Notes under the pieces: generated by a model
The model's input: only the letters and a program-made list of their open reading frames with translations
Databases searched by the model: none
What the model was told of the DNA's origin: nothing
Translations under genes and position numbers: made by a program
Assembly: GCA_947499155.1 (NCBI GenBank)
Contig: CANMND010000001.1
Span: 558,001-622,000, forward strand
Length of the DNA: 64,000 bases
Direction of reading: 5' to 3'
From: an uncultured Sphingomonadales bacterium
GTDB lineage: Bacteria; Pseudomonadota; Alphaproteobacteria; Sphingomonadales; Rhodothalassiaceae
Part shown: positions 1 to 64,000 of the stretch, piece after piece
How the letters are laid out: each line of letters begins with the position of its first letter
How positions within the stretch are numbered: the stretch's first letter is position 1

Positions 1-158
1 AGACGGCTGTCCGGGCCAACCTCAACAAAGGCAAGCCTGGCAAGAAGGCTCAAGAGCGCATCGACGAAAAGGCAAAGAAAGCTGAAGCAGCCGCTGCAGC
101 CGCCGCTGCCCCTGCCCCTGCTGAAGAAGCTGCACCTGCTGAAGACGCAGCGTCCTGA
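1..158 (+). CDS. rpsP: 30S ribosomal protein S16, C-terminal part
   Basis: Only the last 52 codons are in the window (reading from base 3), so the gene is cut by the left edge. The visible peptide begins TAVRANLNKGKPGKKAQER, which fits the S16 C-terminus, and ends in an Ala/Glu/Pro-rich tail (AEAAAAAAAAPAPAEEAAP). S16 is a primary-binding protein of the 30S subunit body. Low-complexity tails on S16 are common in alphaproteobacteria. It is followed after 20 bases by rimM, trmD and rplS, the classical rpsP-rimM-trmD-rplS order, which strengthens the call. Confidence 0.9.
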   Translation, partial: TAVRANLNKGKPGKKAQERIDEKAKKAEAAAAAAAAPAPAEEAAPAEDAAS

Positions 159-178
159 TCCTGGAAAGCCAGGCGGTC

Positions 179-778
179 ATGAGTGACAAGGTCGAGCCGA
201 GCGAACGCAGAGTCTGCGTTGCCATGCTAAATGGTGCGCATGGCGTCAGGGGAGATGTTCGCATCCGGCCCTTTACGGACGACCCGCGCACTCTTGAACG
301 TTTTGACGGGCTTTTCTGGGGGGATACAGGCGAAAAAGTGACGGTGCGGCTTCTCCACCCCCTTAAAAGCGGGTGGGCTGCACGAATCACTGGTATTGAT
401 AACAGAGAAGATGCAGAACGTCATAAGGGAACGGAGCTTTTTGTTAGCCGTATCGCTATGGTGGAGGCCTCTCCACCAGACGATCCTGACAGCTTCTTCC
501 TGATTGACCTGATCGGGCTTACAGTGATCTCGCCTTCCGGTGACAAGCTCGGGACTGTTGCTGCTGTCCCTGATTTTGGTGCAGGAGATCTGTTGGAATT
601 GGTGCTGGATGAGGCAGTCCCTGTTTTCGGGAAATCGGTACTTCTGCCCTTCGAAAAGCGCTATGTGCCTGATATAGAACTAGAAAATGGCCAGCTGACT
701 GTCGATCTTGAGGCCTGGATTGATGCGCAATCCGATCAGGGTAAAGATAATAACGGTGACGAGGATGAGGAGTCATGA
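179..778 (+). CDS. rimM: Ribosome maturation factor RimM
   Basis: The protein has 199 residues, close to the family's usual 170-200. The N-terminal RimM barrel is recognisable ([20 protein letters not shown], then LFWGDTG), and a PRC-barrel half follows ([37 protein letters not shown]). RimM binds S19 in the 30S head and assists late assembly and 16S rRNA processing. The C-terminus carries a short acidic extension. The stop overlaps the trmD start in an ATGA arrangement, so the two are probably translationally coupled. Confidence 0.95.
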
Positions 779-1482
779 GCTGGATTGCACAGATCCTCAC
801 CCTTTATCCGGACATGTTTCCCGGCCCCTTGGGCGCAAGTCTGTCGGGAAAAGCGCTAAATGATGGTATATGGGCAATAGAAACTCTGGACATTCGTTCT
901 TTTGCACGTGATAAACACCGCTCCGTTGACGATACGCCAGCAGGCGGTGGCCCCGGTATGGTTTTAAGAGCCGATATTGTGGGTGACGCCATTGATGCAG
1001 CGCGTGAGCGGGCGGAACCGGATTGGCCCCTGGTCTATCTCAGTCCACGCGGCAAGCGCTTTGACCAGGCGCTGGCGCGACACTGGGCAGGACTGGGTGG
1101 CGTGACATTATTATGCGGGCGGTTTGAAGGCCTTGATCAAAGGGTCATCGAAGCGCGCGCAGTGGAAGAAGTAAGCTTGGGTGATTTCATCCTGTCCGGC
1201 GGCGAACCTGCCGCACTGGCCATGCTGGATGCAGTGATACGACTGCTTCCCGGCGTTATGGGCAAGGAAGAAAGCGCCGAAGACGAAAGTTTTGAGCGGG
1301 GACTTCTTGAGTACCCGCACTATACCCGCCCGCAGCTATGGGAGGGGCGAGAGATACCGGCGGTGCTCAATTCAGGGCACCACGGGAAGATTGCCAAATG
1401 GCGACTGGAAAAAGCGGAAGAAATGACCCGCTTACGTCGGCCAGATCTCTGGTCGACCTATGAGCGACGTCATAAAGCATGA
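775..1482 (+). CDS. trmD: tRNA (guanine37-N1)-methyltransferase
   Basis: This 235-residue SPOUT-class methyltransferase makes m1G37 in tRNAs that read CNN and GNN codons, which prevents +1 frameshifting. The N-terminus [22 protein letters not shown] is typical. The knot and AdoMet-binding segments are visible ([62 protein letters not shown]). The conserved tail region [25 protein letters not shown] is also present. It overlaps rimM by 4 bases and ends 13 bases before the rplS start. Confidence 0.97.
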
Positions 1483-1495
1483 AGGATCATGTAGA

Positions 1496-1927
1496 ATGAA
1501 CGTCATAGAAAAACTGGAACAGTCCGAAATTGAAAAATTGACGGCTGGCAAAACCATTCCTGAGTTCAGGGCCGGTGATACCATCCGGGTGATGGTAAAA
1601 GTGGTTGAAGGCGAACGCGAACGTCTCCAGACCTTTGAAGGCTTGTGCATTGCAAGAAACGGCGGTGGTATCAACGCCGCGTTTACCTTGCGCAAGATCT
1701 CGTTTGGTGAAGGTGTGGAACGTGTTTTCCCGCTTTATTCCCCTAATCTTGATTCCATCACCCTGGTTCGTCGTGGACGTGTACGCCGCGCCAAACTTTA
1801 TTATCTGCGTGGTCGCACCGGTAAGGCTGCCCGTATTGCAGAGCGCCAGGACTGGCACCGCAAGCCCAAGGCCAAAGGCAATGCCAATGCCCCCAAGGCA
1901 GAAGCAAGTGCAGAGAAGGCAGACTGA
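1496..1927 (+). CDS. rplS: 50S ribosomal protein L19
   Basis: L19 sits at the 30S-50S interface. I chose the ATG at 1496 ([15 protein letters not shown]) because AAGGA at 1482-1486 gives 9-base spacing and the N-terminus then matches L19. A longer frame begins at 1460 but overlaps trmD. The protein has 143 residues against about 115-125 for short L19s. The extra length is a basic/Ala-rich tail ([23 protein letters not shown]). The core motifs [32 protein letters not shown] and [23 protein letters not shown] are clear. A strong terminator follows. Confidence 0.96.
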
Positions 1928-1968
1928 CCCTGCGCAGCTGACCATTTAGGCAGGCACACTTATTTATA

Positions 1969-2001
1969 ACGGGTGGTACATGACTGTGCCGCCCGTTTTT
2001 T
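1969..2001 (+). terminator. Rho-independent terminator after rplS
   Basis: A 12-bp stem (1969-1980 paired with 1985-1996, with two G-U pairs in the RNA) and a TGAC loop lead straight into a run of T at 1996-2001. It marks the end of the rpsP-rimM-trmD-rplS operon. It also overlaps the most upstream possible start of the next gene, which argues against that start. Confidence 0.88.
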
Positions 2002-2121
2002 ATGCTGGCGAACATGGGTAAAGTCGCACGATTGCATCACAGATCGACAGCACATACACCGGTGCCCTGCGCCCGGCATTCACAGTATCCACGTTTCTCT
2101 ATCAGATGGGCTCTCGCCATT

Positions 2122-2796
2122 ATGACAACTATCGCCACTTCTGCCGCAAAACGAATGTCGGGTTTCACTGGCATTATCATCGCTATCGGTGGTCTTGCTG
2201 TGTTTCTTCTTACCACCAGCCTGATGCTTGGTAGGGCGCTCACAGCTTTTGATGAAGCTCTTCTTTTGGCTTTTCGTAATCCCGTGAATCTCGCCATACC
2301 GCATGGCCCCCACTGGCTGGAGGGGGGAATGGCCGATATCACGGCCCTGGGTGGTACTGTGGTTCTTACGCTCGTTACACTATTTCTCCTTGGGGCACTC
2401 CTGATCCTGCGTCACACTCACAGCGCACTGCTTTTGCTCGGCGCGATTCCTGGCGGCGTCATCATCAGCCAAACCCTCAAATCAACTATTGCGCGCCCCC
2501 GTCCGGATGTGGTGCCGCATCTGGTGGACATAACAAGTCTGTCCTTCCCCAGTGGCCACGCCATGATGGCAACCATCGCCTGGTTGACCATAGGTGCCCT
2601 GCTTGCGCGACTGGCACCTACGGTTCTTCTCAAGCGCTACATCCTTGCAGTTGCCATTTTTCTCAGCTTCCTCATCGGCCTCAGCCGCATTTATCTTGGC
2701 GTTCACTGGCCAAGTGACGTTGTGGCAGGCTGGGCACTTGGCGCTACATGGGCAAGTACTGTTTGGATGTTCATGCGCAGATTTGACCGATCCTGA
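2122..2796 (+). CDS. PAP2-family membrane phosphatase
   Basis: This multi-pass membrane protein carries the three PAP2 motifs: KSTIARPRPD (KX6RP type), FPSGHAMMA (PSGH) and SRIYLGVHWPSDVVAG (SRX5HX3D). These form the His-phosphoenzyme active site of undecaprenyl-diphosphate phosphatases and lipid phosphate phosphatases. A role in recycling undecaprenyl pyrophosphate or dephosphorylating a lipid is likely, but the substrate cannot be read from the sequence. The frame is open back to 2002, where an ATG lies in the rplS terminator. I prefer ATG 2122 (MTTIATSAAKRMSG), just before the first membrane helix. ATG 2155 is another option. No clear Shine-Dalgarno decides it. It converges with the MFS gene. 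Confidence 0.85.
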   Translation: MTTIATSAAKRMSGFTGIIIAIGGLAVFLLTTSLMLGRALTAFDEALLLAFRNPVNLAIPHGPHWLEGGMADITALGGTVVLTLVTLFLLGALLILRHTHSALLLLGAIPGGVIISQTLKSTIARPRPDVVPHLVDITSLSFPSGHAMMATIAWLTIGALLARLAPTVLLKRYILAVAIFLSFLIGLSRIYLGVHWPSDVVAGWALGATWASTVWMFMRRFDRS

Positions 2797-2812
2797 CAGA
2801 ACTAGACCGATA

Positions 2813-4066
2813 TCATGCGCTCGCAGCTTCACGTGCGCCCAGCGTACGCCGAAAAAGATAAAGGCTGAGCAGAATCATCGCCATGGGTATGAGCGATAAA
2901 TAAAACGCGGTCTGACCATCAAAACTGCCAAACACTCGCCCTGTAACCAGTGACCCAGTCGTGCCGCCAAGGGCTGAGAAAACAACAATAAGACCCGTCA
3001 TTGCGGCATGCCGGCTTTTGGGCAAGGCGCTCAGCATTACGGAATTGATTGCGGGGTAAATGGGCGCCATGAACAGCCCAATCATTGGGAACAGATAGGC
3101 AGCAACAGGTGCCGTCGCCCAGCCTGTTACCCCATGCGCCTCAAGCCCACGAGTAAGCGGCATGCTCAACAGCACCAGAACACCCATGGCGATGACCGCG
3201 AAATTCAAGACTGGATACCAGTCGAACCGCCGCAAGATAACGCCGGCACTCAAGCGACCAATCGCAAGTGACGCGGCAAAGATGCTGGCGGCCTGAACGC
3301 TCATGGCAGCGGGAAGTTGTAAAACGCGGTTGTTGAAGGTTGGCAGCCAGGTGCCTATCCCCTGCTCGATCAGAACATATAAAAAAGCGGACAGGATAAA
3401 CACACCAACCATGGGCAGAGCCACAAGCCTCAACATGGAGCGAAAGGATTCCCCCATGCTTTCCGCAACAGGCGCAGCAGCCTCTTCGTCAAATTTCGTA
3501 AAGACAAGCAGGACAATCGTGGCGACACATAAAGCCGCCAAAACCCAATAGACATCGAGCCAGCCACTGGTTGTCCCATCGCCGATAAAATAGCCAAACA
3601 GCCAATAACCGCCGAGAACACCCACCATAAACATGCCCTCAATGGTGTTCATGAACCCCGCATGGGCATAGCGGTCGCGACTGATAAGCCCGATGGTCGC
3701 ATAAACTGACACCTTGACGAGGGCAAAGGCAATTCCAGTCGCCAGAAACATCAGCTTGGTCACGTAAAAGCTGTCAAACAACGGCATGGCAAGACAGGCC
3801 AGCAAAACAAGAGCAAGCCCCGCGATCATCGAACGCCGATAGCCAAAACGCGGCAAAAACGACGCGACAAGGAAGGATACCACCGCAATGGAGAGGTCTT
3901 TGTAGCCTTCAAGAGTGGCGGCTGCGTTCTCCGTGACACCAAAAACATTGATCGACTGAAGAATGACCGTACCGACCGAGTTAAGCAGAATGGCAAAGAC
4001 GATATATGTCAAGATCAATGCCAGCCGCATCCGCATCTCAATCACCGTCTTTTCTCCCCATTTCAA
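2813..4066 (-). CDS. MFS transporter, probably for alpha-glucosides
   Basis: A major facilitator protein of about 417 residues with roughly 12 hydrophobic segments. The loop after TM2 carries the short basic turn PRFGYRRSMIAG typical of MFS. A shorter start at 4036 (MRMRLALILTYIVF) is possible and begins directly at TM1. It is divergent from the GH65 phosphorylase gene and shares with it a 150-base promoter region containing a LacI-type palindrome at 4148-4161. By context it would carry maltose or a related disaccharide across the inner membrane after TonB-dependent uptake. Substrate is inference. Confidence 0.8.
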   Translation of the reverse strand: MKWGEKTVIEMRMRLALILTYIVFAILLNSVGTVILQSINVFGVTENAAATLEGYKDLSIAVVSFLVASFLPRFGYRRSMIAGLALVLLACLAMPLFDSFYVTKLMFLATGIAFALVKVSVYATIGLISRDRYAHAGFMNTIEGMFMVGVLGGYWLFGYFIGDGTTSGWLDVYWVLAALCVATIVLLVFTKFDEEAAAPVAESMGESFRSMLRLVALPMVGVFILSAFLYVLIEQGIGTWLPTFNNRVLQLPAAMSVQAASIFAASLAIGRLSAGVILRRFDWYPVLNFAVIAMGVLVLLSMPLTRGLEAHGVTGWATAPVAAYLFPMIGLFMAPIYPAINSVMLSALPKSRHAAMTGLIVVFSALGGTTGSLVTGRVFGSFDGQTAFYLSLIPMAMILLSLYLFRRTLGAREAASA

Positions 4067-4147
4067 GCCTGTTTAGGGACGACCCGTACATGGCTCTTTC
4101 TTATGATTTATTGCAAAGATATTGCTTTTTTCAAAGACATTGTATTA

Positions 4148-4161
4148 TGAAATCCATTTCA
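4148..4161. promoter_or_regulatory. Putative LacI-family operator
   Basis: TGAAATCCATTTCA differs by one base from the perfect palindrome TGAAATGCATTTCA found twice before the TonB receptor gene. It lies between the divergent MFS and GH65 genes, about 57 bases upstream of the GH65 start. Even length and a central CG-like step are usual for LacI-family operators. It is probably bound by the product of the LacI gene at 7295-8311. Confidence 0.7.
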
Positions 4162-4218
4162 TCAAGTAGTTTCCTGAATATGTTGCGGGGAAACAAGCTG
4201 TTCTTTGGGAGTTGAACT

Positions 4219-6633
4219 GTGTCCAATGCGTTTATGCCACAAGAACTGCCGGACAGTCCGCCTTATGCCGGAGATGGCTGGGGCCTTGAAGAAAATGGCA
4301 TGAACACCGCCTTGCTGGAGCGCAGCCAATCGCTGTTTTCACTCAGCAACGGCTTTATCGGTGTCAGGGGCGGCTATACGGACAGAGTTGATGACCATGG
4401 AAAGGGCATCGCAGAGGTTTATCTCAATGGCGTTTATGAAACCGTGCCCATATCCTATCATGAAAAAGCCCATGGATTTGCGGAAGCAAGCGACACACGC
4501 CCGCCAGCAGCCAATGCCACATCCATAATCATCCACATCAATGGCACCCGCGTCTCAACGGAAGAAGGGACAATCCTCAGCGCCAATCGTCGTCTGGATT
4601 TTCGCACTGGCATTTTGACCCAAGCTCTGCGCTGGCAGGCCCCGGACGGTGGGATTTATGATCTTGTTTATGACCGTATTGTCAGCCTGACGCGCGCCCA
4701 TATCATGGCTCAGCGTGTCAACATAACAGCAGCAAACGCCAAGGCCGGCAAAAGCTCTCCGCCTCAAATCTTAGTCACCACCACGATCGACGCGGTTCAT
4801 GAGGAAATGCCTGATGATTGCATCGGGGACGATGCCGCCCTCGGCACCCTTCACGACCCCCGCCTTGGACCACGCTTTGCGGAAACACCATGGACTCTGG
4901 AACAGGTAATCGCTGATGGTGACAGTCATGGCTTTATCCATCGCCTAAAGATAAGCGGAATGGCCGTGGCGGTGGCGCAACATCTGTCGATCAAGGGCGG
5001 TGACGTGACCCAACGATCCATGCCGGACAAGGATGACACAGGACCTCGCGTCAACCAGGTGAGCCTTACCCTTCCACCCAATGAAACAGCAGAAGTCACC
5101 GTCACAACCGCTTATATGAGCGATTATGGCAGCAAACAGCCACAAGATCAGCTTCAGCGCGACCTGCTCGACAGTCTTGATAAGGCGGTCCGGGACGGAT
5201 TTCATACACTTTGCGCAGAACAGGCCGCAGACCTTGACGATTTCTGGGCTGGCGCGTCCGTTGATATCAAAGGCCGGGACAGGGAAACCCAAGCCGTTCG
5301 GCTCAATATGTTCCACCTTTATCAGGCAACGGGACGGGATGGCCGGACATCCATATGCGCCAAAGGACAGACCGGCGAGGGCTATGAGGGTCATTATTTC
5401 TGGGATGCAGAGATATTTTGCCTGCCGATGCTGGCCTATACCCGCCCTGCCCTTGCACGCGGCATGCTGATGTTTCGCTGCCACAGCCTTAAACACAGCC
5501 GCCACAATGCCCGCATGATGGGTCATGACAGGGGCGCTCTCATTGCCTGGCGCACCATTGGCGGTCTGGAAAGTTCAGCCTATTTCCCCGCAGGATCGGC
5601 ACAATACCATATCAATGCCGATATCGCCTATGCGCTCAGGACTTATCTGGAAGCCACAGAAGACCGCAGTTTTCTTGTTCAGAATGGTGCGGAACTGTTG
5701 TTTGAAACCGCCCGTATCTGGGATCAGATTGGATTCTTCAATCCCAGAAAAGGCGGGGCCTTTTGCATCAACAAAGTAACAGGGCCGGATGAATATACAG
5801 CTCTTGTGGACAATAATTTTTACACCAACGTCATGGCCCGCGCACATTTGGAATTTGCCTATGAAACAGCGCAGCGGATGAAAGCGGATCATGGACCGGT
5901 TTTCAATGCACTGTGCCATAAAATCGGACTGGCACCTGAGGAGATCGCGGGCTGGAAAAAAGCGGCGGATGCCATGTATCTGCCAGTAGACCCGCTGCTG
6001 GATATCCATCCTCAAGATGACAGCTTTCTTGAAAAAGAACGCTGGGATATTGCCGCCACGCCACCGGAAAAATTCCCCCTGCTTTTGCATTATCACCCGC
6101 TCACCCTTTATCGCTATCAGGTGTGCAAGCAGGCGGACACAGTACTGGCCGTGGTGTTGGAAGGACGCCGCTTTGACACGAAGATCAAGGCTCGCGACCT
6201 TGATTATTACGAAAGCGTAACGGTCCATGATTCTACGCTGTCTGCGGCCTCATTTGCTATGCTGTCGGCCCATGTGGGCGAGTTGGACAAGGCCCATCAG
6301 TTATTTGAAAAAGCCGCCTTCGTAGATATTGACGATCTTCACAAGAATACTGGTCACGGCCTTCACATGGCGTCTATGGGTGGAAGCTGGATGTGCCTAA
6401 CAATTGGCTTTGCCGATATGCGGGTACAAAAGGATATGCTGGGATTTAACCCCCGCCTCCCCGAGAAATGGGACGCTTATTCCTTTCACCTGCGTTTCAG
6501 GGGCAGGCTGCTGTCCGTCACGGTTTCAGATGATGCGTGCCATTATCGGCTGGTAGACGGACCGCCCCTTTCCATAACCCATCGGGGAACAGCCCTGTCC
6601 CTGACAACAGGAAAAGAGGTGTCAGCGCCATGA
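4219..6633 (+). CDS. Glycoside hydrolase family 65 disaccharide phosphorylase
   Basis: This 804-residue GH65 protein has the size and layout of maltose, trehalose and kojibiose phosphorylases: an N-terminal beta-sandwich, an (alpha/alpha)6 barrel and a C-terminal jelly roll. Such enzymes cleave an alpha-glucoside with phosphate, giving beta-glucose 1-phosphate and glucose. The barrel shows GYEGHYFWDAEIFCLP and the catalytic-acid segment VTGPDEYTALVDNNFYTN, with Glu525 the expected general acid. The start is GTG, preceded by GGGAG. The downstream beta-phosphoglucomutase overlaps by 4 bases and supports the beta-G1P product. Maltose is the most likely substrate, but trehalose, kojibiose or nigerose cannot be excluded. 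No secretion signal is seen, so it acts in the cytoplasm. Confidence 0.92.
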   Translation: MSNAFMPQELPDSPPYAGDGWGLEENGMNTALLERSQSLFSLSNGFIGVRGGYTDRVDDHGKGIAEVYLNGVYETVPISYHEKAHGFAEASDTRPPAANATSIIIHINGTRVSTEEGTILSANRRLDFRTGILTQALRWQAPDGGIYDLVYDRIVSLTRAHIMAQRVNITAANAKAGKSSPPQILVTTTIDAVHEEMPDDCIGDDAALGTLHDPRLGPRFAETPWTLEQVIADGDSHGFIHRLKISGMAVAVAQHLSIKGGDVTQRSMPDKDDTGPRVNQVSLTLPPNETAEVTVTTAYMSDYGSKQPQDQLQRDLLDSLDKAVRDGFHTLCAEQAADLDDFWAGASVDIKGRDRETQAVRLNMFHLYQATGRDGRTSICAKGQTGEGYEGHYFWDAEIFCLPMLAYTRPALARGMLMFRCHSLKHSRHNARMMGHDRGALIAWRTIGGLESSAYFPAGSAQYHINADIAYALRTYLEATEDRSFLVQNGAELLFETARIWDQIGFFNPRKGGAFCINKVTGPDEYTALVDNNFYTNVMARAHLEFAYETAQRMKADHGPVFNALCHKIGLAPEEIAGWKKAADAMYLPVDPLLDIHPQDDSFLEKERWDIAATPPEKFPLLLHYHPLTLYRYQVCKQADTVLAVVLEGRRFDTKIKARDLDYYESVTVHDSTLSAASFAMLSAHVGELDKAHQLFEKAAFVDIDDLHKNTGHGLHMASMGGSWMCLTIGFADMRVQKDMLGFNPRLPEKWDAYSFHLRFRGRLLSVTVSDDACHYRLVDGPPLSITHRGTALSLTTGKEVSAP

Positions 6634-7286
6634 GCAGACGTTTCAAGGCCGTCCTGTTTGATCTTGATGGTGTGCTCGCCGATAGCGCCACCGCCCATTA
6701 TGCCGCCTGGCGTCGTCTCGCCGACGAACTTGGCATTCCCTTCGATGAAACCATCAATGAGCGCTTGAAAGGCGTCAGTCGCATGGATTCACTCGACATC
6801 ATTTTGGAGCAGGCCGGGCAATCCTATGACGCGGCGGAAAAAGACAGACTGGCAGCACGAAAGAACGGCTATTACCGCGACATTATCACCACGCTCAGCC
6901 CTGAGGATCTGTTGCCCGGTGCACTGGACGCCCTTAAGGCATGCAGGACTGCCAGTCTAAAAGTCGCCCTGGCATCCGCCAGCCGTAATGCGCCCATGCT
7001 TGTGGAGCGATTGGGCCTTGCTCCCTACCTTAATTTTATCGCCGATGCCTCAAAGGCTGCCCGCTCCAAGCCCGCGCCGGACATTTTCCAGATAGCAGCC
7101 GCAGGGGTTGGGGTTCCGCCAGAAGACGCTTTGGCCATCGAAGATGCAGCGGCAGGGGTGAAAGCAGCGAAAGACGCCGGATGTACCGTTATTGGAGTGG
7201 GAGACAGGGAAACCCTTTGGGAGGCGGATCATATCATCGCGGACATGACAGTCTTTAGGCTAGAGTACTATATCACCGGCCCATAA
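6630..7286 (+). CDS. pgmB: Beta-phosphoglucomutase (HAD family)
   Basis: Converts beta-glucose 1-phosphate, released by the GH65 phosphorylase, to glucose 6-phosphate. The start at 6630 overlaps the GH65 stop (ATGA) and places HAD motif I directly at the N-terminus (VLFDLDGVLADSATAHYAAW). The second Asp is the general acid/base. The other HAD motifs are ASASRNAPM (motif II Ser), SKPAPDIF (motif III Lys) and AIEDAAAGVKAAKDAG (motif IV acids). The cap segment RLKGVSRMDSLDII matches the family's GxSR motif. Its 218 residues are a normal length. It converges on the LacI gene with only 8 bases between them. Confidence 0.94.
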   Translation: MSRRFKAVLFDLDGVLADSATAHYAAWRRLADELGIPFDETINERLKGVSRMDSLDIILEQAGQSYDAAEKDRLAARKNGYYRDIITTLSPEDLLPGALDALKACRTASLKVALASASRNAPMLVERLGLAPYLNFIADASKAARSKPAPDIFQIAAAGVGVPPEDALAIEDAAAGVKAAKDAGCTVIGVGDRETLWEADHIIADMTVFRLEYYITGP

Positions 7287-7294
7287 GAGGCAGA

Positions 7295-8311
7295 TCAGCT
7301 TGATTCCCGCACGATCAGGCGAGTGTCCAGCATGGTGGACGCAGGGGCACGGCCCTCGATATGGAGCATCAGCTTTTCCACCAGCAAGGCACCAGCCATA
7401 TGAACATCCTGACCGATGGTGGTGAGAGGCGGGCTGAAATATTCAGCACCTGGAATATTATTGTAGCCCACCACAGAAACATCGCCGGGCACTGACAGCC
7501 CTGCATCGCCCAAGGCGCTTATCAAGGCCATGGCGGCTGTATCACTGGCGGCAAAAACCGCATCGGGAACGGTGGCCTTGTCACTTTCGATCATGGCCCG
7601 CGCGGCTTCCAGCGTCGATGCATAAGAAAATCCATCCATGATAAGATCAGATAAGTGCGTTGGCTTGTCACTCTTCGCCAAAGCCGCGACCAGGCCTTGG
7701 CGGCGCTGGGAAATTTCATGAAAGCGGCTGTCCCCTACGAACAGAAAGCGCGACCGCCCACGGTCCAGCAGATGTTGCCCCGCCAGAAATCCGCCGTGGA
7801 AATTGTCACTGCCAACCGCGCAATAGGACTGATCCTGTTCCACAGACCCCCAAACAACAAAGGGAACGCCAAGGGCCGCGAGATCAACAAAGTCCGGCCG
7901 CCTCTCCCCTTCCCCCAGAAAGATGATCCCATCCGCGCCACGCGATGCAATGATTGCGGACAGGGACTCAATTTCTGCATGCCCTGGCGCACATAAAAGA
8001 AGATCCTGCTCCCGTTGACCCAGGGCTTCGGATACACCAGCCAGAAGGTTAAATATGAACGGGTCGGAAATTCGGTTTTCGCGGTGGGACTTGAAATCCA
8101 GCACTACAGCAATGGTATCTGACCGACTTTGGCGCAGTTTTTGTGCATTGCGATTAACTACATAGCCATGTTTTTGCGCCAGATCCATGACCAGCTTGCG
8201 CGTCTCTGGCGTGACCAATGGACTATTGCGCAAAGCTCGCGACACAGTCGGCTTTGAGACATGCGCCATTCGGGCAATATCTTCCATCGTTACAGAGCGT
8301 CTGATCTTCAT
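7295..8311 (-). CDS. LacI-family transcriptional regulator
   Basis: A 338-residue repressor with an N-terminal LacI HTH (MEDIARMAHVSKPTVSRALRNSPLV) and hinge (HGYVVNRNAQKLRQ), followed by a periplasmic-binding-protein-like effector domain (SDTIAVVLDFKS, GADGIIFLGEGERRPDF, DGFSYASTLEAARAMI, PDAVFAASDTAAMALI). I chose ATG 8311 because AGGA stands 9 bases upstream and the HTH then starts at residue 8. The frame is open upstream to 8374. It probably controls the phosphorylase, transporter and receptor genes, and its own gene, through the palindromes at 4148, 8426 and 8449. The inducer is likely the disaccharide or a phosphorylated product. Confidence 0.93.
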   Translation of the reverse strand: MKIRRSVTMEDIARMAHVSKPTVSRALRNSPLVTPETRKLVMDLAQKHGYVVNRNAQKLRQSRSDTIAVVLDFKSHRENRISDPFIFNLLAGVSEALGQREQDLLLCAPGHAEIESLSAIIASRGADGIIFLGEGERRPDFVDLAALGVPFVVWGSVEQDQSYCAVGSDNFHGGFLAGQHLLDRGRSRFLFVGDSRFHEISQRRQGLVAALAKSDKPTHLSDLIMDGFSYASTLEAARAMIESDKATVPDAVFAASDTAAMALISALGDAGLSVPGDVSVVGYNNIPGAEYFSPPLTTIGQDVHMAGALLVEKLMLHIEGRAPASTMLDTRLIVRESS

Positions 8312-8425
8312 CAACTTATGTCCTGTTACCCACCGCCATGTCCTTATAAAACTTCTTAATGACAAATACCACAATACCCTGACAGCTGAGACATTGGATA
8401 TTATTACATCTTTCTATTTTATAAA

Positions 8426-8462
8426 TGAAATGCATTTCAAAAAAATATTGAAATGCATTTCA
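8426..8462. promoter_or_regulatory. Twin LacI-type operators
   Basis: Two perfect copies of the 14-bp palindrome TGAAATGCATTTCA, at 8426-8439 and 8449-8462, lie 23 bp apart centre to centre, close to two helical turns. They stand between the divergent LacI gene (start 8311) and TonB receptor gene (start 8629). The second copy overlaps a possible -35 element (TTGAAA, 8448-8453) for the receptor. The spacing suits cooperative binding of two dimers or one tetramer. The rest of the 8312-8628 intergenic region is AT-rich with no gene. Confidence 0.8.
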
Positions 8463-8628
8463 TTTCGGATTATCCGTTAATCAAGAGTTAGAGATTGTGC
8501 AGGTACAGGCTCAAAATAACAGCGTGTGTAAAATCAGCGCGCAAAAGAATGGCAGAGTCCATCATGCACTAAAAACCTGAACGGGCTATCAAAAGCCTGT
8601 CTGGCAGGGACGATTGGGGAGATCACAC

Positions 8629-11070
8629 ATGAAGACGACACGGAATTCCACAGGCCGTGCATATCGCAGAATTCGCGCCATATGCTTATCGACAGTAGCG
8701 GGGGCTGCTCTTCTGTTCGCCCTGCCCGGCTCATATGCGCATGCTCAACAAACGGTCGATACGAAGGATGAAGCCGCGGCTCAAAAGCTTCTGGGGCTTG
8801 AGGAAATTGTTGTTACCGGCCGCGCGGGCGGAGAAGGACTGCGCAAGCTTGATGCAAGCTTTGCCATCACCAGTCTCAGTTCACATGACATAAAGAGATA
8901 CTCACCCAAAAGCACCGCCGACTTATTTAAGACAGTGCCTGGTGTCTGGGTTGAAAGCTCGGGTGGTGAAGCAGGTGCCAATATATTTGTCCGAGGTTTT
9001 CCCGGAGCGGGCGATGCGGAATTCGCGACTGTCCAGATTGATGGCCTACCAATCTTCCCGCCACCAACCCTGTCATTCCTTGAAAACTCCAGCCTGTTCA
9101 GGATTGACGAGACAGTGGAGCGTATGGAAGCGCTTCGTGGCGGACCCAACCCCGTTTTATCCAATGGCCAACCAGGCGTCACATTCAACTTCATCCAGAA
9201 AAAAGGCGGTCCCGAGACCGAAGGTGTCGTCAAGCTTTCTGGGACAGATTTTGGTGAAAAGCGCGTTGATTTGCATCTGAGCGGTCCCTTGACTGACACT
9301 CTTTTCTACAGCGTTGGCGGATTTTATCGCACATCAAGCGGGATCCGTGATGCTGAGTTCAATTCCGAGCGGGGCGGCCAGATCAGCGCCAATATCACCA
9401 AAATTTTCGATAATGGGGAAATCAATCTATATACCCGTTTTCTTGATGATCGAAATGCGTGGCTTTTGCCCATTCCCGTTCAGTCTGACGCCAATGGCAA
9501 CGTGCGTGATTTCCCTGGATTCAGTCGGGGCAAGGGGAACCTGATCGGTAATGAAAACCGCCTTGCCAGTCTGGAAATTGGACGGAATGGCGAAACCATC
9601 GACCGCGACCTGGCTGATGGCCGGGGTGCCGAACTGTTCATGATTGGCGGCAGCGCCATGTTTGACTTTTCATCCGGCTGGTCGTTCAGCGAACGATTTA
9701 ACTACATGTCCGGTGATGCGGATACCATGGGCCTGGTCCCTGCCAATACACCGCGGAGCCTGTCGGACATTCTGGCAGATACTGCCCCCGCTGGCGTCGG
9801 TGGTACGTTCAGTTTTACATCCAGCGGTACTGAGATCACCGATCTAAGCCAGCAGGCCCTGACAGCCGGTTTCTGGTCTGTGGAAAAGGATATCCAGTCC
9901 TTTACCAATGACTTCAGCCTGTCAAAGGACCTGTTTTCTGGAAACCGCTTTACAATCGGGGTTTTCTTCTCTGACTACTCATCAAAGGATGTCTGGTATC
10001 TTGGCAATGAGCAACTTCTTGCCGCAGAGGAAAATGCACGGCGCATTGATCTCGTTTTGGACAATGGCGACCAGATTACCCGCAACGGCTTTATTGGCGC
10101 TCCTTTCTTTGCTGTCAACGCTGCCTATAACGGGCGTAATGTGGCGGGTTATATTGCCGATGAGTGGCAAGTAACCCCTGACCTGCGCATTGACGCCGGC
10201 TTCCGTCTGGAAAACCAGCGCGTCGATGCAACCCTTGAAAATGCAGACTTTGGTGTGGATCTTGATAACGATCCGACAACCGTTTTCAACAATAACGCTG
10301 CCGTCCTCAACGGTACCTTCAGAACCATAGAATACGACAAGACCGAAACATCATGGACTGTGGGTGCGAACTATAACCTGCGTGACAACATGGCGGTTTT
10401 TGCCCGCATCAATAATGGACAGAAATTCCCACAATTTGATAATCTGCGTGACGGTGCCGACCAGATTCAGAAAGTGGACCAGTATGAACTGGGCTTCAAG
10501 GCGTCCAGCGATATGCTCGGTCTCTTCGCCACCTTGTTCTACAATGACTTTTCCGGCCTGCCTGAACAGCGTTTTATTGATGGTCAGAATGTGGTGATCA
10601 TTTCAGGATCCAACGCTATCGGCGTAGAAGCAGAAATAGTTGCACGGCCCATTGATAACCTGACACTGGCTTTGACCGGGACATGGCAGGACGCCGATTT
10701 CGATGGCAAAAGCGTCTTTGACGGCAATCGCGTCCAGCGCCAGCCAAAACTGCATCTGCGCTTTTCACCCAGCTATGACATTTATATGCCCTTTGGCGTC
10801 ACAACGCTTTATGGCACCTTTACCCATGTGGGCAGCAGGTTTTCCGATCCTGAAAACCTCCAGACACTTGGCAGTTATCAAAAGCTCGATATGGGCGTTA
10901 TCATGGATATCGGCGAAAATGTCAGCCTTCAGGTCGTGGCGGATAATCTCACCAACAGCCACGCACTGACCGAGGGCAACCCGCGGACGATTGGCCAGGG
11001 CTCTGGCGTCATCTTCGCACGCCCCATCCTTGGTCGGTCCTTCCGCTTTAGCCTCAGCTACAGCTTCTAA
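8629..11070 (+). CDS. TonB-dependent outer-membrane receptor (sugar locus)
   Basis: An 813-residue outer-membrane beta-barrel receptor. I chose ATG 8629, with GGGGAG just upstream, rather than a TTG 15 bases earlier. A signal peptide ends near ALPGSYAHAQQ. The TonB box region is LEEIVVTGRAGG, the plug contains FKTVPGVWVESSGGEAGANIFVRGFPG and VERMEALRGGPN, and the chain ends in aromatic SFRFSLSYSF, as expected for BAM-dependent barrels. It belongs to the alpha-glucoside locus by position and by the operators upstream, so an oligosaccharide such as a maltodextrin is the likely ligand. A strong terminator follows. Confidence 0.92.
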   Translation: MKTTRNSTGRAYRRIRAICLSTVAGAALLFALPGSYAHAQQTVDTKDEAAAQKLLGLEEIVVTGRAGGEGLRKLDASFAITSLSSHDIKRYSPKSTADLFKTVPGVWVESSGGEAGANIFVRGFPGAGDAEFATVQIDGLPIFPPPTLSFLENSSLFRIDETVERMEALRGGPNPVLSNGQPGVTFNFIQKKGGPETEGVVKLSGTDFGEKRVDLHLSGPLTDTLFYSVGGFYRTSSGIRDAEFNSERGGQISANITKIFDNGEINLYTRFLDDRNAWLLPIPVQSDANGNVRDFPGFSRGKGNLIGNENRLASLEIGRNGETIDRDLADGRGAELFMIGGSAMFDFSSGWSFSERFNYMSGDADTMGLVPANTPRSLSDILADTAPAGVGGTFSFTSSGTEITDLSQQALTAGFWSVEKDIQSFTNDFSLSKDLFSGNRFTIGVFFSDYSSKDVWYLGNEQLLAAEENARRIDLVLDNGDQITRNGFIGAPFFAVNAAYNGRNVAGYIADEWQVTPDLRIDAGFRLENQRVDATLENADFGVDLDNDPTTVFNNNAAVLNGTFRTIEYDKTETSWTVGANYNLRDNMAVFARINNGQKFPQFDNLRDGADQIQKVDQYELGFKASSDMLGLFATLFYNDFSGLPEQRFIDGQNVVIISGSNAIGVEAEIVARPIDNLTLALTGTWQDADFDGKSVFDGNRVQRQPKLHLRFSPSYDIYMPFGVTTLYGTFTHVGSRFSDPENLQTLGSYQKLDMGVIMDIGENVSLQVVADNLTNSHALTEGNPRTIGQGSGVIFARPILGRSFRFSLSYSF

Positions 11071-11095
11071 AACAGAACGCCAATCACCAGACTGC

Positions 11096-11126
11096 AAAAG
11101 GCCCGGCAACAACGCCGGGCCTTTTT
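11096..11126 (+). terminator. Rho-independent terminator after TonB receptor
   Basis: GC-rich stem (AAAAGGCCCGGC at 11096-11107 with GCCGGGCC plus T run at 11114-11126) around an AACAAC loop. The A run on the left makes it usable in both directions, so it may also stop transcripts from the convergent RND gene ending at 11167. Confidence 0.9.
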
Positions 11127-11166
11127 ATATTATGCGCGCTTATATGAAAGGAAGACGTCTCATCCA

Positions 11167-14100
11167 TCATCCATCCGGTGATTGCGCGATACGCTTGCTC
11201 TTGTTCTTGCCACTAACCGCATCACGCAGCCAGATAGCAGATGCCCGAACTGCCACATAGAAGACAGGGGTAAAGATAAGGCCAAATATGGTCACCCCAA
11301 TCATCCCAAAGAAGACGGCCGTACCCAGTTGTTGACGCATTTCAAAACCGGAGCCGCTGGCTGTCACCAGTGGCACAACGCCCAGAATAAAGGCAAAAGA
11401 CGTCATGACTATGGGACGCAGGCGAAGGCGGGCGGCCTCAACCGCTGCCTCTTGCAAAGACTTGCCAGCGTCTTCTGCCTGTTTGGCAAATTCGACGATC
11501 AGAATGGCATTCTTGGCCGCAAGCCCAATCAGAACGATAAAGCCTATCTGGACCAATATGTTGACATCCATCCCGCGCATCAAGACGCCAGACACCGCAG
11601 ATAAAAGCGACATCGGCACAATCAATACGACCGCAAGCGGCAAAGACAGACTTTCATATTGTGCAGCAAGCAGGATGAAGACAAACATCACTGCCAAGGC
11701 AAAGGCGATCATTGCCGTATTTCCTGCCAGCTTTTGCTGCAAGGCAAGCTCGGTCCATTCATATCCGAAACCATCACTCAAGGTTTCGTCTGCCAGTTGT
11801 TCCATACTTGCCAGAGCCTCACCAGTCGAAAAGCCCGGTGTTACATCCCCCTGCACAGCGGCAGCCGGATAGAGATTGTAACGCGCCACTCTTTGGGGAG
11901 CGGTTTGGGTCTTGAACGTGGCAACGGTCCCAAGAGGCGTCATGCCACCATGTGCGCTTCTGACCCTCATGCGAGCCACGTCTTCCGGTGAATTCCGATA
12001 AGGACCGTCGGCCTGTGCCGTCACCCGGTAGGAACGACCATAAAGTGTGAAGTCATTAACATATTGAGACCCCAGATAAATGGACAGTGTCTCAAGAATG
12101 CTTTCAACGGGCACGCCAAGCTGTTCCGCCTTTACCCGGTCGGTTTTCACATAAAGCTGGGGAGTGGATGTATCAAAAACCGTAAAGACCGAGCTGGTAG
12201 CATCCATGCCATTGGCTGGGCCTGCAACCGACCAAGTAGCCTGCTCAAGGGCCTCATAACCGGCACCACCCCGGTCCTGAATATACATTTTAAACCCGCC
12301 GGCATTGCCAATCCCGCGAACAGGCGGCGGCGGCACTATCAAGATACGTGCGTCAGTCCAGCCAGCAAATGTCTGACGCAACTCAGAAACAGTGTCTGCA
12401 AGCCTGCGCCCTTCGGACATACGCTCACCAATATTTCGCAGCGGCAAGAACGCGGTGGCTGAATTGGACGCAATTGTAAATGTTGCCCCATCCAAGCCCG
12501 AAAAGGCCGCCGTATGGGCCACGTCGGGATGTGCCATCGCCTCATCGATCACCTTTTCCAGAACCTCCTCTGTGCGCGACAAAGACGACCCTGCGGGCAA
12601 TTGGACAACAGCAATCAGATAAGACTCATCTGCAGAAGGTATAAAGCCGCCCGGCGCTCGCCCAAACTGAAACACCGTGAGAAGCAGCAAACCGCCGTAC
12701 ACCACCAGCATCAGTACCGTCATGCGAACCAGTCGGGCTGTAAGGGCTGCGTAACGCCTGGTTGACCGGTCAACAGTTTTTTCAAAATGTTTAAAAAACC
12801 ATTGGGAAGGCCGCTCCCACCACCGTATTTTATGGGCCTGTCCATGGGACTTCAGCAGAATGGCACAAAGCGCGGGAGACAGAGTCAGCGATACTCCTGC
12901 CGAAATGATTGTGGCGCTGGCAATCGTGATCGCGAACTGACGATAAAACTCGCCACTGATTCCGGTCAGGAATGCAGTGGGTATAAATACAGCGCTCAGC
13001 ACCAGTGCAATAGCAACGAGGGCGCCGCCCACTTCATCCATGGTCTTGTGCGCTGCCTCTTTTGCTCCCATCCCCTCCTTCATTTTTCGTTCGACGTTTT
13101 CCACCACAACGATGGCATCATCAACCACAATCCCTATAGAAAGTACCAGGCCAAACAACGACAACGTATTAAGGGAAAACCCAAATGCCTGCATTACGGC
13201 GAATGTGCCAACCAGGGAGATCGGTATTGCAACAATAGGAATGAGCGCCGCGCGCATGCTTTGCAGGAAAATAAACACGACAAGGGCGACAAGAATGACC
13301 GCCTCCAAGATGGTCACTTGCACCTTTTCAACGGATTTTGCGATGAATTCCGTGGGATTATAAACCACGTCATAAGACATTCCGTCGGGGAATCTGTCAC
13401 TCATCTCAGACAGGGTTGTCAATATATTGTCTGCGGTCTCAAGTGCATTCGCACCAGGTTGCTGATTGAACAAAAGGGCAAGTGCCGGCTTGCCATCAAG
13501 CGACGCATTGGTGGCATAATCACGCGCACCAAGCTCCAGCCGGGCCACGTCCTTTAACCGGACAAGAGCGCCATCAACACCTGACGCAAGAACGACATCT
13601 CCAAACTCTTCAACAGTGCGCAAGCGCCCTTTAGTCTCTATAGGGATTTCATACACGCCTTGGCTTTCCATAGGCTGGCTACCAAGAGCCCCCCCAGCCA
13701 CCTGCACATTTTGCCCGCGCAAGGCTGCGACCACATCACCTGCATTAAGGTTGAAACGCGCTGCACGCTCGGGGTCAATCCAGACACGCATAGCGTATTC
13801 ACGCAGACCAAAAGCCTGAACCTGCCCAACGCCGTCAATCCGTTGCAGGGCATCGCGCATCTGAAGGCGGTAATAGTTTGAGATAAATAGCTGATCGTTA
13901 TTGCTATCAAGTGAATAAAGATGCGCCACCATCAAGGCGTCAGGATTTGACTTGACCGTATTCACGCCCAAACGGCGGACCTCTTCTGGCAAGCGCGGTT
14001 CAGCAAGAGACACCCGGTTTTGTACCAGCACCTGGGCGATATCCAGGTCCATGCCCTGTTCGAACACAACAGATATCGTGACGTTCCCGCCGTTGGTGGA

Positions 14101-14349
14101 TTGGGAGACAACATAAAGCATCCCCTCCACACCATTGATCTCTTCTTCGATCACAGCAGCGACAGTATCCGCTGCAGTTTCAGCAGATGCGCCGGGGAAA
14201 GCGGCAGAGATCTGAATAGTCGGGGGCGCAACATCAGGATATTGCGCAACCGGCAGGTTAAAGTAAGCGATCACCCCGATCAGCATAGTCAGCACCCAAA
14301 TGGCGCTGGCAAAGATCGGACGTTCGATAAAGAAATGGGTAAAACGCAT
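11167..14349 (-). CDS. RND multidrug efflux inner-membrane permease (HAE1)
   Basis: A 1060-residue AcrB/MexF-like proton-driven pump. The N-terminus MRFTHFFIERPIFASAIWVL is typical of HAE1. TM4 has the paired aspartates of the proton relay (GIVVDDAIVVVENVERKM), and TM10 has GLAAKNAILIVEFAKQAED with the partner lysine. The later motif RLRPIVMTSFAFILGVVPL is also intact. The two large periplasmic porter loops are present and the length is normal. It forms an operon with the adaptor gene upstream (3 bases apart). No outer-membrane TolC-like gene is adjacent, so the pump must use a channel encoded elsewhere. Confidence 0.95.
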   Translation of the reverse strand: MRFTHFFIERPIFASAIWVLTMLIGVIAYFNLPVAQYPDVAPPTIQISAAFPGASAETAADTVAAVIEEEINGVEGMLYVVSQSTNGGNVTISVVFEQGMDLDIAQVLVQNRVSLAEPRLPEEVRRLGVNTVKSNPDALMVAHLYSLDSNNDQLFISNYYRLQMRDALQRIDGVGQVQAFGLREYAMRVWIDPERAARFNLNAGDVVAALRGQNVQVAGGALGSQPMESQGVYEIPIETKGRLRTVEEFGDVVLASGVDGALVRLKDVARLELGARDYATNASLDGKPALALLFNQQPGANALETADNILTTLSEMSDRFPDGMSYDVVYNPTEFIAKSVEKVQVTILEAVILVALVVFIFLQSMRAALIPIVAIPISLVGTFAVMQAFGFSLNTLSLFGLVLSIGIVVDDAIVVVENVERKMKEGMGAKEAAHKTMDEVGGALVAIALVLSAVFIPTAFLTGISGEFYRQFAITIASATIISAGVSLTLSPALCAILLKSHGQAHKIRWWERPSQWFFKHFEKTVDRSTRRYAALTARLVRMTVLMLVVYGGLLLLTVFQFGRAPGGFIPSADESYLIAVVQLPAGSSLSRTEEVLEKVIDEAMAHPDVAHTAAFSGLDGATFTIASNSATAFLPLRNIGERMSEGRRLADTVSELRQTFAGWTDARILIVPPPPVRGIGNAGGFKMYIQDRGGAGYEALEQATWSVAGPANGMDATSSVFTVFDTSTPQLYVKTDRVKAEQLGVPVESILETLSIYLGSQYVNDFTLYGRSYRVTAQADGPYRNSPEDVARMRVRSAHGGMTPLGTVATFKTQTAPQRVARYNLYPAAAVQGDVTPGFSTGEALASMEQLADETLSDGFGYEWTELALQQKLAGNTAMIAFALAVMFVFILLAAQYESLSLPLAVVLIVPMSLLSAVSGVLMRGMDVNILVQIGFIVLIGLAAKNAILIVEFAKQAEDAGKSLQEAAVEAARLRLRPIVMTSFAFILGVVPLVTASGSGFEMRQQLGTAVFFGMIGVTIFGLIFTPVFYVAVRASAIWLRDAVSGKNKSKRIAQSPDG

Positions 14350-14352
14350 GGA

Positions 14353-15573
14353 TCACCTTTCCCGTGGCGAAGTGCCGGGAAGCGAGCTTGCTCCCGCCCT
14401 TGGCAAAGCCGTCTCAAGCTTTGGCATGACCTTCAGGCCAGGCTGTACAAACTGCACACCCTTGGTCACGACCCGGTCATCAGCCGTGAGACCATCCCGG
14501 ATAACACGCCAGCCTTCGATCAACGGACCAAGTGTCACCCGCTTTTGTACAACCTTGTCTTCAGCATCCAAGGCCCAGACAAAGCGGGATGACTGATCCG
14601 TCAGGACAGCACCTTCCTCCACCAGCAAGGCGTCGTGACGATCAGATGCCGCCACACGCACGCGGGCAAACATCTCCGGCACAAACAGGCCATCAGAATT
14701 TTCAAGGATTGCCCGCACACGCATGGTGCCTGTGGCCGGGTCAAGGCGGTTATCAATGAAACTGACAACGCCTTCGTGATTGAAATCTGTCTCATCCATC
14801 AGCTTGATTCCAATGGGAACCACTCGGTCATGGTCGCGACCGACACGGGCATAACGCAGAAAGTCGGCTTCAGAGATGGTAAATTCAAAATAAATGGGTT
14901 CATGGGATATGACTGTGGTCAGCAAGGTCTGGTCTGCGATCACCAAATTGCCGATACTGACCCGGTAATCACTGACATAGCCCGATACCGGCGCGCGCAG
15001 CTCCGTGTAATCAAGATTGAGCTTTGCATCAGCAACCGACGCTTCAGCGGACAGCACAGCTGCTTCGGCGAGCAAGGCATCGCGGACGCGCCTGTCCTGC
15101 ACTTCACGAGAGATGGTTGCATTCTTGATCAGATCTTCACCGCGCTTCACTTCTTTCGAGGCTGTTTCATAGCGAGCCTTTGCGCCTGCAAGATCCGCTT
15201 CCACCTTGTCAAGGGCGGCTTCAAAAGGTCTTGGGTCAATGCGAAACAGCAGGTCGCCCGTGTTCACGCGCTCGCCATTTCTAAAAGCGATTTCAGTCAG
15301 ATAGCCCGACACCCGCGCCCTGATTTCGACAGAGTCAGTTGCATGAAAACGACCACTATATTCGTCCCACTCAATAATCGAGCGAACTATGGGATGGCTG
15401 ACCGTTACTCTTGGGCTATTGGCATCAGGCATGCCGCCCGGATCCGGCTCTTGCGCACCTGCACCCGCCAGAACCCAAACACCAAGTGCACCCAGACAAA
15501 AGAGTGCAGCGATAATAACAAGTCTTCCTTTATGTCCGGATAATTGGAAAGAGGACGACGTTCGATCAGCCAT
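14353..15573 (-). CDS. RND periplasmic adaptor (membrane fusion protein)
   Basis: A 406-residue AcrA/MexE-type adaptor that bridges the inner-membrane pump and the outer-membrane channel. One N-terminal membrane anchor is visible (LVIIAALFCLGALGVWVLAG) with no lipobox. The lipoyl halves (SVEIRARVSGYLTEIAFRNG and LRAPVSGYVSDYRVSIGNLV) flank a coiled-coil hairpin (AALDKVEADLAGAKARYETA). Beta-barrel and membrane-proximal domains follow, ending with a charged tail. It is divergent from a LysR gene across a 229-base promoter region, a common arrangement for MexEF-OprN-like systems. Confidence 0.93.
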   Translation of the reverse strand: MADRTSSSFQLSGHKGRLVIIAALFCLGALGVWVLAGAGAQEPDPGGMPDANSPRVTVSHPIVRSIIEWDEYSGRFHATDSVEIRARVSGYLTEIAFRNGERVNTGDLLFRIDPRPFEAALDKVEADLAGAKARYETASKEVKRGEDLIKNATISREVQDRRVRDALLAEAAVLSAEASVADAKLNLDYTELRAPVSGYVSDYRVSIGNLVIADQTLLTTVISHEPIYFEFTISEADFLRYARVGRDHDRVVPIGIKLMDETDFNHEGVVSFIDNRLDPATGTMRVRAILENSDGLFVPEMFARVRVAASDRHDALLVEEGAVLTDQSSRFVWALDAEDKVVQKRVTLGPLIEGWRVIRDGLTADDRVVTKGVQFVQPGLKVMPKLETALPRAGASSLPGTSPRER

Positions 15574-15802
15574 AAGTTTATCTCAACTTCTTGATGTATC
15601 ATTGCACGAGAGTTCTCCTCCGCACGTCGTAAAGCACGGAAGGGGCATTGTCACGGCCCCTATTTGGACTTTTGTGACTTTCGGTATTAGGTGTCTCTCT
15701 CTTACTTCATTCAATAGAATTAGTTTATAGTCAAAAGACGACCCATGGCACAATCCGGGGCGGCCACGCCCAGTAAACCATAGCACAAAACTGGAGTGTA
15801 TT

Positions 15803-16747
15803 ATGAGTCTGCATCTATCTTCCTCACTCAGTATTTTTGTTCAGGCAGCTCGTCTGGGCAGTTTTGCAGCCACAGCACGGGCCATGGGCGTTTCACCAGC
15901 AGCCATTGGGCAAAGCATTCGCAAGCTGGAGGATTCCTTTGGCGTCACGTTATTCACACGCACCACGCGGAAAATGGCACTAACGCCTGAAGGGTCAATG
16001 CTGCTGGAGCGCGTGAGAATCCCACTTCACGAACTTGACCAGATCAGCCATATTTTCAATGAAAGCCGGGGTATTGTGTCGGGCACACTCAGGATTGGCG
16101 CGCCAACCGAATTTGGTCGAAAACAGCTTGTGCCATTGGTGGCTGAGTTTTCAACCCGACACCCAGACGTATCAGTAGAACTGAGCATTGCAGACAGGGC
16201 ACGCAACTTTATTGATGATGAGATCGACCTTGCCTTCAGACTTGCGACCGAACTGACAGAAACGACGATGGTTGCCCGTCCTCTTGAAGATCTGACATTG
16301 CTGACATTTGCGTCCCCCACCTATCTCGCTCGCCATGAAGCACCGGAGCATCCTGATGATCTGGAAAACCATGTCTGCATCAATTATCGCACACCGGATA
16401 CAAAGGCGCTTTATGCATGGGCCTTTACCATAGATGGCGTTATTCGCCGCATAACACCGACTTCCCGTTTTATTGCCAATGAAGCCGATGCAGTCATTAG
16501 CGCTGCCGTTGAGGCTCTTGGCCTTATCCAGGCGCCAGTCCATTTCGTACGACGACAGATCTCGGAAGGAACGCTGGTCCCGGTTTTGTCCGACTTTCGC
16601 GCCTCTATTCACACCCTTTATCTTTGTTATCCCAGCCGGGACAATCTTCCTTTGAGGACACGAGCATTCATTGATTTCGTCATGTCTGAGGCGCGTCTGG
16701 GGCGCTTTTCCCATGACTATGAGCTACCCCAAAAAGCAGCGTCCTGA
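15803..16747 (+). CDS. LysR-family transcriptional regulator
   Basis: A 314-residue LTTR with an N-terminal winged HTH (LSIFVQAARLGSFAATARAMG, SPAAIGQSIRKLEDSFGVTLF, RTTRKMALTPEG) and a PBP-type effector domain (GTLRIGAPTEFGRKQLVPLV, PLEDLTLLTFASPTYLARH, HVCINYRTPD). GGAG stands 8 bases before ATG 15803. It is transcribed away from the RND operon, so it probably controls pump expression from the shared 15574-15802 region and may repress itself. I did not find a convincing T-N11-A palindrome there. The inducer is unknown. Confidence 0.92.
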   Translation: MSLHLSSSLSIFVQAARLGSFAATARAMGVSPAAIGQSIRKLEDSFGVTLFTRTTRKMALTPEGSMLLERVRIPLHELDQISHIFNESRGIVSGTLRIGAPTEFGRKQLVPLVAEFSTRHPDVSVELSIADRARNFIDDEIDLAFRLATELTETTMVARPLEDLTLLTFASPTYLARHEAPEHPDDLENHVCINYRTPDTKALYAWAFTIDGVIRRITPTSRFIANEADAVISAAVEALGLIQAPVHFVRRQISEGTLVPVLSDFRASIHTLYLCYPSRDNLPLRTRAFIDFVMSEARLGRFSHDYELPQKAAS

Positions 16748-16760
16748 TGTGTCTTCGCGG

Positions 16761-17573
16761 TCAGGCCGCTTGTGGATCTTTTTCCCACCTGACTGCTTTA
16801 TAAGCGTGCCATGTTGCATGCCCCAGTACCGGGAAAGCGATAATCAACCCGAAAAGTCCGGTGAGTAATGACAAAACAAACAGGGTAAGGACAATCGCCC
16901 CCCAGCTTATCATTACAGGCCTGTTATTCCAGACCATAGCCATGCTGGTTCCCATGGCAGTCAGCGCATCGGCCCGCTCATTAAGCATCATTGGGATGGA
17001 AAATACGCTGATTGCAAAAGAGAAGGCTGCAAAAAGGCCCCCGACCAGACTGCCAACTATCAGCAGCCACAGGCCGGTATCGGTCGTAACAAGGATGGTG
17101 AAAATATCATCCAGGCCCGGAAAGCCCCGAACCCCAAAAAAAAGTGCGTACAAAAGGACCGCCGCCCGCATCCATAGAGCCATAAGCGAACATAACAAAA
17201 GGCCCGTGAACAAGACCTGCCCACCCGATACGGCCCGGACAAAAATCATATGTGTAAGGGTGATCGGTTCGCCACGCGATATCTGTCGACTTTTTTCATA
17301 AAGACCGATGGCCAAAACCGGGCCCACCACCATAAAGCCGGCAAGGGCCGGAAACAGGATATAGTCATAGGCCAGGTGGACCATCCCGCTCACCATGCCA
17401 AGGGAGATGATAAAAATCACAAGGCCATAAAAGAGACTGGGAAATGGTGACACCCACATGTCTTTCCAACCCGCTTCAAGCCATTTGAACGCGGTCCCCA
17501 CTGGCAAGTCGCGCTTGAATTTGCGTTCACGCTCCAAAGGTGGAACAACTTTAGGGATACGGATTTTCGTCAT
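16761..17573 (-). CDS. DUF2189 integral membrane protein
   Basis: A 270-residue protein with about six hydrophobic helices. The conserved front half (PVGTAFKWLEAGWKDMWVSP, then GPVLAIGLYEKSRQISRGE) matches DUF2189. Proteins of this family are often encoded beside cytochrome oxidase genes but no biochemical role is established. Here it is the last gene of the ccoNOQP cluster on the minus strand, 54 bases after the small cysteine protein. A part in assembly or biogenesis of the cbb3 oxidase is inference from position only. Confidence 0.85.
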   Translation of the reverse strand: MTKIRIPKVVPPLERERKFKRDLPVGTAFKWLEAGWKDMWVSPFPSLFYGLVIFIISLGMVSGMVHLAYDYILFPALAGFMVVGPVLAIGLYEKSRQISRGEPITLTHMIFVRAVSGGQVLFTGLLLCSLMALWMRAAVLLYALFFGVRGFPGLDDIFTILVTTDTGLWLLIVGSLVGGLFAAFSFAISVFSIPMMLNERADALTAMGTSMAMVWNNRPVMISWGAIVLTLFVLSLLTGLFGLIIAFPVLGHATWHAYKAVRWEKDPQAA

Positions 17574-17627
17574 TATATTTCTCTCTTGCCCTTCAGCAGA
17601 CCTTGTCCTTCACTATGAAATAAACAC

Positions 17628-17828
17628 TCAACATGATCGTTTCGCTGCCCGGTACTGACCATCCCCGCCGTCATCTTGATGGCTGACTGCGACACAATCG
17701 GGCTGACTTTCAAAGGCTGCCCGCAACAGCTGAATATTGGCAGCGACCACCAGCAGCAAAAATGCCAAAACTCCAAGGATGACCAGCATGGTCTGGGCCG
17801 ACACCGCAAGACGTCGCCGCCCGCTCAT
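17628..17828 (-). CDS. Small single-TM protein of the cbb3 cluster
   Basis: A 66-residue protein with one N-terminal membrane helix (TMLVILGVLAFLLLVVAANI) and a short periplasmic part with SQPDCV and a C-terminal YRAAKRSC, so two cysteines could form a disulfide. The start overlaps the ccoP stop by 4 bases (ATGA), good evidence that it is real and co-translated. I recall small proteins of this pattern after ccoP in other alphaproteobacteria, but know no function. An accessory subunit or assembly factor of the oxidase is possible. Confidence 0.75.
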   Translation of the reverse strand: MSGRRRLAVSAQTMLVILGVLAFLLLVVAANIQLLRAAFESQPDCVAVSHQDDGGDGQYRAAKRSC

Positions 17829-18709
17829 GGTGCCCTGCCTTGCAGGTCCAGCACATATAGCGCCAAAATTCTTCTATCCACAGCATCAAGTCGGCCTTCC
17901 CAGGAAGGCATATGGCCTTGCCGTCCATTCCAAAGCGTCTCAAACAAGGCTTGACGATCTCCGCCGTATAGCCAGTTGCCATCGGTCAGATCCGGGGCGC
18001 CCATCATGGTCAATCCTTTGGCGTCTTCACCATGGCAGGCAGAGCAGTTGTCCAGGAACAAATCGGCGCCACGCGCCAAAACATCCTGGTTTTCTGCCGT
18101 CGCCACATCCGGCTGCCCTGACAAGCTGCGCACATAGGTAATGATCGTTATAATATCGTCACGCCCCAGCATCTGGTCGCGCCCGAATGCGGGCATCTGG
18201 CCAAAGCGGGTTTCTTCATGAGCGTCATTTACACCCACCCGAAGCGTTTCTTCGATGGTTTTCACATCGCCGCCCCAGAGCCACGAACCATCAACAAGAT
18301 TAGGAAAGCCCATACTGCCACGAGCATTGGTCCCATGACAGACCGAGCAGTTATCGCCAAAAAGCATGTGCCCGGTTTCGCGGACAATCTGCATCAGGGC
18401 TTCATCATCCTTCACCAGATCCGGTTCAACTGCCATCAGCTGTGCCCGCCAGTCAGCACGGGCAGTGGCGGCTTTTACGAGTTGTTTTTGGACGGAATCA
18501 TGTTGATCAACCCCCAGAATTCCTTTGGTATAACCGGTGCCTGTTGGCCATGCGGGCATCAATATCCATAAGACGACGGAGAAGATCACTGCCGCGATCA
18601 GAAAGAACCAGATGGGCTTTGGAACCGGAGTGTTCAGTTCCTTTATGCCATTCCATTCATGGCCAGTGGTCTTATAACCGCTAACCGGATCGCGCTCCTT
18701 TACAGACAT
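17825..18709 (-). CDS. ccoP: Cytochrome c oxidase cbb3-type, diheme subunit III
   Basis: A 294-residue membrane-anchored cytochrome with two c-type heme sites, CSVCH (NCSVCHGTNARG) and CSACH (NCSACHGEDAKG). It passes electrons from soluble cytochrome c to CcoO. The N-terminal membrane helix is PIWFFLIAAVIFSVVLWIL, followed by the family segment GVDQHDSVQKQLVKAA. Distal Met ligands are plausible in GQMPAFG and GHMPSWEG. The start overlaps the end of ccoQ by 10 bases. Confidence 0.96.
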   Translation of the reverse strand: MSVKERDPVSGYKTTGHEWNGIKELNTPVPKPIWFFLIAAVIFSVVLWILMPAWPTGTGYTKGILGVDQHDSVQKQLVKAATARADWRAQLMAVEPDLVKDDEALMQIVRETGHMLFGDNCSVCHGTNARGSMGFPNLVDGSWLWGGDVKTIEETLRVGVNDAHEETRFGQMPAFGRDQMLGRDDIITIITYVRSLSGQPDVATAENQDVLARGADLFLDNCSACHGEDAKGLTMMGAPDLTDGNWLYGGDRQALFETLWNGRQGHMPSWEGRLDAVDRRILALYVLDLQGRAP

Positions 18710-18873
18710 GGGCCATCCTCATCATTCAGGACACTTTTAGCCGCCTTGTCGAACCGCTTCTTGTTGGACGGCCAATAACAATAGATCAGTGTCAGAATAG
18801 AAAAACCGACCAGATAAAACAGGCCATGGGTTTTTGCCACATAGACCAGCAGATCGTGACTGATTTCCATCAT
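18700..18873 (-). CDS. ccoQ: Cytochrome c oxidase cbb3-type, subunit IV (CcoQ)
   Basis: A 57-residue protein, MMEISHDLLVYVAKTHGLFY at the N-terminus, with a single helix (LFYLVGFSILTLIYCYWPSN) followed by the basic KKRFDKAAKSVL segment usual for CcoQ. It stabilises the cbb3 complex. The start overlaps the ccoO stop (ATGA) and the stop lies inside the ccoP start, so ccoO, ccoQ and ccoP are all overlapped. An alternative start is the second ATG, at 18870. Its position between ccoO and ccoP makes the call firm despite its small size. Confidence 0.9.
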   Translation of the reverse strand: MMEISHDLLVYVAKTHGLFYLVGFSILTLIYCYWPSNKKRFDKAAKSVLNDEDGPCL

Positions 18874-19613
18874 GATGCATCCCCCGGGATCTCAGCATCC
18901 TGCTGGCGGTGCGCGGCGTCCGTCAGCTTTCCCAATATCTGGAGATAAGCCACGACCGCGTCCATTTCCGTCACACGGGAAGGATTGCCATCAAACACCC
19001 GAATATTGGTCGCATCGCCATAGCGCTCGGCAACGCCACCGGCCTCATCCCGGTCCGGTTGCGCCTGTCCTATGGCATCAGACGGGGCATTGTCGATCAT
19101 CTCCTGACTGTATGGCACGCCAAGCTTTGCAAGAACCGCCAGATGGCCGCTCATATCCTCGACTTTCAAAGGAGTACGTAAAAGCCAGCCATAGCGGGGC
19201 ATGACGGATTCCGGCACCACATCACGCGGATTATTGAGGTGCCGCACATGCCATTCATCAGAGTATTTGTCCCCAAGGCGAGCAAGGTCAGGCCCGGTCC
19301 GCTTTGATCCCCAAAGCATCGGGTGATCATATTTGGACTCAACTGCCAGGGAATAAGGACCGTAACGCTCCACCTCATCACTTAAGGAGCGGATCATCTG
19401 GGAATGACAGGCGTAACAGCCCTCACGAACGTAGATATTACGTCCCGCCAGCTCCAAAGGCGTGTAGACCCGCATGTCCGGTACATCTTCGACCGTTCCT
19501 TCAATGGTAAACAACGGCGCGATTTCAACAATCCCTCCGATGCTGGCAGCGATGATGATGGCGATGACAAAGCCAATGGCCTTACGCTCAAGTTTGTAAT
19601 GAAATCCAAACAT
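18870..19613 (-). CDS. ccoO: Cytochrome c oxidase cbb3-type, monoheme subunit II
   Basis: A 247-residue membrane-anchored cytochrome c. One N-terminal helix is followed by TPLELAGRNIYVREGCYACHSQMIR with the single CYACH heme site. The family segment YSLAVESKYDHPMLWGSKRTGPDLAR follows, then VPESVMPRYGWLL supplying a likely distal Met. CcoO relays electrons from CcoP to the CcoN heme b. It lies 3 bases after ccoN. Confidence 0.96.
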   Translation of the reverse strand: MFGFHYKLERKAIGFVIAIIIAASIGGIVEIAPLFTIEGTVEDVPDMRVYTPLELAGRNIYVREGCYACHSQMIRSLSDEVERYGPYSLAVESKYDHPMLWGSKRTGPDLARLGDKYSDEWHVRHLNNPRDVVPESVMPRYGWLLRTPLKVEDMSGHLAVLAKLGVPYSQEMIDNAPSDAIGQAQPDRDEAGGVAERYGDATNIRVFDGNPSRVTEMDAVVAYLQILGKLTDAAHRQQDAEIPGDAS

Positions 19614-19616
19614 CGC

Positions 19617-21275
19617 CTACTCTCCCGCCTCAACCGACCCGGCGGCCACGCCTGCCACAGGCAGCGGGCGCGACGGGTCAGACACCATTGCCGGAGTCCT
19701 CACCTTCATGGTCTTCCAGATATTATAAAGGCCAACACAGGCCCCCAGCAGGAACAGGAAGCCGCCAAAGGCTCTGGCGATATAATAAGGATGCATCGCA
19801 ACCATGCTATCAATGAAGGAATAGCTGAGCGTACCAACGTCATTATAGGTACGCCACATCAAGCCCTGGATGATGCCTGAGTTCCACATGGCAAACACAT
19901 AAATGAACGTACCGGCAACCGAGAGCCAGAAATGCACCTCGACCAGGCGGGGGGAAAACATTTTCTTTTGCTTCCATATCCAGGGAACCATGGCGTAAAA
20001 TGCACCATAGGAAATCATGGAAACCCAGCCCAGGGTCCCGGCATGGACATGCGCAACGGTCCAGTCTGTATAATGGGAAAGGGAATTAACCGGACGAATG
20101 GCCATGAATGAGCCTTCAAACGTCGTCAGCCCATAAAAGACCGCCGCCACCATCATGAAACGCAAGGTTGCATCATCCCGCACCTTGTCCCACGCGCCAT
20201 TAAGGGTCAAAAGCGCATTGCCGGCCGATGCCCATGACGGCACAAGCAGGATAATCGAAAAGGTGACGCCTAGCGTCTGCACCCAATGCGGCAGGGCGGT
20301 ATAATGCAGATGGTGCGAGCCCACCCAGATATAGGAAAAGGTTATACCCCAGAAACTGATGATCGACAGGCGATACGAGAATATAGGCCGGTTAGCGCGC
20401 TTGGGCAGGAAATAATACATCATCCCCAGAAAGCCGGATGTCAGGAAAAAAGCGACTGCATTATGGCCGTACCACCACTGGATCATGGCATCCTGAACGC
20501 CGGAATATATGGTATAGCTTTTGGCTCCAAACCACGACACCGGCAATGCCAGATTATTGACAATGTGCAGCATGGCGACCACAACAATAAACGCCAGATA
20601 ATACCAGTTCGCCACATAAATATGCGGTTCGTTACGCCTTTGCAGGGTACGCAGGTACAGCAAAAAATAGACGACCCAGACGACCACCAGCCAGATATCC
20701 GCATACCATTCGGCTTCTGCATATTCCTTGGACTGGGTGATGCCCATGAAGTAGCCACTGACTGACAGAATACAGAAGAGATTATAACCCAGAATCACAA
20801 ACCACGGGCTTAGCTGGTCTGGCAAACGGGCGCGGCATGTTCGCTGCATCACGTAAAAACTGGTAGCGATCAGGGCATTCCCGCCAAAGCCGAAAATAAC
20901 GCCTGTGGTATGAACTGGTCGCAATCTGCCAAAACTTGCCCAAGCGGCATCAAATGTCATGTCAGGGTAAGCCAGAAGCCACGCCACCCAGTCACCAACG
21001 AACATGGCAAACACCGCCCAAAACATGGCGAGAATTACACCAGCCTTGACCGGGTCATCGTAATAATGGGCCAGTCGCTCGTCAGATGGCTCAGGTGCAT
21101 CATAACCGCGGCCAACCAGAAAAACTGTCCCCATTCCGGCCAGCATAATGATAAAGCCGTGCGTGGAAAAATAACCGTCTGCGCCAAAAAGTGTCATGAC
21201 AAGACCAACAAGCGACAGCAGGACAGCCACAATCATGGCACCTTGGCGCTCGGATCTCGTCAGATTTAATACCAT
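19617..21275 (-). CDS. ccoN: Cytochrome c oxidase cbb3-type, catalytic subunit I
   Basis: A 552-residue heme-copper oxidase core with about 12 membrane helices. It reduces oxygen at a heme b3-CuB site with high affinity. Visible ligand segments are HTTGVIFGFGGNAL (low-spin heme b), YGHNAVAFFLTSGFLG with the cross-linked-Tyr helix, SHHLHYTALP (CuB histidines) and WTVAHVHAGTLGWVSM (heme b3 and b histidines). It heads ccoNOQP. No ccoGHIS maturation genes are in the window. The 191-base gap to the divergent DUF488 gene must hold its promoter. I saw no exact FNR box there. Confidence 0.97.
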   Translation of the reverse strand: MVLNLTRSERQGAMIVAVLLSLVGLVMTLFGADGYFSTHGFIIMLAGMGTVFLVGRGYDAPEPSDERLAHYYDDPVKAGVILAMFWAVFAMFVGDWVAWLLAYPDMTFDAAWASFGRLRPVHTTGVIFGFGGNALIATSFYVMQRTCRARLPDQLSPWFVILGYNLFCILSVSGYFMGITQSKEYAEAEWYADIWLVVVWVVYFLLYLRTLQRRNEPHIYVANWYYLAFIVVVAMLHIVNNLALPVSWFGAKSYTIYSGVQDAMIQWWYGHNAVAFFLTSGFLGMMYYFLPKRANRPIFSYRLSIISFWGITFSYIWVGSHHLHYTALPHWVQTLGVTFSIILLVPSWASAGNALLTLNGAWDKVRDDATLRFMMVAAVFYGLTTFEGSFMAIRPVNSLSHYTDWTVAHVHAGTLGWVSMISYGAFYAMVPWIWKQKKMFSPRLVEVHFWLSVAGTFIYVFAMWNSGIIQGLMWRTYNDVGTLSYSFIDSMVAMHPYYIARAFGGFLFLLGACVGLYNIWKTMKVRTPAMVSDPSRPLPVAGVAAGSVEAGE

Positions 21276-21466
21276 GGCTTCATTATTCCCTTTGCCTTAC
21301 CCTTGTGCGACTTTATCACAGAATGGTACTGTTTGCGCGTGCAGAGTGTTGGAGCACACTCACATAAGATGCATTTAATCTACATATTATGTTCATCAAA
21401 ACCAGTGTACAAGTTGTCTCATCCTGTCGTGTTTAAAAACATTCAGATATCATGAGGGTGTAAGCC

Positions 21467-21862
21467 ATGACCGGTACAGGTCGCGTCCTGCATATTTCAT
21501 TAAAGCGCGCCTATGACGACCCGAGCCCCAGCGATGGCTGGCGGATTTTGGTGGATCGTCTCTGGCCACGCGGGGTGAAAAAAGCTGATCTTGCACTTGA
21601 TGACTGGCTGAAAGATCTGGCTCCCAGCTCTGACCTGAGACGCTGGTACAATCATGAATCTGATAAATGGCAAGAATTCCAAAAACGCTACAAGCTGGAA
21701 CTTGATCAAAACACAGATGTAGTTAAAGAATGTCTCAAACTTTGCCGGAAGGGGCCGGTCACATTAGTCTATGCTGCAAAGTCCACAGATAAAAACAATG
21801 CGGTTGTTCTTAAAGATTATCTGCAATCCGAAAAATGGTGCGACTTCGGATTAAACGAATGA
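21467..21862 (+). CDS. DUF488 family protein (YeaO-like)
   Basis: A 131-residue DUF488 protein of the short YeaO-like type. Diagnostic parts are ISLKRAYDDPSPSDGWRILVDRLWPRGVKK and the later GPVTLVYAAKSTDKNNAVVLKDYL. The function of the family is not established. GAGGGTG precedes ATG 21467. It is followed after 16 bases by the cyclo-ligase fusion and probably shares its transcript. A second, different DUF488 protein lies at 62757-63665. Confidence 0.88.
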   Translation: MTGTGRVLHISLKRAYDDPSPSDGWRILVDRLWPRGVKKADLALDDWLKDLAPSSDLRRWYNHESDKWQEFQKRYKLELDQNTDVVKECLKLCRKGPVTLVYAAKSTDKNNAVVLKDYLQSEKWCDFGLNE

Positions 21863-21878
21863 TATGTAGGGGATAACC

Positions 21879-23012
21879 ATGAATGATCGAAAAAATCCTT
21901 CCGATCTGAAACACGATAGATGGCGACAAGATCAACGTCGCGCTCTTTTGGCACGCCGTACAGGCATGCATGAACAAGGCAAGCGCGCAGCTGACAATCA
22001 GATCCACCGCCTGATCATCGGGCCGTTAAAAGACATGATCCCCCATCTTGATCAGACGACCGTCGGTTTTTACTGGCCGGTAAAGGGCGAGGTCGACCTG
22101 CGTCCCGTGATGACCGACTTAGCCAATGCCGGGACAAAGGCCCTTTTGCCCCTGGTTGTCGGTCGTGCCATGCCGCTTGATTTTCGCCACTGGGCACCCG
22201 GCGACCCCATGCAACCCGGCACCTATGGCATTCCCGTGCCGTCAAATACCAAAACCGCCAGACCCATGATCCTGTTTATACCCCTGGTCGGTTTTGATTC
22301 CGCTGGCTATCGTCTTGGCTACGGCGGCGGGCTGTATGATCGTACATTGGCATCTTACTCTCACAAGCCTATTACTATTGGCGTCGGATATTCTTTCGGT
22401 CAACTCGACAGTATCCGCCCCTTGGCTACTGATATCCCGCTTGACATTATCCTGACTGAACAAGGGATTATGAGTCCGGAAGGCATCACATCCAAATTGC
22501 CGGATACGCCCCAACCGGCTTCTCCCCCATGCACGATGAACGAGATGAGCCCGGAATATTTCGGGTATCTTGATACCGAAAGCATTCTCGCCCTGCTTGA
22601 CCAGCTTCTGGAAGCGGAACGGGCTGGTGCTCGGGGCGTCGCGTCCCTCAGCAGACAGGCGTCAGATCCTGCCACCCATGATCTCCTGCACGAAGTGGCG
22701 GGTGATGAGGCCCGCTTTTGTGCCATGCTAAGCGGCCATATCATGCGCCTTGGTGCCACCCCCAGCCGGAAGACCGGCGCTTTTTACGACAAGCTGATGG
22801 CGGTAAAGGATCAAACTGACAGCCTCGTACTCCTGAATCGCGGACAGGACTGGGTTGCCCGCACCATTCGGGATATTCTGCCACGAATTCAGGATGGCAG
22901 CCTCCACAAGGACCTAAAGCACATGCTGGACGTCCATGTGGAAAATATCCGCCGTTGCGACGCGCTTCTGGCAAATGAGGGCGAATCAGACGAACGAATC
23001 AAGACAAGATAA
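21879..23012 (+). CDS. 5-formyltetrahydrofolate cyclo-ligase fused to a DUF6306 ferritin-like domain
   Basis: Residues 1 to about 205 form a 5-formyl-THF cyclo-ligase, which uses ATP to turn 5-formyl-THF into 5,10-methenyl-THF. Evidence is RRALLARRTGM, GFYWPVKGEVDLRPVM and the family signature LVGFDSAGYRLGYGGGLYDRTLA. After a proline-rich linker the chain continues, starting at MNEMSPEYFGYLDTESIL near residue 220, with a helical domain matching DUF6306. This has acidic helices (LLEAERAGARGV, VAGDEARFCAML, VHVENIRRCDALL) of ferritin-like appearance. The frame is continuous, with no stop or shift. Cyclo-ligases normally end at about 190-200 residues, so this is a true two-domain form. The role of the second domain is unknown. 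Confidence 0.85.
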   Translation: MNDRKNPSDLKHDRWRQDQRRALLARRTGMHEQGKRAADNQIHRLIIGPLKDMIPHLDQTTVGFYWPVKGEVDLRPVMTDLANAGTKALLPLVVGRAMPLDFRHWAPGDPMQPGTYGIPVPSNTKTARPMILFIPLVGFDSAGYRLGYGGGLYDRTLASYSHKPITIGVGYSFGQLDSIRPLATDIPLDIILTEQGIMSPEGITSKLPDTPQPASPPCTMNEMSPEYFGYLDTESILALLDQLLEAERAGARGVASLSRQASDPATHDLLHEVAGDEARFCAMLSGHIMRLGATPSRKTGAFYDKLMAVKDQTDSLVLLNRGQDWVARTIRDILPRIQDGSLHKDLKHMLDVHVENIRRCDALLANEGESDERIKTR

Positions 23013-23303
23013 CCTTTTAGTTGTGTTATTTTTACACATTATCGCCCATTTCGCGCACCAGTTTATTGTTACATAATATTTCTCTTTAAGAGTGCATATT
23101 CTGCATCACCCTCTTAAGTGCATGATATAAAATCATAAATCGCATAAAAAATATTATACATTAATACGGGTAATATTTTAGACTAATACGCATATTACGA
23201 CGTAAGATTTCATTAACGCGCTACATCAAAGCATCACTCACCGCTTTCTGGTCGCAATGTATGACCGGAGGTACCGATTTCTTGTAACTGGTGATTGATA
23301 CAT
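23013..23303. other. AT-rich intergenic region before the chemotaxis operon
   Basis: About 290 bases, much more AT-rich than the flanking genes in its first two thirds, with no convincing reading frame. It must contain the promoter of the chemotaxis operon. I see no hairpin with a T run after the cyclo-ligase gene and no clear sigma-28 or sigma-70 element that I would defend. Confidence 0.5.
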
Positions 23304-23615
23304 ATGGCGATGACCGCACAGTTTTTTGGCAAAACGCAGACACTCAACACAGCTCAGGAGACACATGGCGTGCTCCTTGCAGCCTATAACGCGTCCGTTA
23401 CTCCTGCTTTCGATCTTAGTGAAGTAACGGATGTCGACATATCGTTTTTACAGATTCTGCTTGCGGCCAGAAAGTCTGCTCTTGCCAACGGGCAAGCCTT
23501 TAAGTTGTCCGCTCCACCGTCACCCAAGCTCGTAGAATTGCTGTTTCGTGCAGGCTTTATCAAAGCTGGCGAGAGCCCGGATCAGACGTTCTGGCAAGTG
23601 GAGGCGAGGTCATGA
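23304..23615 (+). CDS. STAS-domain protein of the chemotaxis operon
   Basis: A 103-residue single STAS domain like anti-sigma factor antagonists (SpoIIAA). The segment FDLSEVTDVDISFLQILLAARKSA aligns with the DSSGLG phosphorylation loop of SpoIIAA, keeping the phosphorylatable Ser (DIS) but not the Gly residues. I chose ATG 23304 with GGTGA upstream. The frame is open from a TTG at 23295. The stop overlaps the cheY start (ATGA). In this position it may tune the signalling complex rather than a sigma factor. That is inference. Confidence 0.75.
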   Translation: MAMTAQFFGKTQTLNTAQETHGVLLAAYNASVTPAFDLSEVTDVDISFLQILLAARKSALANGQAFKLSAPPSPKLVELLFRAGFIKAGESPDQTFWQVEARS

Positions 23616-23977
23616 CGAAAACCATACTGAGCGTGGATGACTCCGCAAGTATTCGTCAGATGATCACCTTCACACTGGAAACGGAGGGCTACCGGGTTGA
23701 AACCGCTGTTGATGGAGAGGACGGCCTTGAAAAGGCGAAGCTAGGGTCGTTCGACATGATCCTGGCCGACCTCAACATGCCCAGAAGGGATGGCATCTCG
23801 CTTATTCGCGAATTGCGTACCTTGCCTGCCTATCGGTTCACACCGCTTGTCATGCTTACCACAGAAACCCAGGCTGAAAAAAAATCGGAAGCGCGCGAAG
23901 CCGGTGCCACTGGCTGGATCGTCAAGCCCTTTGAACAAAAGCAACTTCTGGCCGTTGTCAGAAAAGTTCTTGGATAA
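23612..23977 (+). CDS. cheY: CheY-like response regulator
   Basis: A 121-residue lone receiver domain. The acidic pocket is VDD (residues 9-10), the phosphoacceptor is Asp53 in MILADLNMPRRDG, the switch Thr lies in PLVMLTTET, and the conserved Lys is in WIVKPFEQKQL. No output domain is attached, so it acts either at the flagellar motor or as a phosphate sink for CheA. It is coupled to the STAS gene by a 4-base overlap and ends 7 bases before cheA. Confidence 0.9.
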   Translation: MTKTILSVDDSASIRQMITFTLETEGYRVETAVDGEDGLEKAKLGSFDMILADLNMPRRDGISLIRELRTLPAYRFTPLVMLTTETQAEKKSEAREAGATGWIVKPFEQKQLLAVVRKVLG

Positions 23978-23984
23978 CCGGAAA

Positions 23985-26063
23985 ATGCCCATGGCCCCCA
24001 TTGATCCAACAACCATTTTCCTGCAGGAAGCGGACGATCTTTTGATCCAGCTTGAAGCAGCGCTTCTTGATCTTGAAAGCATGCCCAATAATGAAGCATT
24101 GATCGATCAGGCGTTTCGTGCCCTGCATACCATCAAGGGATCAGGCGCCATGTTCGGCTTTAAAATGGTGGCCGATTTCACCCATCATCTGGAAACTGCA
24201 TTTGAACAGGTCCGAACGAAAAAGCGCGCAGCAACACCTGAGCTTGTCAGCCTCACATTGCAGTCCATGGATCATATCCGCGCCCTGATCAACAATCCTG
24301 ATGACATTGACCAACAGCATCATCAAAGCCTGTGCCTGTCCTTGGAAAAAGCCATTGATGCGCCACACACCGCACAGGGCAGCCCATTTGAAAGCAACTC
24401 CCAATCCGATGATGCCTCAGACTTTACCGCCTGGGAGATACAGTTTCAGCCGGAGCCGGAAATCTTTTCCTATGGCGCAAATCCGGTCCTGCTGCTTGAT
24501 GAGCTGCGCAGGCTTGGCCCAAATTCTGTTATACCCCTTACAGACCAGGTGCCCTATCTGGAAGAGATGGACCCTACCCTGTCCTATCTGGGCTGGACGA
24601 TTATTCTGGTAACGGATCGTGGCCGCGCCGCTATTGAAGACGTTTTTATCTTCGCAAGTGACGAAGCGGGTATCGCCATTACAGAACTGACTGGAGAAGA
24701 GGCCAAATCCGCGCTCCAGACCCATGGCCTGTCCGTCCCTGCTTTTGACTCTCCTCACGACGTTGAACCGGCAACAGCAACTGACACGCTTGCGTCTTCA
24801 GAGGTATCGACAACCGAGCCTGACAGTGCCGAAGACAACGACTCTATACAAGCAACCAGTGACAGGCCCGCCACCGCTTCGCACAGGGCTGAAGCCCATG
24901 TCAGAGTTCCTGCCCATCGTCTGGACGCCTTGATGGATCTGGCGGGAGAACTCGTGATTGCCGAAGCACGGCTGAACCAGCTTTCGGCCCAGAGCAAAGA
25001 TATGACTTTGCGCAATATCGGAGAAGATATCGAGCGGCTTACGTCCGACCTTCGCGATATTACAATGACCATGCGCCTGACACCAATTGGGACCTTGTTC
25101 AATCGCTTCCGGCGTGTGGTGCGCGACCTGTCCAAGTCATTGGGAAAGCCTGTGTCCCTTACTCTTGAAGGGGAAGAAACCGAGTTGGACAAGACTGTTG
25201 TTGAAGCACTTGCAGACCCACTGGTCCACCTGATCCGCAACGCCATGGACCATGGGTTGGAAACGCCGGATCAGCGCGCAGAAAAAGGCAAGGCAAAAGA
25301 AGGTCACGTCCATTTGTCTGCCCGTCATAGCGGAGCCAATGTCCTGATCACCATAAGGGACGACGGGCGCGGGATGGATGCAGCAGCCATCAGAACCAAA
25401 GCCATAGAGCGCGGTCTTCTTAACACTGATGACACGCCATCGGACCAGGAGCTTTACGCCATGGTCTTCCACCCCGGCTTTTCCACAGCCAGGGAAATCA
25501 GCAATGTTTCAGGACGCGGCGTCGGCCTTGATGTGGTGAAACAGACTGTAACCGGCCTGCGAGGACGTATTGACGTCACCAGCACCAAGGACGAAGGCAC
25601 CGCCATCACGCTGAGATTACCCCTTACCCTCGCCATCATTGATGGCTTGTTGCTGAAAGTAGGCGATAGCCACTATGTGGCCCCACTTGCCTCTGTAGAA
25701 GAGGTGGTGGACATGGACGCGCAGAAAAACGCGGCCACCCGGACACGCAGCTTTCTCAATATCCGTGACGCTATTGTCCCCTTTATCCGCTTGCGCGATC
25801 TGTTTGGCACGCCCGGTGATGCGGGACAATTCCAGAAAGTCGTGATCGTATCGTTTGGCGACATGCGGGTGGGCCTGGTGGTCGATCAGGTGATCGGCCA
25901 ACATCAGACCGTCATCAAGTCACTGACCAGACTACATTCCCATATCACGCATTTTTCAGGTGCCACCATTCTAGGGGACGGCACCGTCGCGCTGATCCTT
26001 GAGATCGCTCATCTGGTCGAAGCAGGACAAACCCTTGAAGAACAGCAAAGGGGAGCAGGATGA
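23985..26063 (+). CDS. cheA: Chemotaxis histidine kinase CheA
   Basis: A 692-residue kinase from ATG 23985 (the ATG at 23991 is equally possible). The reading frame extends upstream into cheY, but that part is not CheA-like. The P1 Hpt domain has the phosphorylated His48 in FRALHTIKGSGAMFGF. P3 dimerization is HVRVPAHRLDALMDLAGELVI. P4 has the N box HLIRNAMDHGLE and G1 box IRDDGRGMD plus GRGVGLDVVK. P5 is the CheW-like coupling domain (LLLKVGDSHYVAPLASVEEVV). A low-complexity Thr/Ser/Asp linker separates P1/P2 from P3. It overlaps cheW by 4 bases. Confidence 0.96.
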   Translation: MPMAPIDPTTIFLQEADDLLIQLEAALLDLESMPNNEALIDQAFRALHTIKGSGAMFGFKMVADFTHHLETAFEQVRTKKRAATPELVSLTLQSMDHIRALINNPDDIDQQHHQSLCLSLEKAIDAPHTAQGSPFESNSQSDDASDFTAWEIQFQPEPEIFSYGANPVLLLDELRRLGPNSVIPLTDQVPYLEEMDPTLSYLGWTIILVTDRGRAAIEDVFIFASDEAGIAITELTGEEAKSALQTHGLSVPAFDSPHDVEPATATDTLASSEVSTTEPDSAEDNDSIQATSDRPATASHRAEAHVRVPAHRLDALMDLAGELVIAEARLNQLSAQSKDMTLRNIGEDIERLTSDLRDITMTMRLTPIGTLFNRFRRVVRDLSKSLGKPVSLTLEGEETELDKTVVEALADPLVHLIRNAMDHGLETPDQRAEKGKAKEGHVHLSARHSGANVLITIRDDGRGMDAAAIRTKAIERGLLNTDDTPSDQELYAMVFHPGFSTAREISNVSGRGVGLDVVKQTVTGLRGRIDVTSTKDEGTAITLRLPLTLAIIDGLLLKVGDSHYVAPLASVEEVVDMDAQKNAATRTRSFLNIRDAIVPFIRLRDLFGTPGDAGQFQKVVIVSFGDMRVGLVVDQVIGQHQTVIKSLTRLHSHITHFSGATILGDGTVALILEIAHLVEAGQTLEEQQRGAG

Positions 26064-26668
26064 CCACCATGTCAGCACCAGAAAAAAAATCCGGGACCGG
26101 GCAGACACAACCCAGAACTCTTGACGTTCTGACCCTTGGTCTTGGGGAAGAAATCTTCGCGGTCGATGCGCACAGGGTACATGAAATCCTCGATCTGGCG
26201 AAGGTGACGAAAGTGCCTGGTGCCAGTCCATTTGTGGACGGGCTTATCAATGTACGGGGCAAGGTAACGCCCCTTGCCGATCCGCGCCTGAAACTGGGCC
26301 TGCCTTGCCAGCCACCTACTGCGGATACCAGAATTATTGTTCTTGCTGTGGAGCTAGACGGCGAACAGATCACGGCAGGTATTTTAGCCGATCGGGTCTT
26401 TGAGGTGACCGAATTGCCTGCAGCCATACTTGAGGAAGCGCCTCGTATCGGCATGCGCTGGCATCCCGACATGATTTCAGCCGTCGGCAAGCGCAATGGG
26501 GATTTCGTGGTTGTTCTAAATATCGACCGCCTGTTCAGCCTGCCGCAAAACGGAGATGCGCGATCCGATGACGGCCCGCACCTGTACGCTATCGCGCAAG
26601 AACCGGACCCAAACCCGGAGACATACTCTGCCGGCTCTGGTCCCAATGCATCAGACTTTATTTTGTAG
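26060..26668 (+). CDS. cheW: CheW coupling protein (first copy)
   Basis: A 202-residue CheW, somewhat longer than the usual 160-170 because of an N-terminal extension of about 20 residues and a C-terminal tail rich in Asp, Pro and Ser. The SH3-like core is clear: LTLGLGEEIFAVDAHRVHEIL, then FVDGLINVRGKVTPLADPRLKLGL and ILADRVFEVTELPAAIL. It links CheA to chemoreceptors. Its start overlaps the cheA stop. It lies 12 bases before the MCP gene. Confidence 0.94.
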   Translation: MTTMSAPEKKSGTGQTQPRTLDVLTLGLGEEIFAVDAHRVHEILDLAKVTKVPGASPFVDGLINVRGKVTPLADPRLKLGLPCQPPTADTRIIVLAVELDGEQITAGILADRVFEVTELPAAILEEAPRIGMRWHPDMISAVGKRNGDFVVVLNIDRLFSLPQNGDARSDDGPHLYAIAQEPDPNPETYSAGSGPNASDFIL

Positions 26669-26680
26669 AATGGTTATAAA

Positions 26681-28465
26681 ATGTTCAAAAACATGAAAAT
26701 CGGTTCTCGTCTCGCAATGGGATTTGCTGTCCTGTTTGCCCTTATGGCCATCATTATTGGCGTCAGCATCAATTCCATATCATCCATTAACAAAACCACA
26801 GACAAAATCATTTCAACTGACTGGACAAAGATTTCAACAGTGAATGAAATCACGGCACTCGCCAATGACAATGCCCGCGCCAGTTTTGAGCTGTTTATTT
26901 ACACAGATGCAGCAGCACACGCGAAAATCGAACGTCGGATGGCAGACAATATCCGAGGTATTGATGAAAGGGTAGAGCTGTTAAAGGGCCTGTTCTATGA
27001 TCCCAAAGGTCAGGAACAGCTGGTTAATCTGGCTAAAATCCGCGCGCCTTATGTCGACTCCTTCAATGAAGTATCGTTGCTGATGTCAAATGGCGATCAG
27101 GCCCAAGCAATGGAAATTATGGGCGACCGCACCATTCCTGCCCTTGGCGTCTATCTCCAGGCGGTCCGTGATATAGCCGATTTCCAGGGCATATTGATGG
27201 AGCGGTCGGGCGCAGAATCCTTTGCCATGTCAAAGCGCAGCACCATGATCATCATTATCGCTGGCATAATTGCCCTTCTCAGTGGGATAGGCATCGCGTT
27301 TTGGGTAACGCGTTCGATCACCCGGCCCATTGGGAATGCTGTCACAGCCGCCAACGCACTGGCAGCAGGTGATCTCACCTACCGCATTGAGTCCACAGCA
27401 AAAGACGAAACCGGCATTCTTCTTACCGCTATGAAGAACATGACCGAGAAACTGCTGCAAATTATTGAGGATGTACATCAGGCTGCTGACAATGTGGCCT
27501 CAGGCAGCGAAGAGCTGTCTGCCAGTTCAGAACAGATGAGTCAGGGTGTGAACGATCAGGCGTCGGCCACGGAAGAAGCTTCTTCATCAATGGAGCAGAT
27601 GGCCGCCAATGTGAAACGTAATGCGGAAAATGCTTCGGAAACGGAAAAGATTGCGGGGCAATCTGCCAAGGATACGGAAAAGTCTGGCAAGGCCGTGGAG
27701 CAGGCCGTCACCGCCATGAAAACCATCGCCGAAAAGATTGATATCGTTCAGGAGATCGCGCGCCAGACTGACCTGCTTGCGCTTAATGCCGCCATTGAGG
27801 CCGCACGGGCCGGGGAACATGGCAAAGGTTTTGCGGTAGTCGCGTCAGAAGTCCGCAAGCTGTCTGAGCGCAGCCAGGCGGCCGCTGCTGAAATCATGGG
27901 TCTGTCGTCTGAAACCGTGACCATGTCCGAACAGGCCGGGGAAATGCTGGCAAAGCTGGTTCCCGATATCCGGCGGACGGCGGAACTGGTCGCCGATATC
28001 AGCGCAGCGTCCCGCGAACAAAGCGTTGGGGTCGAACAAATAAATTCATCAATCAAGCAGCTTGATGACGTGACTCAGCAAAATGCCAGCGCGTCGGAAG
28101 AAATGTCCGCCACCTCTGAAGAATTGGCAGGACAGGCCGAGCAACTTCAGCAGGCCATCTCCTTTTTCAATACCGGCAACAACACAGTCACTGGCCGCCA
28201 GAACCACACTAAAAAATCGCCGCAAGTGGCAAATTTACACTCCATTTCCGGCTTTCGGACAAAAGGGGCAACCCACAGCACAAACAATGCCAGAAACGGC
28301 AAGGCAGGGGTCAATCTCAATCGCCCACAAACTAACGGAACGTCTGCACGACTTGTGGGTAATGGTGCACACAAGAACGGCACCAACGGGTCTGGTAGCC
28401 ATGTCGTTTTAAAACTGGAAGATGGCGGGTACGACGCCGATGACAGCGCTTTCGAGCAGTATTGA
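26681..28465 (+). CDS. Methyl-accepting chemotaxis protein, transmembrane
   Basis: A 594-residue chemoreceptor. TM1 ([18 protein letters not shown]) and TM2 ([22 protein letters not shown]) bracket a periplasmic four-helix-bundle-type sensor of about 150 residues. HAMP follows ([20 protein letters not shown]), then the signalling hairpin with the nearly invariant tip [20 protein letters not shown]. The tail after about residue 510 is Asn/Gly/Thr-rich, a flexible linker that ends with the residues AFEQY. This fits the x-aromatic-x-x-aromatic pattern of pentapeptides that tether CheR or CheB. The ligand cannot be predicted. Confidence 0.95.
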
Positions 28466-28503
28466 GATGGCACGTATCTGGACATGCGAAAGGACCAGCA
28501 GCC

Positions 28504-29079
28504 ATGATTGAAAACAATGCCGTACAGTACGCAGACCCGCACTATCAAACGGCCACGGCCGAAGATGCGCCTCCGCCCCGGTACACAGATGACGACCGTT
28601 CTTATGTGACGGTTGGAATCGGCGGTGAAGTCTTCGCCCTTGATGTGGCCCAGGTGCGTGAGATTCTGGACATAACCCCCATGAGCAGAATCCCCAATAC
28701 ACCTGGTTTCGTGCGGGGCATGATTGATGTGCGCGGGGCCGGTGTGCCGGTCATAGACATGCGCATGCGTCTTGGCCTGCCTGTCAGCGAAGACACCCTC
28801 AACAGCCGCATTGTCGTCCTTGAAATATCTCTGGACGGGCGTGCACTGGTTATTGGCGCTCTCACGGACCGGGTTTATGAAGTAACACCGCTTGATGAGG
28901 GCGCCCTTGAGCCGCCACCTGAATTCGGCGTCCGCTGGCGTTCGGATTTCATCCGGGGTATCGGGCGCAAGGATGAGCGTTTTGTCATCATACTTGATCT
29001 CGACATTTTATTTGAAAGCGATCCGCTGGACAGCCTTGCGCAGACCACGGGGCATGGCCTTGATAAATCGGATGAATAA
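28504..29079 (+). CDS. cheW: CheW coupling protein (second copy)
   Basis: A 191-residue second CheW. AAAGGA at 28489-28494 stands 9 bases before ATG 28504. An earlier TTG in frame is not needed. The core is YVTVGIGGEVFALDVAQVREIL, GFVRGMIDVRGAGVPVIDMRMRLGL and ALTDRVYEVTPLDEGAL. It resembles the first copy in layout but is clearly diverged, so this is an old duplication or a second class. It overlaps the cheR start. Confidence 0.94.
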   Translation: MIENNAVQYADPHYQTATAEDAPPPRYTDDDRSYVTVGIGGEVFALDVAQVREILDITPMSRIPNTPGFVRGMIDVRGAGVPVIDMRMRLGLPVSEDTLNSRIVVLEISLDGRALVIGALTDRVYEVTPLDEGALEPPPEFGVRWRSDFIRGIGRKDERFVIILDLDILFESDPLDSLAQTTGHGLDKSDE

Positions 29080-29920
29080 AACCATGGACAGCACCGCCCT
29101 TAAACGCACCGATTTTCAACGCATTTCGCATCTGGTGGAAACCAATTGCGGAATCCGGCTTCCTGATGGAAAACGCACAATGGTCGAAGGCCGATTGCGC
29201 AAACGCGTCAAGGCACTTGGGCTTCAGCATGTAAACGACTATTGCCGCATGTTGTTTGACCAGGGTGGTCTTGATGAGGAACTGATACATCTGCTTGACA
29301 GTGTGACCACCAACAAGACCGATTTCTTCCGCGAGCCCAGGCATTTTGACTTTCTGGTTGATCATGCTGTTCCTGATCTTCTGGAACGCGGCGTCCGCCC
29401 CTTGCGTGTCTGGAGTGCTGCTTGTTCCAGCGGTGAAGAGCCGTACACCCTGGCAATGATCCTGCGCGACTTGTCGAACGGGATAGGGCCATTTGACATG
29501 ACCATTGATGCGTCTGACATCTCGACCCGGATGCTGCATCAGGCCATGACCGCAATTTATACCGAACAGGTTGTATCACCTGTGCCGCTGGAGATGCGTA
29601 GGCGCTATATGCTGCGCTCGCGCAACCGTGTCAGCCAGCGTGTGCGCATGACGCCTGAGATACGGTCCATGATCGCCTTCCACTATATCAATCTTCTGGA
29701 CGAGGGCATGCCTTTCTCGCAGAAGATGGACATAGTTTTCTGTCGCAATGTGCTGATCTATTTCAGCCGCGAAACACAGGCCCGTGTCATCCACAAGCTG
29801 GTCAGTTCCATCACGCCGGGAGGTTATCTGTTTCTTGGCCACTCGGAATCTGCCAATGGCTTGCAACTGCCCATGAAGCAGGTAGCACCGTCCGTCTATC
29901 GGATAACCGATGGCTTATGA
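29072..29920 (+). CDS. cheR: Chemoreceptor methyltransferase CheR
   Basis: Transfers methyl groups from AdoMet to receptor glutamates. The N-terminal helical domain is visible in [29 protein letters not shown]. The AdoMet fold follows with [45 protein letters not shown] and [19 protein letters not shown] use ATG 29072, which overlaps the cheW stop. ATG 29084 ([14 protein letters not shown]) is equally plausible, giving 282 or 278 residues. The frame is open farther upstream within cheW, but that part is not CheR-like. It overlaps cheB by 4 bases. Confidence 0.95.
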
Positions 29921-31014
29921 ACAAGATCAAGGTCCTCATCGTTGACGATTCCGCCAGCGTTCGTCATGTCATGTCTGAAGTGTTGTCCTCCGACCCCGCC
30001 ATTGAGGTGATCGGGACGGCACCCGACCCCTATGTTGCCGCCCGCAAGATTGCTGCCGAAACGCCTGATGTCATCACGCTTGATGTGGAAATGCCCCGCA
30101 TGGATGGCCTGACTTTTCTGCGCAAGATCATGGAGCAGCACCCTATTCCTGTCGTGATCTGTTCGTCACTGACTGAACAGGGTTCACAAGTCATGCTTGA
30201 TGCCCTTGATGCAGGCGCGGTGGATGTAATTTCAAAACCTCATATGGGAACCAGCCAGTTCTTGCGTGACTCCCATATGCTTATTTGTGACGCAGTCCGG
30301 GCTGCGGCTGTCGCCAATCTCACCAGGCTTGGTGCGGCAAAACCTGCCAGGGCACAAGCCACGAGCGGCAGCAGCAATCGCACCATTCGGCCAGCCACCC
30401 TCAAATGCACGACAGACAAGGTGGTCTGTATCGGTGCCTCAACCGGCGGGACGCGGGCACTTCAGGCCGTTCTGACGGAGCTGCCTGGCACCTGTCCGGG
30501 CATACTTATTGTCCAGCACATGCCACAGCATTTCACCGAAGCGTTTGCCAACCGCCTGAACGGGCTTTGTACCATCACGGTCCGAGAGGCCAAGGACGGC
30601 GATGCGGTTTTGCGCGGCCATGCCCTAATTGCACCGGGCGACAAGCACCTTTTGTTGCGGCGCAGTGGTGCCAATTATTACGCTGAGGTAAGAGACGGAC
30701 CGCTGGTGTCGCGTCACCGACCTTCGGTCAATGTCCTGTTCCGCTCGGCGGCAAAGTATGCCGGTGCCAATGCCATGGGTGTCCTAATGACGGGAATGGG
30801 GGATGACGGCGCGAAAGGGCTTCTTGAACTCCGTCAGGAAGGTGCCGTAACGATTGCTCAATCAGAAGAAAGCAGTGTTGTATTTGGCATGCCGCGTGAA
30901 GCCATCCGGCTAGATGCCGCATCTCATGTCGTGCCGCTCGATGCTATCGCCCGGTCCATCATGTCCGGTCCATCCTTGCACGAGCAAAGTCATGAGGTCG
31001 TTCAAGAATGCTGA
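29917..31014 (+). CDS. cheB: Chemotaxis methylesterase/deamidase CheB
   Basis: A 365-residue two-domain enzyme that removes methyl groups from receptors when phosphorylated by CheA. The receiver domain has VDDSAS near the start and phosphoacceptor Asp56 ([13 protein letters not shown]). The esterase domain carries a Ser-His-Asp triad: Ser175 in [11 protein letters not shown], His201 in [12 protein letters not shown] and Asp297 in [10 protein letters not shown]. It is the last gene of the che operon and stops 15 bases before the convergent MCP-like gene. Confidence 0.96.
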
Positions 31015-31029
31015 CCAGGAGCCCAAAAC

Positions 31030-32817
31030 TCAAAAGAGCACATCATCAAGAAACGCTTCCTCATCCATTTTAGGATGGGACATGGCTTTATCAGTATCGT
31101 CTCGTATCTGCCCCATATGAAGCTGACGCTCGCTTTCCATAGTATAACGCGTTTCCATACTACGGAACGATGTGCTCCTGAGACGGGAAAAATCATCTGA
31201 GGAAAGATGGGGTGCCATCAGGGTGGCATCATCACGCAAGCCTTCACCGATAGCTGTCATGGTTTTCTGCAGATCTTCATTGCCACGAAAGCGCCCAACC
31301 ACGGCTTTTGCCCCCTGCATGGCGTCAGCGCCCACGTCCTCGATCAATCGCAAGACCTGACTGATGTTTTTATCGGTCTCATTCAAAACACTAATCCAGT
31401 TTTCAAGCTTCCCTGCCAGACCATCATCAGATCCACGGCCAGGTGTCATGGCATCAGCTCCACTGCTTTCGTCACGGTCAGCCAGTTCACCGGCATGGGC
31501 GGCCACCCTTTCAATTCCGGACGAAGCCTTGTCAGTCAATTGCCGTGAGGTTGCGGCGCAGGCGCGCAGTTCATGGGCAAGAACAGTCAGCGTCCGGCCA
31601 TCCCATCCCCGATTACCACAGATAATCGCGGCGTTAAGGCCTAACACATTCATATCTATATCAATTTCACGAATATCTGCGATATCCGTCACCACATGCC
31701 TAGTGTCTTGTGTCACGTTCCGCAGCTGTGCCCGGGTTTTCTCCAACATGGTATTGTGGGCCGATGTAATATCGACAACCGCTCTCAGATCATCAGTGAT
31801 TGCAGATAAAAAACTTTCACCATTGCCAAAAGCATGACCGTAAACTGAATTCAGCACCTCAAGAATTCGGGAAACAATATCTGCTAAAGAGTCGAGCGAG
31901 CGCAAAGCCCGGCCAGTCTTTTCCCTATAATCCTTTATGATATCATCCATATGAAGGGCCTGAAGATCACACATGGCCGCGTATTCAATCGTATCGTCAT
32001 CAGAATCTGTGCGGTTTGATGCAGACGCAAGCGGGGCCTCCAGGCCTTCCACCACATGTTCAATCCGTTGGCGCAAGATATCTCCGAACTGTAGGTCCGC
32101 AACCAGACGCCCTGTCAAATCAGACCCCTCATCCAACAGGCTGCGCAGGCTGTCCATAGCATCAACAATCGCTTTTTTCCGGTTATGGACCAGATTCAGA
32201 GATACACTGAAATAACGTTTGATCTCAGTGGCCTGGCGCTCATGGGTACTTTCGAAGTCACGCCACTGCCGTGCAGCATCCACGGCAGTTCCCTCAAGCC
32301 CTTTCAAAACCGCCAAAGAACGGTCAAGGGTTTCCCGTCCCTTTTCTGACAGGGTCAATATACCCTTGGTGAATGACTGGAGTCCAATAGCGCCGTCACC
32401 CAGATGCGCGCCCTCGATGGTGGCATTGACCCCAAGAACACGGACATATCCCATGATAGCCGCTGCTTCGCCCAGGGTCCTGTGGCTTTCCTGAACACTT
32501 GAAATCAGGGCCTCAAGCCGTGTCCCGTGGCCTTTGCCTGCAAGGTTTCCAGGTTCGCCGATAGTCTCCATTGCCTCTTCAAGACCCCGCAAAGTCTGAT
32601 AGAAGTCTGAAGAGTCGATCAGGCCTGACAAAGTGATTGCCTGCGTATCCAGTGTTCTCAAGGACCCGGCAAGATCGTGAAGCTGCTTGCCAATATCGAG
32701 AAACATAGCCTCAAGTGGCGCTTGCAGGGCCGAAAGGCGCAAGGCATTCTCCTTGACGCGCCCTCGCCAGTTCTGGTCAGCCACTCGTCCTTTCCTGTTA
32801 TCGGAAGATACATCCAT
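31030..32817 (-). CDS. Soluble MCP-like protein with two degenerate signalling tips
   Basis: A 595-residue, mostly helical protein without membrane segments or signal peptide. Two segments resemble the MCP hairpin tip: residues 125-160 (VRVLGVNATIEGAHLGDGAI) and residues 388-428 (MNVLGLNAAIICGNRGWDGR). Both keep the xLGxNAxI pattern but lack the usual EAARAGE core. Between them lie LQFGDILRQRIEHVVEGLE and a coiled-coil stretch. It faces the che operon on the opposite strand, so a role in the same signalling array is likely. Whether it couples to CheA/CheW, acts as a sink or has another partner is unknown. Not a standard receptor. Confidence 0.6.
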   Translation of the reverse strand: MDVSSDNRKGRVADQNWRGRVKENALRLSALQAPLEAMFLDIGKQLHDLAGSLRTLDTQAITLSGLIDSSDFYQTLRGLEEAMETIGEPGNLAGKGHGTRLEALISSVQESHRTLGEAAAIMGYVRVLGVNATIEGAHLGDGAIGLQSFTKGILTLSEKGRETLDRSLAVLKGLEGTAVDAARQWRDFESTHERQATEIKRYFSVSLNLVHNRKKAIVDAMDSLRSLLDEGSDLTGRLVADLQFGDILRQRIEHVVEGLEAPLASASNRTDSDDDTIEYAAMCDLQALHMDDIIKDYREKTGRALRSLDSLADIVSRILEVLNSVYGHAFGNGESFLSAITDDLRAVVDITSAHNTMLEKTRAQLRNVTQDTRHVVTDIADIREIDIDMNVLGLNAAIICGNRGWDGRTLTVLAHELRACAATSRQLTDKASSGIERVAAHAGELADRDESSGADAMTPGRGSDDGLAGKLENWISVLNETDKNISQVLRLIEDVGADAMQGAKAVVGRFRGNEDLQKTMTAIGEGLRDDATLMAPHLSSDDFSRLRSTSFRSMETRYTMESERQLHMGQIRDDTDKAMSHPKMDEEAFLDDVLF

Positions 32818-32931
32818 TACACTATTTCACATGTTAAAATTAACTTGTTTTCAGTTGCAAGTTGAGTAGATTGCCACAGGAAAGATTAAGTAAGTCTGAC
32901 CAGAAAAGTCCGCCTCATAGTCGCGTGAACC

Positions 32932-32958
32932 TTGACAGACGGGCCGCCAGTGGATAAA
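32932..32958 (+). promoter_or_regulatory. Candidate promoter of the rplU-rpmA operon
   Basis: TTGACA at 32932-32937 is a perfect -35 element, followed after 15 bases by GATAAA (32953-32958), a four-of-six -10 match. It lies about 160 bases upstream of rplU, leaving a leader of over 100 bases. The rest of 32818-33118 contains no gene and I saw no terminator hairpin in it. Confidence 0.45.
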
Positions 32959-33118
32959 CACGCGCGTTCAGACAAATGTCATGTGCCTTCATTGGGACCA
33001 TGGTTTAAGGGCAAAGACCCTTGCAGCAACAGCCTGCGGACATCGACCCCAAAAGCGCGGGATCCCCAAAGGGACAGACCGCCCGGTGATTTGCGGCGTA
33101 CAAGATGAAAGAAAGCTT

Positions 33119-33712
33119 ATGTTCGCAGTCGTGAAGACAGGCGGCAAGCAGTACAAGGTGTCTGAAGGCGATGTGATCGTCATCGAACGCCTTGCTGGTG
33201 AAGCCGGTGATAATGTGACCCTTGATCATGTTTTGATGATGGGTACGGACAAAAAACTTGAGGTTGGAACCCCGACCATCAAAGGCGGTGTTGTTACAGC
33301 CGAAATTCTGGAACAGGCGCGCGGAGACAAGATTATTGTCTTCAAGAAGAAGCGCCGCCATAATTATCGCCGCAAGCGCGGACATCGGCAGGATCTGACT
33401 GTTCTGCGCATCCTCGGCATTGGGGCTGATGCAAAGAAGGCAGCGCCCAAAAAGGCTGCAGCCACTGCTGACAAGGAAAAAGCCTCCGGCACCAAAGCTG
33501 CTGACAAAGACGAGGCGGTAAAAGCTGCTGCTCCAAAAGCAACAGCAGCCAAGAAGGCAACTGAGACGAAGAGCAAAGCCGCAGCGTCTGAGAAAAAGCC
33601 AGCAGCCAAAAAGGCACCTGCCAAGAAAGCGGCGCCAAAAAAAGCTGAGTCTGCAAAGACTGCACCGAAAAAGACAGCGGCCAAAAAAGCTGCACCGAAA
33701 AAAGCCGAATAG
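33119..33712 (+). CDS. rplU: 50S ribosomal protein L21 with long basic tail
   Basis: The start at 33119 gives [20 protein letters not shown], the standard L21 N-terminus. An open frame back to 32981 is not L21-like. Residues 1-103 are the L21 core, including [17 protein letters not shown] that binds 23S rRNA. Residues 104-197 are a Lys/Ala/Pro tail with repeated AAKKA and APKKA units, resembling histone H1 tails. Such tails occur in alphaproteobacterial L21s, but this one nearly doubles the protein. Downstream order rpmA-obgE-nadD-rsfS is conserved. Confidence 0.95.
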
Positions 33713-33738
33713 GCGATCAGTCGAAGGAGTGAGACGAA

Positions 33739-33999
33739 ATGGCACATAAAAAAGCAGGCGGCTCATCACGCAACGGCCGCGATTCGATTGGCAGACGCCT
33801 TGGTGTGAAAAAATTCGGTGGTGAATCTGTCGTTCCCGGCAACATCATCATACGCCAGCGTGGGACCCGGTGGCATCCCGGCACCGGTGTCGGCCTGGGT
33901 CGCGACCATACGATCTTTGCAGTGATTGAAGGCGAAGTTAAGTTTCGCAAATCCCGCGGCAAGACACTGGTCAATGTTGATCCTGTCGTACAAAAATAG
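33739..33999 (+). CDS. rpmA: 50S ribosomal protein L27
   Basis: An 86-residue L27, starting [20 protein letters not shown], with no extra N-terminal leader, so its tail near the peptidyl transferase centre needs no proteolytic processing of the Firmicutes kind. The core [21 protein letters not shown] and [12 protein letters not shown] are standard. GAAGGAG stands just before the start. It lies 26 bases after rplU. Confidence 0.97.
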
Positions 34000-34057
34000 C
34001 TGTCGACTCCGGCACTCCTCATGAGGACCGGAAACGCTTTGCTATTATCAGGCCTGA

Positions 34058-34091
34058 GAACAAAGGGAATGGGACACCATTCCCTTTGTTC
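34058..34091. terminator. Perfect 15-bp hairpin between rpmA and obgE
   Basis: GAACAAAGGGAATGG at 34058-34072 is exactly complementary to 34077-34091, with a GACA loop. No T run follows in either direction, so it is a weak candidate for intrinsic termination. It may act as an attenuator or an RNA-stability element that separates ribosomal-protein and GTPase expression. Confidence 0.55.
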
Positions 34092-34145
34092 GTTGAATGC
34101 CCATATATCTGTTCATCGACACCATTTTTGGCCCCCTGAGGGTAA

Positions 34146-35878
<1,733 letters not shown>

Positions 35879-35881
35879 GGC

Positions 35882-36277
35882 TTGCACGCCAACGAAGAGA
35901 CGCATGACGTCACAGTCGACAACCATTTAAAGGTTGCAGACACTCTTCTCGACACGGTGCTGACAACACTGGATGATCGGAAAGCAATGGAAATCATCAC
36001 GATTCCTCTGTCAGGAAAATCTACCATTGCTGACTATATGGTCATTGCCAATGGCAACTCCGCTCGTCAGGTTGCAGCTATTGCTGACCATGTCATTACG
36101 ACACTCCGCAACCAGGGTTTTGGCCGCGTCAAGGTGGAAGGTCTGCCACAGGCTGACTGGGTACTGATTGATGCGGGCGATGTGATTGTCCATCTGTTCC
36201 GGCCCGAAGTCCGCAATTTTTACAATCTTGAAAAGATGTGGAGCGCCAATCTGGGTTCTGACAGCACACCTCATTAA
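35882..36277 (+). CDS. rsfS: Ribosomal silencing factor RsfS
   Basis: A 131-residue Iojap/RsfS protein that binds L14 and blocks subunit joining in starvation. Diagnostic parts are LDDRKAMEIITIPLSGKSTIADYMVIANG, AIADHVITTLRNQG, WVLIDAGDVIVHLFRPEVRNFYNLEKMW. The start is TTG at 35882, supported by AAGGAG at six-base spacing and by the lack of a usable ATG before the conserved core. The usual next gene, rlmH, is not present here. Instead 160 bases without a gene lead to a transporter. Confidence 0.94.
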   Translation: MHANEETHDVTVDNHLKVADTLLDTVLTTLDDRKAMEIITIPLSGKSTIADYMVIANGNSARQVAAIADHVITTLRNQGFGRVKVEGLPQADWVLIDAGDVIVHLFRPEVRNFYNLEKMWSANLGSDSTPH

Positions 36278-36439
36278 GAGGTACGGCCAAGGATCGCGAC
36301 AAAAATGCGGCAAGGGGTGCTATGGCACGAATGGTGATTCGCGCCCTTTTAAGACTTTAGGCCACACGAACGTCCAAGGATGCATAATTTGTGGTGTTAA
36401 TACCGCTTCATTGACTGCGCTGTGAGGAGCCCGGCGACT

Positions 36440-37417
36440 ATGGGTGGTCCCCAATCCGAAACATCGCATGAACCAGTCTCTGTCATCAGGCGATTTCACA
36501 ATTTGTCAGCGCGTACGCGTGCCGTGTGCTGGATGCTGGCCGCGTCATTGCTGGTGACGGCTATTGCAGCCCTGGTCAAATATCTTGGCCAGACCCTTCC
36601 TGTGTCGCAAATGGCAGCTGTGCGCGCCCTGTTCCTGCTTTTGGCGATCCTGCCTTTTATGGCGCGTCAGGGCCGCCATGTTTTTCAGCTTGGTAATCCA
36701 GTCCTTCTAACCGCTCGCGCCTTGACCATGGTAGTGGTCAATGTGGCAGCGTTCTGGGTTCTCACCCGCCTGCCCCTCGTGTTTGTGACCTCAATCACAT
36801 TCTCCAAGCCATTGTTCATTGCCTTATTTGCGGCAATGTTTCTGGGTGAGAAGTTGCGCCTGCGCCGCTCACTTGCAACTGTCGTTGGATTTATCGGTGT
36901 TCTTGTGATGCTCAATCCCGCAAGCGTCACTCTGGCAGACGGGCAGTTGCCAGCCGCCATTGGTGCTCTTGGGGTAGCCTTTGGCATGGCGATCGGCGTT
37001 ATTCTGGTTAAAAAACTGTCCGACAGCGAAGACCCCAACACCATCATATTCTATGGAAATGTCGGGGTTTTCGGCGTTCTCATCATTCCATCAATATGGT
37101 TCTGGGTCACACCCAACCCGGTTGAATGGCTATGCCTTGCGGCTCTTGGCGTGCTTGGCCTTGCGTCTCAAAGCTGCTTCATTCGCGCCTATCTTGCAGC
37201 AGACGCAACCTTTGTCGCGCCCTTTGAATATAGCCGGATTCTGGCCGCAGCCCTTGCCGGCTATTTATTCTTTTCCGAGACTCCCGATATCTGGACAGCT
37301 ATCGGGGCGTCACTGATCGTCGGATCCACACTTTATATGGCCCGCAGGGAAGCCCAAATACGCCGCAAGGAGGCCTTGGCTCCGCCCATCACCGCTATTC
37401 CGCCCACTACCCTATAA
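36440..37417 (+). CDS. DMT-superfamily (EamA) transporter
   Basis: About 325 residues with ten hydrophobic helices in two EamA repeats (first: AASLLVTAIAALVKYLG to MLNPASVTL; second: AAIGALGVAFGMAIGVILV to TLYMARREAQ). GAGGAG stands 10 bases before ATG 36440. A GTG at 36422 is a possible earlier start. The family includes exporters of amino acids, riboflavin and other metabolites. The substrate is not evident. It converges on the D-aminoacylase gene with 13 bases between stops. Confidence 0.85.
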   Translation: MGGPQSETSHEPVSVIRRFHNLSARTRAVCWMLAASLLVTAIAALVKYLGQTLPVSQMAAVRALFLLLAILPFMARQGRHVFQLGNPVLLTARALTMVVVNVAAFWVLTRLPLVFVTSITFSKPLFIALFAAMFLGEKLRLRRSLATVVGFIGVLVMLNPASVTLADGQLPAAIGALGVAFGMAIGVILVKKLSDSEDPNTIIFYGNVGVFGVLIIPSIWFWVTPNPVEWLCLAALGVLGLASQSCFIRAYLAADATFVAPFEYSRILAAALAGYLFFSETPDIWTAIGASLIVGSTLYMARREAQIRRKEALAPPITAIPPTTL

Positions 37418-37430
37418 AGGGCCCGACCAA

Positions 37431-39017
37431 TCATCTGGTGACAACAACACCATGACGGCCAGGCTGCATGTCTCCATCTTGCCAGGCGATGGCTCCATTC
37501 ACCATCACCAGATCAAAGCCCTTGGCCAGACTGAAAGGCGAGACATAATCCGAGGTCGGCTCCACCTGGTCTGGATAAAACATAATCAGGTCGGCCTTTG
37601 CCCCCGCACGGATCACACCCCGATCCTCCAGCTTCATAATCGACGCCGGCAGGCCACTGGCCTTGTGGACAGCAGCTTCAAGAGAAAGCGCCCCCAATTC
37701 ATTCACATAATATGAAATCAGTCGCGCATAGGTTCCTGTACTGCGCGGATGGCGCATGCCTGGTGCACCATCCGTTGAAAGGGCTGTGAGATCACTTGCC
37801 ACCAGCACATCATGCGTTGATGCGTCTTGCGTGAAATGAGCGCCGGACCCACCATCGGGACCAATGGAAATCAGGAAATCAGCTACGTCCATTCCCGCCT
37901 CATTGGCCACGTCTTCCAGCGTCATGCCGCTATAAGGCTCAGAGCCAAACAACAAGGCGCCAGGGCCATTGCGCTTTTCTATGCGGGCTGAAAGATAAGC
38001 CGCCAGTTCATCACGTCTGGTTTTGACAACAGTTTCATAGTCATGAGGCGGCAAGGCCCAGTCAGGAAACAAAATAGCGACACCGGTATAGCCGGCGATA
38101 TAGGGGTAGATATCGGCGCTGATTTCGATCCCCTGTGCCTGTAGCGAACCAATATAATCAAGCAACCGCTCAGCTCTTTCCGCGCCCTTGCCGTAAACAA
38201 TTTTCAGATGCGAGATATGAACGCGGGCTTCTTTCCCCTGAGCCACCAGTTCTTCAATTGCCCCTTCAATCTTGTCATCATCCTCGGTGCGCATATGGCT
38301 CATGATAATGCCATCACGGGACCCCACGACCTGCGCAAGGGCAACAAGCTCTGACGGTTCTGCCAACAGGCCGGGGATATATTCCAGGCCCGTGGTCATG
38401 CCAAAAGCGCCTGCTTCCATATCAGCGTCCAGGCGGGATCTAAGTTCGCTTATCTCTGTTGGCGTCAAAGATTCAGCCTTCGCACCAATGCCTGCCTGAT
38501 AACGCAAGGTGCCATGACCTGACATGGGTACCACATTAACCTCTGACCCTTGATCTTTAAGCGCCTGCAACCAGTGAACAAGGCCCTGGCCTGTGGCGTC
38601 ATTTTCACTGTTCCAGCGCACCCCTGCTGTCCGCCCGTCCAGCCCCAAAACGACCGTGGTCACGCCCATGGCAAGGAATCCCTCATAGGAATCCTCCAAA
38701 GGATTGCCATGGGCATGGAGATCAATAAAACCGGGGGCAAGAACCCGGTCTTGCGCATCAATCACCTGCCCGGCTGTTACAGACTGTGGATCAATATCAC
38801 CAACTTTCGCAATCACACCGTCTTTCAGCAGGACCGCACCCTTTGTGCGGGGTTCTCCAGTCCCATCCACGATCTGCGCATTGATGATCATGGTGTCATA
38901 AAGGACCGATCCGCCATCAAGGGCCTGCCCTGCCTCGTCTTTACAGCCCAAAAGTGCCAGTACAGCAAAGCCCAGAACCGCAGACTTAAAGCCCCTGACA
39001 GCATGATTATGCAACAT
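37431..39017 (-). CDS. N-acyl-D-amino-acid deacylase, lipoprotein form
   Basis: A 528-residue amidohydrolase of the D-aminoacylase type, which removes acyl groups from N-acyl-D-amino acids. The N-terminus has a lipobox (FAVLALLGCKDE), so it is probably a periplasm-facing lipoprotein, unlike the cytoplasmic enzymes. Metal-site segments are FIDLHAHGNP (HxH), IMSHMRTEDDD, VHISHLKIVYG, and LSTDGAPGMRHPRSTGTYARL. The position usually holding the zinc-ligand Cys (GNCG) reads GLDG here, so metal binding may differ. It is the last gene of the minus-strand D-amino-acid locus, 4 bases after the PLP enzyme. Confidence 0.87.
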   Translation of the reverse strand: MLHNHAVRGFKSAVLGFAVLALLGCKDEAGQALDGGSVLYDTMIINAQIVDGTGEPRTKGAVLLKDGVIAKVGDIDPQSVTAGQVIDAQDRVLAPGFIDLHAHGNPLEDSYEGFLAMGVTTVVLGLDGRTAGVRWNSENDATGQGLVHWLQALKDQGSEVNVVPMSGHGTLRYQAGIGAKAESLTPTEISELRSRLDADMEAGAFGMTTGLEYIPGLLAEPSELVALAQVVGSRDGIIMSHMRTEDDDKIEGAIEELVAQGKEARVHISHLKIVYGKGAERAERLLDYIGSLQAQGIEISADIYPYIAGYTGVAILFPDWALPPHDYETVVKTRRDELAAYLSARIEKRNGPGALLFGSEPYSGMTLEDVANEAGMDVADFLISIGPDGGSGAHFTQDASTHDVLVASDLTALSTDGAPGMRHPRSTGTYARLISYYVNELGALSLEAAVHKASGLPASIMKLEDRGVIRAGAKADLIMFYPDQVEPTSDYVSPFSLAKGFDLVMVNGAIAWQDGDMQPGRHGVVVTR

Positions 39018-39021
39018 GACC

Positions 39022-40050
39022 TTATCCTTCCTTTATGGCGAACTGCTCGGGATAGGCAAACAGCGCCGGTGCGCCACCCGTATGTAAAAAGACAATGTCC
39101 TCGCCATTGGCCAATTCGCCATGGACCACCATGTCAAGGAACCCGGCCATCACCTTGCCGGTATAAACAGGATCCAGGGCAAGACCCTCAGTCTGTGCCG
39201 CCGTTCGAATAGCAGCGGTACCTGCATCTGAGGGCACCGCATAGCCTGCACCCACATATTGATCTGTAACGCGGATATCATCATCGGATACGACAGGGAC
39301 TTCACCTGCCCAGTGTGGAGTCATGTCCTCAATTATGACGCGGACACGCTCGCATTTGACATCTGCAGGCTCACTGACAGAAACGCCAAGAACCGTTATA
39401 TCCGACCCGGCATAACGCAGACCGGCAAGGAGCCCTGCATGGGTACCGGCACTGCCTGTCCCCAACACAATATGGCTGGGCCTGATTTCCATTTCTGAAA
39501 ATTGCGCCAACAGTTCCAGCGCACATTCCGCATAGCCCATGGCCCCCACACCGTCTGAGGCACCGAAGGGGGCAACGAATGGCGTTTTCCCTTTGGCCTT
39601 CATTTCACTGACCAGTTCCGCAACTTTGGCATCTGTCAATGGCCCATCATCATCCACCTGATGCATATGGGCGCCCGCAATTCCGTCAAGAAGATAATTG
39701 CCGGTCGCATTATAAACAGGGCTTGCCGCGTAATCGGTTCCGCTCAAGGGGTTTGCTACGACACCATGGAATTCAAACCCAAGCTTTGCCGAAGCCGCAG
39801 CGGTCTGGCGGACAAAATTTGACTGAACGCCGCCATTGGCAATGACCACATCTGCCTTTTCAGACAAGGCCCGGCCCATAATATACTCAAGCTTGCGGGC
39901 CTTGTTGCCACCAAAATAAAGACCGGTGCAATCATCCCGCTTCACAAAAAGACGAGGCTTTGCATCAAGCAGTCGGGCAAGTGCTTCCATCGGCTCCAGG
40001 GGAGTGGGAGTGTGGGCAAGCCTGGCTTTCGGCAGATTGGTCAACAACAT
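39022..40050 (-). CDS. PLP-dependent D-cysteine desulfhydrase / ACC-deaminase family enzyme
   Basis: A 342-residue fold-type II PLP enzyme. The Lys of the Schiff base lies in LYFGGNKARKLEYIMG, followed by ANGGVQSNFVRQTAAASAKLG and the phosphate-binding GTGSAGTHAGLLAGLR. Closest named activities are D-cysteine desulfhydrase (to pyruvate, sulfide and ammonia), ACC deaminase and L-cysteate sulfo-lyase. The sequence alone does not separate them. Neighbours for D-amino acid release favour a D-amino acid substrate. The gaps to the flanking genes are 15 and 4 bases, so it is in the operon. Confidence 0.85.
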   Translation of the reverse strand: MLLTNLPKARLAHTPTPLEPMEALARLLDAKPRLFVKRDDCTGLYFGGNKARKLEYIMGRALSEKADVVIANGGVQSNFVRQTAAASAKLGFEFHGVVANPLSGTDYAASPVYNATGNYLLDGIAGAHMHQVDDDGPLTDAKVAELVSEMKAKGKTPFVAPFGASDGVGAMGYAECALELLAQFSEMEIRPSHIVLGTGSAGTHAGLLAGLRYAGSDITVLGVSVSEPADVKCERVRVIIEDMTPHWAGEVPVVSDDDIRVTDQYVGAGYAVPSDAGTAAIRTAAQTEGLALDPVYTGKVMAGFLDMVVHGELANGEDIVFLHTGGAPALFAYPEQFAIKEG

Positions 40051-40065
40051 AACAGCACCTTAAAC

Positions 40066-41463
40066 TCAATACTTTACAACAGGGGCCTCACGCCTTTGAA
40101 AGGGACGGCCGAAATAACGGCGGGTCTCTTTCAAAACACGGGGCGACAATAGCAAGGCTGACAAAAGCGTGGGCACAGCCATGATGGCGAACATGAAATC
40201 AATGAAGTTGATAATCAGCGCGAGGGAAGACACCGCACCCAACAGAATGCTCAGGCAATAAAAAACCAGATATCGGTTACTTGTTCGCGCTCCGAACAGA
40301 AAAGAAAAGCACGTCATGCCAAAATAGGAATAGGAAAACAGCGACGAAAGCCCGAAGGACAAAATACAGACCAGCAGAATGTAGTTGCCCACACCGGGAT
40401 AGGCCATTTCAAACGCGGTCGCTGTCAACAAGACACCACCGCCTGCATCTGTCTGCCAGGCACCAGTGATCAGGATGGCAATTGCGGTCAGGGTGCAGAT
40501 AACCAATGTGTCAATGACCGGCCCCAGCATGGCAACCAGACCTTCGCGGATTGGTTCTTTGGTGCGCGCCACTCCATGGGCCATTGGGGCTGTGCCGATA
40601 CCGGCTTCATTGGAAAATGCCGCACGACGAAAGCCCAAAATTATCAGGCCACCAACGGCACCGCCAAACAAGGGATCACCCTGATAATGACTGGCGGAAA
40701 ATGCATCGCTTATGATCAGTGCAAATGTCTCAGGAACTGCGCTCCAGTGGGTTATGACAATCCCTGCAACAGCCAGCAGATACAAAACAACCATGAGCGG
40801 GACCAGCCTGACTGACACGTCCCCCACACGCTTTAACCCGCCGGACATCACAAGGGCTGTTAAAGCCAAAAGGCCAAGCCCGATCGCAAAAGGTGCCCAT
40901 CCGCCAAAGTCCAGCCCCAATGGCTGAACAAGAATGCTGTCAACAGCGCCGGTTAACTGGTTGGCGTTAAAAACCGGAAGACAGCCGAACATGCCCGCAA
41001 GGCAGAACATGACAGCCAGCGGCCTCCATCTTTTGCCAAGCCCCTCGACGATCACATACATCGGGCCGCCGCGCACTTCACCATTGCTATCGGTTCCGCG
41101 ATACATAACGGCAAGCGAACATGTGAAATATTTTGTTGCCATTCCGAAAATGGCTGACACCCACATCCAGAAAATAGCACCTGGCCCGCCAAGCTGAATG
41201 GCAACAGCAACGCCTGCGATATTTCCCATGCCGATAGTCGCAGCAAGGGCAACTGACAGTGCCTTGAAGTGGCTGACCTCGCCCGGATCATCCTTGTTGC
41301 TGTAGCGCCCTGTTAGGACCGCAAGGCCATGTCCGAAATGCCGAAAAGGAACAAAGCGCGAGAGGACAAGAAAATACAGGCCGCTCGTTGTCAGCAAGAT
41401 CAGCAGCGGCAGGCCCCACACCCAATCCGCCGCAGCCGTGACGATCTGTTCAAGCCTGAACAT
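40066..41463 (-). CDS. Sodium:alanine/glycine symporter (AGCS family)
   Basis: A 465-residue transporter with about 11 helices. AGCS signatures are IGMGNIAGVAVAIQLGGPGAIFWMW, RGGPMYVIVEGLG and FRRAAFSNEAGIGTAPMAHG. Known members take up L- and D-alanine or glycine with sodium. In this locus it would carry released amino acids from the periplasm into the cytoplasm. Located 30 bases after the serine hydrolase and 15 bases before the PLP enzyme. Confidence 0.93.
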   Translation of the reverse strand: MFRLEQIVTAAADWVWGLPLLILLTTSGLYFLVLSRFVPFRHFGHGLAVLTGRYSNKDDPGEVSHFKALSVALAATIGMGNIAGVAVAIQLGGPGAIFWMWVSAIFGMATKYFTCSLAVMYRGTDSNGEVRGGPMYVIVEGLGKRWRPLAVMFCLAGMFGCLPVFNANQLTGAVDSILVQPLGLDFGGWAPFAIGLGLLALTALVMSGGLKRVGDVSVRLVPLMVVLYLLAVAGIVITHWSAVPETFALIISDAFSASHYQGDPLFGGAVGGLIILGFRRAAFSNEAGIGTAPMAHGVARTKEPIREGLVAMLGPVIDTLVICTLTAIAILITGAWQTDAGGGVLLTATAFEMAYPGVGNYILLVCILSFGLSSLFSYSYFGMTCFSFLFGARTSNRYLVFYCLSILLGAVSSLALIINFIDFMFAIMAVPTLLSALLLSPRVLKETRRYFGRPFQRREAPVVKY

Positions 41464-41493
41464 ATTGGCTGCCCCTGTTCGACGGCAACATGA

Positions 41494-42678
41494 TCATCGC
41501 CCCAGCAAGGGAAGGACAGTTTCAAAAAGATCCTTGCGCGTTGCCCGTAAAATCGAGTCTTCGCGAGAGACGCCTTTTGTCGTGGTGTTGTTTGTAAAGA
41601 TGGCCGCAGCCTTGCTTTTTGGCTCGACATAAACAAAGGCGGTGAATGACTTTTGGCTCCCTGTGTGCCCGATATAACGATGGGTCTGTCCATCATAGCT
41701 GGACGCATGGTCAATCACGAAAAAGCCCATACCCATCTGTTCATCCACAGTGGGGTCTGATGTGGGATAGATCGGGCGCCACATCTGCTCGAGCGTGTCG
41801 CGGGAAAGCACAAAATCGTATGTGCCCTCATCACCCACACCAATCCAGAAATTAAGCCACTTCACCATGTCAGAGACAGGGCCGTTGAGGCCGCCATTCC
41901 CGACAGTTGCACCGGTATCGAAATCCAGCCCCTGCGCTGTCACCTGATCATCCGTGCGGGCATAGTTATTGGAGCGGTCCGCCAAAAGATAATAAGGCGT
42001 CACATCAAAATAACTGCGGGTCATGCCAAGGGGCATCAGGATATTTTTAGTCAGATACGTTTCAATGGAATCGCCGGTCACCTCTTCCACCACCCGGCCC
42101 AGCATGGAAAGGCCAGGGTTGGAGTATGAAAACCTGCTTCCCGGCTCAAACTCTATCTCGGTATAAGGCATCATGGCTGCCACCTGCGCCCAGTCAGTTG
42201 GCTCATGGGGATGCCAGTCTTCTGATCCGCCCCATGGGAAAGTGGAACCGCGAAAGCCCGATGTGTGGGTAATCAGATGACGCAGGGTAATCTCATCCAT
42301 GGAGCCATAAGAATTATGAACCTTCCGGACCTCTGGAAGGTAACGCACCACAGGGTCATCAAGGGACAAAAGCCCACGTTCCACAAGCTGCATGGCTGCA
42401 ACAACTGTCAGGGTCTTGGTGATCGAGGCCCAGTGGAAAATGGTATCAGCATCTACAGGCCTTTGGGTGTCAAGATCAGCAAAACCATAATGCTCATGGC
42501 CCAATATCTCGCCATTCTGAAGGATATAAAGGCTGGACCCCACAACGCCTTGCTGATCTGCCCGCTCTTTATAGCGCTCTGCCGCCTCACCCCATGCTGC
42601 GTTGAAATCAGCGCCATGGACCGTTGCGGCTGCAGACACCATGAGCATCGCCAGAAGGGCTGATAAGACCTTTTTCAT
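41494..42678 (-). CDS. Secreted beta-lactamase-fold serine hydrolase
   Basis: A 394-residue class C beta-lactamase/D-aminopeptidase-fold hydrolase. I chose ATG 42678 (MKKVLSALLAMLMVSAAATV), which starts a clean signal peptide. An ATG 18 bases earlier adds only six residues. The SxxK nucleophile motif is WASITKTLTV, the YxN motif FSYSNPGLSML, and the third motif GHTGSQKSF. Such enzymes include D-aminopeptidases, DD-peptidases and esterases. With the D-amino-acid neighbours a D-stereospecific peptidase acting in the periplasm is likely, not antibiotic resistance. Confidence 0.85.
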   Translation of the reverse strand: MKKVLSALLAMLMVSAAATVHGADFNAAWGEAAERYKERADQQGVVGSSLYILQNGEILGHEHYGFADLDTQRPVDADTIFHWASITKTLTVVAAMQLVERGLLSLDDPVVRYLPEVRKVHNSYGSMDEITLRHLITHTSGFRGSTFPWGGSEDWHPHEPTDWAQVAAMMPYTEIEFEPGSRFSYSNPGLSMLGRVVEEVTGDSIETYLTKNILMPLGMTRSYFDVTPYYLLADRSNNYARTDDQVTAQGLDFDTGATVGNGGLNGPVSDMVKWLNFWIGVGDEGTYDFVLSRDTLEQMWRPIYPTSDPTVDEQMGMGFFVIDHASSYDGQTHRYIGHTGSQKSFTAFVYVEPKSKAAAIFTNNTTTKGVSREDSILRATRKDLFETVLPLLGR

Positions 42679-42696
42679 AGGGTGTCCCCTGTTCAA

Positions 42697-43833
42697 TTAT
42701 CCCAAAACGTCAACAAGCACGCGCTGCCAGTTTCCGCCCATGATTTTCTCGACTTCACGCGCCTTGAACCCGGCACGTTCCAGCGACTGGTGAATAGTCT
42801 GCATGCGATATACGTTATTGAGTTCGGGGATCACCACATGCTCGGGCAAGGTGGCAAATCCCGGCACGCCCTGCTCATGGATCGAGCGCCACCAGTCATG
42901 ATAAGTCTTTACGCCTTCGGCATTGTTATTCCCCAGCTTTCGCAAATTTTCTTGTCCCGTAATCGGGTAATCATTGGCAATGGCTGCTGCATCTATGCCA
43001 CCCACATTTACGACATGCCGGATATGATCAATATAATGCTCAATGGTTGGCACCGGATCGTTTGTCAGCCAGAAGCTCATCATGAAAACGCCCATGACCC
43101 CACCAGTCTCGGCTACAGCCCGGATCATGTCATCTGTCGCACAACGCGGATTATCGACAAAAGCACGGCACGCCCCATGAGACAGGATAATCGGTGACTG
43201 TGACTGCGCTGCGGCTTCAAGTGCTGTGGGTTCTGACGCATGTGACACGTCGGGAATAATGTTTAGACGATTCATTTCCGCAATGCCGTCACGACCCAGT
43301 GCTGTTAGTCCGCTTTGGTGCGCTTCGATGGCGCCACCGGCAAACAGATTGTTATTGTGATGGGTCAGTTGCAGGATCCTTAGACCTCTGCCATGAAAAT
43401 AGGCAATTCGGTCCAGATCATTGTCTATGGGCTCACAAGATTGAAGCTGAAAGAATACACCAGCCCCCGGTTTGCTGCCAATGTCACTGCCTTTTGTCGC
43501 GAGCCATGTGTTGGGGAAGGTCGTGCGCATTCTGGCGAGGGCAGCGTCTATTCCCCTGTCGCAGGCGTCAAATGTTCTCAGATACCGGGGGTGCCCTTGC
43601 GCATCAGTCACACTTTCGACTTCAGACACATCGCAGATAAATGCATAAAGGCCAGAGGCCGCTATATCTTGAGCGGTTTCGGGGAAAAAACTTAAGCCAT
43701 CAATATAAAGTGGCCTTGCAGATGTGCGCGAAACTCCGCCGGCACAGGCAGCAACCAACCCGGCGGCCCCGGTTGCCAAAAATCGCCTGCGGGACAAACC
43801 GTTGGAAATATCCTGTTTAACGCCCTGAGCCAT
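42697..43833 (-). CDS. M19 (membrane dipeptidase) family protein with altered metal site
   Basis: A 378-residue Tat-exported protein. RRRFLATGAAGLVAACAGG gives both a twin-arginine and a lipobox-like site. The start at 43833 is supported by TAAGGGGG upstream. M19 features present are LQLTHHNNNLFAGGA, IPDVSHASEPTALEAA and SPIILSHGACRAF, which supply the expected histidines, and SCEPIDND, which may hold the bridging Glu. The first zinc motif, normally DGHND, reads IDGLSFFPE (residues 44-52), so the His and Asp ligands are absent. It may bind one metal or be non-hydrolytic, and could be a subfamily of its own. It follows the TonB receptor by 105 bases. Confidence 0.75.
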   Translation of the reverse strand: MAQGVKQDISNGLSRRRFLATGAAGLVAACAGGVSRTSARPLYIDGLSFFPETAQDIAASGLYAFICDVSEVESVTDAQGHPRYLRTFDACDRGIDAALARMRTTFPNTWLATKGSDIGSKPGAGVFFQLQSCEPIDNDLDRIAYFHGRGLRILQLTHHNNNLFAGGAIEAHQSGLTALGRDGIAEMNRLNIIPDVSHASEPTALEAAAQSQSPIILSHGACRAFVDNPRCATDDMIRAVAETGGVMGVFMMSFWLTNDPVPTIEHYIDHIRHVVNVGGIDAAAIANDYPITGQENLRKLGNNNAEGVKTYHDWWRSIHEQGVPGFATLPEHVVIPELNNVYRMQTIHQSLERAGFKAREVEKIMGGNWQRVLVDVLG

Positions 43834-43938
43834 AAGTCGCCCCCTTACCACTTTATTGATGCTGTCATAGCGCTGATATTCCAAAGAACCACCACCGGGA
43901 CCATCTGAATAGGGTCCCGGCAATGGTTATTCGTTGAA

Positions 43939-46872
43939 TCAGAACTGCTTGGTTACTCCAAACTGGAATGTCCGGCCAAAGGGATCATAGACACTGCACG
44001 GACGATTACATCCGGTATCGGCGGAATTGGTCCCAGACGGAATATGTGGAGGCTTGGTATCAAAGAGATTCTCAACCCCCACCGTCATAAACAAGCTGTC
44101 GTTGAATGCATACCGGAGCTGGAGATCCTGATAAACCTTGGCTTTCGCAATATTGAATGGCGAGTCAGCAGGCCGAAGGAAGCTGTCTTGTGCCTTGCCA
44201 AGATAGCGCATGCCATAATGAGCCTGGAAGGGTCCAACGCCATAAGTCAAAGAGCCGTTCCAACGATGACGTGACGCTCCAATTAGGCCGTCAAGCACCT
44301 CCACATTCACACCGTCTGGCAGGGTCGTAAACTGCTCCAGCTCGATCAGCCAGGTGTAGTTCACGTTCATATCAAGTGAACCAGGCAAACCCAGTGTTGA
44401 ATCAAGGTCAAAGCCGTAGCGCACTGACACATCAATACCTGAGGTATCAACGCCCCCGATATTTAGGGCATTCTGTTGAATCCGACGGATCTGGCCGGTG
44501 TTGAATTCGGCATTTCCACCCGGATTACTGGGGAAGCGCTCGACAACACTGCAAAACTGATCTCTCACCCCGGCTGGCTGCGTGTAGCAAAGCTCCATCA
44601 GCTTGGCAGACGAAATGTTCTGGATCGCCTTGTCGATTTCGATACGATAATAATCCGCAGTCACCACAAGGCCCGGGACTGCCATCGGAGTGAAGACAAC
44701 TCCGACTGTCAATGTATCAGCCTTTTCTTCACGCAGATTCGGATTTCCCGACGCAGTAACGCTGATCAACTGCCGATTCAAATCGCCCTGCACAAAAGAG
44801 CCATCCAAATCAACACGTTGCTTTACCCCGGCTTCCGCCAGACAGTTCGCCGTCAGGACCCCGCCGGTATTGTCAACAAACCCTGCACCGCCCACACCAT
44901 TACAAGGATCGACAACACTTGATCCAAAGCTGGGCGCACCGGTTGTGAACAATTCGCCGATATTGGGTGCCCGGACCGATGTCCCGTATGTACCACGGAA
45001 ACGAACGCTCTTGGATGGCTCCCAGGATGCACCAACTTTCCAGGACAGCGCGCCGCCGACGGTTGAATAATCCGCGTAACGTATGGCTGCATTCAGTCCA
45101 AAATAATCAACAAAAGGCTGACTGGCCAAGACAGGGACATCAACTTCCATATAGCCTTCCGTCACATCGAAACGGCCTGAAGATGCCGGGCGCTTTTCAC
45201 CGGACGTCTGCCCGGTCTGCGTCAGGACATCAGGAACCTCCTTGCTGCTTTCCCTGCGATGCTCGATACCGGCAGCCACACTTACAGCACCAGCCGGCAA
45301 GTCAAAAAGTGGCCCCTGCGCATTGGCAGCCATGACGTTTTGACGGATTGTTGCACGGTAAGAACCAGGAGCTTCAATGAACGCTGCCGCTTCCGGAGTC
45401 ACCGAGCCTGCCCCAAACAGATTGAGTGGAACACAGCCCTGATCGCGCGCCATTTCACTAACACAGCGCAGCTTTCCGGGCACATCAGGATCCGCTTCCA
45501 CATCCAGGGCCAAAATAATGTTGGTCGTATTGATCTGACCTTCACCGGTTTGGGACTGGAGAGTCTGCCCAAAGGAATAATAAGCGTCCCAGGTCCAGTT
45601 ATTGAACACATCACCTTTCAGGCCTACGGCAGTCCGCAGGGTCTGTCGGGAGTTGTCAAAGGTCCGCACACCGACCTCGCCCAGACGACGGGCATATTCA
45701 ATGCTCAGAATATCATCCAATGGATCGGCGTTTGCATTCCTGTCGTTTATAAAGTCCAACAAGCCTTGCGGAATGAACGGGTTATCCAGAGGAATCCCCC
45801 CTGCCGGACCGTCAGCCACGTTTGCAGACATAAATGCACGCGGCTCTTCGATGATGATCGTATCCACATGGGCAAATGACACATCACCAAACAGGGTGAC
45901 AGAGTCAAAAATGTCATAATTTGCCTTGGCTGCTGTCAAAAGCCGATCATTGGGCGATGAGATCGTCCGGAATGCGGCCCGATTAAACCCATGGATCGCC
46001 CGGTCATACCCCTGGATCAGATTTCCACCGTCATCAAATGTGAAGTGATCTGCAAAGGACGGAAGATTGGTCAAAAACCGCCCCTGTTCAGAGAAGGTGC
46101 TGTAGGCTTCGGGACCGACATCGCCCAGGAACTGGTCTTCCGCAGCAAATTTCCGCTTGCTGGCCATCAGCCCCTTGTCTTTGTAATAGCCAATGCTGAG
46201 GACTGCGTTGCCTCTGTTTTCAGAGCCGAAATTTCCACCGATTGTCGCAGCGACGTTATATTTCGTACCACCTCCCGCTTCGGTGAGGCTGCCACGGCCT
46301 GTAAGGGAGACGCCTTCAAAGTCGCTTTTCTGGATGATATTGACGACACCTGCGATCGCATCCGACCCATAAACGGCAGATGCACCGTCAGTCACCACTT
46401 CGACCCGCTCGATAAAATCTATAGGGATGGTATTGAAGTCTACAGCGGATGTGCCTGCAATTCCGGAAACAGCTCTACGGCCATCGATCAAAACAAGCGT
46501 CCTGCCAGCGCCAAGATTGCGCAGATTGACAGTATTGACACCGGAATTAAAGGAATCGAACGTCCCTGCAGTAGAAGAATGGTCTGAACGTCCAAACTGT
46601 GGAAGCTCGTACAAAACAGAGGCCAGATTCTCAAGGCCGGATTGCCCCAGCTGTTTGTCGCTGATGATTTCCACTGGCGTGGGCGATGTCACATTAGAGC
46701 GAACAATACGCGACCCTGTAACCAGTATCTCCTCAAGCGATGCGCTTTCTTGAGCATGCACTGATCCAGCCACCGATGCGGCTGCGACCAAAAGGGCAAG
46801 CCGTGATACATGCCCAAGGTGACGTGCCCGATACCCACTGCTTTTCGCAAATCTTCCATCCCGCTCAGACAT
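43939..46872 (-). CDS. TonB-dependent receptor (peptide/D-amino-acid locus)
   Basis: A 977-residue outer-membrane receptor. The signal peptide ends near ASVAGSVHAQE, and the TonB box is LEEILVTGSRIVRSN. The plug has FNSGVNTVNLRNLGAGRTLVLIDGRRAV and IERVEVVTDGASAVYGSDAIAGVVNII, typical of the large CirA/oligopeptide-like TBDR group. The C-terminus ends FQFGVTKQF. Size and locus point to peptides as ligand. AGAGGAA stands before ATG 46872. Its promoter region carries the GntR-type palindrome at 46942-46957. Confidence 0.92.
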   Translation of the reverse strand: MSERDGRFAKSSGYRARHLGHVSRLALLVAAASVAGSVHAQESASLEEILVTGSRIVRSNVTSPTPVEIISDKQLGQSGLENLASVLYELPQFGRSDHSSTAGTFDSFNSGVNTVNLRNLGAGRTLVLIDGRRAVSGIAGTSAVDFNTIPIDFIERVEVVTDGASAVYGSDAIAGVVNIIQKSDFEGVSLTGRGSLTEAGGGTKYNVAATIGGNFGSENRGNAVLSIGYYKDKGLMASKRKFAAEDQFLGDVGPEAYSTFSEQGRFLTNLPSFADHFTFDDGGNLIQGYDRAIHGFNRAAFRTISSPNDRLLTAAKANYDIFDSVTLFGDVSFAHVDTIIIEEPRAFMSANVADGPAGGIPLDNPFIPQGLLDFINDRNANADPLDDILSIEYARRLGEVGVRTFDNSRQTLRTAVGLKGDVFNNWTWDAYYSFGQTLQSQTGEGQINTTNIILALDVEADPDVPGKLRCVSEMARDQGCVPLNLFGAGSVTPEAAAFIEAPGSYRATIRQNVMAANAQGPLFDLPAGAVSVAAGIEHRRESSKEVPDVLTQTGQTSGEKRPASSGRFDVTEGYMEVDVPVLASQPFVDYFGLNAAIRYADYSTVGGALSWKVGASWEPSKSVRFRGTYGTSVRAPNIGELFTTGAPSFGSSVVDPCNGVGGAGFVDNTGGVLTANCLAEAGVKQRVDLDGSFVQGDLNRQLISVTASGNPNLREEKADTLTVGVVFTPMAVPGLVVTADYYRIEIDKAIQNISSAKLMELCYTQPAGVRDQFCSVVERFPSNPGGNAEFNTGQIRRIQQNALNIGGVDTSGIDVSVRYGFDLDSTLGLPGSLDMNVNYTWLIELEQFTTLPDGVNVEVLDGLIGASRHRWNGSLTYGVGPFQAHYGMRYLGKAQDSFLRPADSPFNIAKAKVYQDLQLRYAFNDSLFMTVGVENLFDTKPPHIPSGTNSADTGCNRPCSVYDPFGRTFQFGVTKQF

Positions 46873-47296
46873 GTTCTTCCTCTCTGAATACCGAGCCTGA
46901 TATCGCCATCAATAACCTCGGGTGAGATAATAATATACTTGATATTGGATCCAATATAAATTGATAAACATTTCCAAGTAAGTCAAGATTGAAACATCTG
47001 ACCGAACACAAAAAACATCATTATATGTTATTTATGTCATACCTTCAGCTTAGCGGGCTGCTTTACCCAGCATAACCGCCACATTTCAGGCAAACGTTCG
47101 CAGCATAACAGAACAGAATAGAGTTATTCCAAAACCGACTGTTAACTGTATTTAAAAGCTGATGTTCTGTGAAAAAAGGTCTGATGACTAAACACGATAT
47201 TAATGAGAGTACGAAAAATCTCCGCCCCTTATTACAGTCTAAAAGCGAATAGTCACAATTGGGCTTAGCGCCTTGAACCATTCAGGATGGGTGTCG
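46873..47296. other. Regulatory intergenic region between GntR gene and receptor gene
   Basis: 424 bases with no convincing gene. The part next to the receptor is AT-rich and carries the candidate promoter and palindrome. The rest (about 46990-47296) has no feature I can name. Confidence 0.6.
46932..46960 (-). promoter_or_regulatory. Receptor promoter with GntR-type operator
   Basis: A perfect 16-bp palindrome, ATATTGGATCCAATAT (46942-46957), lies 70 bases before the receptor start. On the minus strand it fills the spacer between TTTATA (-35-like, 46955-46960) and TATATT (-10, 46932-46937), which are 17 bases apart. The core TTGGATCCAA recurs just before the GntR gene. A bound repressor here would block polymerase. 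The promoter elements are a reading by eye. Confidence 0.65.
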
Positions 47297-47971
47297 TTAT
47301 GTGGAGTCCGGAGCAGCCTGCTTCCGCTGAGTGATCGAGTTCGAAATTTCCTGTCCGTTTTTCCCCAGATGCGTCTTCATGATAGCCAGCGCAGCCTTTA
47401 CATCCCGCTTTCGGGCGGCGCGGACAAATTCACGATGATCCTCAGCATCCCTGTCAGACACTTCCATATCCTCACGGCCAAAGCGCAGATGGTAGCGTTG
47501 GGCCGCATCAATCTGATCTGCTATCAATTTCAAAAGACGTGGGCCGGCTGCCGCATAAAGGGCCAGATGAAACTCGCGATGCCGCAACAACATGTCACCG
47601 GCCGGAGCCTGATTAAGCGCCAAGTGCGCCTTTTCAATATCAGTTATCTGTTCATCAGACAGATTAGGGAATGACCTTTTAACCCCTATTGCTTCCAGCG
47701 CCTCACGAATTTCAAACAGTTCAAGTGCATCATTTGCATCAAGATCTGCAACAACAGCACCACGATGCGGCCTTTGCTCCACCAGACCTTCTGCCTCCAA
47801 AAGGCGCATTGCCTCACGGACAGGCATACGGCTGACATTATAGAGCTCCGCAATCATGTCCTGCCGCACCGGCTCGCCAGCCACCAGCTCACCCCTGATG
47901 ATCGCTGTCCGCAATTCCTCAAACAGCCACTGGCTGGTTGTCTTTGGCCGGTCTGAATGTGCGTTCTGCAT
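47297..47971 (-). CDS. GntR-family regulator, FCD (FadR/VanR) subfamily
   Basis: A 224-residue regulator. The N-terminal winged HTH is SQWLFEELRTAIIRGELVAGEP and YNVSRMPVREAMRLLEAEGLVEQRPHRG. The C-terminal FCD helices include LFEIREALEAIGVKR, RHREFHLALYAAAGPRLLKLI and DAEDHREFVRAARKRDVKAAL, with Asp/His residues that may bind a metal. It is upstream of and co-oriented with the D-amino-acid locus. A TTGGATCCAA palindrome six bases before its ATG suggests autoregulation. No Shine-Dalgarno separate from that site is visible. Confidence 0.92.
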   Translation of the reverse strand: MQNAHSDRPKTTSQWLFEELRTAIIRGELVAGEPVRQDMIAELYNVSRMPVREAMRLLEAEGLVEQRPHRGAVVADLDANDALELFEIREALEAIGVKRSFPNLSDEQITDIEKAHLALNQAPAGDMLLRHREFHLALYAAAGPRLLKLIADQIDAAQRYHLRFGREDMEVSDRDAEDHREFVRAARKRDVKAALAIMKTHLGKNGQEISNSITQRKQAAPDST

Positions 47972-47977
47972 TGTATT

Positions 47978-47987
47978 TTGGATCCAA
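47978..47987. promoter_or_regulatory. GntR-type operator at its own gene
   Basis: TTGGATCCAA, identical to the core of the palindrome in the receptor promoter. It lies seven bases before the regulator's start codon, so occupancy would overlap the ribosome-binding region or early transcript. Confidence 0.6.
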
Positions 47988-48213
47988 CTTTAAAAAGTCA
48001 GATTGGGTCCGCCATCCCTCACTGTCAACCGCAAAGGATACTTTTCCGAAAGCCGCCCTTAGAAGCTGTATCTGCCAAGCAATTTATTGCGACCAAAGTG
48101 GAGCACGTTTCTTGCAGTGCATTCCCGGGGCTCACAGCTGGGCCAGATGCCGGGCTATAGTCTAATCTTTCAGCCTTCGTGTCATGACATTCAGTGATAG
48201 CCTATAAACACAA

Positions 48214-48243
48214 ATACCCCGACCGGGAAACCGGCCGGGGTAT
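48214..48243 (-). terminator. Terminator after the PEP-CTERM gene
   Basis: A 13-bp stem (48214-48226 with 48231-48243, one mismatch) around GAAA. Read on the minus strand it follows the PEP-CTERM stop by about 40 bases and leads into TTTGTGTTTAT. The sequence from here to the GntR gene (about 230 bases) shows no gene. Confidence 0.65.
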
Positions 48244-48279
48244 GCTTTTACAATCGCCCTTATTAAGAACAGGCAGTAA

Positions 48280-48975
48280 TCAGTCGTTACGGCGGCGGCG
48301 CATAATGCCAAGCCCGATCAAGGACAGACCAAATAACGCGAGAATGCCAGGCTCTGGCACTTCCACCGGATCATTGCCAACGGGCGAACCATCTCCGGTT
48401 GCTGCAGCAAGTAAATAGCTATTGGACATGCGGAAACCGAAAATAATGTCTGAACCTTCGTCGATACCACGAAACTCAAACTGATTTACACCACCTGGGG
48501 TGCTGATCGGCGCTTCGTCCTTCAAGTTAAAGCTGGAAATCACCAGTCCATCGGAATCAATGGTCTCGATGATCGGTGGCAAATATGAACTACCCAATGA
48601 CGCGTAGTTTAAATAAGCGCCAAAAGACGAAACCGGCGCATCAAAGCTGAACTGCATATATCCGGTTGGCGCGTCAACCGCTGCATAAACCGCGCTACCA
48701 CCGAAACTGCCGTTGTCATTAAGGTTATAGCTCCCCTGACCGAGGACCCCCCCCTTCCCAGAATTTGTATCTGACGATACAACGGTAAATGTTATGCCAC
48801 CGGGAATAGGCTTCGGACCAAAAGTAAAGTTGTAGCTTCCGGTTTCGTAAGCACTCAAATCCAAACGCAGGCCATTATAACCATCATCACTAGTCAAAAG
48901 TATTCCAGCATGGGCTGACGAAATCATTAATCCAAAGGACGCCAGCGCCCCTAAAAACAAACCACGTACCTTCAC
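48280..48975 (-). CDS. PEP-CTERM-anchored exported protein
   Basis: A 231-residue protein from GTG 48975, preceded by AAGGGGAG. The frame is open upstream, but only this start gives a clean signal peptide (VRGLFLGALASFGLMISSAHA). The C-terminus VPEPGILALFGLSLIGLGIMRRRR is a typical PEP-CTERM sorting signal: VPEP, a hydrophobic helix and an Arg cluster. Such proteins are processed by exosortase and usually go to the surface or exopolysaccharide. The middle is Gly/Ser/Asn-rich and beta-like, with no catalytic motif. No exosortase gene is in the window. Confidence 0.85.
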   Translation of the reverse strand: MKVRGLFLGALASFGLMISSAHAGILLTSDDGYNGLRLDLSAYETGSYNFTFGPKPIPGGITFTVVSSDTNSGKGGVLGQGSYNLNDNGSFGGSAVYAAVDAPTGYMQFSFDAPVSSFGAYLNYASLGSSYLPPIIETIDSDGLVISSFNLKDEAPISTPGGVNQFEFRGIDEGSDIIFGFRMSNSYLLAAATGDGSPVGNDPVEVPEPGILALFGLSLIGLGIMRRRRND

Positions 48976-49368
48976 ATCGAGCTCCCCTTCAATGGCAGTA
49001 ATTGCATGATCAGACGAATATTTCACATTACTATAATGCAATATGTGCGCCAATCATGTAACGCCTTGTAATTACAGGGGTTCTTCGATAAATTTTAAAT
49101 TTTACGAATGATACGCTGTCTGTTTGTAAAAATTACAGACAAGGCAATGAGAGCGTGACGTGAATTTCGCCCGACAAACGCTGCGACTTCCACCCTAGAC
49201 TGCTCTGGCGCTGTGACAAGGCCCAAACCTGTTCATTCCACAGGTTCAACTGTAAACTTTACAGACACCAGTTCGTATAATCAGTCGCCAGCATGCAAGA
49301 ACCAGAGCCTGCAAGATCAGCGTATTAGCCCACACACGCCGCTCTGTGCTTGGTGCGGGATTAAGACT
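48976..49368. other. Intergenic region with two small inverted repeats
   Basis: 393 bases without a convincing gene. GTCTGT (49118-49123) pairs with ACAGAC (49135-49140), and AACCTGT (49226-49232) with ACAGGTT (49240-49246). Neither has a T run. The second might form an RNA hairpin after the convergent-side transcripts. Otherwise I see nothing to name. Confidence 0.4.
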
Positions 49369-50460
49369 CTACGACTTAGGGTCACGAGACAACGCCTCAT
49401 CATCGGCATCGACTTTGGCGATCTTTTGCTCGGCCAATTCTTGATCATCCGGGTCTGCTTCCAGTTCCGTATGATCGATCTCAGCCCGTGGCTCGTGATG
49501 TAACAGGACATGGATCGGGAAATGGTCGGAGCCGATATGTCCCAATCGTGCAACCGAGACCACGCTAAAGTCGCCTGAACAAAACACATGATCCAATGGC
49601 CAGCGGAGAAAGGGATAGGACGCATGAAATGTGCTGTACATGCCACGCCCGATCCGAGGGTCGAGCAAGCCGCTGATTTTCTGAAACAGGCGGGTCGATG
49701 CGGACCAGGCAACATCGTTCAGGTCTCCCATGACCAGCACGGAGCCATCCGTTTCGGCCACCTCTTTCGCCACTACCAGCAATTCCGCATCGCGTTCAGC
49801 CGATGTTTCATTCTCGGTGGGGCTGGGAGGAGCGGGATGGATGCAATGGAGCCGGACCCGGTGCCCTGAGCGCATCACCACATCCACATGGATCGAGGGG
49901 ACGTCGTCCTCAACCAGAAACAGGATTTTTGGCTCGAACAGTTCGAGCCGTGAATAAAGATGCATTCCATACAGATTGTCGAGCGGGTGTTTGACACTGT
50001 GCGGGTAGTCTGAATCCAGCACATCCAGTTGGCTTTCCCACCATTTGTCTGTTTCAACGGCGAGGACAATATCGGGCTTGAGCGATTGGATCATGCGAAG
50101 CAGCGCGGCCGATTCCCGATTGGGCGTAAGTACATTTGTGACCAGAACACTGAGGGTGCGCTGCGTGTCCGTGTTTGAAGCTGGCTTTAGTTGCTTGGGC
50201 CAGACCGCTGTATAAGGGGCAATCCGAGCCAGTTGGAACAAAATACAAACCGCCAAAAGCGCAACAAGTACCCAGTCTTCAATGTCACGCCAGCCCGCAA
50301 CGGCAAGATACGCCAACAGGATAACCACTGTCAGAACAGTCACCTGCACACGCGGAAACTCAAAACCCCGGATCCACCAGGCATCATGCCGAAGCAGCGG
50401 CAGCAACGTCCACAGCACTGCAAAGACTGCAACAATCGCCACCAGCCAATGCAGTACCAT
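49369..50460 (-). CDS. Membrane-anchored endonuclease/exonuclease/phosphatase family protein
   Basis: A 363-residue protein with three N-terminal helices (MVLHWLVAIVAVFAVLWTLL, VLTVVILLAYLAVAGW, WVLVALLAVCILFQLARI) and a C-terminal EEP domain. Motifs are LVTNVLTPN, IVLAVETDKWWESQL (catalytic Glu), VMGDLNDVAWS (GDxN) and GHIGSDHFPIHV (SDH). EEP domains cut phosphodiester bonds in nucleic acids, lipids or inositol phosphates. With membrane helices first, the domain is probably periplasmic. Many bacterial genomes hold such proteins with unknown substrates. An acidic tail ends the chain. It is the last ordinary gene before the accessory region. Confidence 0.88.
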   Translation of the reverse strand: MVLHWLVAIVAVFAVLWTLLPLLRHDAWWIRGFEFPRVQVTVLTVVILLAYLAVAGWRDIEDWVLVALLAVCILFQLARIAPYTAVWPKQLKPASNTDTQRTLSVLVTNVLTPNRESAALLRMIQSLKPDIVLAVETDKWWESQLDVLDSDYPHSVKHPLDNLYGMHLYSRLELFEPKILFLVEDDVPSIHVDVVMRSGHRVRLHCIHPAPPSPTENETSAERDAELLVVAKEVAETDGSVLVMGDLNDVAWSASTRLFQKISGLLDPRIGRGMYSTFHASYPFLRWPLDHVFCSGDFSVVSVARLGHIGSDHFPIHVLLHHEPRAEIDHTELEADPDDQELAEQKIAKVDADDEALSRDPKS

Positions 50461-50475
50461 GGTTCCTACTCTGCT

Positions 50476-51684
50476 CTATTTTCCTTGTATCAGACTAGCA
50501 GTTTTGGGGTCATATTTATACGCGTCAATCGTCCTGTCCTTGATTTTCTCTACAAGCTCATCAATCACGAAAATCGGCACCAGGAACCACTCACGAGGTA
50601 TGACAGGGTGGCCAAAGCGGTCATTGATTTGGATATCAAGCTGGGCGCGTTCAAGGAAACGATGAATAAGCTTTTCGAGCTTGCTGCGATTGATGTTATA
50701 AAGTTTATAAGTGGCAACTATTTCAACGTCTGCCATCAGAAATGTCGGGTCTTTAGCCGCATTGGCAATTCGCTTTTTCACACTGCCGCCGGTCACGCCA
50801 ATTTTATGGAGTACGTCACGGTGTTCTTTTACCTGCGGATGCTCGGACTTGCTTTTGAGAACATATATTGTGCCGCTTTCCAAATCTTCCTCTTCTTGTT
50901 CATGACCGAACAATGGCCCGGCTGACGGTTCAGAAACTTGCCGGCTCGTTTCATCTCTATAGATAGCTCTCTGCATGGAACGGAGGAGCAAGTTACTTTC
51001 GGTGGCGTTAGAGTAGATCACCCGAAGTCGTGCATCGGATTGGCCATTTGGCGCTTTAAAAAGTTCTCCAACCTCTGCGACATAAGCAATTTGGCCACCC
51101 AGAATAAAAAACTGGCCTTGAGCTATGTCCGTTTTCAAAAACCCAGCATCCTTGCGGATTTGGCTCGTAATCCGAACTCCTTCATTCAGTTCAGCTTGAA
51201 CCGCTTGAAACAATGGCTTGAACTGCTCAAAGTCCTCGCATTTCTCGCGATTGGCAATCTCCTCGGCAGCCCGTTTTTCAGCAGTCGGTCGAACGTGACG
51301 TAATTCAGTTATAGATGATGTCTCTTTTTCCACACCCAGCGCCCGAAGCAGAGCTTCATCATCAAGCTCATTGACATCAAGCTCATCCGTGGACACTTCG
51401 TTCGCCAGAAGACCTTGATGATCTAGTGGTTCAACAAGCGTTCGGCATTCCTCCTGCGTTCGAATACGGTCCAGCCGGACGGCGTAGAGACGCTCGAATA
51501 TATCGCATTCTTCGCGGTGCGATGGGATGCGTCCATGCTCCTCCACGAAGCGTTGGATTTCTTCAAAACCTGCGATAATACGCTCTTGGCGGGGTGTACG
51601 CGTCGCCTTTTTCTTGACCTCAACCTCTACACCCAGTGCGGCAAGAAGTGCATCATCTTCTTGTGTGAACTGTGACTTAGGCAT
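50476..51684 (-). CDS. GIY-YIG nuclease family protein (T5orf172-like)
   Basis: A 402-residue protein and the last gene of the overlapping defence-like operon. The C-terminal third carries a GIY-YIG core: IYVLK (residues 273-277), HKIGVTGGSVKKRI (293-306, with the catalytic-type Arg305) and SKLEKLIHRFL with Glu337. This matches the T5orf172/Mug113 group. The N-terminal half is unassigned and contains a repeated motif: DDALLAALGVEVE near residue 10 and DDEALLRALGVEKE near 108. The start overlaps the helicase stop by 8 bases. It is probably the DNA-cutting component. That is inference. Confidence 0.8.
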   Translation of the reverse strand: MPKSQFTQEDDALLAALGVEVEVKKKATRTPRQERIIAGFEEIQRFVEEHGRIPSHREECDIFERLYAVRLDRIRTQEECRTLVEPLDHQGLLANEVSTDELDVNELDDEALLRALGVEKETSSITELRHVRPTAEKRAAEEIANREKCEDFEQFKPLFQAVQAELNEGVRITSQIRKDAGFLKTDIAQGQFFILGGQIAYVAEVGELFKAPNGQSDARLRVIYSNATESNLLLRSMQRAIYRDETSRQVSEPSAGPLFGHEQEEEDLESGTIYVLKSKSEHPQVKEHRDVLHKIGVTGGSVKKRIANAAKDPTFLMADVEIVATYKLYNINRSKLEKLIHRFLERAQLDIQINDRFGHPVIPREWFLVPIFVIDELVEKIKDRTIDAYKYDPKTASLIQGK

Positions 51685-53728
51685 TGACCGCCTCGTCTCT
51701 CATTCTTGACAAATAGGCCACGCCTTCAGCCATACGCTTTTCCCACGCATCAGCAGCATCGAGCGCAGGTCTACGCCCCCGTTCTTGCTTGAATTTAAGG
51801 GCACGCTTTGCCAGATCGCGCGCTTCCTCTGGGGTCAGGTTGACACGCCTGGCTGCAATGACTTCCCCTACCTGCTTCAGAATTTCCGCAGACATTGTTT
51901 TTGCCAGGATGGCATAAGCCTGCCCAAACGGGTTGATGCGGTCAATCAGGTCAATGTCCAGTTCACGCACATCCATTGCAAACTTGCGTACACCTTCGAT
52001 CAGCGCTGTGTTGCCGCCCAGTTCATCCTTAATACCTGAATTAGCGAACTCTTTGGCTTTCTGGGTGAGGTTCAAGGCTGCAATCGCATGTTGGCGGATT
52101 GACTCATGGTCTTCCTCATCAAGCTCAGGATAACGGTCTTTGACGATCTTACCCATTCGCACCTGGGTCAACTCTTCTGGCACCATTTCTTCATCAAACA
52201 AGCCTCGCTCAAGGGCAGTTTTATCCTGCACAAAGGCGGTAATCACCTCGTTCAGGTCTTCCTGCACAATGCGCTGGGCATCATTACTTTTCGGTTCTGC
52301 CAGGCCTTTAATTTCAATCTGGAACTGACCCGTCTCTTCATTAAAGCCGACGTTTTCCTTGTTCGGGTCATACCCCCCTTCGCCATAGTCAAACCCTTCC
52401 ACAGGGCCGCTTGCAGCATTTTTGGGTGTGAAGTTGAATTTGGGTGCCAGCACTTGTTCCATCAGCAAGCTGGCTGCAATGGCCTTCAGTGTGTCGTTCA
52501 CCGCATCTGTCACTGCTTCTTCTGAGGCATCAGGCTCAGCAATCAGGTTGGTGAAGCGGGCATGGGTTTTGCCCGCTGCATCGCGAGTTGCGCGGCCAAT
52601 AATCTGGATGATTTCTGTCAGGCTGGCGCGGTAACCGATGGTCAGCGCGTGTTCACACCAAATCCAGTCAAAGCCCTCCTTGGCCATACCAAGGGCGATA
52701 ATAATATCCACATGGTCACGGTTATTCTTTTCTTCTGGCCGTTTCAGCGCCGCCGAAACTTTATCGCGCTTGGCGGGGTCATCATCTACCAGGTCAGCAA
52801 TCCGCAATATTTTGCCATCCTCGCGGGCAACCAGGTGAAAACCTGTATCTGGATCAATGCCTTTCCATTCGCCTAGCTCTTCAATGATATGCTCAACTTC
52901 CTTGTGCTTATCCTTGGTGCTTTCGCGGCTGTTTACATTGGGGATATGGATAATGGTTTTCTCATTCGGGTCCAGCACTTCCAAAATGCTGTCAGCATAT
53001 GAGCCTGCATAGAAATAATAGCCAATATCGAGGCGCTTCAGGTGCTCATACCCATTAAGCTGCTCATAGTAAGTATATGTGACTGTATCAAAATTAGCTT
53101 CGTCCTCTGGGTTCAGCACCGCAACAGCATCCCCGCGAAAGTATGAGCCTGTCATGGCCACAATATGCACTTTGTCACGGGCAATAAACTGGCCCAGATG
53201 CGCCCCCAGTTTGTTATCGGGGTTGGCTGATACATGGTGAAATTCATCAACCGCAATCAGGCAATTATCAAACGCTTCAACACCGTATCGGTCCACCGCA
53301 AAGCGGAATGTTGAATGGGTGCAAACCAGCACCTGATCTTCACTGTCCAGAAATGCCTTAACCGAGTTGACCTTGCCGCCATCTTCCCCTGGGGCATTGC
53401 ACAGGTTCCATTTAGGCTCCACCTTCCAATCCCAGTAAAAACCGAACTTGGTCAGCGGCTCATCATTAAAGCTGGAACCGATAGATTTTTCTGGCACCAC
53501 AACAATCGCCTTATCCACCCCTTGGTTATTCAGTTTATCAAGCGCAATGAACATCAAGGCACGGCTTTTGCCTGAAGCCGGTGGTGATTTAATCAGCAGA
53601 TATTGCTCGCCACGCTTCTCATAGGCGCGTTCCTGCATGACGCGCATACCCAGCTCGTTAGATTTTTTAGCGTTGCCATTGGTGGCGTAATTCACCGAAA
53701 CTGATGGGACCGATTTAGTTGCTGTCAT
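51677..53728 (-). CDS. DEAD/DEAH-box helicase of the methyltransferase operon
   Basis: A 683-residue superfamily 2 helicase. Motif I is SPPASGKSRAL (Lys54), motif II VDEFHH (161-165, a DEFH variant), motif III AMTGSYF, motif VI QIIGRATRDAAGK (375-387). IIALGMAKEGFDWIWCEHAL before motif VI resembles restriction-type and UvrB-like helicases. The last 250 residues are helical and unassigned. It overlaps the TM-protein gene by 4 bases and the nuclease gene by 8. It likely moves along DNA as a restriction motor would. Confidence 0.88.
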   Translation of the reverse strand: MTATKSVPSVSVNYATNGNAKKSNELGMRVMQERAYEKRGEQYLLIKSPPASGKSRALMFIALDKLNNQGVDKAIVVVPEKSIGSSFNDEPLTKFGFYWDWKVEPKWNLCNAPGEDGGKVNSVKAFLDSEDQVLVCTHSTFRFAVDRYGVEAFDNCLIAVDEFHHVSANPDNKLGAHLGQFIARDKVHIVAMTGSYFRGDAVAVLNPEDEANFDTVTYTYYEQLNGYEHLKRLDIGYYFYAGSYADSILEVLDPNEKTIIHIPNVNSRESTKDKHKEVEHIIEELGEWKGIDPDTGFHLVAREDGKILRIADLVDDDPAKRDKVSAALKRPEEKNNRDHVDIIIALGMAKEGFDWIWCEHALTIGYRASLTEIIQIIGRATRDAAGKTHARFTNLIAEPDASEEAVTDAVNDTLKAIAASLLMEQVLAPKFNFTPKNAASGPVEGFDYGEGGYDPNKENVGFNEETGQFQIEIKGLAEPKSNDAQRIVQEDLNEVITAFVQDKTALERGLFDEEMVPEELTQVRMGKIVKDRYPELDEEDHESIRQHAIAALNLTQKAKEFANSGIKDELGGNTALIEGVRKFAMDVRELDIDLIDRINPFGQAYAILAKTMSAEILKQVGEVIAARRVNLTPEEARDLAKRALKFKQERGRRPALDAADAWEKRMAEGVAYLSRMRDEAVNA

Positions 53729-54297
53729 GAGGCATCCTTTATTGTTTTATTTGATATAAGTTTTTCTCTCTCCTCTGCGATCAGCAGCATGCCTACTAGA
53801 CTTCCTTCCTTTAGCTGTGAGTCATTGTGACCAAGATCTTTTCTAATCGCACGCAGCAGATCATCTACCACCAATAATGTTGCCGATGATTCTTTGTCGT
53901 TTGACAGTGTTGCGCTTTTGTTTTCAAAGTTATGCAAAGCTTCAATAACTTTTTGATCGCCCCAAACCATCAATTCTCGTTTAAATTCGATTAAGCGTTC
54001 CAACATTATTTCTTCTTTAAATTCTACTTTTTCCTTTGTGGCCTTCATAATATCAAAAATTAGCGTGATTAAGTGCATGTAAGCATTCTTTTTCTCTATG
54101 AAGTGGCGAGAGTTTATTTCGCGTCGACGGTTTGAATAATGGCTCCACATTCCAGCAATCATAACGGCTATTGCACCGATCACAGCAGCAGTAATACCTG
54201 GATCAGCTTCCAGCAGGCTTTGGATAAAAAGCCATCCAGCAAAGATTATTATACAAAGGAGAAGTAGCCCTAATATGGTGATAAAAGCTTTATTCAT
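53725..54297 (-). CDS. Two-TM protein of unknown function in the defence-like operon
   Basis: A 190-residue protein I do not recognise. Two N-terminal helices (ITILGLLLLCIIIFAGWLFI and ITAAVIGAIAVMIAGMW) are followed by a basic SNRRREI stretch and about 130 residues of charged, mostly helical cytoplasmic sequence. It overlaps both the methyltransferase and helicase genes by 4 bases, so it is an integral part of the operon. Its DNA is visibly richer in A and T than the genes on either side, so it may have been inserted into the operon later. A membrane sensor or effector role is possible. Confidence 0.7.
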   Translation of the reverse strand: MNKAFITILGLLLLCIIIFAGWLFIQSLLEADPGITAAVIGAIAVMIAGMWSHYSNRRREINSRHFIEKKNAYMHLITLIFDIMKATKEKVEFKEEIMLERLIEFKRELMVWGDQKVIEALHNFENKSATLSNDKESSATLLVVDDLLRAIRKDLGHNDSQLKEGSLVGMLLIAEEREKLISNKTIKDAS

Positions 54298-57044
54298 GCT
54301 GCCCCCTTTGTTGTCATTTTTGTGTAGAGTTCAAACAGCTTTTCCAGCCGCTCGGTGTCATTCTTGAAGCGGCGACCAATATAGATGCGCTCTAGTACTT
54401 CATCATTGCGCTCATGGGCATGGCGCAGATCGTCAGGCATTTTTTCAGGGTCATAAAGGTCAGCAATGGTGGCTGGAAAATGCGCTTCCCGCGCCAGTAG
54501 AATATCTTCGGCACAGCGCGTCAGGTCTTCTTTGTTCTTTTCAGTTAATTTGGGTACTGGAAATGTATTCCAGCCCAGCGTGTTAGAATAACGGAAGTCT
54601 GTCTTCAGCTTACCACAAACCGTTGCAATCCAAACAAGATGCAAACGAGATGCGATCAACGCCATATTCCATAAAGGGGCGTCGTAAAGACCAAAGCAAA
54701 GATTTGTAATAGTCGAATTGTTATCTATAAGCCCAACAGGTAGATATTCACGGTTTTCAGACGAAACACACGGCATTGCGATTGTTTGCATTTTGCCGAT
54801 ATTCATTTCACGCATTTGGTGCGCCCTTTTCGCCATCTCGTTGGCGCTCTTGTCACGACTCCCGAGCCGCATAGCCCGCACGCCCTCAACACGCTGTTTT
54901 AGAGATGTAATGCCAAGCGCTTCTTCAATGTGCCGATCCTCGATCCAGAGCACGTAACGTTCTTGGCCTCGGATGAATTCCGCAGAGCCATAGATTCGAC
55001 GGACAAATCGCGCATGTTGTGCCTCACTCAAACCAAGGTCTCTCACTTCATCAGCGGACATCAAGAGATTTCCGCCGTCCACGGGTTTGTTCCCGAAGCT
55101 CATCTCGGCGACGCCGGTCAGCGGTTTGCTCGCCTTTGAGACGATGACATTCGGAGCAGCGGCAAGGTAGGCGTTGATATTAGCCGCCTCTTTCAAAACC
55201 GCCTCGCGCTTTTCATCGAGAGAATAGAGCAGCCTCGGCTGTCGGACATGGTTTGAGACACCAATAATTGCTACCGTCACACCAGCATTGTGACTGGCAA
55301 GATTTGCCCACTTAAAGCTCGTATGGGCAAACGCAATCTCGTGCCCTGTCTTGAAGATCAGGGGCCAGAGGATAGGCACCTGCTGCCCTTGACATATCGA
55401 ATTAGTGGACACGAAAGACGACACTGTCGGCGTGTGCAGCCCATAATCGGCGGCCTTCATGAACCAGCCCGCGACATAGTCGAGCGACTTCCAGCTTTTC
55501 GTGCGCCCGTCAAATATTCGCCGCAAGTCCTCTTTCTGTTCATTACTTTGCCAAGTCGACCCTAAATAGGGCGGGTTCCCACAGATATAGGTCTCGCCCC
55601 CTTCATTCTCGAAGTCAATTTCGGCCTGATCAAGCGGTGTGCTGAAGAGGTCATCACCTGCCATTTTAACAGCTTTGCCCGTTGGCGGGCAGATGCTTAG
55701 CCAGTCTAGCCGCAGGGCATTGCCCTGAGTAATCCAGTTCATGGCATTCAGGGGCAGGAACTCAGCCAAAGCTTCCTTTTGGCCGCGATAAAGAACATCA
55801 CACTGGTATTCAGCGATAATCAGGGCAAGGCGGGCGACTTCTGCTGAAAAGTCTCGCAACTCAATCCCGCGAAAATTGGTGAGCGGTATATCGGTGCGGC
55901 GGTCAGGTTCGCCACGGCGCTTATTAATTTCCGCCTCAATCTCCCGCATTTGCTTATAGGCAATGACCAGGAAGTTACCGGAACCACAGGCTGGGTCAAA
56001 CACGCGGATTTTGACAATGCGCTTACGCAGATTCAAAAGTTTGCGCTCATTATCGCCTGCTTCCGCTAACTGCTCCCGCAAGTCATCAAGGAACAAGGGG
56101 TTCAAGACCTTCAGGATATTGGGGACGCTGGTATAGTGCATACCCAGTGCGCCGCGCTCTTCATCATCGGCCACAGCCTGGATCATTGAGCCAAAAATAT
56201 CGGGGTTGATTTTCTGCCAGTCCAGATTGCCGATATGTAGAAGGTAAGACCGCGCAATTTTTGTAAACTTCGGAACTTCCGTACAGCCTGAGAACAGGTT
56301 GCCGTTCACATAGGGAAAACCGTCAGCCCAGCGCGGCAACTTGGCGTTTTTACGGTCGTCAATCTTGGTGTTCATGGCTCGAAAAAGCTCTGAGATCACC
56401 TCATGGGTGTTTGAGCTATCCCGATCACTCATCTGCTCAACGGTCGCAGTGAACAGGTCTTCGCCGTTGAAAATATCCGTGTCTTCGGCAAAAAAGCAAA
56501 AGATCAACCGCGCCATAAAATGGTTCATATCATGACGGCGGTCAGACGTGCCCCAGTCTGGGTTATCCTTCAAAAGCTGGACATAGAGGCGGTTAAGGCG
56601 GCTGGTCGCACGAATATCAAACGTGCTTTCACGGATTTGCTTGACCGTTGAAATGCCTGCAAGGCTCAGAAAAAAACCGAAATGGTTGGGGAAGTCTTTA
56701 TATTCGCAGGCGACGGTTTCACCTGAGTTTAATTCTTCAGCCTCAAAAGTAACGCCGTCCGTTGCCAGAATGAATTTTGCTTTGGCCTTGGCCGTAGCGG
56801 GGCTATCCTTCAGTGCTTTCAGTGTGTTTGTAACCTCACCCTCAAGGCAAACTTTCAAATGAATATGGTTACGCTGAAGCACCGCGCCATCAATATCACT
56901 GGCATTGGTATTGCCGCTTTGCAGGCGCTTGATTGTGGTTGCCTTGTTGCCAAAGGCCTCCAAAAACGCAAATGGGAAGCCAGCAGGATCAAATTCCTGC
57001 TCCGCTAGCAGCGATATAGCTTCTTCAATTTCAACAGCGTTCAA
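54294..57044 (-). CDS. MmeI-like class I adenine DNA methyltransferase
   Basis: A 916-residue protein built like MmeI/type IIL enzymes: an N-terminal domain (FLEAFGNKATTIKRLQSG), a helical spacer (MARLIFCFFAEDTDIFNGEDLF, WADGFPYVNGNLFSG), a methyltransferase domain with DPACGSGNF (350-358, AdoMet motif I) and GNPPY (489-493, catalytic motif IV), then a TRD-like part (RFVRRIYGSAEFIRGQERYVLWIED). NPPY means N6-adenine methylation. I cannot find the PD-(D/E)XK nuclease residues of MmeI in the first 130 residues, so restriction probably depends on the linked helicase and GIY-YIG protein. It overlaps its neighbours by 4 bases each side. Confidence 0.9.
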   Translation of the reverse strand: MNAVEIEEAISLLAEQEFDPAGFPFAFLEAFGNKATTIKRLQSGNTNASDIDGAVLQRNHIHLKVCLEGEVTNTLKALKDSPATAKAKAKFILATDGVTFEAEELNSGETVACEYKDFPNHFGFFLSLAGISTVKQIRESTFDIRATSRLNRLYVQLLKDNPDWGTSDRRHDMNHFMARLIFCFFAEDTDIFNGEDLFTATVEQMSDRDSSNTHEVISELFRAMNTKIDDRKNAKLPRWADGFPYVNGNLFSGCTEVPKFTKIARSYLLHIGNLDWQKINPDIFGSMIQAVADDEERGALGMHYTSVPNILKVLNPLFLDDLREQLAEAGDNERKLLNLRKRIVKIRVFDPACGSGNFLVIAYKQMREIEAEINKRRGEPDRRTDIPLTNFRGIELRDFSAEVARLALIIAEYQCDVLYRGQKEALAEFLPLNAMNWITQGNALRLDWLSICPPTGKAVKMAGDDLFSTPLDQAEIDFENEGGETYICGNPPYLGSTWQSNEQKEDLRRIFDGRTKSWKSLDYVAGWFMKAADYGLHTPTVSSFVSTNSICQGQQVPILWPLIFKTGHEIAFAHTSFKWANLASHNAGVTVAIIGVSNHVRQPRLLYSLDEKREAVLKEAANINAYLAAAPNVIVSKASKPLTGVAEMSFGNKPVDGGNLLMSADEVRDLGLSEAQHARFVRRIYGSAEFIRGQERYVLWIEDRHIEEALGITSLKQRVEGVRAMRLGSRDKSANEMAKRAHQMREMNIGKMQTIAMPCVSSENREYLPVGLIDNNSTITNLCFGLYDAPLWNMALIASRLHLVWIATVCGKLKTDFRYSNTLGWNTFPVPKLTEKNKEDLTRCAEDILLAREAHFPATIADLYDPEKMPDDLRHAHERNDEVLERIYIGRRFKNDTERLEKLFELYTKMTTKGAA

Positions 57045-57235
57045 GTTTCAGGCCTCCCACTCTGCCCATCAATCCAATTATCAATATCCTCACGGCGGAA
57101 GCGCCATGCGCCGCCCACCTTAAAGCCAGGGATTTTGCCTTGTACGACAAGCGCATAGGCCGTCTTTTCCTTGATCTTCAGGTAAGTCGCGACTTCCTTA
57201 ATGGTCCATATGTCGTCGTCCATCGACAGCTCCAT
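57041..57235 (-). CDS. Excisionase-type helix-turn-helix protein
   Basis: A 64-residue MerR/Xis-like DNA-binding protein: WTIKEVATYLKIKEKTAYALVVQGKIPGFKVGGAWRFRREDIDNWI. ATG 57235 has AGGGGG upstream. ATG 57223 with GGAG is an alternative. It overlaps the methyltransferase start by 4 bases, so it leads the operon. Such proteins at the head of modification operons can control transcription. An excision role for the element is also possible. Confidence 0.85.
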   Translation of the reverse strand: MELSMDDDIWTIKEVATYLKIKEKTAYALVVQGKIPGFKVGGAWRFRREDIDNWIDGQSGRPET

Positions 57236-57433
57236 TGATTCGCCCCCTTAGAAAATACGGGAAAATCGGGCAGCAACCAAGAAGTTTCAGGGAATTTTTA
57301 CTACCCCTTATGGTGGAAAGACCATCATAGCCATAATTTACAGTAATCAGTCAGTCTGGCCTTTGCCGTACTGTTTTCTGGTTTTGTGCCGATTTCAGAA
57401 GCCCATAGATGCAATAATCTGGAGGCTTTACCC

Positions 57434-58969
57434 ATGCGTTCCCTTCGTACGCTTATCCTGACCTTTCATGGTCTCATGCGCCTGATCTGGAAGGTTTTGC
57501 CGCTTTTTACAGCCCTAACCGGCTACCTGCTGTTTGCCCCGCCTATCTGGCTTGGAGCCATTTTTGCTTTTGTTTTGGGCATTGCAGGCGTGTTAGCCAA
57601 ATATGCCGCCGCGCAGTTTGAACGCCCTGTCACGCATGGCTCTGCCCGTTTCGCGAGCCTTGCTGACGCACGCAAAGGTAAACTGCTACGCCGGAGCGGC
57701 CTTATCCTGGGCCGCAAAAGTGGCCGTATGCTCCGTTATTCTGGTGATGGTCACTTGCTGACCTTTGCCCCAACGCGCAGTGGTAAAGGCGTGGGCTGCG
57801 TGATTCCAAACCTGTTGGATTACCCTGGTTCCGTTGTGGTCACGGATATTAAAGGCGAAAACAGTGCTATTACGCGCGCCTACCGTGAAAGCCTTGGCCC
57901 CGTTTATGAGCTGGCCCCGCTTGGCGGCACAAAGGGCAATGCGGCCACCTATAACCCGCTTGATTTCATCCGCATTGATACCCCTTATGAGGTGGATGAT
58001 GCCCGCCTTGTGGCTGAAATGCTGGTGGTGCCTGAGCATTCGCAGGCCAACCACTGGGAGCGTGAAGCCCGCACCCTGATTACCGGTCTTTTGTTATACA
58101 TCCGCCATGACTGGGATATCCTCAGCCAAAACCTTGGTACCCTGCGCGACTTTTTAATGCAAGACGCGGAAGAGTTTGAACTGCTGCTTGCCAAAATGGC
58201 CGCCAGCAAACAGGAAAACGTCTCGCGCATTGCTCGTGGCTTTAGCCAGAAAGAGGCTAAAGAACGCTCAGCGGTGATTTCAACCGCGCAAGGTGCAACG
58301 GAACTGTTTGAAAGCCCTGAGCTGCGTTCAGCCACGGAAATATCATCTTTCACCTTTGAAAGCCTGAAGGATGAAGTGGCCACGGTGTTCATCATCGTGC
58401 CACCCGAATATCTGGAGGCTTACCGCTCCTTCCTGCGGATGATGACGGGGCTGGCCACCGTGGCCATGACCCGCAATGCCGCCAAGCCCAAACACCCTGT
58501 TTTGTTCCTACTGGATGAGTTGCCAGCCCTTGGCTATATGCGCCCGATTGAAGAAGGCATTGGCTATCTGGCAGGGTACGGCGCAAAACTATGGCTATTT
58601 GTGCAGGACCTGGACCAGCTTCAGAAAACCTACCCTAAAGCACGGTCAATGATCGCCAACTGCGCCGTGCGCCAGGCCTTTAACGTGCAAGACCCCGACA
58701 CGGCCAAGCTGTTATCAGATATGCTGGGGACAGCCACCGTGCGGATGCAGTCGCAGGGGCAAACCTCACCCTTACCGTTTAAGCTGATTTCTGGAGCCTT
58801 TCATTCAGGCGTTTTTGAAGGGGCACGGCCCTTGATGACCACGGGCGAGATACTCACCATGCCAGCCAAGGAACAACTATTGTTCGTACAAGGCCTGCCC
58901 GCTATCCGTGCCCGCAAAATCCGTTATTTCGATTGGCGGGAGTGGAAGCTAAAGAAACGCTGCAAATAA
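57434..58969 (+). CDS. Type IV coupling protein (VirD4/TraG family)
   Basis: A 511-residue membrane ATPase that hands relaxase-DNA to a type IV secretion channel. I chose ATG 57434 with GGAGG eight bases ahead. The frame is open from 57386. Two N-terminal helices (LIWKVLPLFTALTGYLLF, IWLGAIFAFVLGIAGVLA) precede Walker A APTRSGKGVG (112-121) and the family segment VVVTDIKGENSAITRAYRE. Walker B is LFLLDELPALGYM. It is divergent from the defence-like operon. No channel (VirB) genes are in the window. Confidence 0.93.
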   Translation: MRSLRTLILTFHGLMRLIWKVLPLFTALTGYLLFAPPIWLGAIFAFVLGIAGVLAKYAAAQFERPVTHGSARFASLADARKGKLLRRSGLILGRKSGRMLRYSGDGHLLTFAPTRSGKGVGCVIPNLLDYPGSVVVTDIKGENSAITRAYRESLGPVYELAPLGGTKGNAATYNPLDFIRIDTPYEVDDARLVAEMLVVPEHSQANHWEREARTLITGLLLYIRHDWDILSQNLGTLRDFLMQDAEEFELLLAKMAASKQENVSRIARGFSQKEAKERSAVISTAQGATELFESPELRSATEISSFTFESLKDEVATVFIIVPPEYLEAYRSFLRMMTGLATVAMTRNAAKPKHPVLFLLDELPALGYMRPIEEGIGYLAGYGAKLWLFVQDLDQLQKTYPKARSMIANCAVRQAFNVQDPDTAKLLSDMLGTATVRMQSQGQTSPLPFKLISGAFHSGVFEGARPLMTTGEILTMPAKEQLLFVQGLPAIRARKIRYFDWREWKLKKRCK

Positions 58970-59042
58970 ACATGCGCTTCTTAAAATACTGCCATTGGTA
59001 TATTATATAAATATATTACAACCGAAAATCAGGAGACTTACA

Positions 59043-59291
59043 TTGAGTAAAGGGCGAGACAGAATGGTCTATAAAGGGCCAGACGGAGAATGGAAAAACA
59101 AAAGAAACGATGCCTCAATAGCTGGGTCATCTCACAAAACCCAAAAAGAAGCTGAAGCCGCAGCTCGCGATATGCTGAAGAAGTCTGGCGGTGGTGAGCT
59201 AACAACAAAAGGCCGCGATGGCAAAATTCGGAGCAAGGATACCATTGCTCCAGGTAACGATCCAAACCCACCAAAAGACACCGAAAATTAG
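59043..59291 (+). CDS. DUF2188 small protein
   Basis: An 82-residue protein from TTG 59043, supported by AGGAG at 59031-59035 seven bases before it. The frame is open from 58995, but that part is hydrophobic, AT-rich and not part of the family. DUF2188 features are GEWKNKRNDASIAGSSHKTQKEAEAAARDMLKKSGGGEL and GRDGKIRSKDTIAPGNDPNPPKD. The family is widespread, without known function. It lies between the coupling protein and relaxase genes. Confidence 0.8.
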   Translation: MSKGRDRMVYKGPDGEWKNKRNDASIAGSSHKTQKEAEAAARDMLKKSGGGELTTKGRDGKIRSKDTIAPGNDPNPPKDTEN

Positions 59292-59306
59292 GGCGAATGG
59301 GACCAA

Positions 59307-60995
59307 TCACAATCCCCTGTCCCGACTTCGCTCAAGTTCGCGGCGGCGCTTCATGTAGCGGTCGCGGGCGCGGAGTAGGTCGAGTTTTCTATCTTCCGCA
59401 AGACTGCTTTCCATGATGGCCTTTTCCGTTACGCGGGACAGGGCCTTTTTCCTGCGAATGACTTTATCGCGAATGATGGCTTTCAGCTCAAACGGGACAT
59501 CGGTTCTGAGCTTCATCATCTCAAAATCATTCAGCGCGATATTCAGGGCGCGGCGGTTGGCTTCAATCCTATCTCTATGGTGGCCTAGTTTAAGCTGTTG
59601 TTCGCGCCAACGCTGGCGCTTTTGGTCCAGATAACGGAAGGCCCATTTGGCCTTTTTGCGCTCCTGGTTTTCCTTACCTAGCAGGCTGCGCCCCTTCATG
59701 CGCCCTAAAAGGGCTGGGTTCTCTTTTATCATGCGCTCGGCATCTTTAATGCCGTAGCTGGCTTCCAGCTTCTGCCAGCGCTCGATTGCTTTTTCAGGCT
59801 CGCGGAATATGGCCACAATGCTTTCGGTAAATCCCTGCTGTGCCTTTTGGGCGCGGCGTTCATAATCAGGCTCAACTTTCTGAAGCCAAGCCTTTTCACG
59901 TTCCAGCCGCGTTAGGCGACGCTCGTTGGCGCGGTAAACTGCTTCAACCCCTGACCAATAGCGATAATCCCAATCGGCGGCCTCAAGCTCCCGCACGGGA
60001 TCACCACGTTTCTGGTACACTGCCTTTTGCGCTTCATAAACGCGCTCAGCCCGTTTTCGTTCAGCCGGTGTCATGGCATCATAGCCTGGGATGTTTGCTT
60101 CTGGTGCGTCCCCTCGTGCCAGTTCTTTCAAGCGGGCGGCCATATAGGTATCAAAATGCTGGCCAAAGCGATCTTCTAGCTCAGCCAGACGCACCCCTTT
60201 CCCCATTTGTGAAAGTTTGGCGAAGCGGTCGCCGTTGGTCAGTACCAGCCCTTGCCCCTTGCGTTCCAGAAACACACCCTGAGCGCCAAGGCGGGCGGTT
60301 AGGTCATCCCAGTCTTTGGCGTTATAGAAATGGCCCTGAACTTTTTCACGCAGGGCTTTCACTTGGGCCTTATCCATTGCGATCTGCGGGGTGCGGCCTT
60401 CGCGCTTCGCCTGCCAATACTCCCCTTCTGGCACTTGGCCTGGTTGCTCATGCTTTAGGGCTTCCACCAGATCAAAATCATCTACCCGTTCTTTATCGCG
60501 GATGTGTTCTTTTTCGAGCGGGATATTGAGCCCGCGCTCACGGGCAATATCACGGCACAGCTCGGTCAGTTTGCGGCCGTCATTATGACGATCAAACGCC
60601 TTACCTGTTTGCGGGTGTACACGGTTAATCAGGAAGTGCATATGGGGGTGCTTGGTATCTTTATGGGCATAGATCATCATTTGGTGTTCGGTCAGCCCCA
60701 TGCGCTCAATCGCCTCATCTGCAATTTCCCGCATTACTTCTGGTGGGACTTTGCCACGCCTTGCGTCCTTTGGGTCAAAAGACAGAACAAAATGATAGGT
60801 GGGCTTTTTACAGCGTAGGTTTTGGGCTGCGGTTGCCTCCATTATGGTGGCGGCGGCAACAGGGTCTCTGGTTTCTAGGTTACGAACCTCAAACCAGTCT
60901 ACGCGGTCTGGGGACTGCCCCTTGGTGCGCCCAGCCAGGTAAAGCGCTGAGGCTTTAAAACTTGAAGGTTGCTTGGCTGGTATTTTGAAACGCAT
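59307..60995 (-). CDS. Relaxase / mobilization nuclease (MobA/VirD2 type)
   Basis: A 562-residue relaxase. The metal-binding motif III is HKDTKHPHMHFLINRVHP (His111 to His127, with His116, His118 and His120 as HxHxH-like ligands). Tyr19 in ALYLAGRTKG is a likely nicking tyrosine. The C-terminal half is basic, long-helical coiled-coil with many Arg/Lys/Glu, as in other mobilization relaxases. It nicks oriT and pilots the strand. Next to MobC-like and coupling-protein genes, this gives a mobilization module. Confidence 0.92.
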   Translation of the reverse strand: MRFKIPAKQPSSFKASALYLAGRTKGQSPDRVDWFEVRNLETRDPVAAATIMEATAAQNLRCKKPTYHFVLSFDPKDARRGKVPPEVMREIADEAIERMGLTEHQMMIYAHKDTKHPHMHFLINRVHPQTGKAFDRHNDGRKLTELCRDIARERGLNIPLEKEHIRDKERVDDFDLVEALKHEQPGQVPEGEYWQAKREGRTPQIAMDKAQVKALREKVQGHFYNAKDWDDLTARLGAQGVFLERKGQGLVLTNGDRFAKLSQMGKGVRLAELEDRFGQHFDTYMAARLKELARGDAPEANIPGYDAMTPAERKRAERVYEAQKAVYQKRGDPVRELEAADWDYRYWSGVEAVYRANERRLTRLEREKAWLQKVEPDYERRAQKAQQGFTESIVAIFREPEKAIERWQKLEASYGIKDAERMIKENPALLGRMKGRSLLGKENQERKKAKWAFRYLDQKRQRWREQQLKLGHHRDRIEANRRALNIALNDFEMMKLRTDVPFELKAIIRDKVIRRKKALSRVTEKAIMESSLAEDRKLDLLRARDRYMKRRRELERSRDRGL

Positions 60996-61005
60996 GGATC
61001 AGCCC

Positions 61006-61512
61006 TTACTCCTTGCCACCCGATAAGGCATCTTCCAGTGGCCTCAAGGCCAGCTTGATAGACTGTATGGCAAAGGTCCGTTCCTCGGCTTCGATATCTG
61101 ATCCGCTGTTTGCTTTTCGTGCCAAACCGTTAATTGCATGGCCTGCGCCATTAAGGGGTTCAAGCTGGGCTTCCATAACCTCGGTCAAGTCGGTGCGGCC
61201 TATCAGCTTTTCAACCAATTGGCCGCCAATATACCGCGCCCATTTGATATAGCCTTCATTGCCAGTGGCATCGGCAAGCTGGCGGAAATTTGTGGCAATA
61301 GATTGCAGCTCGTAAATGAGCTTTTCAAATACAAGGTTGGTAACGGGTTTGGACCTGGGTCGTTTGCCTAAAATGGTCGTACGAGCATAAGGGCCTGCCA
61401 ACATACCAGCGGCGCGGGCCATGTCTTCCACACGCGCATATTCCTCTGCCGTGAGCCTTACACTCAGCACACGGTTGCGCTGGTCTTCAGGAGCCTTTTT
61501 AGGACGCGCCAT
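61006..61512 (-). CDS. MobC-like relaxosome accessory protein
   Basis: A 168-residue protein from ATG 61512 (MARPKKAPEDQRNRVLSVRL), with GGAAG upstream. A short in-frame extension to 61575 is not needed. The N-terminal RHH-like segment VLSVRLTAEEYARVEDMARAAGM and later IATNFRQLADATGNEGY and EVMEAQLEPLNGAGHAINGLA suit MobC-type auxiliary proteins that open oriT for the relaxase. It lies 10 bases upstream of the relaxase gene in the same operon. Confidence 0.8.
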   Translation of the reverse strand: MARPKKAPEDQRNRVLSVRLTAEEYARVEDMARAAGMLAGPYARTTILGKRPRSKPVTNLVFEKLIYELQSIATNFRQLADATGNEGYIKWARYIGGQLVEKLIGRTDLTEVMEAQLEPLNGAGHAINGLARKANSGSDIEAEERTFAIQSIKLALRPLEDALSGGKE

Positions 61513-61919
61513 GATCATTCTTCCATGCCGTTTAGCGAAGCGCTGGCATGGCCACTTTAGCCTGCTGCCAAGCACAAGATGCCCTGTGAGCCTATTTGCT
61601 GGCTTGAGACCTCCCCTAATCGTCAGAGGGGGATGGTCGAATGCCTAAAGGACCTTTTCGCAAGAAAACTCAAAGCCATTCAGGCTAAAGAGTTTTTGTA
61701 TGCAAAAATGCATCTTGCTGTCAGCCTGAGCTGCCAGGCACCTCTGCCTTTTATGAAATATATCAATAATTCCAATACTATAAACGATAATGACACTCTA
61801 TAATACGCATACAAAAACAGTAAAAGGCAACAACACACAGCAAGCCACAATACCGGCCATAACGGCGCAACACCGTCAGGAATGATATGGCGAAAGTAGC
61901 TGACAGATGGCCAGACTGC
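61513..61919. other. Gene-free region, candidate oriT
   Basis: About 407 bases before the mob operon without a supported gene. The stretch GACCTCCCCT (61608-61617) and AGGGGGATGGTC (61627-61638) form an imperfect inverted repeat with a nine-base spacer. oriT sites normally lie next to mob genes and contain such repeats with a nick site nearby. The rest (61700-61900) is AT-rich. The assignment is positional. Confidence 0.4.
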
Positions 61920-62744
61920 CTACAAAAGGCTTAGTTGATCGTCATGTGGCGGGTGGAATGTGCCTATAATTACGTAAGGGTTCGGCGCACCCATTTTGTG
62001 AAATTTATAGGTAGTTCCCAAAAACAAATGCAGGTCCTTGGTCTTCGCAAAATCGTCAAAATATTTTTCTTTTACCTTCTGAACAGCATATTCTTCACCG
62101 CCTTTTTTTAGGCACCCCCAATAGAGCTGACCTATCTCCCAATCTTCGATCATGAGCTTGCTAAGCTTCCCCTGATCATCGCGGAAACGATATGAAAACT
62201 TATATGGGAGTTTTGGCATGACCTTCTCATTTGAAGCTGGGGCATCCGCGAAAAGAGACCCCTGTTTTAAAGCTTCTTTCGCTGCATCTTCTCGGCTTGC
62301 TTCCCAAGCATCTGACACCTTCTCGGATGTGACCTCTAAGATTTCTGAAGGCTTAAAAATGGCGAGGGAAAATTCATCATTTTTTGCGCCATCGATGACT
62401 TCCTGAAGGTTCGTAAAAACCTTGTTATTCCCCAAAATAAACCTTTTCCGTTCATCCCAGTCCCTACGGTGACCCGTTGAAATGACCTCTCCCAAAGCAA
62501 TGTCATCAATGTTGATAGGCCGATAGCTCTCAGGGCGAGAGTCACTTGGGTTCTTTTCCAGATCAATTTCGATCCATTGGTACTTTTTATATTTCTGTTC
62601 ATCGCCCAGAAAGCGGAATGGTGACGGATAGATGCGAACCCATGAGCCATCTTCACGAAACCCTGCTGTGCAAACAAGCTCAATGTATTTTTTTGATAAT
62701 GTCGGGTATGTTTTTACCGCAATTAATACACGCTCTTTCGCCAC
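61920..62744 (-). CDS. Conserved-looking protein of unknown function, partner of DUF488 fusion
   Basis: A 274-residue soluble protein I cannot place in a named family. It begins MAKERVLIAVKTYPTLSKKY, continues with a Trp/Tyr-rich beta segment (GSWVRIYPSPFRFLGDEQ), then an Arg/Asp-rich part (STGHRRDWDERKRFI), and ends with PNPYVIIGTFHPPHDDQ. There are no membrane helices or signal peptide. It follows the SocA-like/DUF488 gene by 12 bases on the same strand, so the two are probably co-expressed and may work together. Confidence 0.7.
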   Translation of the reverse strand: MAKERVLIAVKTYPTLSKKYIELVCTAGFREDGSWVRIYPSPFRFLGDEQKYKKYQWIEIDLEKNPSDSRPESYRPINIDDIALGEVISTGHRRDWDERKRFILGNNKVFTNLQEVIDGAKNDEFSLAIFKPSEILEVTSEKVSDAWEASREDAAKEALKQGSLFADAPASNEKVMPKLPYKFSYRFRDDQGKLSKLMIEDWEIGQLYWGCLKKGGEEYAVQKVKEKYFDDFAKTKDLHLFLGTTYKFHKMGAPNPYVIIGTFHPPHDDQLSLL

Positions 62745-62756
62745 ACGACCTTCCCC

Positions 62757-63665
62757 CTAGATATGCACGACTTCATATTTCCAGCCAGGAAGACGCTCAA
62801 CAGCCTTAGCAACACGGCCTCGGTGGCACATACATGACTCCGCCTCGAAACAAGTCATCGCAACTCGCCCCTTTGCTTCGACAAGCTCAGCAAGAGCCTT
62901 CAAGGCTTTCTCGTTGTCTTTCAAAACCGTCTCTTCGTACTCATCAAAGAGCACCCGATAATCATGCTCGGTTTTCAGTTCTTTTCGTTTCTCTGAAACG
63001 ATGCCCAACTCAGGCATGTGCAAATATTCAATACCCAGCTTCTCAAGGGTCTCTGATAGGGTTCCCTTTGAAAAACCGTACTTGCGGCTGAGCGGGTTTT
63101 TGCGAACATCAACAAGTAACTTCACATCATTCATGATGAGGCGGTTTAGGTAGTTCTCAAACGAGTTACCTTCATAGCCAATGGTATAGAGAACATGCCC
63201 TGAAGCTGTGGGCTCCTGCGCTTTAATTTCAGCCAGCTCATCAGCCGTCATAAGCTTTGCAGCGATTTCACTTTTAATCGCATAGTAAGGGTGTTTTTTG
63301 TAAACTTCACGAACCAGGTCATTACCTTTTGTCTCGCGATATTTGTCTGCAAAAAGCGAAATTTTCCGCTGGTCACTCTCATCCAACATGCCAATAAAAT
63401 CATGGTCCTGAGAGATAACCCAGCCATCGTCGGCGGCCAGGATGCCTTCTTGGACCAGCTTCCGGCGGTCAGCGTATGACTGGAAAGAAAAGCAGCCAAA
63501 TTTGTAAGGAACAAATTCATAGCTTTTGTCTTTTTGGCACATCTTGGTGAACAGAAATAAATATTTCTGCAAATTAACGTTCGACAGATTGCCGCCAAAG
63601 GCTTGTAAAACGCCAAGCAAAACCTTCTGTCTGTAAAATAACTTCATATTACTAATACTTTTCAT
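62757..63665 (-). CDS. SocA/Panacea-like domain fused to DUF488
   Basis: A 302-residue protein. Residues 1 to about 90 look like a SocA/DUF4065-type (Panacea) domain: LLGVLQAFGGNLSNVNLQKYLF and YEFVPYKFGCFSFQSYADRRKL. Residues 155-302 are a DUF488 domain: YTIGYEGNSFENYLNRL, LLVDVRKNPLSRKYGFSKG, YLHMPELGI, and the cysteine cluster MTCFEAESCMCHRGRVA. Panacea domains are known as antitoxin-type modules. DUF488 function is unknown. ATG 63665 is used. ATG 63647 is an alternative. Confidence 0.7.
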   Translation of the reverse strand: MKSISNMKLFYRQKVLLGVLQAFGGNLSNVNLQKYLFLFTKMCQKDKSYEFVPYKFGCFSFQSYADRRKLVQEGILAADDGWVISQDHDFIGMLDESDQRKISLFADKYRETKGNDLVREVYKKHPYYAIKSEIAAKLMTADELAEIKAQEPTASGHVLYTIGYEGNSFENYLNRLIMNDVKLLVDVRKNPLSRKYGFSKGTLSETLEKLGIEYLHMPELGIVSEKRKELKTEHDYRVLFDEYEETVLKDNEKALKALAELVEAKGRVAMTCFEAESCMCHRGRVAKAVERLPGWKYEVVHI

Positions 63666-63743
63666 ATCTTGATTGTAAGTGACTGAGGCAATTCTGTAAA
63701 AGGATACCTTGAAAGACTTCCTTCTCTGCCCAAGCCTTCATCA

Positions 63744-63929
63744 CTAACCTGCCTTCATTTCAAATTTTGCAGCTTCGCGCACGGCTTTTAGGCGCTCTTT
63801 GTGCTCCTCGTCCGCATCTGCCATGAGCCTGAGCGCCGCACGGATGACCTCGCTGGCATTGTTATAGAGGCCAGAATCAACCTTGCTGCGAACCATTTCT
63901 TCCAGTTTTGGCGTAAGTGAAATATGCAC
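63744..63929 (-). CDS. ParD-like antitoxin, apparently without its toxin
   Basis: A 61-residue ParD/CC2985-type RHH antitoxin from GTG 63929, with GGAGG eight bases before. The frame is open from 63956, but that start lacks a Shine-Dalgarno. Diagnostic parts are HISLTPKLEEMVRSKVDSGLY and NNASEVIRAALRLM. ParE normally follows directly. In the 78 bases after the stop only a 29-codon frame is seen, and it does not look like ParE. The toxin is therefore missing, and this may be a remnant or a solitary antitoxin. Confidence 0.8.
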   Translation of the reverse strand: MHISLTPKLEEMVRSKVDSGLYNNASEVIRAALRLMADADEEHKERLKAVREAAKFEMKAG

Positions 63930-64000
63930 GGGGCAAACCTCCAAAATTTTTAGCATTATACAAACTTTGACAATCTATGTATATTTCATTCTCATGACCC

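Follow-up and report, generated by a model that had tools for sequence, protein, structure and literature searches.

A soluble protein with two chemoreceptor hairpins and a CheZ-like DxxxQ helix, encoded beside a che operon, is a candidate CheY-P phosphatase

The stretch of DNA analysed here (the window; 64,000 nucleotides of an uncultured Sphingomonadales bacterium) carries a che operon on the forward strand. The gene of a STAS-domain protein (23295..23615, +) precedes that of a CheY-like receiver of 121 residues (23612..23977, +), the proposed substrate in the interpretation given below. The listed start of the CheA gene (23790..26063, +) overlaps the CheY gene; since the homology to related CheAs starts near residue 66, translation probably begins close to 23980. 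Genes for CheW (26060..26668, +), a 4HB-HAMP-MCP chemoreceptor (26681..28465, +), a second CheW (28462..29079, +), and CheR (28892..29920, +) follow. The STAS protein, CheY, CheA, the two CheWs, the chemoreceptor, and CheR were assigned by family matches, and the last ORF of the operon (29917..31014, +) is presumably CheB, judged from its sequence. Convergent with this CheB gene and separated from it by 15 bases lies the gene of the protein studied here, designated X (31030..32817, −; 595 residues, ATG start). X thus faces the che operon, as the original prediction had it. Promoter and terminator scans gave a signal no higher than that of shuffled sequences. Two other ORFs of the window may be mentioned. 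The ORF at 21879-23012 (+) encodes a 5-formyltetrahydrofolate cyclo-ligase fused to DUF6306 (PF19825, 2.7e-39), and the ORF at 32981-33712 (+), which presumably encodes ribosomal protein bL21, has a long Lys/Ala/Pro-rich, histone-H1-like C-terminal tail. The host genome (2.8 Mb in 25 contigs) has one match to X and eight other MCP matches. Its second CheA gene sits in another che cluster, and it has two CheZ genes, at G000:C2:452158-452436 and G000:C3:128667-128933, one of which adjoins ORFs that resemble motility genes.

X is a single soluble chain with two MCP-type hairpins. Its hydropathy gives no hint of a membrane segment, the top 19-residue Kyte-Doolittle mean being 1.05, in agreement with the claim that the protein is soluble. 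Its AlphaFold model is entirely helical (pLDDT 83.8, pTM 0.64); the alignments used for fold prediction, A2 with 33 relatives and A3 with 29, were all drawn from the 45 loci described below. Two diverged receptor tips had been proposed at residues 125-160 and 388-428, and both are hairpin turns in the model. In tip 1 (32338..32445, −), which reads VLGVNATI, the turn at residues 139-143 joins helices 97-138 and 144-241, and in tip 2 (31534..31656, −), which reads VLGLNAAI, the turn at 402-403 joins helices 336-401 and 404-451. The MCP profile expected at both segments was found at the second: PF00015 matches residues 353-447 with an E-value of 4.4e-7 and 30.3 bits, below the gathering score of 34.6, and no Pfam family matches the tip 1 segment itself. 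In the genome scan, the PF00015 score of X was 33 bits, or 35.9 counting its neighbours in frame, which is just above the cut-off. Among 34 members of the X family, 17 are matched by PF00015 at E 0.01. As for the first half of X (residues 15-267), it aligns with the MCP-containing short relatives described below with an hhalign probability of 99.0% (E 4.6e-18).

When residues 17-270 were modelled alone (pLDDT 90.1, pTM 0.55), the best 12 Foldseek matches were all chemoreceptor structures or models, the top one having an E-value of 1.2e-6. In VIA-align, this first-half model aligned with 3zx6_A (HAMP-Tsr) at Z 13.8 (rmsd 3.6, 251 residues) and with 2ch7_A at Z 13.6 (rmsd 3.2, 252 residues), but an unrelated SMC coiled coil scored Z 13.2, so the receptor matches are tied with it. 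Within the model of the full chain, the second half aligned with the soluble Thermotoga receptor 3g6b_B at Z 9.8 (rmsd 2.3, 212 residues). The whole-chain search does not discriminate, because unrelated helical bundles outscore the receptors, the top match (Z 16.0) being an unrelated membrane protein; thus, the assignment to receptors leans on the sequence profiles too. With that reservation about the whole chain, the models and fold searches did not give the fold unrelated to MCP hairpins that had been named as speaking against the original prediction. CheZ was absent among the fold matches listed for the whole chain and for the first half, which carries no weight either way.

How widely is X distributed? 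A single-protein search of the genome contigs with X found no relative. With X alone as the query over 60 genomes, its own included, one full-length relative was found (in G053), with 26% identity in the alignment. It lies in a CheY-CheA-CheW-MCP-CheW-CheR-CheB-X operon, on the same strand and directly after CheB. A search of GTDB species genomes with the resulting two-row alignment gave 45 loci, which were picked by the patterns RQRIEHV[VE] or [TA]RYTM[ED]SE. From the record titles, I take 34 of these loci to be alphaproteobacterial and the others to belong to Litchfieldella, Nitrospirae/Nitrospirota, deltaproteobacteria, Chthoniobacter, and unnamed records. A 34-row profile was then run over 396 genomes of the order, in which 20 full-length X proteins, all scoring at least 274 bits, were found in 19 genomes, the next hit being half-length at 72.8 bits; since three candidates per genome were scored, misses are possible. 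In total, 61 relatives scored at least 47 bits. Of these, 55 with a length of 500-700 residues were aligned with X, and five short forms and one ORF of 1052 residues do not enter the counts. A Kyte-Doolittle stretch of 1.6-1.82 is present in 17 of the 56 aligned proteins.

The X family is linked to chemotaxis genes. CheA, CheB, or CheR genes are present at 41 of the 45 loci of X or a short form: at 28 loci the gene is co-directional with CheB and immediately downstream of it, at 10 it lies directly before CheY/CheA, and three further loci have CheA, CheB, and CheR genes in other arrangements (L026, which is convergent as in the window, L049, and L062). The remaining four loci are L027, where X adjoins MCP and CheW genes, and L040, L042, and L065, where the X gene sits on a small contig or close to the end of one. 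On an Agrobacterium leguminum plasmid, a relative annotated as 'chemotaxis protein' is convergent with a che operon, with a ParA gene in between. Co-occurrence with this class of che system had been suggested as a check. With the window CheA as the query, 19 genes in 18 of the 396 genomes scored at least 422.8 bits, with 46-59% identity (100% for the query gene itself), and the next scored 408.8 bits with 39% identity; the gap is narrow and the line was set by me. All 18 genomes with that CheA have X, and 18 of the 19 genomes with X have that CheA. In the 19th (G361), X lies at base 111 of its contig and no CheA scores that high, and another genome (G372) has two X genes and two of that CheA. 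In a CheA tree, the 18 loci and 28 CheAs of X loci form one clade (support 100/99). Outside it fall the CheAs of two X-less loci (L195 and L196), the second CheA of the host, and the CheAs of L049 and eight other loci of X or a short form; the tree held these two X-less CheAs of other genomes, and some of its branches are long. The tree supports the cut and suggests that X follows one CheA clade. A clear exception is L049, from Sphingomonas sp. RIT328, in which X comes after CheY and a CheA of quite another kind, which sits on a long branch and scores 271 bits against the CheA of the window. Two genomes of the host's genus (G001 and G002) have neither a full-length X nor that CheA; thus, the cluster behaves as an accessory unit.

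The tips of X have lost the core of an ordinary receptor tip, as had been claimed. At the equivalents of the tip contact positions E385 and R388 of Tsr, X itself has I399 and N402 in tip 2 and E135 and H138 in tip 1. Across the 56 aligned proteins, the E385 equivalent is Glu in none at tip 2 and in seven at tip 1, and the R388 equivalent is Arg in 26 at tip 2 and in three at tip 1. Judged from this alignment, the loss of the tip core is common to the whole X family. The Asn of the tip NA is retained in 56/56 proteins at tip 2 and in 51/56 at tip 1.

Apart from the tip Asn, the densest conserved run in the alignment is formed by a DxxxQ helix between the hairpins and a motif near the C-terminus. 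The helix (residues 240-258, ADLQFGDILRQRIEHVVEG; 32044..32100, −) has the family consensus Q-x-G-D-x-x-R-Q-R-x-E-H-V, and in the AlphaFold model its DxxxQ opens a helix of residues 244-266 after a helix break at 242-243. Five positions are invariant in 56/56 (G43, D246, Q250, H254, and N395), and five are nearly so: Q243, R249, E563, and R564 in 55 each and E253 in 54. The C-terminal motif, YTMxxERxxH, is conserved and reads RYTMESERQLH in X (residues 557-567; 31117..31149, −). It is followed by an acidic tail (residues 587-595, EAFLDDVLF; 31033..31059, −), which resembles CheZ tails such as QDDIDALF and has low confidence in the model. The final residue is Phe in 44 and Leu in eight of the 56 proteins, usually preceded by acidic residues. 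As the loci were selected by motif patterns, one of which contains Q250 and H254, part of the observed conservation is selection. D246, which lies in neither pattern, is present in 39/39 of the pattern-found relatives and in 16/16 of the others; in these 16 relatives from outside the pattern search, Q250, H254, E563, and R564 are likewise present in all, although the profile that found them was built from two motif-bearing sequences.

Five relatives are short, with 387-428 residues. Four are titled Nitrospirae/Nitrospirota (L056, L063, L066, and L069) and one 'uncultured bacterium' (L059). Each has a hydrophobic N-terminus (top hydropathy 1.9-2.3) and one MCP tip of the canonical type, after which come SMQFQDITRQ or GMQFQDITRQ and then YTMESER. 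An LF tail (ELF or TLF) is present in two of them and absent in three. The distance from the tip Asn to the Asp of DxxxQ is 115 residues in all five and in X. By hhalign, the X family aligns with the five short forms twice, each time at about 99%: over residues 15-267 with DxxxQ in register, and over residues 245-575 with YTMESER in register. That each half finds its match in one and the same set of single-hairpin proteins suggests a tandem duplication in X, with DxxxQ surviving in copy 1 and the C-terminal motif in copy 2; copy 2 has no DxxxQ at the matching site. A profile of the short-form C-terminus matches the helix of X itself in the host genome with an E-value of 8.7e-7. Such C-termini are rare in the order, occurring at seven places in 6/396 genomes, two of which are the X proteins of G274 and the host. 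The order also contains two single-hairpin DxxxQ relatives, L166 and L168 (in G155 and G394), with another CheA gene at a distance of about 4 kb and 1.3 kb, respectively; they have a degenerate tip and LQF[QE]DVMRQRL, and end in RIELF.

Is the DxxxQ helix related to that of CheZ? In the passages of PMC7750401 dealing with CheZ, DXXXQ is the phosphatase motif and the C-terminal region is involved in CheY binding. All 32 CheZ sequences collected from the order, two of them from the host genome, read FQD[IL]TGQR, having been located by that same motif. The CheZ family PF04344 matches four of the seven short forms, all below the cut-off (L059, 1.1e-5; L069, 2.9e-5; L056, 6.4e-4; L066, 1.2e-3), and has no match in L063, L166, and L168. 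PF00015 also matches these four of the five first described, with E-values of 1.7e-26 or less. In BLASTP, the host CheZ matched the short form L069 with an E-value of 6e-6. PF04344 has no match in X and none in 34 family members at E 0.01, and X matches the NCBIfam CheZ model with an E-value of 0.055. In profile comparison with CheZ, hhalign gave the short forms 90.9% (E 1.2e-6), against 0.3% for the reversed profile and no more than 0.2% in any of 10 column shuffles. The X family gave 15.3% (E 0.0017), which fell to 1.0% when residues 236-265 were masked, against 4.3% for the reversed profile, and 34 operon MCPs gave 0.8%. A chance likeness of helical proteins to CheZ can thus be rejected for the short forms by the reversed, shuffled, and MCP controls; for X alone, it is not fully rejected (15.3% versus 4.3%).

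Ordinary MCPs also carry DxxxQ, in the form QLDxVTQQ, so that the case for CheZ likeness rests on the entire helix. Over 21 residues of this helix, the mean BLOSUM62 score against CheZ was 41.7 for the short forms and 20.4 for the X family (rows from 7.1 to 31.2, the window row 26.2), with the CheZ and short-form segments located by the motif itself. The QLDxVTQQ segments of ordinary MCPs scored 2.5, and 2000 random MCP 21-mers had a mean of −15.1 and a maximum of 21.1. The idea that the helix of X and the short forms is plain QLDxVTQQ was rejected, since that segment aligns upstream of DITRQ in hhalign and has low similarity to CheZ. Q..D...Q is missing in six of the eight other host MCPs (L108 was outside this check), and the operon MCP matches it through QLDDVTQQ.

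Because the tip chemistry has been lost, the CheZ-like stretch has been kept, and the gene travels with chemotaxis genes, X probably ends the signal. I consider it rather likely that X is the signal-termination protein of the window che system, a CheZ-like CheY-P phosphatase built on receptor hairpins. A possible order of gains and losses is as follows. The unit that was duplicated in tandem would have been an MCP hairpin with a CheZ-like DxxxQ helix at its end, and the two hairpins of the single soluble chain could pack as a pseudo-dimer. The tips would have lost their contacts with CheA, CheW, and the receptor trimer, copy 2 its DxxxQ, and copy 1 its C-terminal motif, giving the order hairpin 1, DxxxQ, hairpin 2, YTMxxERxxH, and acidic tail. 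In CheZ, the glutamine of the motif orients the attacking water. By analogy, the tail of X may capture the phosphorylated CheY of the operon, D246 and Q250 may enter the CheY active site, and Q250 may orient the water. Counting against the phosphatase reading are that X is not recognised as CheZ by the CheZ profiles, that the host has two CheZ genes, and that three of the five short forms have no LF tail. The view that X stands in for an absent CheZ does not hold in general. Besides the two CheZ genes of the host, the absence of CheZ does not track X: PF04344 had no match in any of the 21 f6 genomes tested, 16 with X and five without, and matched in all 15 of the genomes outside f6.

Other roles have to be weighed against this. 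The original prediction offered three, namely array modulation, competition for CheW, and the marking of phosphorylated CheY for hydrolysis. The hairpins of X might insert into the CheA/CheW arrays or compete with them and so tune the kinase, the DxxxQ helix being structural. The MCP fold of both halves, the retained tip Asn, and the position of the gene next to CheB or CheY/CheA all fit such a role, but it is weakened by the loss of the tip contact residues and by the fact that, the tip Asn aside, conservation is densest in the DxxxQ helix and the C-terminal motif; I regard it as unlikely. The third suggestion comes closest because of the invariant CheZ-like helix and the CheZ-like tail, a reason absent from the original prediction, in which the DxxxQ helix at 240-258 and the conserved C-terminus went unnoticed.

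The tail, which is CheZ-like in most family members, would also suit a sink or adaptor that binds CheY-P and holds or delivers it without catalysis. A protein that did no more than bind CheY-P could do without D246 and Q250, however, and their presence in every aligned protein makes this quite improbable. I give just as little weight to the view that the helix serves another partner, such as CheB or a response regulator encoded elsewhere than in the operon, or that X regulates methylation as CheT may do with CheR. That X directly follows CheB in 28 of the 45 loci would suit it, as would the complex of CheR with the DXXXQ phosphatase CheT of Sinorhizobium meliloti described in the review PMC12654446, but in 10 of the 45 loci X or a short form stands directly before CheY/CheA instead.

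The preferred reading of X as a CheY-P phosphatase bears on a wider and more doubtful idea, for which I see perhaps some chance. The family may link receptors and CheZ: a site for CheY dephosphorylation would have evolved on a chemoreceptor hairpin or have a common ancestor with one. If so, the short forms, with their hydrophobic N-terminus and intact tip, would act in arrays as receptor-embedded phosphatases, a single lattice then both controlling the kinase and terminating the signal, and tandem forms such as X would be their soluble, uncoupled relatives. The short forms, which carry both signatures, would then be a testable evolutionary link from receptor hairpins to CheZ.

Among the matches listed in the literature search, no receptor-hairpin protein with a CheZ-like site was found, nor was any report of a DxxxQ-type motif in natural soluble double-MCPs in the literature searched, subscription papers being mostly outside its reach; the CheZ passages of PMC7184735 name no such hairpin protein either. 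With CheZ, X shares a DxxxQ on a long helix with Arg after the Gln, an acidic C-terminal tail, and membership of a che system. Unlike CheZ, it has 595 residues and two MCP hairpins, Gly in place of Gln before the Asp, Arg in place of Gly before the Gln, and His eight residues after the Asp, where most of the CheZ sequences compared have Lys. With the MCP signalling domain (PF00015), X shares the fold of both hairpins and the tip Asn; it differs in that a ligand domain, HAMP, and a membrane segment were not found, the tip core is lost, the unit is duplicated, and a CheZ-like helix and tail are present. In the Che2 cluster of R. centenum, as described in passages of PMC2890560, CheW is tripartite and CheA a hybrid, unlike in the window operon. 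CheT, according to PMC12654446, is a DXXXQ phosphatase outside CheZ that is reported to dephosphorylate one CheY. Like X, it is an alphaproteobacterial che protein that is not CheZ and has DXXXQ; compared by that description, its predicted structure is likened to CheZ and not to a receptor. Natural soluble single-chain MCPs with two receptor signalling domains, an arrangement also seen in X, are described in passages of PMC4692393, where their role is stated as unknown. If the phosphatase reading of X is true, at least one kind of soluble double-MCP would have a function, and chemotaxis phosphatases would gain a receptor-derived class beside CheZ and CheT.
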